This document shows positions 1 to 64,000 of a stretch of DNA of 64,000 nucleotides, in pieces (the first letter of the stretch is position 1; the number at the start of each line of letters is the position of its first letter). This DNA is from Rhizophagus irregularis (lineage: Eukaryota > Glomeromycota > Glomeromycetes > Glomerales > Glomeraceae): assembly GCF_026210795.1 (NCBI RefSeq), contig NC_089450.1, positions 3,472,001 through 3,536,000 of the forward strand, given 5' to 3'. The notes beneath the pieces were generated by a model. The model was given only the letters and a program-made list of their open reading frames with translations. It did not search any database and was not told the origin of the DNA. The position numbers and the translations under genes are program-made.

Positions 1-95
1 GAATTATATAATTTCTAGTTCAGTTTAAAACTGGATTATATTAAAATTAACAGCTTATATAAAGGTATTTGTATTATTATTTATTTCATGGAAAG

Positions 96-2367
96 TAGGG
101 TGTCCAGGATGGAGCGATCACACTTTTTTCGCATTTTTTGCCATTTTTTCACATTTTTGGTGTGACCGCATTTTTTGGCAAAATTTCACATTTTTCACAC
201 TTTCCGCAGTAAATTAGATTTGATTGGCTGTAGATCTTATAAATCGATCTATTTTTTTTTCGTACAATATAATCAACTTTTTACAAAGATGGTTAGCGCT
301 CATGTACGTTTATCTCAAAGTTCCATATATCGAGAAAATTATATTCTTCAAGGCAGTGTATTGTGGTGTCGATTTTGTAATATAAAAGTTGACCATGAAA
401 TAAAATCCATTATCGATAAACATCTTCAAACTTTAAAACATGAAAATAATAAAAAAAATGCAAATAATTCTAATCATTTAATTCAAAGAACCATACCTTC
501 ATTAACTGGAAATACTTTGAATGAAAGAGAAAAAATTAATATTGAAGTTGTTGAAGCATTCACTTTTGCAGATATTCCATTAGAAAAGATTGAAAAACTC
601 AAACCATTTTTGATGAAATATTGTAAAAATGGTATGTAATTTTTTAATTTATGTAATATTTTAATTTAATAATTAATTAATGAATTAATTATATTTTTAG
701 GAGGGTTAATTACTGGAGCAAATCAGCTTCGTGAGAAATATCTTCCATTATCATATGAAATAGAACTTCAGAACTTAAAGAATAGTATTATTGATAAGAT
801 TATTTGTATAACAATTGATGAAACAACAGATCGTTGTGGTCGTCATGCTGTTAATCTTTTATTTAGTTTTGATAATCAAACTAAATTGGCCAGGACTGAA
901 TTTTTATCTATTGTAAATGCTTCATCTATTTCCCAATTTGTCATGGATACACTTCATTTTTACAAAATTCCTTACAAAAATATTATTTTTTTTATATCTG
1001 ATAATGCTTCTTATATGAAATTGGCATATTCACATTTATCTCCTTTTTTACCAAGAATGAAACATAATTGCTGCTTAGCACATATTCTTAATTTGATTGG
1101 GAAAACATGGGTTGATTTTAAAAAGTTTGAATTAGTTGATAGATTGGTTGCAAATTTTAAAACAATATTTGTTTATAATTCACAAAGAAAAATTCGTTGG
1201 AAGGAACATTTATCACGAAATAATATTGAATCTCCTACTTTAGCACCATTACCAGTAAAGACACGATGGAATTCATGGTTCTCATTTTTACATTGGATTA
1301 AACCTTTATATCCTCATGTTATTACATTTATTAATGCAGAATATTCTATTAATCATGATTCAAAAGCTATTCAATACCTTAATACTTTTTGTCAACACCA
1401 AAATCATATTTTATATGTTAGAATTTTTATTTGTTTTATTACATATAATTGTGGCAGGTAAGAGAAAATTATCAAAGTAATTATACAATTGATAATGTTA
1501 CTAATCATTTATTGAATTTAATTAGATTGGTTAATGATTTGGAATTCTTTAAAATACGAAACAAAGCAATAGCTCCATTTGTTTATTCAAGAATAGTTAG
1601 CCTTCAAGCTTTTCTTTCATCAGGAAGAAGCACTCCTCCAATTTCAAATGAATTAGATCAAATATTAGCTGAAGCAAATTGTGATGAGGAATCATTTGCC
1701 ATGATATTTTCTCAGGCTTTTTCTTTGGCATATGAAAAATGCGAAAAACACTTATCTCATCATCCAGCTTTATCATTATTTAGAGCAATACAATGCTTTG
1801 ATCCAAGATTTATTCAATCTAATATAGCACATCATAATATGACAGATTATGGAATTATTGAAGTACTTCATTCTCCTACTGATAATTTAATCCAAGAATG
1901 GGCTATTTATTGTGGGCTTAATGAATCAGTTGAGGAATTAATAGATTTAGATGTATATTGGCGAGGTAAAACACATTTATTACCAGAACTTAGTGCTTTA
2001 GCTTTAGTATATATTTGGTTACCAGTGTCTGGGGTAGATGTTGAACGTAGTTTTTCTAGCTATAAAAGCATTTTATCAGATAAAAGGATTGCACTTAAAG
2101 AAGAAAGTATTCAGATGCTCAATTTTCTTTATTTTAATTTAGGTGGTAATGTTAATTATGATTTATTAGATAGCGAATAATTAAATTACTGTATATGTTA
2201 ATAAATAAAATAAATAAAATAATAAAATTTGCGCTATTATAATATTATTAACTTCGGCCAAAATTACACTAAATCTGGCCAGAATTAAAATCACACCAAA
2301 TCACACTTTTTGTCTAAATCACACCATACTTTTTGGGTCATCGTACCATGAAATCCTGGACACCCTA
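96..2367 (+). mobile_element. Complete hAT-superfamily DNA transposon
   Basis: The element has perfect 15-bp terminal inverted repeats, TAGGGTGTCCAGGAT at 96-110 and its reverse complement at 2353-2367. It is flanked by an exact 8-bp target duplication, ATGGAAAG, at 88-95 and 2368-2375. An 8-bp duplication and TA-starting ends are classic for hAT elements, and the internal gene has a hAT dimerisation domain. The subterminal region just inside the left end (about 121-215) is packed with short runs of the CACATTTTT / GCATTTTTT type, the usual place for transposase binding sites. The exact duplication and open transposase exons suggest a fairly recent insertion. Movement today cannot be judged from sequence alone. 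Confidence 0.93.
289..2180 (+). CDS. hAT transposase (three exons)
   Basis: Cut-and-paste transposase of the element at 96-2367. Proposed exons are 289-631, 701-1416 and 1458-2180. The first intron (632-700) has GTATGT and TTTTTAG ends. The second (1417-1457, 41 nt, GTTAGA...CAG) is short but joins the frames in phase 0. The N-terminus has a BED-like zinc finger (CRFC followed by His residues, about residues 24-48). The RNase H-like core carries the first acidic site in ITIDETTDR, an SDNASYM block and a Cys-Cys-x-x-His motif (CCLAH). The C-terminus has the hAT dimerisation signature VDVERSFSSYKSILSDKR. The Met at 289 was chosen over an in-frame start at 175 because 175-288 lies in the subterminal repeat zone. 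If the 41-nt intron is not real, the copy carries a frameshift there. Confidence 0.85.
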
Positions 2368-2375
2368 ATGGAAAG

Positions 2376-2928
2376 TTAAGAATAATAAGATTTTTTTTTT
2401 AAAAAAAAGAAACTTTAATTATTCTTTTTTTCATGAAATAAATGGATAATTCTTCAGAGTGTATTACTCATTAAATATTAACTATTTTAAATTTAATTAT
2501 TTTAAATTAAAATTATAGTAATTTTCTGGTTATCTATATGAAGTTGAAAAATAAGTAAATAAAGATTTCTGGTTATATATAAACTCAGCTAATTACTTAC
2601 AATTTTTAAAAATTAGTAATATGAAGATGATCATAAATAACTTTAATGATAGGAAATTATTATATAAACTGTATTATTATTTAATTTTAATATATTCAAT
2701 TATTTTAAAAATAAATAAAGATTTTTTAAATTCATTTTATTTAATATAAAGGAAAAAGTTTGAATTAAATAACTAATTTCTATGTATATATATGTCCAAT
2801 TATTAGAAAGAAAAATCTAAATCTAATATTAAACTAATTATTAGTAGTTATTATTTAAATAAAAATATTTTAAATTAAAATTTTATTAAATAAATTAATG
2901 TAAATTAGCATTTTACATCAAATTATTA
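2376..2928. other. AT-rich intergenic DNA, nothing recognised
   Basis: This stretch is almost entirely A and T with long homopolymer runs. I see no ORF with codon-like composition, no inverted repeat with target duplication and no RNA gene. Confidence 0.6.
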
Positions 2929-2932
2929 TTAA

Positions 2933-3437
2933 TTGCCAATCCGTCTAAAATTGGCATTGCGTTACTAATAAAATTCGGGGATATTAACGATAATAAAAAA
3001 ACCTGTTTTTTACATCTCAAGCGCGGGATAAACTTTCACCTATTTCACTCATTTCACAAATAAAAGTACCCTTCAATTTTTTACTAGTTCTATAAAGAAA
3101 AATATTTAAAAAAAAGTCTTTAAAAAAAGCTTAGAAAGCCAAAAAAATATGTTTGTAATGTAAATAACATAATATAGTAAAATAAAATATTGAAATTTCT
3201 TACATTTTAAGATGTAAATCTGACGCGCGTACATAGTAAACTCATTATTTTGCATATGAACGTATAATTTTTTTTTGCAAATTCTTTTTTTTCAAGTATT
3301 TTTTTCAGTATATTATATGACTTTATTTATAGTTAATATGTTGTCTATGAAAATATCCTTTTGTTCTAGCATAAAATCGGCAAATTTAACCCCGAATTTT
3401 ATTAGTAACGCAGTGCTGTTCTTAGACGAATCGGCAA
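2933..3437. mobile_element. TTAA-flanked miniature inverted-repeat element (copy A)
   Basis: A 505-bp element has 48-bp terminal inverted repeats (2933-2980 and 3390-3437; about 41 of 48 positions match) starting TTGCCRAT. It is flanked on both sides by TTAA (2929-2932 and 3438-3441). A TTAA duplication is the target preference of piggyBac-like transposases, but the ends do not start with CCC as in many piggyBac elements, so the assignment is tentative. There is no coding capacity: the small ORF at 3275-3484 crosses the end of the element and looks random. A second element with the same first bases lies at 35710-36423. Confidence 0.75.
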
Positions 3438-3441
3438 TTAA

Positions 3442-4055
3442 AGTAATTTTAATATTTATTAGAGGTAAAATTTATTACAAATAAAATTTATTCAGAAATA
3501 ATTTTTACTATATTATATAATTTATAATTAATTAAAATTTAAACTTTTTTATTTTTGAAAAAAGTAAAAAAAAAAACAAAAAATTAAATTTTCAATTTTT
3601 AATATAGCATTACATAATCAAAATATATTAAAGTACAATATAAATAAATAAAAATACATAAAATTTTTCTTTTTTTAAAAAAAAAATGTACCAGAAATCA
3701 GCCAATTTAATTTATTATTTAATTTTTATTTTTGAAAATCTCACTAATGGTAATATCACTACTAATAATTATCATTACTTAATTTTGTCCAAAAATTACA
3801 ATTTGGTTAAAGTTTAAAATGCCAGTTTATAATTTTTAACTATAATGAAGTTTTGAAATTTTTGTTAAAAAAAACTTTTAGTAAAATAAAAAAAATTAAA
3901 CAACCAAAATTTTGCTTGTAAAATTTAAAAATTGGACTGGTGATAATTACCATTTGACATTCTTTTTATTTTTATATCAGATTTTGATATTAAAAAACCT
4001 GAAAAACTGATAAATAATATAAAAAATAAGACTGGCTATAAATGTATTATAGATA
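3442..4055. other. AT-rich intergenic DNA
   Basis: Poly-A/T-rich sequence with no gene, no clear repeat boundary and no regulatory signal that I can support. Confidence 0.6.
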
Positions 4056-4094
4056 TAAGGGCAGTGACATTTATTACGTAATATTTTAGGGGGT

Positions 4095-4668
4095 TGTAAT
4101 AACTGAAAATATAATAAATAAATGACGCAGTAAATCCTGTGGCGCAGTAGGTCACATGATATGGTTACACAAGAAGAAATGGTTGGGAATACAAAAGTCA
4201 CATGACAAGTCACATGGCGCAGTAAGTGACGGATAAACATTTAGCCGATGGATAAATAATTAGCCAATAAAATTATATTTATAGTTTAGTTTAGTGTAAC
4301 AAGAAAGTCATATGATAATACATCTTTTATTTCTTATTATTCTTAGAATTTTGATAGAGAGAAAGAGTAGTAGATAGTAGAAATGATTTTCTTAAAATGT
4401 ATAAATACAAGTGGATTTCGATAGGAAATTCCGCAGTTCAATTTTTGGGAAAAATAAAATTTTTAATTCGCCTTTAATAAAAACTAACACATTCTTTTTG
4501 CCTTTTTCTTATGAGTAAAAAGTGCCACATTAATTATTTTAATTAATGGTTTATTAATGTTTTGTAACTAAATTTTATTTTAAACCAAGCATAGATATTA
4601 TACGAACTCAACACGTCGGTGGCAACATACGATATTTTATCTTAATATCCTATGGGCGGCGTGTCACA
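4095..4668 (+). repeat. 5' LTR of the Ty3/gypsy element
   Basis: The sequence starts TGTAATAACTG and ends GCGTGTCACA, with a near-identical copy at 13058-13630. Its first part carries three GCGCAGTA/ACGCAGTA motifs and several TCACATGA/GTCACATG (E-box-like) motifs. A TATA-like TATAAATA lies near 4400. Confidence 0.95.
4400..4407 (+). promoter_or_regulatory. TATA-like box in the 5' LTR
   Basis: TATAAATA is located about 270 nt before the LTR end and is repeated at the same place in the 3' LTR (13362-13369). It is a plausible core promoter for the genomic transcript. The start site is not mapped. Confidence 0.45.
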
Positions 4669-4672
4669 TTTT

Positions 4673-4690
4673 TGGTGCATGCTCACGAGA
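4673..4690 (+). other. Possible primer binding site
   Basis: TGGTGCATGCTCACGAGA begins 4 nt after the 5' LTR with the TGG that pairs with a tRNA CCA end. I could not match it to a particular tRNA, so this rests on position and the TGG only. Confidence 0.4.
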
Positions 4691-5754
4691 AAATAAAAGA
4701 TTGTTGTCTTCATACAAAATCTAAATAAGAAATAAAAGAAAAGTATATGAGAAAATGAAAGAAAAAATTTGTAAAATTGATAAGAAAGGAAAGATGATAT
4801 GAGAAATCATCAAAGAAATATAAGAAAGGAAGGATGATATGTAAAATCATCAAAGAAATGATAAGATAAGGAAGACTTATCTGAAATATGAGAAAAATGT
4901 TACTATATATGAAAAAGGATATAGTAAAAGTAATATTATGAAAAAGGAATATTACGGAATATATGAGAAATGAAATATACGATATATTGAAAAAGTATAT
5001 ATCAAAAAGATGAATGAAATATTCAAGATAAAAAGAAAAAGATTTAAAAATTGAATGAAAATAAAAATTTATAATGAGAATGAATTTTGTGAATAATAAA
5101 AAGTTAATAAATGATTGAAAAATTTGAAAAGTATTATAAGAAAAGAAAAGTTATTAGTGACAAACCCGTAAACTACTATACTTCTATGAAGTAAGGTAAA
5201 GCAACCAGGTATAGGTTACTAAATGAAAAAGAAAATTAAACGATATTGTAAATATAAGAAATATAGAAATGTTATTATTTAATATACGAAAAATAATTTT
5301 ATTACAATAAAAGAATGATATGAAAGATTGTAAAAGATAATAATGAATAATATGAAATAAAATGATATAATAAAAGAAATTGTGTAAGCATGTTGCGTAA
5401 ACGAAATAAAATGTTGTACAAATCACGTGAATAATGTAAATCACGTGATGAAGCGCAGTAAAAGAAATATATAGCTGCCCCTTGGGCAGAGGTGACTGAT
5501 TAATAAAAATATAAATGAATAAGAATATAATAGAAGAAATAGTTGTGTCACGGGGCGTTATGTCAACAGAAATTTTAGTACGTTGATCGCTTAAAAATCC
5601 GTGGCTATCCAATTATAATAAGAAAATATTAATGAATTATAAAATGAAATGCGAGAAATAAAATAATATGAAATAGATTTGAAATAAATATTTTGGAAGT
5701 TAATATAAGAAAAAGATTAAAAGTCATTAAAAGTTTAATGTTGTGTATGGAACT

Positions 5755-5982
5755 GGGAGGACCCAGTATAAATAAGCCTTTGTTGGTGATCATATTAGTC
5801 TGACACTGGGTGGTTTTCCCCAGTTATAAATAATCCCTAGCCTTGATCGCAGTTATTTGTAAGTATAAATAAGAGTACACGGGAGGACCCAGTATAAATA
5901 AGCCTTTGTTGTTGATCATATTAGTCTGACACTGGGCGGCCCCAGTTATAAATAATCCCTAGCCTTGATCACAGTTTATTTG
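5755..5982 (+). repeat. Tandem duplication in the retrotransposon leader
   Basis: A unit of about 105 bp starting GGGAGGACCCAGTATAAATA at 5755 is repeated at 5881, 126 nt downstream, with a few differences. Each unit holds ACCCAGT and ACTGGG(T/C) blocks able to pair as a hairpin, plus two AGT(T)ATAAATAA boxes. Its place in the long 5' leader is where packaging or dimerisation signals, or an internal promoter, could lie. That role is inference. Confidence 0.7.
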
Positions 5983-6206
5983 CGCAAGATATAGAAAGTT
6001 TATAAAATCGTGATTATAGATTATAAATTATATTATAGAATGTATAAAGAAATTATAGAATCAAAGCTGGAACTTTGAAAATATTAAAATTTAAATTGTA
6101 TTTTAAAAGAAGTAAAAGATAAAATAGTAATTTAAATGATAATAAAAATTTTATAAAATATAAATAAAAGTGAAATTATGAAATGTTTAAATAAATAAAA
6201 AAAAAA

Positions 6207-7997
6207 ATGTCTGATATATATGATGAGTTAGAAGAGATTAAGAATAGACATGAAATAGAGAAACATAATGAACTAAGAAAGGAATATCAAGTAGACCCTT
6301 CATGTCTAAAATGCTATAGTACTGATGAAATAGAGATAGGAGATTGGTTTAAAAGATTTTGGAAGATTTTTCAAAAAGTAATATTAGAAGCGATGAGTTA
6401 TAACAGAAATACATATATGAAATTAATGGAGTACATAGTACTAACAAAAAAGGATGAGGAAGAAAGTTATCCATCTAGTAGAAAGAAAAGAAATAAAGAA
6501 TTTGAGAAAATAAGAAAAGAAGGAGAAAAACTGTTAGATATAGTTGTAAGGTCAATTAGGTATAGGAATAAACCAGATTATAGAAAAATAGGAATTATAT
6601 CGGTAATAAAAGTAATATGTGAACATTACATACTGAGTGAAGATAATGAGTATATATTAGACGACCGAACAGAAGAAAATTTATTAGGAAATAAGGAATT
6701 GTTAACATATAGATATATTATAGAAGATAACGAATTAGATATAAGATTTGCAAAATTTGAAGAATGGTTAGAAAAAATAGAATCAGTAACTATTAAGAAT
6801 AAAGGATATGGTACTATGAAAAATTTTAAAGAAATATTACATTTAGAAGAAAATATTGCAGAAGAAGAAAATAGAGAGAAAATCAAGAAGTTTCAGAAAA
6901 GTATAACATATCAATGGTGGGATGGAAATAAATATCCAAAACCATGGATGAATGATGATTTAACAGATAAGATAATAGAGAAAATTGTAGAAACAAAAGG
7001 TTTTGTTGAAGAACAAAGTGACGTAGGAGAACTAGAAAGTTCAGATGATTTAGGAGAATCAAGTTCAAATGAAGGAGATGAACATATAGAAAGAATATAC
7101 AGAAATTATTGGTTAGAGAATGGTTATGAAATTGATATTGAAGAAATAAGACGAATAATAAATTTTAAAGTAGAATATGAAATAATAAAAACTAAAGAAT
7201 TTATGAGTTTTTACAAAACTATTGAAGAATTAGATGATAAAGGAATAGAAGAAGAATTAAGAATATGGCATTATATGTATACAATAGAATGTCCAACGTG
7301 TAATAAAATAATATTAAAGAAAGAAGCAATAGAAGCGGTAGAATACAACAAAGAATTTATAGAAAGAATATGTAAAAGTTGTTATGAAAAAGAATTAGAA
7401 AATGTAAAAGATGAGAATGAATTAGATGATGAAACAGAAATAGAGAAAAGACTAGAACAGTTAAAAAATCTAATCAAAGTTTTAGAAATTGAAGTTTCCG
7501 ATGGAGAATTATTAAGATTAATGAGTATGGGATATAGAAATGTTGATATATTAAGTGCAGACTTTATAAGAAAATTTCAAGAATATAAAAATGAATCAGA
7601 AAAAGAAATAAAGAGAATATTAGACGAATATTTAAAGAAATTTGAAATTGAAGAAAGTGAAGAAGAAGTTGAAGAAGAAAATGATGATACAGATAATTCG
7701 GAAAAGATTGGAGAAATATTAGATCCAGAAGAATATGAGATTCGGGAAGAAAATACTGAAGATTTTAATAAAAATGAATTTGAGAATGAAAATGAAAATG
7801 TTATAAATACAGGAGGTTTTGGTTTGAATCAAAATTCAGATTCGAATAATTCATTGAATATTAAAGATTCTGATAACGAAAGTGAAATATCTGATTATAA
7901 TTTACAAGATTTATTTCAAGAAAATATATTATTAAATATGGCAACAGAAGCACAAATAAGAAGAATAGTAGAAAATGCTACAGGGACTCGCACCTAA
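6207..7997 (+). CDS. Extra acidic ORF upstream of gag (unknown function)
   Basis: This 596-residue ORF lies between the leader and gag of the retrotransposon. It is very rich in Glu, Lys, Ile and Asn, mostly helical/charged in character, with an acidic stretch at about 485-535. It has one zinc-ribbon-like motif (CPTC near residue 363, then CKSC about 25 residues later). I do not recognise a family. Its last codons overlap the gag start by 23 nt in another frame. The peptide just before its stop (MATEAQIRRIVENA) reads like a natural N-terminal lead into gag if translation shifts by +1 near 7980. It may therefore be an independent accessory protein, or an N-terminal extension fused to Gag by frameshifting. 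Confidence 0.7.
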   Translation: MSDIYDELEEIKNRHEIEKHNELRKEYQVDPSCLKCYSTDEIEIGDWFKRFWKIFQKVILEAMSYNRNTYMKLMEYIVLTKKDEEESYPSSRKKRNKEFEKIRKEGEKLLDIVVRSIRYRNKPDYRKIGIISVIKVICEHYILSEDNEYILDDRTEENLLGNKELLTYRYIIEDNELDIRFAKFEEWLEKIESVTIKNKGYGTMKNFKEILHLEENIAEEENREKIKKFQKSITYQWWDGNKYPKPWMNDDLTDKIIEKIVETKGFVEEQSDVGELESSDDLGESSSNEGDEHIERIYRNYWLENGYEIDIEEIRRIINFKVEYEIIKTKEFMSFYKTIEELDDKGIEEELRIWHYMYTIECPTCNKIILKKEAIEAVEYNKEFIERICKSCYEKELENVKDENELDDETEIEKRLEQLKNLIKVLEIEVSDGELLRLMSMGYRNVDILSADFIRKFQEYKNESEKEIKRILDEYLKKFEIEESEEEVEEENDDTDNSEKIGEILDPEEYEIREENTEDFNKNEFENENENVINTGGFGLNQNSDSNNSLNIKDSDNESEISDYNLQDLFQENILLNMATEAQIRRIVENATGTRT

Positions 7998-9543
7998 TGC
8001 ATTAGATAATGCATTAGGAGCAGGACAAACTTTATTAGATAGAATTCAAACTGCAGGAATGGGAGGAATAGTAGGTATGCCAACTTTTAGTGGAAAAGAA
8101 GATGAAGATGTTAACGATTGGATTAGACAATTTGAAGTAGCATTTACAGTAAGTGGAAGAACAGAAGGAAATGTTGGAGGAGGTGTATGTAGTCAAAATA
8201 AAGCAAATGTAGCAATAACATGTTTAAGAGGAACCGCATTACAATGGTATAATGAAGAAAAAGAAAGAGTAGCAGCTAATTTAGTAAACTGGTGTGATCA
8301 TAACGATGATAGAAATTTGAAAAACAAATTAATTAATAGATTTACTAGAGAAGATGTTAAAAGAAGAAAAATGATGGAATTGACAAGAATTAAACAAGAA
8401 AAAAATGAAAGTGTTGAAGAGTATACTAGAAGATTTAGATCAATATTAAGAATTGCAACTAGAGGTCAAGCATTACATGATATGTATCAAGTAAATTATT
8501 ATATTCAAGGGTTAGAACCTACATTAGGGTACCAAGTTAGAAGAAGTAGTCCAACGAATTTAAATGATGCAATTAATACAGCAAGAAGAGAAGAAGAAGC
8601 TAAAAATGAATTGATAATGAAAACAACAGGTGTAAATATAGAACAAATAAGACAGGAAAAGAATATAGAAGAAATTTTAAAAGAAGAAACGAATAAAAAA
8701 GAAGAGAATGAAATATATAAGAAAATGCAAAAACCAGTTAATGAAAAAGATATTGATGAATTAAGTAAAGCGTTAGAACAGTTCAGAGCAGAAAAAATAG
8801 CTATGGAAGAAACGTTAAATGAAATAAAAAATCAACAAAGAAGAAATATAAATAGAAATACAAATACAAGAAATGCAAGGATCATGAGATGCTATGAATG
8901 CAATGAAGTAGGTCATATAAGACCAGAATGTCCACAATTAAGACAAAGAAATAATTATAGAACGCAAAATAATTTTAATAGGAATAATAATGAAAGAAGA
9001 AATAATAATAATAATAATAGAAATATAAATTTAATGGATCACGAAAGATATTATGATAATAATAGATATAATGATAATGAATATTATAATAATCACGAAA
9101 TATATAATTATGAAAAAGAAATATTTCCAACTTTAAGAAGTGGTAGAAAATATGGAAGAGATTTAGATAATGATTATAATGAAATGGAAATTGAAGATGT
9201 CCCAATACCACCAAAAAGAGAATATGATATGAAAATGGATATTGATGGTGAAAGAAAAGGAGGATTTTCTAATAAAGAAGATAGAGATAAAGCATATCAA
9301 TCAAGAAGAAGACATAACCGATGTGAAAGATGTGGAGTAACAGGTCATTTTATAAGAGAATGTCCAAACCCAGGAATGAAAAGAGGAAATAAAAATATTA
9401 GAGTACGAGTTAATGTACCACCAGAAAAATATGTAATGGATATGTATAATGAAAAAGCGAATATAACATATGGACAAATTTACAATGAAAATCCAAAATT
9501 TAGAAGAATAGCTAGAAATTATAATGAAGATGATAATGCATGA
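7975..9543 (+). CDS. gag: Gag capsid-nucleocapsid protein
   Basis: Structural protein of the retrotransposon particle, 522 residues. The capsid region shows the retrotransposon-gag signature (GTALQWYNEE near residue 85, and KQEKNESVEEYTRRFRS near 140). Two CCHC zinc knuckles for RNA binding follow: CYECNEVGHIRPEC near residue 305 and CERCGVTGHFIREC near 450. They are separated by an Asn/Arg-rich low-complexity stretch. The ORF ends at UGA (9541-9543), and the same frame stays open into the protease. The ATG at 7975 overlaps the previous ORF, so the true N-terminus is uncertain. Confidence 0.9.
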   Translation: MLQGLAPNALDNALGAGQTLLDRIQTAGMGGIVGMPTFSGKEDEDVNDWIRQFEVAFTVSGRTEGNVGGGVCSQNKANVAITCLRGTALQWYNEEKERVAANLVNWCDHNDDRNLKNKLINRFTREDVKRRKMMELTRIKQEKNESVEEYTRRFRSILRIATRGQALHDMYQVNYYIQGLEPTLGYQVRRSSPTNLNDAINTARREEEAKNELIMKTTGVNIEQIRQEKNIEEILKEETNKKEENEIYKKMQKPVNEKDIDELSKALEQFRAEKIAMEETLNEIKNQQRRNINRNTNTRNARIMRCYECNEVGHIRPECPQLRQRNNYRTQNNFNRNNNERRNNNNNNRNINLMDHERYYDNNRYNDNEYYNNHEIYNYEKEIFPTLRSGRKYGRDLDNDYNEMEIEDVPIPPKREYDMKMDIDGERKGGFSNKEDRDKAYQSRRRHNRCERCGVTGHFIRECPNPGMKRGNKNIRVRVNVPPEKYVMDMYNEKANITYGQIYNENPKFRRIARNYNEDDNA

Positions 9544-9546
9544 CTA
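9541..9546 (+). promoter_or_regulatory. Candidate UGA-CUA stop-codon readthrough site (gag-pro)
   Basis: The gag stop is UGA followed directly by CUA. After the UGA the same frame is open through 9544-9597 into the protease ORF without another stop. UGA followed by CUA is an established leaky termination context in eukaryotes. Readthrough would give a Gag-Pro fusion; that it happens is inferred. Confidence 0.55.
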
Positions 9547-9597
9547 CACTCGGACCAACAAATAAAAAGTGCAGATAATAAAAGTGAAACTAGAGCA

Positions 9598-10110
9598 ATG
9601 AGAAGTGAAGTTATAATAAAAGGAAAATTAGTATCAATAATAATAGATTCAGGAGCATCAGTTAGTTTAATATCAGATAGATTAAGAAAAGAATTAAATA
9701 TTCCAATAATAGAAAAGAGTGATATTAGATTTATAATGGCTAATGGAACAAGAGTTGCATCAAAAGGAAAAATAGAAATAACAATAGAAATAAATGAAAA
9801 TACAAAAATGAAAATAATTATGGACGTAATTGAATCAGTAGAAAAAGAATTAATATTAGGAAATGATGTGTTAAGAGAAAAGAAAGGAATAATAGATTAT
9901 AATGAAAAGATATTAATATTAAGAGAAGATGGAAAAGATATTGAAATACCAATAGAATATGAAAATAATGACGAAAATATTAATGACGATAATGATAGTG
10001 ATGATAGTGAAGATGATGATAGTGAAAATGAATATGAAGAAACAAGTGAACGAGAAATATATTTAATAAATAATGAAGAAAAAGGACATATTATAGAGGA
10101 AAACTACTAG
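9598..10110 (+). CDS. pro: Retropepsin-like aspartic protease
   Basis: Processes the Gag/Pol precursors. The active-site loop is IIIDSGASVSLIS near residue 18, followed by an ANGT flap-like segment near 46 and the ILGNDVL block near 82, the usual retropepsin order. The C-terminus is an acidic, Asp/Asn-rich tail. It lies in the same frame as gag, 54 nt after the gag UGA, and begins with an ATG that may not be used if readthrough supplies it. It stops at UAG 10108-10110. The next ORF is in the -1 frame and is open from about 10077, so 34 nt of overlap are available for a shift. Confidence 0.88.
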   Translation: MRSEVIIKGKLVSIIIDSGASVSLISDRLRKELNIPIIEKSDIRFIMANGTRVASKGKIEITIEINENTKMKIIMDVIESVEKELILGNDVLREKKGIIDYNEKILILREDGKDIEIPIEYENNDENINDDNDSDDSEDDDSENEYEETSEREIYLINNEEKGHIIEENY

Positions 10111-10142
10111 GTCTTGGCCATAATAATGGAGAGACATTAAAG

Positions 10143-11570
10143 ATGCACAAAGATTGGACAGACGAAATAAAATATAAAGATTTAGAGAAATTACAAGAGA
10201 AAGAATTAAAAGATTTAGTTAAAGAATACGAAGATATTTGTATATATGGGGATAAGAAAATAAGTAAAACAAATATAATAGAATGTAATATAAGATTGAA
10301 AGATGAAACGCCAATAAATCAAAAAGCATATAGAGAAAGTACAGAAAATAGAGAAATAATAAAAAGAGAAATAGATAAAATGTTAAAAGAAGGAATAATA
10401 CAAGAATCATGTAGTCCATGGTCGTCACCAGTAGTAATAGTAAATAAGAAGACAGGAGATAAAAGATTTTGTATAGATTTTAGAAAAATAAATCAAATGA
10501 CTATAACAGACGCATACCCTTTGCCAAGGATAGACGACTTATTAGAAAAATTTAGAGTAGCAAAATGGTTTACAACAATTGATTTAGCAAGTGGATATTG
10601 GCAAATAGAGATGAAAGGAGAAGATAAAGAAAAGACAGCATTTATTTGTAGTCAAGGACTATACGAATTTAATGTTATGCCATTTGGATTAAAAAACGCA
10701 CCGGCAATATTTCAAAGAACAATGAATAAAATATTTAAAGAATACTTAGATAAATTTATGAACGTATATATAGATGATATTATAATATATTCGAAAAATT
10801 GGAACGAACATTTACAACATATAAAGATAGTATTAGAAGAATTAAGAAAAGCGGATATGATGTTAAAATTAAAGAAATGTGAATGGGCGAAAAAGAATGT
10901 AGAATATTTAGGACATATAGTAGGAACAGATGGATTAAAACCAGATAATAAGAAAATAGAGAAGATTAAAAATTTAAAACCGCCAAAGAATATCAAACAA
11001 ATAAGAGAAATAAATGGATTATGTTCATATTATAGAAAATTTGTGAAAGGATATTCAAAAATAGTAAAACCAATAATGGAATTAACGAGAAAGAATGTTC
11101 CTTTTGTATGGACAGATAAACAACAAAAAGCATTAGAAGAATTAAAAGAAAAATTAATAAATTATCCGATATTACAACATCCAAATTTTGAAAAAGAATT
11201 TATATTAATAACAGATGCATCAGGAGAAGGATTAGGAGCTATATTAGAACAATTAGATGAAAATAATAGAGAAATAGTTATTAGTTATGCAAGTAGAAGT
11301 TTAGTAAATGCAGAAAAGAGATATCCGATAACAGAATTAGAATGTTTAGCAGTATTTTGGGGAATAAAATATTTTCATAAATATTTATTTGGAAGAAAAT
11401 TTAAAGTAATAACAGACCATGCAGCATTAAAAGGATTTATAAGTACATCAAAAGTTCCTAAAGGAAGAAGAGGAAGATGGATGATGGAATTACAACAATA
11501 TGATTTTGAGATAATACATAGACCAGGAAAAGAAAATAAGAATGCTGATGCGATGTCAAGGTTAATATGA
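10143..11570 (+). CDS. pol: Reverse transcriptase-RNase H
   Basis: Copies the genomic RNA into DNA and removes the template. The reverse transcriptase has FCIDFRKIN, TTIDLASGYWQI, the MPFGLKNAPA block and the catalytic YIDD at about residues 209-212. RNase H follows with ITDASGEGLGA (first Asp), TELECLAVFWG (Glu), ITDHAAL (Asp) and the closing NADAMSR motif. The ORF ends at UGA 11568-11570. Integrase is in the same frame, but several stops lie between 11571 and 11768. No canonical -1 slippery heptamer was found at the pro junction; re-initiation at this ATG, 33 nt after the protease stop, is an alternative. Confidence 0.95.
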   Translation: MHKDWTDEIKYKDLEKLQEKELKDLVKEYEDICIYGDKKISKTNIIECNIRLKDETPINQKAYRESTENREIIKREIDKMLKEGIIQESCSPWSSPVVIVNKKTGDKRFCIDFRKINQMTITDAYPLPRIDDLLEKFRVAKWFTTIDLASGYWQIEMKGEDKEKTAFICSQGLYEFNVMPFGLKNAPAIFQRTMNKIFKEYLDKFMNVYIDDIIIYSKNWNEHLQHIKIVLEELRKADMMLKLKKCEWAKKNVEYLGHIVGTDGLKPDNKKIEKIKNLKPPKNIKQIREINGLCSYYRKFVKGYSKIVKPIMELTRKNVPFVWTDKQQKALEELKEKLINYPILQHPNFEKEFILITDASGEGLGAILEQLDENNREIVISYASRSLVNAEKRYPITELECLAVFWGIKYFHKYLFGRKFKVITDHAALKGFISTSKVPKGRRGRWMMELQQYDFEIIHRPGKENKNADAMSRLI

Positions 11571-11632
11571 GAAAGATAAAAGTTTAGAAAATAATAAATA
11601 GTAATGAATAACGAGATAAATAAAATTAAAAA

Positions 11633-11776
11633 ATGGTTGAAAGAATAGGATTAGAAATATATATATTTATAATTCATACAAATATAAATTATCATTGCAT
11701 ATTATTTGAAGATAAAGAAATAAAATTTATTTTACCATTTGAAAACGAAATAGAAAATTTATTAACAAATGGATGA
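11633..11776 (+). CDS. Small linker ORF between RNase H and integrase
   Basis: A 47-codon ORF in the -1 frame relative to RT and integrase. It reads MVERIGLEIYIF... and ends ENEIENLLTNG, with the stop overlapping the first codons of the integrase ORF (11769). It occupies the place of the RNase H-integrase tether in other Ty3 polyproteins, so it may be the remnant or frame-shifted form of that tether. It could also be chance. Confidence 0.35.
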   Translation: MVERIGLEIYIFIIHTNINYHCILFEDKEIKFILPFENEIENLLTNG

Positions 11777-12992
11777 AAAAGAATATGATAAAATTGTAAA
11801 GAATATAGAAAAAGAAGAAAAATACGTACAAGAAAATGGAGTTTTATATAAAATTAAAGATGAAAATAAATTTAGAGTAATAAGAAGATTTGAATTAGAA
11901 GGAATAATGTATATGATGCATGATCATGAATTATCAGCACATTTTGGGATTCAAGCTACATATGAAAAAGTAAAGGAAAAATATTGGTGGAAGAATATGA
12001 AACGAGATGTAGAAAAATATGTAAAAAGTTGTGATAATTGTCAAAGAAGAAATAATCCACAAGGGTTACATGAATTACATCCAATAGAAGTAAAAGAACC
12101 TTTTCATATGATTGGAATAGATGTAATAGGACCATTACCAAGAACAGAAGAAGGAAATAAATATATAGTAGTAGCAATAGATTTCTTTACGAAATGGCCA
12201 GAAGCAAAAGCAATAAAAGAAGCAAATGCAAAAGAAATATCAAAATTCATTTATGAAGAAATAATTTGTCGACATGGATGTCCAAAGAAAATACTTACAG
12301 ATAATGGATCGGAATTTAATAATCAATTAACTAAAAATCTTACAGAAAAATTTAATGTTCAACATAAATTCTTGACTCCTTATCACCCTAAAACAAATGG
12401 ATTAGTAGAACGATTTAATAAAACATTAATAGAATCATTGGCGAAATTAGTAAAAGAAAAGTTAACGATATATAGAAATAGAGAATATGAAGATAAAAAT
12501 TGGGATCAAAGAATAGCACCAATATTGTTTGCATATAGAAGTAAAATACAGAAATCAAGTAAAATGACACCATTTTATTTGACTTATGGAAGAAGAGTAA
12601 TATTACCGAATGATGAAGAAGTTAAAGGAATTACAATGATTAAAAGAATAGAACATATAATAGAAGAATTACCAATAAAAAGACATGAAGCAAAGAAGAA
12701 TATTGAAAAAGCACAAGAACAACAAAAGAAATATCATGACAAAATTGGAAAACGAAAACAAAACTTTCAAATAGGAGATAAAGTATTATACTTTGATGCG
12801 GCGAAATACAAAACACATACAGGAAAACTAGAAGAAAAATGGAAGGGACCGTATTATATACGTGAAGTAATAATAAATGGATCGTACAAAATTAAAGAAT
12901 TAAATGGAAGAATTTTAAGAAGACCAGTAAATGGAGAATTATTAAAGGAATATTTTGATAGAGAAATATTTGAACCATATATAGTAATATAA
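11769..12992 (+). CDS. int: Ty3/gypsy integrase
   Basis: Inserts the cDNA into the genome. The N-terminal HHCC zinc domain is visible (HDHELSAHFG, then CDNC near residue 93). The catalytic core has GIDVIGPL (first Asp near 117), LTDNGSEF (second Asp near 177) and GLVERFN (Glu), with 35 residues between the last two, a standard DD35E. The C-terminus has a GPF/Y-like module (KWKGPYYIREV, then GRILRRPVNGE). No chromodomain is seen. As an isolated ORF it lacks an obvious route of expression from the upstream pol frame. Confidence 0.95.
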   Translation: MDEKEYDKIVKNIEKEEKYVQENGVLYKIKDENKFRVIRRFELEGIMYMMHDHELSAHFGIQATYEKVKEKYWWKNMKRDVEKYVKSCDNCQRRNNPQGLHELHPIEVKEPFHMIGIDVIGPLPRTEEGNKYIVVAIDFFTKWPEAKAIKEANAKEISKFIYEEIICRHGCPKKILTDNGSEFNNQLTKNLTEKFNVQHKFLTPYHPKTNGLVERFNKTLIESLAKLVKEKLTIYRNREYEDKNWDQRIAPILFAYRSKIQKSSKMTPFYLTYGRRVILPNDEEVKGITMIKRIEHIIEELPIKRHEAKKNIEKAQEQQKKYHDKIGKRKQNFQIGDKVLYFDAAKYKTHTGKLEEKWKGPYYIREVIINGSYKIKELNGRILRRPVNGELLKEYFDREIFEPYIVI

Positions 12993-13044
12993 TAAGTTTG
13001 AGGACCCGAATTCGATTCTTAATTTATGGGACATAAATTTTTTT

Positions 13045-13057
13045 AGAGGAGGATAAA
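13045..13057 (+). other. Polypurine tract
   Basis: AGAGGAGGATAAA directly precedes the 3' LTR and follows a T-run, as expected for the plus-strand primer of an LTR element (one T within the tract). Confidence 0.75.
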
Positions 13058-13630
13058 TGTAATAACTGAAAATATAATAAATAAATGACGCAGTAAATCC
13101 TGTGGCGCAGTAGGTCACATGATATGGTTACACAAGAAGAAATGGTTGGGAATACAAAAGTCACGTGACAAGTCACATGGCGCAGTAAGTGACGGATAAA
13201 CATTTACAGATGGATAAATAATTAGCCAATAAAATTATATTTATAGTTTAGTTTAGTGTAACAAGAAAGTCATATGATAATACATCTTTTATTTCTTATT
13301 ATTCTTAGAATTTTGATAGAGAGAAAGAGTAGTAGATAGTAGAAATGATTTTCTTAAAATGTATAAATACAAGTGGATTTCGATAGGAAATTCCGCAGTT
13401 CAATTTTTGGGAAAAATAAAATTTTTAATTCGCCTTTAATAAAAACTAACACATTCTTTTTGCCTTTTTCTTATGAGTAAAAAGTGCCACATTAATTATT
13501 TTAATTAATGGTTTATTAATGTTTTGTAACTAAATTTTATTTTAAACCAAGCATAGATATTATACGAACTCAACACGTCGGTGGCAACATACGATATTTT
13601 ATCTTAATATCCTATGGGCGGCGTGTCACA
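13058..13630 (+). repeat. 3' LTR of the Ty3/gypsy element
   Basis: Near-identical copy of 4095-4668, one base shorter. It ends GTGTCACA and is followed by the GGGT target duplication. Confidence 0.95.
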
Positions 13631-13819
13631 GGGTGGGAGGGTATTTAAAGGTCATATAACATATAAGTGTAACGTAAGATTTTTCATATTACATGGGGGT
13701 GGGGGAGTATGGGCTTATAGTAAATAGATATTACGTAATAAATGTCACTGCCCTAAATGTATTTAATTAATTAAATTTTGTTATATATTAATAATATTAT
13801 AAGGATTTAAAATTTGAAC

Positions 13820-14353
13820 GCACCTGCGTTTTGAACGCACTCCCTTTTTTGGGGCACGGCTAAAGCGGGGCAGGGCTGCAGTGGCTCAAAAAATTTTGTA
13901 CCGGATTCTCCCGACGGCACATAGCGGAAAAATATTTACCCACAGTGGCCCAGCTCGTTACAACAGTGTCACTGTGGCGTGGTTGAGGCGGTCCTTCGTG
14001 ACGGTGAGGCTCGTGCCAGCACTCGCCACACCCACTAAGGACCTCCCAAGCTCAGCCACAGCTCAACGTTGTGCCGGCTGGGCGCCACAGGTAAATATTT
14101 TACCGCACGTGCCACATCGGGGGAATCTGGAAAATTTTTTGAGCCACATTAGCTCCGCTTTAGCCGTGCCCCTTTTTTGGAAATTTTTATATTAAAAATG
14201 CTGATCATTTTATCACGTGATATCAGAGAATTTCTGAATAAACGCAGTTTAATGTGTATATTTTCCTCCTCTTCAACTCTACTTATCATGGCAAAAAGGG
14301 TTTAAAACTTCATTTTTAACTTATAACATGGGGGTACGTTCAAATGCAGGTGC
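13820..14353. mobile_element. GC-rich foldback element (near-full-length palindrome)
   Basis: Bases 13851-14172 form an almost complete palindrome: GGGGCACGGCTAAAGCGG at the left pairs with CCGCTTTAGCCGTGCCCC at the right. Pairing continues, imperfectly, inward to GGTCCTT (13990-13996) against AAGGACC (14037-14043), leaving a loop of about 40 nt. Both sides are followed by TTTTTT (13845-13850 and 14173-14178), which could be part of a target duplication. A weaker outer inverted repeat, GCACCTGCRTTTGAACG-like, bounds 13820-13844 and 14330-14353. The inside is much more GC-rich than its surroundings. The open frame at 13881-14195 is a by-product of GC content, not a gene. Confidence 0.75.
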
Positions 14354-14758
14354 TTTTATAATATTATATTATGTATATAATAATAGAAAATTTAGTTTAA
14401 TTAAATTATAAATTAAAACTGAAAATATTAGATGAAATACCAAATTTAATTGATAGGATATATGTCGATTTATAATGATTTTATATTAGTTTTATTAATT
14501 GTCTTCCTTATATTAAAAATATTTAAGTTAGAATTTGTTTATATAGTAAGATAATATATTGTAATTTTATTAAATCTGGTACTTGATACAATGTATGGCA
14601 GATGCCGGTTATAACTTTAATTAATTATATTCATTCAGCAAGCTTTTTAGCATGCCGTTCCGAATTACCAACTTCTTTACTTTATAAATAATTAAATAAT
14701 AAAATAACAATGTTATCTTAATGTATCTTGAAAAAAAAAAAATTGACTAAATCCTTCC
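14354..14758. other. Intergenic DNA 3' of TRM1
   Basis: AT-rich sequence with no gene or repeat that I can support. It includes the 3' flank of the minus-strand TRM1 gene. Confidence 0.6.
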
Positions 14759-17048
14759 TTACGTTTTACGTTTTCCAGAAGCTCTAGGTTTAGGTCCCCA
14801 ATTCTTTTCAGGATTTTGTTGATATCTTACCAACTTAATTTTTCTTGAAGGTGGTTCGGCATCTTTATGTATTTTAAAATCTGCGATAAAACTATAAATA
14901 TAATATTTCTAATTAATTATCATAAGGAATGTGTAAATTTTATTTCAGATGCAGACCTTGGTTCTACTGCTAATAACTTTCTTGCGGGTGAATTTTCTGC
15001 AATATTTTTCATTGTAACAGGATGAAGTTTTTCCTACGAGAGTTCTTTAATATTTAACTTTGAAGGCAATATTAAATTAGATTAGTGAATATACTTACCC
15101 ACGATCTCATTACATCCCAAATAACATCCATTGGAGCATCGGTTTTTACCGAACCTGCCATTGCATGCGATGCTGACACTTTATAACCTTTGTTCAACAG
15201 TGCAGAACTAAAACAGTTATTAATAAAAAAAATTATCGGTTTACTAACAAAGAATATTATTTTGTAAATTCTTATTTACCAAAATTGCTTTAATGGTGGA
15301 TTTGTACAATTCAATTTACTTGAAAGTACTGAAATACTATGAAAGAGAGGAACATCAATTTCCTATTTTAAAATAATAAGAATTAGAACCAAATTTTGAC
15401 ACTTCCATATTTATAGTTTCGTTCTTACCTCTGAAATTACTGTTAACATTCCTAACATACGTGCATGGGTTCCATACACCTCCGTACTCGAATTTTTTAC
15501 ATGTGTAAGCATTTTTCGAACAAATTCTTTATCATGTATAGAGGAATTCCATATAGGACCTCCAACCTAAAAAAAGAAACAATTCTTTTTTTTAAGTAGA
15601 TATTAAATAAGAATAAAATACCCTATATAATTACATGAAATTTATTTCCACAATGTTCACAATTGCTATTAACAATAGGTCCAACCATAGGTACATAAGA
15701 ATTGTTTTCCTTTAATTTAGCTAATGGTTGCAAATAATATGATTTACAACCTGTACAAACATAAATATGTGATGTATTACTGATATCAATAAAATGCACT
15801 AAATTAGTACGTTTTGATTGTTTAAAGAAAATTTTCATTCTCTCCTTTTTGCTTACCAGCAATTTTTTTTTACTTCAGCAGCTGAAATTACAACACGAAC
15901 AAATACTCTAATATAGAAATCTATGCTACAAGATAGCAAAGGAATTATTTGTCTTTGATATCTTGCAGCACATGTTGATAATGTATAGAGAAGAATTCTT
16001 AAAGCCTTTAATGATAAATTTATCGTTAGTCAATTTGCATGATCTGTTTTTGAAAATCTTTGCATATATATAAAATAACCAACCATTTCATGACAAAATT
16101 CTCCCTTAGTAGGTATCGATCCATAATTTGCATAGCTGATGTTTACATATTTATTTTAAAAAAGTTTGTTATAACGGATAAAATAAATTTTATAAATAAA
16201 AAATTCTACCATTTCTCGGGATAAGTTGATCCAGTGAGAACAGCCAAATCGGTACAAGTAATACAAAGTAGGCCTAATCTATCATCCAGTAAGAAATGTT
16301 TCGAAAAGAATATAAATAATTACATATTTTGTCATACCTCCATTTTGAACAGATTGTACTGCCGCATCTAAAAAAGGCGAAGCTGTTCCATACGGGTCAA
16401 TGTCGACAACATCAAATCGTTTATGGTATTCTATATGCTGATACATCAATGAACTAAAATTATTTCAGTAACCTAATCGTTTCAGGTTACAAATTTATAT
16501 AGATTTTTTTCGTATAAAATTTACCATGCATCACCTTGATTTGCTCTGACTAATTCTTTGCTCAATCCATTATGTTCTACATTTTGGTTAATTGATTTGA
16601 CAGCATCAGCATCTAAATCATTAGCCACTATAAAATCAATGTTAGGTAGTTCTTTAGCGTAACGAATCGATCGTAGACCGCTTGCTGCTAATGCCTCTAA
16701 TATGGTAAAAGTATTATTCTTTGATTGTACTATTGCTGTGCTAGTCTCTTTTGTTTTACGTGCTTTTTTCTCTTTCTCTTCCAAGAAAATTTCGCTCCAA
16801 GTTCTTATAGCTGCAACTGACATATCTCTATTAAACTGTTGTACTTTATTATAAAATACTGCATTATCTTTTGGAAATAAAATACTAGCTTTCCCTTCAG
16901 TGATTACACTGAAATCTTCAATATTGATATTAGAAGTTGTCATGATTCCTCTGATAAAAAATAAATTGGTTGATATTTTAAGGTTATCTGAAAATTTTAT
17001 TCGTTTGCTAATTCTATAAAAATTGTGAAAACTCTTCGTAAATAACAT
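14759..17048 (-). CDS. TRM1: tRNA (guanine26-N2)-dimethyltransferase Trm1
   Basis: SAM-dependent enzyme that makes m2,2-guanosine at tRNA position 26. Eleven exons close in phase (529 residues): 16525-17048, 16338-16453, 16210-16273, 16084-16135, 15857-16005, 15635-15779, 15429-15566, 15280-15362, 15099-15207, 14957-15033, 14759-14891. Family blocks in order: [55 protein letters not shown] (SAM/catalytic site), [21 protein letters not shown], a zinc pair CTGC...CEHCG, GGPIW, and the C-terminal EPPSR and NPEKNWGPK. The first 35 residues are basic and hydroxylated, like a mitochondrial presequence. A second Met at residue 36 (16943) could start a nuclear/cytosolic form, as known for yeast Trm1. 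Confidence 0.96.
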
Positions 17049-17203
17049 GATTAGCTGCTGAAATACTTATTCTCTCAAATATATGTGCACATCACGTGAA
17101 TTATATTGCGTAAAAATCTAGTGTAACTCGAGTGCGTCATCAAACGTATGAGAATAAAATTGATCGAGTGCCAACAAAATATCCTCAATATCGAATTCCT
17201 ATA
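17049..17203. promoter_or_regulatory. Divergent TRM1/PRE5 promoter
   Basis: Only 155 bp separate the two start codons, so they probably share a bidirectional promoter. It contains a TCACGTGA palindrome (E-box core CACGTG at 17093-17098). Which factor binds is unknown. Confidence 0.6.
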
Positions 17204-18415
17204 ATGGTAGGCATTAAACATTAAACATTTGTCCTCAAATAAGTCTGCATTTGCTAAATTATTTCATTTCTTTTTAGTTTCGCAACCAATATGATAATGA
17301 TATTTCGACTTGGAGTCCCCAAGGTCGTATTCACCAAATTGAATATGCTTTGGAAGCGGTAAAACAAGGGTCGGCTGCAGTTGGTTTAAGATCAAATACT
17401 CATGCTATCTTGTTGGCATTAAAGGTAAAGCATTAGAATCTTTGTCGTTTATTATGTTATATAATTATGAGCTTCGTAGCATTATTTGCTATTAATTTTG
17501 ATAGAGATCCTCTGGAGAATTGGCCTCTTATCAAAAGAAATTAATTCGTATTGATGATCATTTGGGTGTCGCTATTGCAGGGTTAACTTCTGATGCACGT
17601 GTATTAAGGTAAAAATTAAATTAAAAATTGCAAGCATCGTACACTTATAACCTTATATCTTATCTTTGTACTTATATTACCTTGAAAAGTAACTTTATGC
17701 GGACAGAGGCAATGAAATCAAAAATGATTTTTGATCGACCTTTACCTATTTTCCGCATCGTTTCAGCAATTGGAGATAGTATGTTAACTTATTTATTTTT
17801 AATTTAACTGTAAAGATAATTGACATTTAATCTTATGTACAGAGGCACAAGTAAACACACAGAATTATGGTCGTCGACCTTATGGTGTTGGTCTTTTAGT
17901 TGCTGGATATGATGTGAGAATAACAATAATTTTTACAAGGTCTGCGTGGTTTTAATATTTATAACTTATCACTTCCGTTTGTTTTATTATAAATAGGAAA
18001 CTGGTCCACATTTATATGAATGTGCTCCTTCCGGAAATTTTTTTGAATATTATGCCATGTCAATTGGTGCTAGATCACAGTCGGCAAAGACTTATTTAGA
18101 AAAGTATTATGAAAGTTTTGCGGAAGGTAATTTTATTTAAAAGAAACCATCTTTATTTCAAGTAATGCATACTAATTGAATTTTAAATAAATTAAAGCTT
18201 CATTAGATGAGCTTGTCCGCCATGGACTTAATGCGCTTCGTGATACATTACAGCAGGACAAAGAGCTTAGTACTCTTAATTGTTCTATTGGGATAGTTGG
18301 AGCTGATCAAAAATTTCAAATTGTCGAAGGGGAAGCATTGCAAGCTTATTTAAGTCTACTGGATACAGGTGCCCAAGAAGATCAAGGACAAGCACCAATG
18401 GAAACTGAGGATTAG
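17204..18415 (+). CDS. PRE5: 20S proteasome alpha-6 subunit (PSMA1/Pre5 type)
   Basis: Structural subunit of the outer ring of the 20S proteasome. Exons are 17204-17206, 17278-17424, 17505-17608, 17690-17778, 17843-17913, 17997-18126 and 18198-18415; all phases close, giving 253 residues. The coding part of exon 1 is the start codon alone. After the intron the protein reads [20 protein letters not shown], the alpha-subunit N-terminal signature of PSMA1, followed by [17 protein letters not shown]. The core block [13 protein letters not shown] and [20 protein letters not shown] are clear. The C-terminus is acidic (ETED). As with other alpha subunits it has no catalytic Thr. Confidence 0.96.
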
Positions 18416-18620
18416 TAAATTAGTATAAAATTAAATGTGATTGATTTTGCACCTTTTTTTTAGTAATAAAAAAAAAAATAATAATAATAAATATCAAATT
18501 ATTATTTATTCGTAATGCCATCATTAAAATTATCATGTGAAAAACGTGACCTTGTGTAATCAGACTGCACTGACACATGATTCAAAATAAATATAATTTT
18601 GTTTTACCAAGTACATAAAA

Positions 18621-20169
18621 ATGAATTCTTCCACTTTCCTTCCAGGCAACAATGATAAAACTGTCAGAACCCAATCAACAACTTTTCATATACAACCACA
18701 TTCTAAACAAAAAGTTTCTTACTTTCACCATAAAGATGTTGGAAACTTTCACTTTGGTGTAGGTTTTATCTAAAAAAAATAGTTGCAATATTACCGTTAA
18801 TTTTCAAAATATTTATGTCTCTTATAAAACAGTTACAACATCCAATGAAACCTCACCGTTTGACTTTAACGAACAATTTGGTTCTAAGTTATGGCCTGCA
18901 TAAAAAAATGACGGTTTATTGTCCGCCTAAAGCGACCGATGATGAATTAATGGAATTTCATGAAACAGATTATATCAAGTTCCTAAAAGAAGTAACACCA
19001 GAAAATTCTGAAGAATTTGCTGAAGATTTTCCTAAGTTTAACATAAGTGAGGATTGTCCAATATTTGAGGGATTGTATGATTTTTGTCAGATATATGCAG
19101 GTGCTTCAATAGGCGCGGCACATCAATTAGCATCAGATGGAGCTGATATATGTATTAATTGGAGCGGAGGATTGCATCATGCGAAAAGATTTGAAGCTTC
19201 AGGATTTTGTTTTGTAAATGATATAGTTTTGGCGATTCAGCATTTATTAAGGTTCGTAAAAAAAAAGTTTTTTTGCATGAATTTTATATATTTTACTTAA
19301 AGTAGTTCGTCATTAAAAGGTTTTATCCGCGTGTTTTATATATTGACATTGATATACATCATGGTGATGGCGTACAAGAAGCATTTTACGCTACAGATCG
19401 AGTTATGACAGTATCATTTCATAAATATGATAGTGGCAGCTTTTTCCCCGGAACTGGAAATATAAGCGAAATTGGTTATGGATTGGGAAAATTCTTTTGT
19501 TTAAATGTACCTCTCAAAGATGGAATTGATGACGATAGCTACGTTTCATTATTCAAGGATGTTATATTAGATGTAAGAGATCATTATCAGCCGAGCGTTA
19601 TCGTATTACAATGTGGAGCAGATTCTCTTGGAAAAGATAGATTAGGAGGTTTTAATATAAGTATTAAAGCTCACGGAGAATGTGTAAAATTTATAAAAAG
19701 TTGGCAGATTCCTTTGTTAGTTCTTGGAGGTGGCGGTTATAGAATTTCTAATGTAGCAAGATGTTGGACTTATGAAACTGGAATATTACTTGATACCGAA
19801 TTACAGCCTGAATTACCACAAAAGAATCATTATTATAATTTTTTTGGTCCAGATTTTTCATTGCATCCACCACTTGTAAGAAAGATGGATAATTTGAATA
19901 CAAGAAGTGAACTACAAAAAATTTCACAGCAAGTTCATGAATTGTTGAGATTTTTGGATGGAGTTCCTAGTGTTCAAATGCAAGAACTTCCAGGGGATTT
20001 ACAAGGTATATTGGATGAATCTGATGAGGAATTAAGAGATGCAAGGGAAGATCAAACTGTTGATGTTAGAGGTAGAAAACGTTTAATGTGGCATGATAAT
20101 GAATATTTTGATGGAGATAGTGATAACGATAAAGATGACGATCAAAATATGGATGTTGATTTAAGCTAA
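18621..20169 (+). CDS. HOS2: Class I histone deacetylase, Hos2/HDAC3-like
   Basis: Zinc-dependent lysine deacetylase, normally part of a nuclear co-repressor complex. Exons 18621-18758, 18833-19251 and 19320-20169 join in phase to 468 residues. The N-terminal [13 protein letters not shown] continues after the intron as [12 protein letters not shown], the class I start. Active-site blocks are [20 protein letters not shown] (tandem His), [12 protein letters not shown] (zinc-binding Asp/His), [15 protein letters not shown] and the catalytic Tyr in LGGGGYR, then [10 protein letters not shown]. The tail from about residue 410 is acidic and Asp-rich, with a short KR patch. [12 protein letters not shown] and the preceding region favour Hos2/HDAC3 over Rpd3, but I cannot run an alignment. 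It converges with SMG1 (255 bp between stops). Confidence 0.92.
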
Positions 20170-20424
20170 ATTATGTAATATTCATTATTATGAGGTAAAT
20201 TAATTATGTTTTTTTTTAATATATCTGCTGATTCTTGTTCAGAGAATAACTTTTGATTATTATTATAATTCTCCATAAAGAACGCAACACGTATATGATT
20301 GCAATATTTGAGGTAAATAGAGGTAAATAAATAATTAATATCTTTGACTTTTAAAATTTTACTAATTCAATTTATTAAATTAATATTCTACAATTTAAAT
20401 AATGACAAATGCTAACTCTAAATA

Positions 20425-33341
<12,917 letters not shown>

Positions 33342-35705
33342 TACAAAATTCACGTTTTAGCGATCTAAATTGCAAATCTAAAAAATATTAAATTATTATG
33401 ACGCGTAAATAATATAGTCGTGATATTGGAACAAAAATTTTGGTCTTAAACTTCTCGAGATCTTGTGCCTGTGTAACTTAAATGATCTTACGATCACATG
33501 TTTCTAAGGAACTGATAACTTAATTAATATAACAGATAATATATTATTATATAATATATTATTATAGGATTGCAAGAATAATATAGTTTATATATTAATT
33601 CCATGTAACAAAAATTTTAAGATAAAATAATTTTGGTCAATATTGAATTTACAGAAATGAAATAAATATCAAAATATTTGTCTCAATAAGTAAAAATGGG
33701 TATCTTTACAAAATATATGATTGAGATTAAAGATTAATTTGATTTTATAAAAAATATAATCTTAATTTCAAACTAATCATAATTGAAATTTCATATGAAA
33801 TTTCAATTTTAAATTAGAAACAAAAAGCCAAATTAACCACTAGATATATTAAAATTACAAGTTTTAACCTTTTTTTGTTATAAGGATGCTTATATATAAG
33901 TAAATTTATACATTTGGTATATTGTAATATTAGCCAAAATTATTATAGTATTGGTCAAGAATGCTTACTTTTAGGTAATATAAAAATCTGGAAATGCTTT
34001 AGAATTTTATAGTATATATAAATTTGTAAAATAAATAAAATAAAAGATTTTAATTAGATTTTTACTTATAAATGCATATGCAAGAAATGCATCAACATGC
34101 ATCTTGTATCACTTTAATACTAAAAAAATAAAAATTTTTTTAGTATTATACAATTTAATCTGTATTAAAAAATCTGACTAGTATTAATAAACTTAATTAG
34201 CAAACATAATTCCAATCTAAATTTCATATAAATTAAAATTAAAATATTAATTTTAATTTTAAATTAATCTTAATAATCCAAATATCCAATTTCAATTAGA
34301 AAATAGTAAAAACATTTAATATAATATATAATTAGTAATTATTACTTTAAATTTAAAGTAATATATAAAATTATGAAAATAAGCATCCTTTGAAAATAAG
34401 TATTTCTATTGATTCACAATAGCACTTGTAAAAAATTAAAAATAAGTACCCTTCATAAGCACCTGAAAATTGAAAAGTGCACAACTAAGTAAAATGTAAA
34501 AATTATATTTTTCTACTAGTAAACTGTTTTTTTTATTAGTATTACCAGTACTGTATTTTATTATAATATTTATTTTTTTAAATTTTATAGTAAAGTGGCT
34601 TTATAAAAAACAAACTTTAGCTTTAAAACAGAAATGTGTTAAGTATACTTTTCGTCAAAATGACAAAATACTAATTAAATTTATTTTGACAGACATAATG
34701 TATTTTGACAGATGTAATTAATTCATAATAATTTTATAATAAATAGTGAATTGGTCCGTTCGCCGAAATATGATGTAATTAATTAGTGGAGAAATATAGT
34801 GTTAAGTACAAAAGAAGAATTTTTACATTTACTTAAAAAATGGTATTAATATTTCATTTTATACTTATTTTTTGTAGGAATATTTTTTTAATATATAGAT
34901 TTCAGTACTGGTACTGAATGTTTAATACTTTTCTACAAAGAAATAAAATTAAAAAGTGAAATAAAAAAAACTGATATTACTAATAAAATTTTTGATAATT
35001 ATAATTTTTATTTAAAAGTATACTAAAGTATATAAGTTAAAATAAATAAATCATTACATGTAGTATTATTAAGTATAAGTCAAATTGAACCAAATTAAAT
35101 AGAACTGATGGGATCAATTTCAATTTGATTTAACTTGTAGATTTTTAAATCACAGTCTGATTCAGTTCAACTTATCTTGTCAAGTTAATGAAGTCAAACT
35201 GATAGATTAATGGAATTGATAGATAAATTAATGGGACTAATGAAAAATTAATAGAACTGATATTAATAATCCTATTAGTTTGACTTAAAGATCCAAATCA
35301 ATCAGTTTAGTTTAACTTTAACTTCAAATAGTTAAACCAAACCAGACTATTAATAATACTATTTAATCATATGTTTAATTAACTACTAATTGAAATAATT
35401 TCTGTAATATAAGAATTAATTAAATGTTAATTTAAAGAATAAGTGGACCAAATTAATAAAAATAGAATTTATCATTAAATTATTATAAAAATATAATATA
35501 AATATAAACTTAAAATTTTATTTTTATTATATTATATATAAAATTATTTCACTTTAAAAAAAACTAGATACTTTAAGTCAAATTACTACTAAAAATATAA
35601 TAATCATATACTTATATGTATATTTGATTATTTTTTGTTTTGCTTTTATAAAGGTTTTTAAAGTTTTATTTAAGTATTTTTAAATATTTAAAAAATCTGT
35701 ATAGC
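33342..35705. other. Long AT-rich intergenic region upstream of SMG1
   Basis: There is no gene here. Weak foldback signals exist: GGATGCTTAT near 33884 against ATAAGCATCC near 34380, and AACCAAATT/AATTTGATT-type repeats at about 35080-35340. None has a clear boundary plus target duplication, so they are not annotated separately. Confidence 0.55.
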
Positions 35706-35709
35706 TTAA

Positions 35710-36423
35710 TTGCCGATCTGCATGTGATTGATAGAATTTACATAGTAAAATACGGCGTTATGTTAATTAATAAAAAAAATGCCGTTTGAAATCTCTGTTT
35801 CCCCTTAAAACAACAACGTCAAATACATACATAGCTCTAAAAAACTTGTTGCAACTGGCGCTATTATATCAGAACTTCATTATTATGTCCATATTTATAT
35901 GACTTGTTTATTATTTTTTAAAAAAAAATTCAAGATAACTATTCCTATTTTGAGATTACGCTAAAACTTAATAAAAGTCCTTTTATTATTCATATATTTC
36001 ATTATATTCATATTTTTTACAAACTGGATATATTTGTGAAAGAAAAAGAGATATAAAAGTGCGTAGTGTTATTAAAAATGTAATAGTTGACAGAAATAAT
36101 AATCAAAAAAAGTTTTATAAGCGTCAAAGAAAAGTTAAAGAGCTAGAAATCGTTTATACCATAGAAGTAAAATAGTAGTAAATACTATGAAATCTCCGTT
36201 TCCTACATATAAAACTTTATAAACTGCAAAGAAAAAAAACTTTTTATAAAAAAATTTTTTTTTTCTAAGATCTTAAACGTATATTGCAGGTGTTAAATTA
36301 CGTAATTGTATAACAATATGATTGCATTTTATTTGATATAAAAACATGATCGACATGGCTTATATATAAATGTTGCGCTGCATTTTATTATATAAATTCT
36401 ATCGATCACATGCGGATCGGCAA
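35710..36423. mobile_element. TTAA-flanked miniature inverted-repeat element (copy B)
   Basis: A 714-bp element has 48-bp terminal inverted repeats (35710-35757 and 36376-36423, 42 of 48 matching) starting TTGCCGATC. It is flanked by TTAA at 35706-35709 and 36424-36427. All six arm mismatches are transitions. It shares target site and first bases with the element at 2933-3437 but is otherwise different, so the two may use the same transposase. No coding capacity. Confidence 0.78.
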
Positions 36424-36427
36424 TTAA

Positions 36428-36897
36428 TAATTATAATTAATCTATCAAATATTAAAATTCTTTTTATTTTATTTTATTTTTTTTTTTAAAACTTTATTAT
36501 AGATGCGATCATGTCTTATTATAATCACGCTTACTTACATATATAAACTTACAAATATAAGATAAACAAATACATATAAGAATTAAGCATTATGAAACAA
36601 GACTACTTTTCATAAAGAACAAGTCGACCTGTCACCTAAACGATCATATCATTGTTAAAAACCATGATGTGACCTCAAATTCAAAGGTGACTGTCATAAT
36701 CTACCTAAAAATTTGCCTAATGACTATCACAATGGAATGCCAAATTATTCCATTTATTTCAATTACTTTCTAACATATTATAGTCAACATCTTTAACACC
36801 CACTTCAGTGCGTTTACTATGTGACTTAGCTTTTTTATCTTTACCGCTAATACTGCACTGCTTTTCTTCCTTTACTACACGTTATAAATAACGTGCA
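36428..36897. other. Intergenic DNA between two foldback elements
   Basis: No ORF of note, no repeat boundary and no RNA gene recognised. Confidence 0.55.
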
Positions 36898-36900
36898 TGT

Positions 36901-37703
36901 CACTGGTAAAAAAATGATTTATCCTACACATATCTTACACATATTGGGTACTCAAAATGTAGAAAATCATACATAAATAATACACATATCATACACATAT
37001 CGGGTACTAATATATATATCATACATATATCAGGTACCTGATAGGTATATTATATATATAACATCAGGAAATTTGTTTAGGCGTAATTTAATGTAATATT
37101 TCGAAGGTAGTGTAAAATTTCGAAATATTACACTAAAAACGTAATATTACAAAAGTTTACGCTCTTAAATTTGAATAATTATAGTAATTTAAGAATATCT
37201 CGCTATCTACTGATCCAATCAAGACGATCTATAGCTCATTGGAATCAGCTCATCAAGACGAATCGAATGGTAGTAAATTCGCATTTCTACAGTTGATAGA
37301 ACGCTCTATAGTATGCAGTAAAGTTTTAAATTAATAGAAAGTCATCTATCAAACGTAAAGATACGATTTTACTACCATTCGATTCGTCTTGATGAGCTGA
37401 TTCCAATGAGCTATAGATCGTCTTGATTGGATCAGTAGATAGCGAGATATTCTTAAATTACTATAATTATTCAAATTTAAGAACGTAAACTTTTGTAATA
37501 TTACGTTTTTAGTGTAATATTTCAAAATTTTACACCACCTTCGAAATATTACACTAAATTACGCCTAAACAAATTTCCTGATGAAGTACCCGATATATGT
37601 ATGATATGTATATTATTTGTGTATGATTTTCTACATTTTGAGTACCCGATATATGTAAGATATGTGTAGGATATGTGTAGGATAGACCATTTTTTTACCA
37701 GTG
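36901..37703. mobile_element. 803-bp foldback element with CACTG ends
   Basis: The left arm (36901-37277) and right arm (37368-37703) are long inverted repeats of one another, leaving a 90-nt centre. The outer ends read CACTGGTAAAAAAATG and its complement. Flanks carry a 3-bp duplication TGT (36898-36900 and 37704-37706). CACTG ends plus a 3-bp duplication match CACTA/EnSpm elements. Within each outer arm a unit like ACACATATCNTACACATAT...CGGGTAC is repeated, a typical subterminal transposase-site array. There is no coding capacity, so it would be a non-autonomous foldback derivative. Confidence 0.8.
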
Positions 37704-37740
37704 TGTATGATTCTTTCTTTATTAATAAAAGCTGTATGTA

Positions 37741-39030
37741 CAGTCACGTCCGAAAGTGACGCCCGATTTAAAATTAATGCCAAAAATGGCAAAACTTTAT
37801 TGATTTTCATTAAAATTCACATAAAAAATAATTACTAAAAATGGTTAATAATGTGTTGGCCCTCCCCTTGCTTCTAGTACTGCATTTATTCTTTGTGGCA
37901 TTGAAGCAACAACCTCTTCAAAAATGGAGCAATCCAAATTTTCCCATTCTTCACTTAGTGCAACTTTAAGTTCATCCACAGTTCTTGGAAAGACTTTACA
38001 ACTCTGGATATTGTCCTTTAACTGCTTCCAGATGTTTTCTATTGGATTTAGATCAGGAGAATTTGCCGGCCAATCAATAACCACAATTTTATTCTTCTTC
38101 AACCAATCCTTGGTTATTTTCGCGGTATGTATGGGTGCATTATCCTGTTGAAAAATTGCAGCCCTTCCTGTTAACTCATGAACTGTATGCTGAAATGGAT
38201 ACAGATATGAATTTAGGATTCTAATGTAAGTATTTGAATTGATTTTTTCATTTCCTTCTTTATTTTCATCACAAAAAATTAATGGCCCTTTTATCCCTCC
38301 TGCAAAACATCCCCAAACCATGACTGATTTTCGACCACTTTTAAAGATAGGTGTCCAAGCATTCAGTGTTAAACCTTTCCCCTGTGTGTCTCCAAACTCT
38401 TATTTGTCGTGACTGCTTGCCAATCTCAACACTTGATTCATCTGAGAAAATAACTTGTGCCCAATCATAAGCTGTTTTTTCTTTATATTTTTCACACCAA
38501 CTAATACGAGCTAATGCATGCTTTTCTGAGATAAAGGGTTTTTTTGCAGCAACATGGGAATAAATTCCAACACTATGTAATGCTCTTTTAGCAGTTGTAA
38601 GGCTGCAATTTAAATCTAATGTATTAATGACTTCATGTAAAGGTTCGTGTCAATCTTGTGTAACTTTGTTTATGAGTGCATTTTTCTCATTATTATTGAG
38701 AGCAGGTGGACGCCCCGATCTGGGTAAATTTTCAGTTTTCCCTGTCTTCTTGTATCTGTCAATAATTCTTCTTATTGTGGTGGGGTCACGACCAATTTTT
38801 CTTGCTATTTGTGCAGGGTTAAAATTCTCCATATATGCTAGTATTTTTCCTTTATCTTGAGAAGTTAACTCAGTTCTATGTGACATTATTTTTTTAACTT
38901 TGCAACGCGTTTATTAGGTTATGAAATTGTGAGAAAAACATTTAAAAATAAAAAAAAGGGGGTATAAATAATGTAAATTTTGTGTATCGTAACACCGTAC
39001 AAAATCGGGCGTCACTTTCGGACCCGACTG
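37741..39030 (-). mobile_element. Tc1/mariner transposon, decayed copy
   Basis: The ends at 37741-37769 and 39002-39030 are 29-bp inverted repeats (CAGTCRSGTCCGAAAGTGAC and onward; two mismatches) flanked by the TA duplication at 37739-37740 and 39031-39032. The length (1290 bp) and a single minus-strand transposase gene fit Tc1. The ends are well kept while the gene is broken. Confidence 0.92.
37845..38886 (-). pseudogene. Tc1-like transposase, broken by a stop and a frameshift
   Basis: DD34E transposase. The N-terminus (from 38886, MSHRTELTSQDKGKIL) has two helix-turn-helix parts (AQIARKIGRDPTTIRRIIDR). The catalytic part has FSDESSVEIG, FQQDNAPIHTAK and SPDLNPIENIW; 34 residues separate the last Asp and Glu. 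An in-frame TGA at 38650-38652 interrupts it after VTQD. A 1-nt frame change near 38352-38356 (around ECL) shifts the frame before VMVWGCFAGG. Coding resumes to the normal end, ARGGPTHY. The copy cannot make an intact enzyme. Confidence 0.9.
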
Positions 39031-39103
39031 TACATACTATCGAATACAGAATGATGAAATAAACAATTTTCTAAATAATTTGTTAAAACTACTAAAAGAA
39101 GTT

Positions 39104-39250
39104 TACATATTTTTCTTTCAAACATAATTTGCCATATGTAAATATAATCAAATATGGAATGATGTAAATACTATAATAAAATTCTATATATTTTTCTTTC
39201 TAACTAAATAGCCCTATGTAAATATTATTAAATAGGGAATGTTTAAATCC
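39104..39250. repeat. Diverged tandem duplication
   Basis: Two units of about 80 bp, each starting CATATTTTTCTTTC / TATATTTTTCTTTC and holding CATATGTAAATA / CTATGTAAATA then AAATAKGGAATG, lie head to tail just outside the Tc1 copy. No function is evident. Confidence 0.55.
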
Positions 39251-39363
39251 AAAATAATTACTCATTTTTTTATTTTGATAATTTAATTCTAAACAATTAG
39301 TCATCCCACAAAAGAAAATAGAAAAAATAAAACAAGAATAACTAATTATATACTTATGTCTAC

Positions 39364-40692
39364 TTAATACAACATACCTTGCTCTAATTTACGAGCTTTA
39401 ATTGCACACTGATTGACTACGTAGTTATGAGTAACACCACGTGTACGCCTTCCTCTTCTAACACCATTACAACATGTCGGTAAAAGACGTTTATCTCTAA
39501 TACTATTCAATTCCTGATGAAATTCTGCCCTTATAATAGGTTCTTGCTTCCCGAGTATTTCTTGGCAAGGAGCGACATTATCCTGTCCACTAATTTCCAT
39601 TTTCTGAAGGTCCGTAATAATATTGTTTATCAAAGTACCTTGACTAGCACTACTCGACTGTTCTACTGCCTTACTATCATTTCGTTTAAAAGAAGCTTCT
39701 TTATTTTTTCTTAATTCAAAAAAATGTTCTTCATTAAAAGAATGATTTATAAAAATATCATCTTTTAACAAATTGCATCCTTTTTCACTTGTAACTTGAT
39801 CAACCAGAAACTCCATTTCTTTTTCTGATATATAATGTTTCTTAAGGATATCACTTCTACGTTTCAACCTATGTTTAGAAATGAGTACTTTTGATTCAAT
39901 TCCATTATTTGTAATCTGCCATTTATTCTTGTTACTCTTGAGGCTGTTTTTAAACTTCTTTTTATACTTCTCTTGTTCTTTCAACGTCTTAAATTGCTTG
40001 TTTACCCATAAATTTGAATATGTAACTGCATATTTACGTGTTCCACCATCCATCAAAACTTTTTTTGTATAAAACACGCCTACGCGTTTACTTATTACTT
40101 GTTTAATTTGACTAAAATCCTTAAACACATTTTGTGGTGGAGGTGTAGGAGTTACTATCACCTTCAAATGACAATTTTGACAAACTTTTCTATTTCTTGA
40201 TATAACATAAGCACAGACGTTACTACAGAAAAAGCATGAGATATAGAACCCTAAATACCATGTTCATCTACTATGACTAAATTTAATATAGGTTGTAGTT
40301 TGTCTGTTCTTTCCTTGTTTCTTCAATCTATTTTCAATAACAACAAGTTTATCCAATAATAATTGGCGTATTCTTAAAAAATACTTGTTTCTAGTTTTTA
40401 TGTCAATAAGTAACCCACAAAATACACTCGTCAAGTATTTTGAAATCCTGTATTTAGTATTCATCAAAGGCCGATCTGAATTTATCAAAAAAGGCCTTTC
40501 ATATTTCTTTATTATATGTCTATTATTGGTGACAACTGTCAACATATCTTTCTCTTTCTGTAATGAATCCACATGCAAAAGGATATAAGACTTTCCTTTT
40601 CTGGTGGAATATATCGTATCAGCCACCGTGTACCGTTTCACTTTTTCTGGACAGAAAAAAGTATAGCCGATAAAAATTTCTTTATTCGACAT
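39364..40692 (-). pseudogene. Zinc-ribbon ORF of unknown family with one in-frame UGA
   Basis: A single minus-strand frame of 443 codons runs from ATG at 40692 to the stop at 39364, broken only by TGA at 40264-40266 (after KFSHSR). Just after the stop comes a cysteine-rich segment, SCFFCSNVCAYVISRNRKVC followed by QNCH, shaped like a zinc ribbon. Then come a Lys-rich region and a basic C-terminal block (GVRRGRRTRGV). I do not recognise the family. No GT-AG intron of sensible length removes the stop. It could be a fresh nonsense allele, a readthrough site, or two separate ORFs. The gene lies among mobile elements, so a mobile or foreign origin is possible but unproven. Confidence 0.5.
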
Positions 40693-41279
40693 CCTTTATC
40701 TGATTGGTACACCATATTTACGCCTTCTTTTGAAAAAATTTCGCAAGAAAACAAAACTTTTATGTCTTTAAAGAACTATTAAGCCCTTGTGAACTTGTTT
40801 GAACTGAAAAGAGTGATAATAAAAAATGTGTTGGTTGAACCAAGGAACACTTTTGACTTAATACCGAAGAGCTATTTTTCTAGTAATTTAACGAGAAAAA
40901 AGCATAATATTTCTTATATGAAAAATGAACGTGAACAGTACCGGAAAGAGTTTTTCATTAAAATTCTTTTTATATTAAAAGTAATAAAAATATAATTTTT
41001 ATACTTTATAACTTTTTAATAACTTTCTTATTTTTAATATCTAACCAAAAAATATAGATATATATGTATTTATATCTACTTTTCTATTTCTTTTTTTAAT
41101 TATAATTGATTCATTTATATGATTAATTATAATAATTTTTAAAAGAAACCAATAATCAAAAATTATTAAAATTACATAAATCATGACTTTATGAGTTTTT
41201 TCCCTTCCATTTTATTAAAAAACCAAAAAAACACAAAAACAAAATAAAAAAAAGTAAAAAATTAGTAACCTTAAATAAT
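40693..41279. other. AT-rich intergenic DNA
   Basis: The short open frame at 40789-40995 has no recognisable content. Nothing else is supported. Confidence 0.5.
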
Positions 41280-41287
41280 ATCTTTCT

Positions 41288-41461
41288 TAAAGCTCCGAAT
41301 GGTTCAGGCTAAACCGGGGAACCAATCCGAAACCGGCTCAAAATTCGGTTCGGTTTGGTTCAGGTATTAGAACCGAAAAACCGGCAGTTCAGTTCTTACG
41401 GATTTCGGCTCTAATCCGAACCGTCTATAATCTGGACCAAACTGACCCGTTCAGAGCTTTA
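41288..41461. mobile_element. 174-bp hAT-like MITE
   Basis: The ends read TAAAGCTCCGAATGG and, at the other side in complement, TAAAGCTCTGAACGGG. An exact 8-bp duplication ATCTTTCT flanks it (41280-41287 and 41462-41469). The inside is GC-richer than its surroundings and built of GGTTCGG/CCGAACC-type blocks that fold on themselves. Confidence 0.85.
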
Positions 41462-41816
41462 ATCTTTCTATATTTATTATCATTTATGAACTAGTAAAAT
41501 AATTGAATTAAATTTTAAATTTAAGAAAAAATAATAATAAAATTCAAGAATTATTGTTCTTTACCTTCCTCTAGGTAATATTTTTGCATAATAATTGGAT
41601 TAAAAATAAAGGGAAATTTATTAATAAGAATTATTGTCCTTTACCTTGTTTCAGACAATAATTCCTGCAAGATAATTAGACTAAAATTAGGAAATCAATA
41701 TATTAATAAGAATTATTTCCTTTGCTTTGTTTTAAACAATAATTAATGTAAATTAATCAAACTAAAATATATAATATAAGTAAATGATAACATTATAATC
41801 ATTAGAGTCATTTAAT

Positions 41817-42072
41817 TAGTGTTGCGATTCATCAATCTATTAATTTATCAATTCACAGATTTATCCAATTCAAAATCATTCAAATCATCCAGATCATTCA
41901 TTCAGACCAATCCATTATCCATTATCTCTATATTTTAATGGATTAGATCTGAATCATCTGGATCATACATATAACTTTTTTCATCCAGATTAAATCAGAT
42001 TTTCATCCAGATCATCCATTTATTTTTGGACTGAATTGAATGGATGATGGATTCATCTGAATTGCAACACTA
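41817..42072. mobile_element. 256-bp hAT-like MITE
   Basis: The ends are TAGTGTTGCGATTCA and complement of TAGTGTTGCAATTCA. The flanking octamers CATTTAAT (41809-41816) and CATCTAAT (42073-42080) match at seven of eight bases. The inside has repeated ATCCAGATCAT-type units. No coding capacity. Confidence 0.8.
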
Positions 42073-42364
42073 CATCTAATATCAATATAATGCAATAGTG
42101 GGATGAAATGAGTAAGGAATGAATGATGGAATGAATAGAATGAAAGTGTGAAAATTATATCTTTTATTTTAATAAGTCACTAATGATTCTTTTTTTCTTA
42201 ATTCCAGTGTTTTTTTTCTTTACACATACTTTCATCTGTCATTATTCCATATCCAATGAAATTGCATGGTTATATTTTCTGGTTGATTTTCTTCAAGATT
42301 TATTTGTGCTTTATTCCATTTATTTTGTCAAATTGCTAGGAGAAATCCATTTGGTAGGTGTCTC

Positions 42365-42872
42365 TAAGAATGGTAAAATCCTAATTCCTGGACCCAAAGA
42401 CCTGGTCCTAGGACCTAGTCTGCAGATCTTTAAGTCGACCAGAAGTGGACCAGATCCTACAAAGTCCTAGTTAATAAAGTATCAATATATATTAGATAGA
42501 AATCAAACATTAAATATACAGGTCATAAGAGATCTAAAATTATATTATGTTTAAATTATATACTGTATAGTTTGCTAAAACTTACTGTAAATTTGATTTT
42601 AATTAATAAATTATAAAAAATGCACTGCGATATTGTAATCATATAAAAAAGTGAGTTGCGATATTGTGATTCATATTTTTATATTAAAATCATATAAAAG
42701 GTGAATCGCAATACCGCAACTCCCTTTTTTTATATTTAGTTATCACTAGATCCATAAATAATTTAGTCCAGGACCAGGTCCTGGGACTAGGTCCAGGACT
42801 GGTCCTAACAGGACCTGGTCCACAGGTCCGTTCAATAGGACTTATAGGTCCCAGGACCAAGACCGGACCCTA
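42365..42872. mobile_element. 508-bp hAT-like foldback element
   Basis: An exact 8-bp duplication GGTGTCTC flanks the element (42357-42364 and 42873-42880), within an 11-base direct match. The ends are only loosely inverted (TAAGAATGG against TAGGGTCCGG), but just inside them both arms hold CCTGGTCCTAGGACC-like blocks that pair across the element. The octamer duplication and TA ends point to hAT. A smaller hairpin is nested inside at 42651-42724. Confidence 0.65.
42651..42724. repeat. Nested hairpin repeat
   Basis: GTGAGTTGCGATATTGTGAT (from 42651) pairs with a 24-nt arm at 42701-42724, with a few mismatches. A third related copy, GCACTGCGATATTGTAATCA, starts at 42622. It lies within the foldback element at 42365-42872 and may be an older insertion. 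Confidence 0.55.
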
Positions 42873-43182
42873 GGTGTCTCTCCAGTTAAAAAATTCAAAA
42901 ATAGCTTTAATAGAATTATGACCTTTATACCGTTTTCAGATGGCAGTTTTACGAACTGTGAATTATGTTTTTGCTGGTTTTTTTAAAAACTTGTTGAGCA
43001 AAAATTTTTTTTGTATTTTGAATATGATATAAAATTAGTAATGTGCCAATATAATATAAGATATTAAAAGATGTTTTCTTTTTAATATCTGGACTTTATT
43101 CGTAATTGCTTAAAGCTTTTAATAAACGGTCCATTGTTTTACCATAACTGATAAGAGATAGAGTCCTTAACTATCACCACAG

Positions 43183-43450
43183 TTCAGAATTGATTGATCG
43201 TGATTTTTGATTGACCAATAAATTTTAACTGTAAAATGATCAACTGCCGTTCAACGTGAACCACCAAAAACGTAGGTCGTTTGATCGAGTAGATAAAACA
43301 TACTGACGGGAAATAAACAAAAACAACAAAACACTAACTAATTGGTTGGTTAATAGTTTATCACGATCAATCAATCATCTGCTCAAAATTGAACTTTAAT
43401 CGCAAGGTTTTTAGTTTTTGTGATCGAAATGCCGATCAATCAATTCTGAA
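43183..43450. repeat. Imperfect foldback repeat
   Basis: An 18-bp perfect inverted pair, TTCAGAATTGATTGATCG at 43183-43200 and its complement at 43433-43450, with more scattered GATTGATCGTGAT copies between. No convincing target duplication was found, so a mobile origin is only likely. Confidence 0.5.
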
Positions 43451-43670
43451 GTAGATCACAAATGTAGATCACAGTAATTTAAAAAATAACTTATACGAAT
43501 ACAAAAAGTAAACAGCCAATTATCACAAACTTTGATAGTACCATTACTGCGAATCATATGATTTTTAAAATCACGTTTACTATATAAATATTTATTTTAT
43601 AAGCTATCCCAACCCACGAATCATTGATATTCCCGCTCTATACATTAAGTAAATGCTCAAAAAATTATTT

Positions 43671-46600
43671 CTATTTAAAAGTTCTACATTTTCGGTAACC
43701 AGCACTTCCGTTCTTTGATCCCGAGGTAAAATTTGGACATGAACATATTGAGACACCTTCTACGGGATCAACACGCATAACATCAATGCCACCTGTTAAC
43801 ACTGCAACTCGTGTAAAATGGGCACGAACGAGTTCTGCAGCAAACTATAATTGTTGAAGAGAAATAATTATTTAACTACTCCTTTTTATATATATGTATA
43901 CACCTATATACAATAAAAATTACAAACCTGCGGTCCTGAATCTCCTCTATTGCCTAAAACTACATGATATTTCTTAAACTCTTGTTTAAGTGCTTGTATA
44001 AATTGTTCTAAATGTGCCGGATTCATGTTTACTGATAATGGAAAATGTCCTCTAGAAAATCTATAGAGTCACAATAATGTAAGATAAAAATATACAAATT
44101 TTTTTTTTTAAAAAAAAAATAAAATTAAAATTAAAAATAGATTCTATACTCTTGTTCACTTCTTATATCGATAACCAATACATAATTCTTCAATTTTACT
44201 AAATCTTTAAGTGAAATTCTTGGAGCTAATTCAGTTTTCTTAACATCAATCGGGATGGGTTGTTCCCACCAACGTTGGATATGATAATCCTGATTATTAA
44301 AATGAAATATTATAGGCACATATTCAAAGATATTTTTACATTATTAATGATGAGACACTTACAGGAACTCCATTATGTAATGTATCAGGCGTTGCAAAAG
44401 GCTCATGAACGCGATAAATTACTGAATGAGGTGTTACTTTGCACATCGAAAGCGCCGATTGGATACACTTTTCAATGTCAACATCAGGAAACGACTCAGA
44501 AAATGTGTCACAATCATTAAATTCGGATTTTAAAAGCATCTCACGAAGCTGTCTTAGGATAGAGATACCAATAAATAATGGTAGCGATGGTGGACCAACA
44601 AGGATTTTATCCCATAGATGATAAGTTTTATCCAATGGAAAAACATCTGCTCATTGAAAAAAATGGTAGATAATATAAAGTTATATAAATAGATTAAATT
44701 GAACATAAGAAATGAATACATAACTTACGAGTAAATAATGTCAAAAACCATCGAATTGCATATAGATCAGGGTGGTACTCTATTTTATCAAGATGATTTG
44801 AAAGTTCCGGATCATGAAATGATAAAAGATGGCTAAAAACCGCAAGATATTCTTTGATAACAGGCGAATTATCAGACAAGAAAAAGTCTTGAAGAAATTT
44901 CGGAACAAATGTGTGTAAACAACTAAATGCAAGAGCTTCGTCATTAAAATTAAGCGTTAGAAAAGGGGCGCAAAGAGAGTCAAATCCTATTATATAATAA
45001 AAATCAAAAATATATTATTTAAAATAATGTTATAAACTTAATACTTTAAAATATTATTAATATAATTAATATATACCTTGCCAATAAACCAATTTATTAT
45101 TCGCCGCAATAAAACACTTCAAGAGCCTTCGAAGTTTTTCATGACCAATAGGAGACGAAAGTAGTTGATTATATTGATGACACCTCGGAACGTCTATCAC
45201 CAATAATTAACCAATCAACATCCGTTAGATTTTAATAAATAAAAATGAAATCTCATATCTAGCAAATTAGTGTATTACCAACATCAATCTAGGATAAATA
45301 TGGTTAAACAAAAATAGATAAGTACATTAATTATCGTTTGATTTATACTATTATTTAGTTTATATGACAAACCTGACGATCTGTTGTAGTTTCTGTTTCT
45401 TTATTATACGAGTCGTATAATGCTTGGTAGTCGCCTTTAACTCCTAAAATCGCAGCCCAAATTTTTCCGCGTAAAAACGGTGGTATATCTACTTTGGCAT
45501 GATGAATAATTTCATCCCGTGATGCTGGATACTGTCTAAGTAATTCACTAAATAAGACAACCCTCTGAAACTGATAACCAACATCTTTTTCACGATTCAT
45601 TAATGGTAATTTAACGTTATTCGTTGGTGGCATGATTTGTCCATTTATCGATGATGAAATCACCTTATGGTTATTTGGATCAGGGAAAAGATACTTTCCA
45701 AAAACTTCATCTCCTGAACCTGAATTATCATCATTTGACATTTCTTCTGCCAGAAAGTTCATATCATCTTCATCAGTTTGCATAAAATAGTCGGTATCCC
45801 ACTCAAACGCTTCTCTATTAGGACCAGTAGCTACTTCAAGCCTTTGCCGAAGTTCTTTTAAAGATAAAGTATAAACAGTATCAGAAAATAGAAAGGCCGT
45901 ATCCTCCGTTGTGCCTTCTTCTTTTCCATCTTGCACTTTCACGGTCCTTGGAATTCGTTCGATTGGTGGTGTACTTAGTAGGTAACCTCTTTTGGCCAAT
46001 TCTGTTTCCACATCGCCTCCAGCAAGCTTCCAAAAATAATAAATCTGAGATAACGGCAACCCATGAAGAACATCTTTGTTAGGTTGATCATCTATAAGAT
46101 CAAATAAATTTTCTTCATCGAAAGAAATTTTTTGTGATTGTAAGAATGGCTTTTTCCACCAATATTTATATTGGCTGCTAAGATCATCTCCATATGATGA
46201 AGAAAAGAATGGATGTGACAATAATTGTTCCGGTGAACACCTTTTTGAAGCATCCACTTTCAAACATGCATGAATGAATTTTCGGAAATCGACAATATCA
46301 TCTTCCTCGGTAACTTGAAGAAAATCCAAAATAGCCTCATTTATACCCAAATCCCAATCCCAGATATAAAACTTTTCCCAGATATCATCATTATGTTCTG
46401 CCTCCTGGAGCTTCCATAACGAAGAAAACAATTTCTCAATGTCTTTATCATTTCCTACCCAAAAAGGTGACCCAGTAAAAATTTCGGCCAATATTACACC
46501 AAGTGACCACACATCCACCTATAAGTAAATAATTTTAATCTTTAGAAAGCAATAATCAAACTATTTATCATTGATTACTTCGTACCTTTCCAGTAGCACC

Positions 46601-47538
46601 TGGCATATCAGCTCGGCGATAAATTGCCTCAGGAGGAAGGTAATGTGGATAGCTTTCGTAATTTTTGAATAATTCATTCAGAAAAGTCGGATATGAAAAA
46701 ACAGTACATTTGTTTTGTACTCACCCAATCGGGAAATCCACATCTTCTCCACCATTAGTCATATAAAATAAACCATAATCGGCTAATTTGATTCTACCCT
46801 AAAAAGGGGATGGTTTGATAAATATAATTAAATGTATCAAATGAATTTAATTTAAAGGCGCTTTTTTTTTACCTCAATATCTAAGAGAATATTGTGAGGA
46901 GCTAAATTGTGATGCGTTATACCATTTTGATTCAAATATGCAAGTGCTTTTAAAATTTGAAAAGCCCATTCACGTAACATAACCATTCCCATTCTTTCGT
47001 AACACAAAAAAAAAAATATATTGCTGTTTAAAATCCCGGAACACCAAAATAAATAATAATTATATACTCTGTCATTTCTTACTTTGAAACCAGAGTGTTG
47101 CCTTCTTCGTTACGTTGGTATAATTTTCCAAGATGATTCATGTGATATTCAGATACCACAAACAATCGATCTAGAAAAATTTAAAAATTTAAAATCCATT
47201 ATCAGGTGAAATGCCCGTCATAAAGTGGACTTACTGTCAAAAAATTTTATCGCCTTGAATTACCGTGTTTGCCTTTAACAATTTCTACATATTCGCAAAG
47301 GTTCGGATGTAACAACGTCTATATAACGAAGAAGTTAGGGACACAACAAATAACTTCCAAAATTCGATATAAAATTAACCTTTAATGCTTGAAACCGGCC
47401 AAAAATTTCGGTTGTTGCTGTTGCGGGTACAACATCTCGGTCTTCTACACCAGCAACAGCAGAAAAACTGTTTACTCCCAGATGCACATCTTGTTGAAAG
47501 CTTTCATTTATTTCTTTGTCAGTGGCGAAAGTAGCCAT
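43671..47538 (-). CDS. TBCK: TBCK: pseudokinase-TBC-rhodanese protein
   Basis: Human TBCK combines a kinase-like, a Rab-GAP-like TBC and a rhodanese domain and acts in endosomal/mRNA-transport and mTOR-related biology. Here the first exon (47380-47538) opens [14 protein letters not shown] and ends GRFQALK. Kinase-like exons read [15 protein letters not shown], a catalytic-loop equivalent [12 protein letters not shown] (no HRD Asp), and [11 protein letters not shown] in place of DFG, so it is a pseudokinase. The long exon 45355-46518 holds [19 protein letters not shown] and the start of TBC ([14 protein letters not shown]). Next come [55 protein letters not shown] and [14 protein letters not shown]. 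The C-terminal rhodanese part has [14 protein letters not shown] and ends CRTFK at 43671. Some exon borders near 47.1 kb are uncertain. Confidence 0.92.
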
Positions 47539-48011
47539 GAATATTTAAAAATGCAAAGAATGCTTTTAAAAAAAATTTTTATCAACTTGAACTTTTATGT
47601 ATGCAAGATGGTATACAAAGTTAACGTAAAAATAAAGCTAGCACGAAATATTGTGTTAATCACGCTGCATCATCAACACGAATCTACCGATAGACAAAAA
47701 ATCTTCCTGTATAAAAATACAAAATAGGTAATCACGGATGGGTATGTAGAGCTTTAGTTGGTTCCCACCTCCCTGAATAAGCAATGTAATACAATTTTAG
47801 GGAAATCATATTTTACACAGCCTTTTAAGACAAAATATAAAAACATCATATTAAACTTTATTACTTTATTTTCAAATTTATTACCAGAATCCTGATAAAT
47901 TAAACTCAACTTTCAAAGAAATCGGGTATTTCTTGTTGGCAGCATAATCTTTTCTTTCTAGTATTTTCATACCTATTATAATTTTTATTACTATATTTTT
48001 CGAATTTTTCA
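47539..48011. promoter_or_regulatory. Divergent intergenic region TBCK / coiled-coil gene
   Basis: 473 bp separate the two start codons, AT-rich and without a clear TATA or other named box. The open frame at 47389-47727 on the plus strand crosses TBCK exon 1 and is a shadow. Confidence 0.4.
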
Positions 48012-49072
48012 ATGAACGGAGAACTGGGTAAAATTTCTTTTTTTTTTGTTCTTTCGTCGGATAGCTTTTAAAATGACATATATACTAATTTTTATTGCAA
48101 TCTCTGGCTCTGACTCTGGCTCTTTATTAAATTGATTTTCTTTCTGTCGTTGATGTATTATATATAGATTCGACAAAGGTAACAGCACTAAAACATCAAG
48201 TGCATACACTTCGTCACGATTTAGCGGAGAAAAATGCTTTGCTCGCCACAGTACAAAAAAAGCTTAGTCGTAGTAGACCTCAATATTACAATAGCGGGAC
48301 TACTAACGAATCTACTACTGGAAAAGTCATTGGTCATCTTCAACATGAAATCGAACATTTAAAAAAAGAGGTTGCTGACGCTAAAACTCAAATACATATT
48401 GCAAAAGTTGCTCGTGAACGAGCGGATAGGCAAGTCTCTGAACATTCTGCATCACATCAAACCTTAAAATTAGAAATCGATTCATTAAAACGAATGTTGG
48501 AACGTAAGGAAAGACAAGTTAAAGAATTGGAAGAAGCTACAAAAGAAAATGAAAAGAAAAAGCTTGAATTCAAAATAGAAAGGGAAAATAATAACAAGTT
48601 ATTGGAAGAGTCAGAAAGGAAAGCTGCAGAATTAGAAAAACAAGTAGCTGCTGCTCTAGGAGGCAAAGAATTAGCGGAGATTCAATATCAGTTATTATCA
48701 AAAGAATTGCAGAATTTCAAAACTCGATATTCAAATGATGTGGAGTCTATTAAAAAAGAATATCAAGTACTTCGTAATGAACTTAATTCAACTTCTAAAG
48801 AGTTAAAAACTGTCGTGACTGAAGCTAGTTCTCGTGTTGAAACACTAACAAAGGATCGTAAAGCAGAAGTAGCAAATCTAGAAGCAATTCAAAAACAACT
48901 AAGAGAAAATCAAGAAAATTCCATCGCTTCATTACTAGATGAGGTTGAAAAAATGAAAAAGGACGTTGAAAGTTCAAATCAAAAGACTCAATTATATTCT
49001 GAACAAGTGGCAAAAGTTGATGACGAAATAGCAAACAAAATGAAATGGTTAAAAAATATAAAAACCCGTTAA
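48012..49072 (+). CDS. Coiled-coil protein, 306 residues (possibly She3-like)
   Basis: Exons are 48012-48027 (MNGEL plus one base) and 48168-49072, joined by a GTAAAA...ATATAG intron of 140 nt. The whole protein is heptad-rich: TKVTALKHQVHTLRHDLAEK at the N-terminus, then a long uninterrupted coiled coil rich in Lys, Glu and Leu, ending VDDEIANKMKWLKNIKTR. There is no catalytic motif, signal peptide or membrane segment. Fungal She3-family RNA/myosin adaptors have a similar N-terminal coiled coil, but this is a resemblance in style only. I do not assign a function. The first exon was chosen because it restores the open frame and gives an ATG. Confidence 0.7.
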
Positions 49073-49406
49073 TCTTTAATAAAGTAATTAATTAATCATA
49101 TTTACAATTTACATTTATTAAAAAGATTCCAAACCTTCATACCATCTTGATTTATGTACCGATTTTTGCCGAGTCTTTACGGATTAGCAGAAAGGTTCAT
49201 ACCTGTATATATATATATGAGTGGATGAAGGTACAGGAATGCTAAGAAAATTCTTTTAATGGAATATTAATATATAACATTTAGCATATGTAGTTTTATT
49301 TGTAATAATAATTTACGTGGTATTTTAATTTCTTGAATTTATTACAATAAATTTGTAATATTCATTATTGAAAAATAAAATAAAATAATCACACATAAGT
49401 TCTAAA
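49073..49406. other. Convergent 3' flanks
   Basis: AT-rich spacer between two convergent genes. It contains a short (TA)n run near 49210 and no gene. Confidence 0.5.
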
Positions 49407-50021
49407 TTATTTCTTTTCGTAATTTTGTCTCTTAGCCCAAAGTGAAACTGGATAAAGAATACGACGCGAAGAAACAACCAAAGCATCCTTCTGATTAAAT
49501 TTTTGCTCTAAAGTTTCTTGAATTTTTGGAGCCTTTTACAGAACGATTAAATGGAATAAAATAATTTAAATATAACACTTAATTTCATCTATTAAAGTGC
49601 AAATCGATTCTAAAATAAAGAACTTTAAAATTGAATAATTCAGTTATGCTAACCTCTTCTCTTAAATAACGATCGATACTGTCTTTATTTTCTACTTCAA
49701 AAAGTATGGTAAAATATTTGTGAACTCTATCGGGATTTTTAACTTCAGGGTCATCGTCATTTTGAGGATCGCGTTGAAATACTTCTGCATCACGGAAACC
49801 AGATTTTTTATTCAATGTCTCATTAAGGTGATCTTGTAACCAGCTCTCAAATTCTTCGGCAATTTCTATCCAATATCAGATATGCGGAATTAATATACAA
49901 ATAACCATATTCAAGAAAAAATTCTCGATCAAAAATTACCTAATGCAATAGTAAAATTTGTCTCGTAAATAATAGGCAAGATAGAATTGTCATTAATGAC
50001 TTTGGTACTATTATTTGCCAT
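49407..50021 (-). CDS. DUF4286-family small protein
   Basis: A 139-residue protein from three exons, 49940-50021, 49654-49865 and 49407-49532, with closing phases. The pattern IIYETNFTIALEIAEEFESW, then GFRDAEVFQRD, FEVENKDSIDRYLREE and SRRILYPV matches the DUF4286 fold, a ferredoxin-like small domain whose activity is unknown. No targeting signal is seen. It is divergently arranged with RRP9 (189 bp between starts). Confidence 0.8.
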
Positions 50022-50210
50022 CGTAAAAAAAGAAGTTTAAAATGTCCTATCGCTGTATCGCATGATTCAAACCTCTAAATGTGTAAACCCAAAAAAGTAT
50101 AGATCTACAGTAACAAATAACTAAAATTATCGGCCAATTAGATTCACCAATTTAATAAAACCAAAAAATTTTTTTTTTTTGAGGAAAAATAGCAAAATTT
50201 CAAAAAAAAA

Positions 50211-52324
50211 ATGTCTTCAGATCCTTTTTTTGTTACTCCAAAAATCAAAAAACGTAAGCCTATGACTTCTGGGGATGTAACATCAAACGGAAAAAAGGTT
50301 AAGACACAGAACGGAGAAAACATTCCTCAAACTAAAGAAAGGGTGACGCGAAGTAAAAAAAAGCTAGCTGATGAAAAAATAGATCAAGAGAAAAATTTAA
50401 GTAGTGAAGATGAAATTGGGCCTGGTGGTATCGATGATATGGATTTTGATAATGATAATGACGAGGAAGAAAAAAGTGACGAGGATGAGAATAATATGGA
50501 GACTCCAACAGAGAAGAGAAGACGACTTGCTAAACAGTATATAGAATCTGTTAAGAAAGAATTAGGTAATGTAAGAAATGCATAACTTAATAAATTAACA
50601 TTAAAAAATATTTAAACTAATTAACTAATGAAATATATCATAATTAGATGAAGCTGAATTTGATGCGGCAGAAATTGATCGAGATTTAATAGCGGAACGT
50701 CTCAAAAAGGACGCGGTATATGATCATTAATAAAGGAATTATGTATTAACTTGTTATTGAACTTATTTATTTATGTTAAAGTAAAATTTTTTCTTTTTTA
50801 CCTACTTATTTTAAATTAGTTAGAACAAACAGGTCGCGCTCATCGTATAATAGCAGATACAGTACATATCGATTTTATTTTTTTTATCACGTTAATTTAT
50901 CTGTTTACTCAAACTTTTTTTTTCTATCTTTCCCTTAGTTCTCTTTTCCTATTGAAGATTCTAATGTAAAATCTGGTCGTCACGAACTTACAGTTACATG
51001 TGTTGCCGTAGCAGAAAATGGACAAATCTTTTATACAGGATCAAAAGACGCTTCTATAATAAAATGTAATTACTTAATTGTATTGGACATAATTTATTAA
51101 TTTTATTATTTAATTCTCTCATTTACTTTTGTATTGATTTTTCTTTTATAGGGGACTTGGTATCTGGCAAAAAATTGCATACATTTCCAGGAGGTCGAAA
51201 AGAAGTAAAGAACTTTGATGGCCATACAAATCACGTTTTATCATTAGCTATCAGTTCAGATGGAAAATATCTGGCAAGCGGTGGTATAGACAAGAAAATC
51301 AATATATGGTCTGTGAAAGAGAATAAGTTATTAAAGTGCTTTACACAACATAAAGATTCTATATCTGTAAGAAATAATGATTATTAAAGTTCTATTTTAT
51401 TATAACATAATACCATAATTTAATTTATACATTTATACTTTATTTTGTTAGAGTCTTGCTTTTCGCAAAGGCTCTAATCAACTTTATAGTGCTTCGTTCG
51501 ACAGAACCATTAAAATATGGAATATAGATGAATTATGTTACGTTGATACTCTGTGAGAAACTCCTATATTATTAACTTTTAATTTAAGTTATTTGTTAAT
51601 CAAGCTAATTTTTCTTCATATTTAAGGTATGGTCATCAGGATCAAATTATGAGTATTGACACGCTTTCACGCGAAAGATGTGTTTCTGCGGGCGCTCGAG
51701 ATAGAACTTGTAGATTGTTTAAAGTTATCGAAGAAAAACAGCTAATCTTACGCGGTGATGTGAAAGTTGTAAAAAGAGATAATCAAACATTTATGGAGGA
51801 TAGTATAGATGTCGTGGAAATGATTGACGAGGATAATTTTCTCTCTGGTGGTAATAGCGGGTACGATAAATAACATATTTTATTATGATTTCTAAATATT
51901 TATAGTAACTTCTTATTTCGAAATTTTATATAGTACCATCTCTTTATGGAATATAGGTATAAAGAAGCCGATCTTTGTATACCGTTTAGCACATGGCATA
52001 GAAAGTGAAGGCACGATACCTTTAGCATATTGGATAACCTCATTAGCTATAATTAAATATTCTGATTTATTTGTTTCTGGATCATGGGATGGCAATATTC
52101 GATTATGGAAGATTGCAAATAATTTTAAATCTTTTGTTCCTTTAACGCAAATAACGATGATTGGTTTTGTAAATTCATTGAAATTTGCGACTGTAATTGA
52201 TGAAAAAGTTTTTCTTTTAGCTGGAATAGGACAGGAACATAGATTAGGCAGATGGCAAAAGATAAAGAAAGCTAAGAATGGGTGGAGATTAATTGAACTT
52301 CCTCTCAAAAAGAAAGAAGAATAA
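50211..52324 (+). CDS. RRP9: U3 snoRNP protein Rrp9 / U3-55K (WD40)
   Basis: Nucleolar WD40 protein of the U3 snoRNP, needed for 18S rRNA processing. Eight exons close in phase to 510 residues: 50211-50565, 50648-50715, 50820-50861, 50939-51065, 51152-51366, 51452-51552, 51627-51860 and 51934-52324. The N-terminus is basic and then strongly acidic (DDMDFDNDNDEEEKSDED), as in the family. RRRLAKQYIESVKKEL and DEAEFDAAEIDRDLIAERL follow, then WD repeats (FYTGSKDASIIKWDL, YLASGGIDKKINIWSV, LYSASFDRTIKIWNI, CVSAGARDRTCRLFKV, FVSGSWDGNIRLWKI). The GIGQEHRLGRW motif near the end is typical of Rrp9. Confidence 0.96.
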
Positions 52325-53951
52325 TACCTATTTTCCTCTTATGATTAATATTACTTTTTTCTGAGGGCAAACCCTTTTGAACACTTTATTTATTGTAAGC
52401 GATCATACTTTTAATTCTAAATTTTATTATGATGTATATAACTGACGCTTAGAATATTAATTAGATAATATTAATATCCTTAAATATATTGAATTCTTTA
52501 ATCATATATTTATTTAATGATCAATGATATGCAATTAGAACAAAAGGCTTTTTTGAATTATTTCTTATATTACAGCGAATGACTTATCAAAATCTTGATC
52601 AATTATTTTATTATGATCTTGGTTTTAAAACTTTCGCTAAGAATAAATTCCAATCTTTTTTTTTTTATTTACCGATAAATTATGGATAATTTATTGGGAA
52701 AAGAAAAGACACATTTAATTCACCATCATAACATTATAACTAATTAGGATTCAGTAAACTTATAAAATTTGTAAGTACGATAAATTTTAAACAGACTAAT
52801 ATAATCATAAATAATAATAAAGCTGAACGTTATCACCAGAATATATGTATTGACTTTAATAAAAAAAGAGAATATTTATACGTATTCTTTAAAAAAGAAC
52901 TTAATTTTATTTATTTTTTTCGTAAAAAAATTATTTTTGGACCAATTAGTCTGTAAAATATATTAAGGTGGTTGTTAAAAATCACTACTAAAAAGCTATT
53001 TTACAACCACAAGTAGATACGTAGTAAAAAACCAAAGAAATCAAAAATAGCTTCGTTTATCCCCCGTTAAAACCACCGAGACCAAGAGATTGAAAAAATT
53101 TTTGCAATCTTGGGAGTACAAAGGGGAACTAACAAGTTTTGATTCTATTTAATACATTATAAAAATTATCTTTTTATTACAATTATTAAATTATATAAAT
53201 AATACAAAGATTTATAGCTTATTTTAATTTATAAAGTGGAAAGGATCGTAAAATAAATGTTTTTTATATTTATAAAGATAATAGATAAATGTTCCCTCTT
53301 TTTTCTTGAATTTTTTTTTGAGATAAACCTGACCAATAAAATTCGCCGTCACCGTTTCAAAAAGAAATCGTCTAAATCAAAAATTTTCCCAATTTTTGTA
53401 CTCGAGCATCCTGGACTGCGGTCCAAATTCCCGATGAACTTAGTTCAAAATAACTTTAAAATGTACTTATCAAAACTTCGAACAATGTTGTTATCAAATT
53501 ATAATTTTTAAAAGGCATAGTATTTTCCAAAATCCAAAGCCTGTAGATTTTGCAATATTTTAATTAAAAAAAAATATATATATTTTTATCGACATTAACA
53601 TAAAGACAAAAGCACACGAAGTATTATATTATCACAAATATCACAAAAATTATTTATATAGAAGTTGCGCAGTTCTAATATTTTACAGTATCAAAATTCT
53701 GAAGTTTTATTTGAAAAATAAATCAATGTACTAGCATTTAATACTAAACTACAATATGATGATTTTTTTTTAAAAAAAAAATGTATGTGCTTATAAGAAA
53801 TATTGCAAAAAAATAGGAAACAGAAAAGAAAATATAACACGAAAAATCAAACATACCAGTTATCTATGACCGACCATTGACCAATCAAATTTGACTAAGC
53901 ATCTGGCCAGATGGTACTGGTTCCTGGGGATCACATCGATGGTATGTTTGC
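52325..53951. other. Intergenic DNA downstream of RRP9
   Basis: AT-rich, with one small hairpin (GTGGTTGTTAAAA near 52970 against TTTTACAACCAC near 53002). The open frame at 53257-53511 is Phe/Lys-rich and has no recognisable content. A GC-richer patch at 53400-53440 contains GGACTGCGGTCC and may be a transposon-end relic. Confidence 0.5.
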
Positions 53952-54110
53952 ATGTTAGAAAGGCTGCACCGCAATAACACACGCTGCTCAGCTTCGCTTT
54001 CACGTCTTCAAAATGTGGGACTAACTACAGGTACAATCTGCTCTTGTAGAAAAATGGGAAATAATTATGTAAGTCGATGTCATAGTGGTCGGAGATGTCA
54101 AACAAAGTAA
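53952..54110 (+). CDS. 52-codon Cys-rich ORF, probable transposon remnant
   Basis: The ORF reads MLERLHRNNTRCSASLSRL and ends with a cysteine cluster, ICSCRKMGNNYVSRCHSGRR then C, before the stop. The patch is GC-richer than its surroundings and uses codons like a protein. C-x-C-R-K followed by R-C-H-x-G-x-x-C is reminiscent of cysteine-rich tails on some retroelement or transposase proteins. I cannot name the family. It is probably the 3' end of an otherwise lost element. Confidence 0.4.
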   Translation: MLERLHRNNTRCSASLSRLQNVGLTTGTICSCRKMGNNYVSRCHSGRRCQTK

Positions 54111-54774
54111 ATCAGGTACGTGAAATTTTGTTTCATTTATTTATTAATAATGTATACGATTAATTCGTGATACAATAAAGGACCAATTGTATTGTGTCAG
54201 ATGACAGTTAACGCGCCTCAAATTGTCAATTTTTAATTGACATCTAATATGCAAATCATACAAAGATCGAAATTTTATAAATTTGAATGGAAAAAAAACA
54301 GTAAATTTACGATACATATATTTACATTATACGTACAGTATATACGTGATTTAATAAAATAAAATAGGGGTTTAAACAACTTCCTCGGAATATATTTTGG
54401 TTTGACATGTTACACTAGCCCTGTTCAATTCTTGATCGTATCGGATTGGTTATATTTATTCATATATGTTATAGGGCAGACGTGTTGTTTATTATAAATC
54501 GATCTGGGAATTTTTGTAGATCTATTTGACCGCTGACCACATCAGCAACCAGTACGATACTATATCTTTGCTAGCCGATCTTCCATATCTGTGATATCAC
54601 GTTCATCATTGGCGGATGAAATGGTGAAATCACGCATAATATTCAGATTGAAAGATACTGCAAATTCATACAATATGCCTTGCGCGAAAAAGATTATCCA
54701 AATAAAATTGATACTTTATTTGATATTTATACAAGTCTAACAAATACAACCTTTAAAACTATAAATAAAAAAGA
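54111..54774. other. Intergenic DNA
   Basis: No ORF, RNA gene or bounded repeat recognised. Confidence 0.5.
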
Positions 54775-54844
54775 AAAAAAAATCAAAAATCAAAAATCAA
54801 AAATCAAAAATCAAAAAAATCAATATATATATATATATATATAT
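54775..54844. repeat. Microsatellites (ATCAAAA)n and (AT)n
   Basis: About five units of ATCAAAA followed by about ten units of AT, immediately 3' of the minus-strand gene at 54861-56219. Confidence 0.9.
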
Positions 54845-54860
54845 AGCTCATAACTCTCAT

Positions 54861-56219
54861 TTAAACTATTATTCTTTTTTCTAACATAGTCAACTTAACG
54901 ACTCTTGCTTTTAAAACTTTATTTAATCTGTTAAACATATCACTTTTCTCATACTCAGTATAATTTTTATATCCATAAGGTAATTCTGGAATAACGCCCC
55001 TTGTAATATATTCATCCATACTTTGTGAAAGTACTAAATTTTGACGATCAAATTCTCTTGATAAGGTTTCACTAATAAGAAGATTCATTAATCTTTTAGA
55101 ATTACTATCCAAAGAATTGAACATATTTGTTTTTGTATACTGAATAAAATTATTGAGTGTATAAGACTTTAAAGCTTTAAAATGCTTTAATCTAACTCTA
55201 GTCTGACTAACTTCTTTTTGTTTAATAATTTGTTGAATCTGAGAATGAAGATTTTCAATTATAAGAGGAATCTCTTGATTTTCTTGTGAAAAAGAATTAA
55301 TTTGTGAAGTAAAAGGAGTTAATGAACGTGAAAAAGTAGTATTAATTGGTTTATTATGAGATTTCATCGAAAAATTCGGATTATTCATATTATCTTCTAT
55401 TACTTTATTTACATGCCCTCTAACCTTTTCCTTTAAAGATTTAAAATTTTCTGATTTTGTATATTGTCTTAAATCATTAAGAGTAAAATCATTCGCTAAA
55501 ATTTTGAAATTCTTCTTTTTAAGTTTTTTACCATGATTTTCTCTTCGGTTAATAATTTTTTGAACTCTAGTGTGAATTTGATTAATTAGAAAAATATTTT
55601 CTGATTTTTCTCTAGAAAGAGAATTAGATTGTGAAGATGAAGAAAAATGATTTGATGAGGAAGGTTCAGTATGAGTTGTTTTTGAAATATTTAAAAGATT
55701 CAGATTCTCATTCATAATATCTTCCCAATTTAAACCTTCATAATTCCAAATCTCTTCATGATCTATTGGATTTTGTTTATCTCCAATATCAACGGATTTT
55801 CCTTTGGTATCAGATTTACTTTTAGTTTCAGATTTTTTAATTCGTAATTTATTAAGTTCAAGCTCTTGTCGAAGTTTTTTAACATCTTGATTTTTTATAA
55901 TAGATTCAGTTTCTAATTCTTCAACACGAGATTTTAATGCTTCTATTAATTCTGTTTGTGAATTACTAAGATTCATTATCTCATTAATAATTTGTTGGGC
56001 CCTTTGAAATTCTGTAGTTGTTTCATGATTTGTTTGATTTGATTCTTCTTGTTTCTGTTGTTCTTGAAGTTTTGTAAATTCTTGATATGAATTTTGTATT
56101 TCAGTTCTTAAACGTTGTCCAAATAACTCAAATTCCGTTGCTTGTTTTTTTAAGAAATGATATAATGGATTTGTTTCTTCGTTATAATCTAAACCGTTAT
56201 TGTTAATATCTGAAGCCAT
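54861..56219 (-). CDS. Coiled-coil protein with an internal repeat module (unknown)
   Basis: A single-exon, 452-residue protein, starting MASDINNNGLDYNEET at 56219; codons further upstream use a TTG and were not counted. Residues about 20-150 are coiled coil (Gln/Glu/Leu-rich, with VKKLRQELELNKLRIKK). A Ser-rich linker (SSSNHFSSSSQSNSL) follows. A module of about 65 residues then occurs twice, at about 207-276 (INQIHTRVQKIINRRE...DLRQYTKSENFKSL) and 316-384 (IENLHSQIQQIIKQKE...NFIQYTKTNMFNSL). A third, partial copy lies at about 415-441 (NYTEYEKSDMFNRLNKVL). I do not recognise the module. No signal peptide or membrane segment is present. Confidence 0.7.
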   Translation of the reverse strand: MASDINNNGLDYNEETNPLYHFLKKQATEFELFGQRLRTEIQNSYQEFTKLQEQQKQEESNQTNHETTTEFQRAQQIINEIMNLSNSQTELIEALKSRVEELETESIIKNQDVKKLRQELELNKLRIKKSETKSKSDTKGKSVDIGDKQNPIDHEEIWNYEGLNWEDIMNENLNLLNISKTTHTEPSSSNHFSSSSQSNSLSREKSENIFLINQIHTRVQKIINRRENHGKKLKKKNFKILANDFTLNDLRQYTKSENFKSLKEKVRGHVNKVIEDNMNNPNFSMKSHNKPINTTFSRSLTPFTSQINSFSQENQEIPLIIENLHSQIQQIIKQKEVSQTRVRLKHFKALKSYTLNNFIQYTKTNMFNSLDSNSKRLMNLLISETLSREFDRQNLVLSQSMDEYITRGVIPELPYGYKNYTEYEKSDMFNRLNKVLKARVVKLTMLEKRIIV

Positions 56220-57528
56220 TTTTTTTTTTCTTTTAAACAAAACAAAAAGAAAAATGAAAATGAAAATGTGAGAATTTTAATTAAGAAGCTTTTTTCAAAT
56301 TTATACTTTTTCATATGAAATTCCAGTGTATTACTCGAACACAACAAATGAGGAGATGATTTACATCTTCCGGTGGGAAATACTAACTAGAATCAGTATA
56401 CAGAATAGGAATTTAGATATAATAAGCCTCCTTCGTTTTTGTTCCATCAAAATGGTAATAAAATTCTCTTCCGCAGTAGAATTTAAATGATCAATATGAT
56501 CACACAAAATTCCTTAATTTATCGAGAGATTATCCGGTACCTGAATTAAATCTTGTTTGAATGGATATTAATAGAATATAATAGAAAATATAAAATTTCA
56601 CATATGCACGCCCATAAACATATAGATAATGTGATTTCGGTCAGAATAAGGATGTGTACCTAAATCTCTTTTAAAAAACATTGTTTTACCTGAGAAAGGA
56701 AACTAGGGGGCGGGAAAATCATGCATATTATTGGTAACAAAATTTCAAAACTTACTTGGAGATACGTAGAATGCTAAATTGACACAAAAGATACCTTATC
56801 GAGCGTCTACTCATAAAGGTTTTCGCAAACTAACCAAATATATGCAATAATAAGAATAATTTTAAGATAATATAATCCTACAAGATCATCAAACGTCAAT
56901 TTTACCCAAAAATTGAAAATCTCATTGGTAATCATCTCTTAAAAATCTAAAAAATACAGTTAGTTTATCTCCAGCTTCAAGGAGTAAATGAGCATATGAC
57001 GAATTCTTAATTTGCAGATAATATAAGACGATATTATATGATCATCAGTAATATATAACCTTTTGGTACGATCTAATCATACCGCCGAAATCTAAAAAAA
57101 ATTAATAAAAAAATCATCCAAGAAATCAACTAACATTAAGTCATAAAGGAAAGCAACATGCTTCAAGATATTAAACATTGAAGATAACAATACAAAAAAA
57201 AATTTAATAAAAGTTGATATAATTACCCACGAATTTGAAATCGAAGAACGTAAAATTACTCAAAGTTATAGTCCAAACAATAACGAAATTATCCTAATAA
57301 AAAAGAATTACAATGATTCTTTTATTTATTTCGGTTTTTCGAATATTAAAAGTTTCAAAATTTTTTTTGATAACAGAAAAAAAATTATCAAGAAACAAAA
57401 AACCGAGAATCTTGTAAACAATGGTAACAATAAAAAGATTGATTGTATTGTTGTTGATCATTCAACCATTCTATTCAAAATATAAAAGAAAATCGAATCC
57501 GCTCCTTATTTTTTTTTTTATTTACAGT
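56220..57528. other. Intergenic region and UreF 5' leader
   Basis: AT-rich, divergent between two genes. An in-frame ATG at 57421 precedes the UreF start by 36 codons, but the added residues are hydrophobic and unlike UreF. The sequence TTTATTTACAG right before 57528 looks like a splice acceptor, so the leader is probably spliced. Confidence 0.5.
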
Positions 57529-58423
57529 ATGAATAATTCTGCCACACAAAAAAATATTAATAAAGAAGATTGGTTATTATGGCAATTTGCTGATTCGGCA
57601 TTGCCCACTGGTGGATTTGTAGCATCATCAGGTTTAGAAGTAGCCGTACAATCAGGATACGTTAAGGACAATAATTCCTTATTAATATTCTTATCTTCAA
57701 GTATTGAAAATTATGCTTACTCCGCATTGCCTTTTGTGACCGATTCTTGGCAAGTTATTTCCCAAACTTCTAATAATGATGATGATAATGATGATAATGA
57801 CGCTCTAATATTTGAAAATATTATTAAATTGGATTATTTGTATGAAACTTGTACAAGTAATGTTATTACTAAACGTGCTTCAAAAGCTCAAGGCGTTGCT
57901 ATGTTAACATTATTTAGTAAATCATTTGGTGAAGAATTTAGTGAGGATAATGAAGGGAAAAGAAATATAAGTGATAGGATTATTGATAAATTTAAATTTG
58001 AAGTTAGAAAAGAAAGTACTTTTGGTCATTTACCTGTTGCTTTTGGATTGGTTTCTAAATGTCTTGGTATAAGTTTAGGTAAGTTAATTTTTTATGGGAT
58101 ATATATATGTATGTATATATATATAATTTTTTTATTATAATTTTCGATAATTCTTTCTAACACAATTTTTAATCATGATAGAACGTGCACAACACTTATT
58201 TCTTTTTTTATTCTCAAGAGCTGCATTATCAGCTGCTGTCCGTTTAAATATTGTTGGACCTTATTATGCTCAAAGAATTTTAACTGAATGTCATTCTTAT
58301 GTCGAATCTTCACTTGAAAAAACTTGTAATATTAAAGCTAATGATGCTGTACAAACTTCTCCTATTCTTGACATTTTACAAGGTAGACACGATAAATTAT
58401 ATTCTAGATTATTTAATAGCTGA
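57529..58423 (+). CDS. ureF: Urease accessory protein UreF
   Basis: Part of the UreD-UreF-UreG complex that loads nickel into urease; UreF gates the GTPase step. Exons 57529-58078 and 58182-58423 give 263 residues. Family blocks are LLWQFADSALPTGGFVASSGLE at the N-terminus, AYSALPFV, a TSNVITKRASKAQG segment, GHLPVAFGLVSKCLGI, and FLFSRAALSAAVRLNIVGPYYAQRIL near the end. An Asp/Asn-rich insert (about residues 81-92) lengthens a loop. No UreD, UreG or urease gene lies in the window, as is normal for fungi where these are dispersed. Confidence 0.94.
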
Positions 58424-59232
58424 AATCACAATCATTGGCTTGGCCGAAATTAGTAGACTGATAGTAGGATTGTAACCGTATGATTAAGATTAGATTAGAT
58501 TTCAAATTTTTAATTTAATTTAAATTTAAAATTCCCAATTATAATTTATTTTTATTTATTATAATACTTGATTTGTCAATATTGTTTGTTCAATGTTGTT
58601 TTAATAAAAAAAAAATGGCCATTGTCATAATTTTCTTTTTTTATAAATTATGGCTTTAATTTTACGTAATTTCACGAATCAATTTTTTTTTTTTGTTTAA
58701 AAATAACCAGTTTTATTTTGTTTTTGATTTTACGTTATATCGTACACTCAAGTTCTATTGATGCTCATTATTGAAAGTTAAGGCGTACGTTTGATCTTTT
58801 GATTGAACAATCTCTATGAAATTTCTAACCAATCAGATTATATAATTTCAAAATTAAAGTTCCCCAATCACATGGGGAAAGACCATTGTTAGTTATACAA
58901 TGTATTGTTGTAAATCCCATATATATTTCCAAATTTATATTTTTTCAATTATATGAATTTTTAATTAGGTAAAAAGACCATTGATAATATAGACAATCTA
59001 AAAAAAAAAAAATATCTTTCGGTTCTTTACCAGAATGGAATAATGAAAAGATAATAAAAATTTTCGGGAGTCATTTTCTTTTTTCGAAAATTCATTTGAC
59101 TAATAATGGTAATATTACAATGAATAAGGCGCTATAATTCGTACAACAAAAATTTGGCAATTTGCATTCAATGTACAATCTATCAAATCTATACGACAAA
59201 TATAAATATGATGAATTTAAACTATTTTCAAA
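58424..59232. other. Intergenic DNA
   Basis: AT-rich spacer between UreF and the BTB/TLDc gene. A poly-A/T-rich stretch at 58600-58720 is the only notable feature. Confidence 0.5.
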
Positions 59233-62200
59233 ATGTTTTCAACCACGATGGTTTCTTATACTTTTCCAGATCTAACTACTGATTCATTAGATCCTCCTAT
59301 AATCGATGGTCCTCATGATACACTTATAGAAATCTATGATAGAACATCCGGCAATATCAAGACTTTTGATGCATATTCGAGTAAACTTCGTAGAAAATGC
59401 GAATATTTTAAGGTTGCCTTATCAGAAAAATGGGCAAGAAAAATTGATGATAAGTATAAGCTAAGTTTGGAAGTTTCAACTGATGCTTTTGAAATAATAT
59501 TAAAGTAAAGCTCGTTCGTGAATTTTATTTTACTTTTACTTTTTTTTTTTTTTTGAACTCACTCATTAATTAACAAATATGATTTTTTTGAAATTTGCAG
59601 GGGTATCTGTGATGGGAAGGTCACTTTGTATAATCCGGACACGAATATTTTGATGGAACTGATGTTAATTTCTGATGTTCTTCTTCTCCTAGAATTTTTT
59701 GACTTTTTAAGATCTAAACTAGATGAAAAGAAAAATAAAAATAAGGAATGGTCTGATGAAGATATTTTTCCTATATTAAAAACCTCTTATCGGATTCCAT
59801 CTACTCAAGACCTTTATTTAATATGCCAAGATGTCTTTGCAGAGAGACCATCAATTTTATTTGATTCTCCAGATTTTGTACACATTGAAGAAGAATTATT
59901 ATTGCGTATACTTAAGTTGGACATGCTTTGCATACCAGAAATAAAAATTTTTAATAAATTGATTGAATGGGGTATTGCAAATACTCCTGATTATCATACT
60001 TTAACAGATAAAACATCTCAGATCAATGCATTGGGGGTTACTTTGGAAGATAGTTTACGACTAATTCAATACAAAAATATGAGTAGGGAAGAACGATTGT
60101 CAATTCAAGATTATGAACCGATATTGCCGACACAATTAGTTCGATATAAGATCCCACCTCGCTCAAATTCACTTGTTGAACCAGAAGTTATTAGTAGTAG
60201 ACTTACTGGATTAATTGCGACATATGTTGATAGAAAAGATCCTAATGATAATCCATACACTGGATTCAATGCTCCACTTCAATTTAGGCATGTTTTTCGT
60301 ATGAAAGATATGACGGGGTTCTATACTGAACATCATAAATTTTATAATAAATCTTCTACTCGTAGATTATTACCTACAATGAAATGCTGTCATGATAGGC
60401 CATCACTTATGATAATGAAACTTAAAAGATCAGGAAAAATAATTGGGACTTATAATCCAGTTGATTGGAAACAAGACATATCAAAAAGAGTATATGTTAG
60501 TACATCAGAAAGTTTCCTATTTTCATGTGATGACAGATATGGAACAAATTTTAAATTAAGCAGAGTTCGCAATTTTAATCGCGCAATGTGCTTAGAGAGC
60601 GTATATCCCAGTGGTGTACTATTAAAATTTGGGGAAGACCTTTCATTTGAATATAATGTATATTATGTTAATTGTTATATTAAAAATAACTATTATGAAC
60701 ATCCTATAATGGAGGAAGGCAAGTATGAGATTGAAGAATGGGATATTTACAAAATTCATAGGAAGGATGATAAACCAATAGTAGTAATGAACGAAGAAAT
60801 TAAAATTTCACATCAAATTAATCCACTTGTTGAAACAAAGATTGTTGATAATGACTTTTTTGCATTGGTTGCGACATGGATTAACAAAAAAGATCCTGTG
60901 AAAGATCTGTACACTTGGTCTAACACACCATTTAAATTCACTCCTTTATTTCGTATGAAAGATGCTACAGATTTCTACCATCAAAATAATAATTATTATA
61001 ATAAATCAACAGATAGGTTATTACCAACAATGAAATGTCATCATGGACCTTCATTGATGATAATGAAACTTAAATCATCAGGAAAGATAATCGGAACCTA
61101 TAATCCTGTCAGTTGGAAACAAAAGTTAGGCAGGTCAGGTTTATGCGAATATGAAAATACATCAGAAAGTTTTATTTTCTCAATCGAAGATGCGATTGGA
61201 ACTAATTATATATTAAGTCGGGTTAAAAATTTTCGTCGAGCAATTTGTTCAGAAGAAGTATATTCTCGCAATTATAATACTGAAGTTCCCAATGGAGTCT
61301 TATTAAGATTTGGGGAAGGTTTACAATTTTATTATGAAGAAGATTATAGAGGGGAAGAATCGGTACTTTGTCATATTAAGCGAAATGATTCTTATGAACA
61401 ACCAGCTATAATACCTGAAGGAGTTTACACTATTGATGAATGGGAAATTTTTAGAGTCTCTAAAAGGGATAGTAAATTTCAAACTCGAACTTATTCTCCC
61501 GTTATATCGAAATATACTACATTTAACTATATTTTTACGAATCCATCTCGTAAAATTAAAATTAGAAATCCCATTCGAAAAATTAGGAATTCACATCGTA
61601 AAATTATTTGTGATGGTTTTAGACCTCATCAAATTATTGAGGACGAATTTATAGCATTGATTTCAACATGGATTGAAGGAGAAAATTCCACGGAAGAATT
61701 AGATGATCCATATGACGATTTTCTAGAAATGCCATTTCAATTTACACTCCTGTTTAGAATGAATGGTCGATCAAAATCTCATGAAAAATATTATAATCAG
61801 TCAACATATAATTTATTACCAACAATGAAATGTCATCATGGACCTTCACTAATGATAATGAGGATTAAAGATTCTGAAGAAATAATTGGTGCTTATAATC
61901 CTATAAATTGGAAATTAGACTTATCAGATAAGAAAACGTATGCTACTACAACTGAAAGTTTTATTTTTTCATCTAAAGATGAATATGGAACGGAAGCTAC
62001 ATTAAGCCGAGTTAAAACTCCTGATAAAGCGATTTCTCAGACGAGTGTATATCCCAATGGTATTCTGTTGAAATTTGGAGAAGATTTGAGTTTTATCTAT
62101 AGACACGGGAATATACATACTGATGAGCCAGATTATGGATTTGATGATGATATTATATGGCCTCATGTTATTTGTCACATTAAAAGTGATGGACTTTACG

Positions 62201-62280
62201 AACAACCAACTATATTACCTGAAGGCAGATATGAGATTGATGCATGGGAAATATATAGGGTTACAAGAACAGATAAATAA
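59233..62280 (+). CDS. BTB-BACK protein with three tandem TLDc-like domains
   Basis: Exons 59233-59504 and 59601-62280 join as LK|GICDGKVTLYNP, giving 983 residues. The N-terminus is a BTB/Kelch-type domain (DTLIEIYDRTSG, CEYFKVALSEKWA, LEVSTDAFEIILKGI, about residues 30-125). A BACK-like helical region follows (SPDFVHIEEELLLRILKLDM). Three copies of a TLDc-like domain then start near residues 293, 510 and 774. Each has an opener (TGLIATYVDRKDP / FALVATWINKKDP / IALISTWIEGENS), LLPTMKC, PSLMIMKLK, GKIIGTYNPVDWK or the like, STSESFLFS, and a final EGKYEIEEWDIY-type end. BTB proteins are often cullin-3 adaptors and TLDc domains appear in V-ATPase/oxidative-stress proteins. The substrate here is unknown. 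One TLDc per protein is usual, so three is odd. Confidence 0.85.
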
Positions 62281-62882
62281 ATAATATTATAATTAGATTT
62301 GAATGTAAAATAAATATGTATATTAGAGTATCACATGATAATAAAGTTATCATGTTGTCTACCATTATCTGTTATAGATCAATATTTATAATTAAATAAA
62401 TTATTAATTTTTTCCCCCAAAAAAAGAGAGAGAATCAGGTTCATAACCTGTTCAACCTGTTTTCATTATTCAAATTAATTGGTACGCGATGATTTCACGT
62501 GAACTTCTTGTACTAAATAATAATATTACTATATTATTATATCATCCTAATTAAAAATTAAGATACGCCTACCATCTAAGTAAAAGAAGATAAAAAATGA
62601 AACTATACCTTTTTAGTAAATGAGAAGATAAATTAAAAATGAAATTTTTCATTTTTAATAGATTTTTGAATTTAGTAAATGAAACTTTGATTTTTAATGA
62701 ATGAGACTTTCATGTTGGTTAAATGAATGAATAAAAAAACTTTTATATAAAAGGTAAATGAAATTAATAATATTATGATTAATTCGTACAAATAAAATAA
62801 TATATATATATATATAATGAGTAATTCTCATTTTTTTTTATTTTTTTATTATTAAGAAGAATTTCTTAACTTAAAAAAAATA
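62281..62882. other. Intergenic DNA and kinase promoter region
   Basis: AT-rich, with an (AT)n run at about 62801-62815 and several diverged repeats of AAATGAAA/TTTTTAAT type at 62590-62760. A CACGTG core lies near 62497. No gene. Confidence 0.5.
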
Positions 62883-64000
62883 ATGGATTCTTCAACGCAA
62901 TCTATTATCAATATTATCAAAAAGGATAATTCTTTAAATGATGAGATCCTACTGAAAAAAACTATTATGAAAATAAAAAAATGTGAAAAATGTCAAAATG
63001 AATGTTTTAATTTGAAAACTTGTGAATTTTGTATTAAAAAATATTTGGAAGATAGATTTTTAAAATGGAGTTCCAATAATAAAGAAATTGATGAATGGAT
63101 TCAAAATTTTCAAAAAAATTTTCTTAAACCAGACTTTATTGTGGAATGGATACCTTATAATAATTTACAAGATATTCAATATGTAACTCAAGGAAGTTTT
63201 AATAAAGTAAAAGCAATATGGACGGAAGGAAAATATGAAAAATGGGATTATGAACGACAAGAGTTAAAAAGATTTGGACCACAAGTTGTAACTATTAAAT
63301 ATATAAACATGAATAAAGAACAATGGCTTCAAGAGATTAAAACGCATTTATTATTATCATCAACTAATTCGCCTGTTATACGTAGTTATGGATTAACAAA
63401 AGATTATGGTAATAACAATTATATGATTATTACGGAAATTATGCCATATAATTTTAAAAATTATTTGCAAGATAACATGAATTCACTTAATTGGGTTCAA
63501 AAATTTAAAATACTTCTTGATATAGCGGAATCATTAGGAAGTGTACATAATAATAAATTAATCCATGGAGATTTACATTCAGAGATCATAGGTTATTCCA
63601 CTAGTCGTGAAATTTGGTTGATTGGAGATCTTAGATTTTGTCGACCAATTGACAATCCATTAAATAAAAATTTTGGAACCATGCCATATGTTTCTCCAGA
63701 AATGTTAAAACAAGAACGAATGACCACAAGTTCAGATATTTATAGTTTTGCAATGATCATATGGGAACTATCAACAGGTGTTCAACCATTTGAAGATAAA
63801 CGATCAGAATTATCAGCAGAAATTATAAATGGATTGAGGCCCAATATTATGAAAGGAACTCCAAAATCTTATTCAAGATTAATGGAAAAATGTTGGGACG
63901 ATGATCCGTCAAAACGACCGGATATATTAATTATACAAAATGAAATTAAAAATATTTTAAATAATTATTTTAAAAATAATATGTCACAAGAAGAACAAGC
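62883..64000 (+). CDS. Protein kinase-like gene, truncated by the window edge
   Basis: Open frame of at least 372 codons from ATG 62883, MDSSTQSIINIIKKDN, running off the right end. The N-terminus has a cysteine pair block (CEKCQNECFNLKTCEFC) common to this kind of fungal kinase. The kinase-like domain has a Gly-loop-like TQGSFNKVKAIW, the ATP-binding Lys in VVTIKYIN, HGDLHSEIIGYS at the catalytic loop, IGDLRFCRP where DFG should be, MPYVSPEML (APE-like) and SDIYSFAMIIWELSTGVQPF. The Asn after the catalytic Asp is missing and DFG is GDLR, so activity is doubtful. Such expanded tyrosine-kinase-like families are typical of Glomeromycotina; that part is inference. Confidence 0.85.
   Translation, partial: MDSSTQSIINIIKKDNSLNDEILLKKTIMKIKKCEKCQNECFNLKTCEFCIKKYLEDRFLKWSSNNKEIDEWIQNFQKNFLKPDFIVEWIPYNNLQDIQYVTQGSFNKVKAIWTEGKYEKWDYERQELKRFGPQVVTIKYINMNKEQWLQEIKTHLLLSSTNSPVIRSYGLTKDYGNNNYMIITEIMPYNFKNYLQDNMNSLNWVQKFKILLDIAESLGSVHNNKLIHGDLHSEIIGYSTSREIWLIGDLRFCRPIDNPLNKNFGTMPYVSPEMLKQERMTTSSDIYSFAMIIWELSTGVQPFEDKRSELSAEIINGLRPNIMKGTPKSYSRLMEKCWDDDPSKRPDILIIQNEIKNILNNYFKNNMSQEEQ

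Follow-up and report, generated by a model that had tools for sequence, protein, structure and literature searches.

The junction between gag and protease in a lineage of Ty3-type LTR retrotransposons of Rhizophagus irregularis is very probably a programmed UGA readthrough site, to judge from an in-frame stop codon and the letters behind it that are kept across families of the same genome. The element described here lies at positions 4095-13630 of the window, by which we mean the whole 64,000-nt stretch of contig NC_089450.1 that was analysed. It possesses two LTRs, and its Pfam matches follow the order of Ty3-type elements: gag, protease, reverse transcriptase (RT), RNase H and integrase (Table 1). 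The gag frame ends in TGA at 9541-9543, followed by CTA at 9544-9546, exactly as the preliminary description of this DNA had reported, and beyond the stop it continues in phase into the protease ORF. We could confirm that the frame is open from the stop through the 54-nt spacer and on to 10110.

Since conservation of UGA CUA among copies of the same genome had been proposed as the informative comparison, the assembly (146.7 Mb, 32 contigs) was searched for further copies. A DNA search with 480 bases around the junction gave at least 42 matches at no fewer than 30 loci, and a protein search with the protease gave at least 150 places, many of them only 34-46% identical in amino acids. Pieces were cut around these places, and the codon aligned to 9541-9543 was read. 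We examined 148 loci, corresponding to 148 of the at least 150 protease places (C21:661924 and C19:3296994 were left out). The junction is not spanned in four of them (L024, L026, L027 and L046), and 144 copies were counted; L025 and L028 were left out, since each is the second part of an interrupted element for which L024 or L023 already stands. Assigned by best reference, the spanning copies belong to six families: W, that of the window element, with 23 copies, A with 25, B with 12, D with 54, F with one and G with 29. Copies are near-identical inside each family, and the independent sample is therefore about six families. UGA CUA proved to be conserved: the junction codon is TGA in 140 of the 144 copies, TAA in two, both of family W, and TTA in two, and the following codon is CTA in 143. 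The junction codon aside, 130 copies are free of stops in the 99 nt upstream of it and in the 150 nt downstream. The codon before the stop, GCA in the window, differs between families.

Table 1. Parts of the Ty3-type element in the window (ORF coordinates run from stop to stop)
Feature	Position	Strand	Observation
5' LTR	4095..4668	+	99.48% identical to 13058-13630 over 574 columns, 2 mismatches and 1 gap
ORF1, about 600 aa	6195..7997	+	Without Pfam match
gag ORF (capsid, CCHC knuckles)	7972..9543	+	Retrotrans_gag and CCHC matches; start frame-broken in this copy
UGA stop, proposed readthrough codon	9541..9543	+	TGA 140, TAA 2, TTA 2 of 144 spanning copies
TGACTACACTCGG, putative linear readthrough signal	9541..9553	+	Same in representatives of W, A, B, D, F
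In-frame spacer, 54 nt / 18 codons	9544..9597	+	pN/pS 0.43 (W copies), 3 changes to stop
Protease ORF, in phase with gag	9544..10110	+	Aspartyl protease matches; pN/pS 0.32 for 9598-10107
Protease ORF end / RT ORF overlap, -1 frame	10077..10110	+	Spanning W copies: protease ORF ends in stop 20/21, RT frame -1 without indel 21/21
RT-RNase H ORF, -1 relative to protease	10077..11570	+	Pfam matches
47-aa ORF between RNase H and integrase	11633..11776	+	ORF reading
Integrase ORF	11766..12992	+	Pfam matches; stop at RNase H end kept in 9/9 aligned copies, 10 fetched
3' LTR	13058..13630	+	Pair of 4095-4668

Conservation extends beyond the stop and the codon that follows it. The 13-mer TGACTACACTCGG is identical in the representatives of families W, A, B, D and F; the family G representative has TGACTACAAGAAC instead and does not contain the CACUCGG part. 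Among the five families, the flanks show an ungapped identity of 27-42% in the 60 nt before the 13-mer and 32-51% in the 59 nt after it. The 13-mer is found 103 times in the 146.7 Mb of the genome, compared with three times for its reversed control, and 98 of the 103 matches, by addition, sit in surveyed copies. The Leu-His-Ser peptide encoded behind the stop does not explain the conserved letters, because its codons are rare in the element's own ORFs: CTA accounts for 2 of 95 Leu codons, CAC for 4 of 29 His codons and TCG for 4 of 51 Ser codons, giving CTA CAC TCG a joint frequency of 2.3 × 10−4. Between families, the nucleotides of the 3' context are more conserved than coding for this peptide would require. 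In family W itself, the rate of change in the 13-mer (11 of 273 sites, 4.0%) is close to that in gag (4.6%) and exceeds that in the rest of the spacer (2.7%) and in the protease (3.0%), which counts against a signal. Changes in the W copies affect the stop at 2 of 63 sites and CTACA at 1 of 105 sites. In W, A and D, the CpG within TCGG is hit by several of the changes, and we infer that these reflect decay of methylated copies.

The protease ORF is under purifying selection and is maintained as a protein in spite of the stop codon ahead of it, since its pN/pS, calculated against the window copy with up to 22 W copies, is 0.32 and none of the changes in it creates a stop. The corresponding pN/pS values are 0.30 for gag (8032-9540), where 16 changes to stop were found, 0.63 for the last 80 gag codons and 0.43 for the spacer, with three changes to stop. 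RNA folding was analysed in four downstream segments from one representative of each of the six families, with 100 dinucleotide shuffles each. No strong downstream structure was found in these single-strand, pseudoknot-free folds, with 19 of 24 z-scores positive and a lowest value of -1.47, and no structure common to the six families was seen downstream of the stop among the 24 folded segments. Upstream of the stop, the 60-nt segment gave a z-score of -2.61 for A and -1.99 for B, with no such value in the other four families. The readthrough signal looks linear, because the downstream RNA is not unusually structured in these folds.

We propose that most ribosomes would stop at the UGA and release Gag, and that a minority would decode the UGA by a near-cognate tRNA. 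Such decoding would be favoured by the CUA after the UGA together with the conserved linear stretch, which includes CACUCGG in five of the six families. Ribosomes that read through would go on into the protease and yield Gag-Pro in limited amount, and readthrough, at an efficiency that is presumed here, would set the ratio of Gag to Gag-Pro. RT-RNase H and integrase would be translated by another step.

Termination at the UGA followed by reinitiation at a downstream in-frame AUG would instead produce free protease. The first in-frame ATG past the stop in the window is at 9598, 54 nt on, and the representatives of families B, D and F also have an AUG near the protease start, but those of A and G have no Met there; moreover, the spacer is open in most copies, and the conserved letters are those directly after the stop. 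This route appears improbable. We consider removal of the stop from the RNA, by splicing or editing, to be somewhat less probable again, and inspection by eye found no GT-AG pair common to the families around the stop. It could also be argued that the 13-mer is kept for a reason other than decoding, such as RNA packaging, a small-RNA target or a DNA-binding site, and merely overlaps the stop, as the conserved stretch exceeds the UGA CUA core. This is very unlikely: the 13-mer begins exactly at the gag stop in five families and contains a known leaky context, and behind codons with a first letter other than T, the 10-mer that follows the stop shows no enrichment (14 matches, compared with 23 for its control).

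According to the preliminary description, sense codons at 9541-9543 in most full-length copies would make the window copy a simple nonsense mutant. A sense codon is found in only two of the 144 spanning copies. One of these, L050 of family G, has TTA at the junction within a 1372-aa frame, and its neighbour in the protease tree is a TGA copy; the long open frame and this neighbour make the TTA look like a recent loss of the stop. The other, L069 of family A, has further stops in frame and for this reason looks decayed. The view that an ordinary, undivided gag-pro ORF has decayed by nonsense mutation could draw on L050, and on three of 20 other protease-bearing places (picked from two Pfam searches and read upstream) where the frame ahead of the protease is free of stops for more than 1 kb, a pattern that points to a putative fused gag-pro frame in each. 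The stop is nevertheless present at the same codon in 142 of 144 spanning copies and in six families, which refutes nonsense decay for the family as a whole and leaves it with a negligible probability. Judged by these alignments, the in-frame stop is not a nonsense mutation. Decoding of the UGA as selenocysteine, which the identity of the codon would allow, is just as hard to credit, given TAA in two copies, a best tRNA-Sec score of 40.9 bits against a cut-off of 47 in an assembly whose gaps could hide one, and similarly weak tRNA-Sec matches in all 14 control genomes.

The readthrough families appear to be related to one another more closely than to other proteases of the genome. In a tree of 21 protease rows, the ten rows from readthrough families (including L046, in which the junction is not spanned, and L050 with its TTA) form one group with support of 98/96, apart from the eleven others. 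A single origin of the readthrough families is likely but not proven, because some branches of the tree are long and may attract each other. Among the 20 other protease-bearing places, L189 is another F-like copy, with TGA followed by CTACACTTGG, and in 16 the protease does not adjoin a gag-TGA-CTACA junction; L188, one of these 16, has TGA CTACAG 357 nt before the protease, with only 68 open codons upstream.

Readthrough alone would give Gag-Pro rather than Gag-Pol, because RT-RNase H and integrase sit in further ORFs. In family W, the RT frame lies at -1 to the protease and is interrupted by a stop in one of the 21 spanning copies. The copies of A, D, F and G that were read also have the RT frame at -1 behind the protease stop, with an overlap of 1-13 nt; in family B an interval rather than an overlap separates the protease from the RT frame. 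The 34-nt overlap in family W is compatible with a -1 slip from protease into RT, which may operate there. A canonical -1 slip was rejected for the D and G copies that were read: in these, the -1 frame closes 1-4 nt ahead of the protease stop, and ribosomes slipping at an earlier point would meet that closing codon. In families A and F the protease stop shares letters with an ATG (ATGA and TAATG, by eye), and stop-start reinitiation is our leading guess for RT translation in these two families. The RT side starts with (A/G)GTCTTGG in W, A, D, F and G. This motif was observed directly behind the protease stop at 10077-10122 of the window and in L029, L030, L033, L040-L043, L045, L046, L048-L050 and L161.

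A more ambitious reading, which we offer tentatively and hold to be rather unlikely, is that the lineage fixed an extended, structure-free signal (UGA CUACACUCGG) that would act through contacts between the mRNA entry stretch and the ribosome, dosing only the protease, as Gag-Pro. RT-RNase H and integrase would then be made separately via further non-standard steps, namely either stop-start coupling or a shift where the protease ends, plus a start of its own for integrase, and pol would be split into parts that are each controlled on their own. With regard to pairing of the 3' signal with 18S rRNA, a conserved 18S stretch found no counterpart in the R. irregularis assembly.

The region between RNase H and integrase shows some further features. 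In the window element the stop of the 47-aa ORF overlaps the ATG of the integrase ORF. Of 10 W copies fetched, nine were aligned, and all nine keep the stop-containing gap at 11571-11771. A P-loop kinase-like domain (Walker A DGVDGxGK), absent from the window element, separates RNase H from integrase in families A, B, D and G (L161:1584-2435, L162:1715-2578, L163:1440-2081 and L164:1554-2243). The domain gave weak dTMP-kinase and AAA matches in Pfam for B, D and G and weak dTMP-kinase matches in NCBIfam for A, B, D and G, all below curated cut-offs, and its best matches among solved structures cover mainly the P-loop (FtsY). A search of open-access papers found none on an LTR retrotransposon with a thymidylate kinase beside integrase and RT.

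The preliminary description had taken the near-identical LTRs as a sign that the window copy represents the working state. Their near-identity is borne out, and it dates the copy; it does not show that the copy works, because its frame is broken at the overlap of ORF1 and gag. There, the length of the window copy is off by one base compared with 18 of 20 other aligned copies, which breaks the frame near the gag start, and the remaining two have further indels at the overlap; none of the 20 shares the break. In three other W copies (L166-L168), ORF1 and gag form one frame as far as the pieces reach. L171 of family G has a 915-aa open piece with the gag domain at its end, which implies a long N-terminal Gag extension in that family too.

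A leaky gag stop is in itself of an ordinary kind; what is unusual here is the lineage, the length of the conserved 3' signal and the fact that the stop leads only to a protease. The published Ty3 cases that we found are fission-yeast elements. Tj1, Tosmo1-3 and Tcry1 carry an in-frame TGA, with GAA TGA CT strictly conserved in all five (PMC10085805); the TGA after gag is followed by CTA or CTG in the fission-yeast Ty3 elements (PMC10085805, PMC4600332), and removal of the gag stop of Tj1 abolished transposition (PMC4600332). Other Tf1/sushi elements rely predominantly on -1 frameshifting (PMC10085805). The view that readthrough would be uncommon in a fungal Ty3 element thus stands in so far as it is a minority strategy, but TGA CT(A/G) had already been published for fission yeasts. 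The R. irregularis elements resemble Tj1, Tosmo1-3 and Tcry1 in having an in-frame TGA after gag, here followed by CTA. They differ in three respects: the codon before the stop varies instead of being GAA, five of six families conserve as much as 10 nt on the 3' side, and the ORF behind the stop contains only the protease and ends at 10110, whereas protease, RT and integrase share one pol ORF in the fission-yeast elements. We found no earlier report of the present junction among the open-access papers searched, and the main text of two papers on R. irregularis transposable elements does not contain the term 'stop codon' (PMC8647823, PMC11075540).

The leakiness attributed to UGA CUA has a fungal precedent in Ustilago maydis, where UGA CU is sufficient for readthrough that produces peroxisomal isoforms (PMC4207609). 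The strongest reported motif is UGA CUA G, with effects of positions up to +12, and human MDH1 and LDHB are among the readthrough cases (PMC12233894). In the junction studied here, as in the Ustilago and human examples, a short linear context is built around UGA and a following CU(A). Unlike the strongest motif, the junction has C after CUA, in the window and in the representatives of all six families.

The Tca2 element of Candida albicans is of the Ty1/copia type. Like the present elements it is a fungal LTR element with an in-frame UGA, between gag and pol, but it has a purine-rich spacer and a putative pseudoknot, and in S. cerevisiae no readthrough was seen at its junction, which counsels caution (PMC2194720). 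Murine leukaemia virus similarly has an in-frame stop after gag, which is bypassed at low frequency; as described in the same source, the viral signal consists of UAG, a purine-rich spacer and a pseudoknot (PMC2194720). By contrast, the stop here is UGA, and no strong structure was found in the pseudoknot-free folds.

Six diverged families within a single genome have retained the junction, five of them with a constant 3' signal of 10 letters, and they offer a natural comparison that bears on the importance of individual letters beyond UGA CUA, a subject usually approached by reporter mutation. The placement of protease, RT-RNase H and integrase in separate ORFs bears on how these enzymes are made and packaged. 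Beside the element, the window contains on the minus strand (16521-17066) a piece that we take, by eye, to be tRNA methyltransferase-like, and on the plus strand (18734-20169) what is presumably, again by eye, a histone deacetylase-like gene in two pieces.
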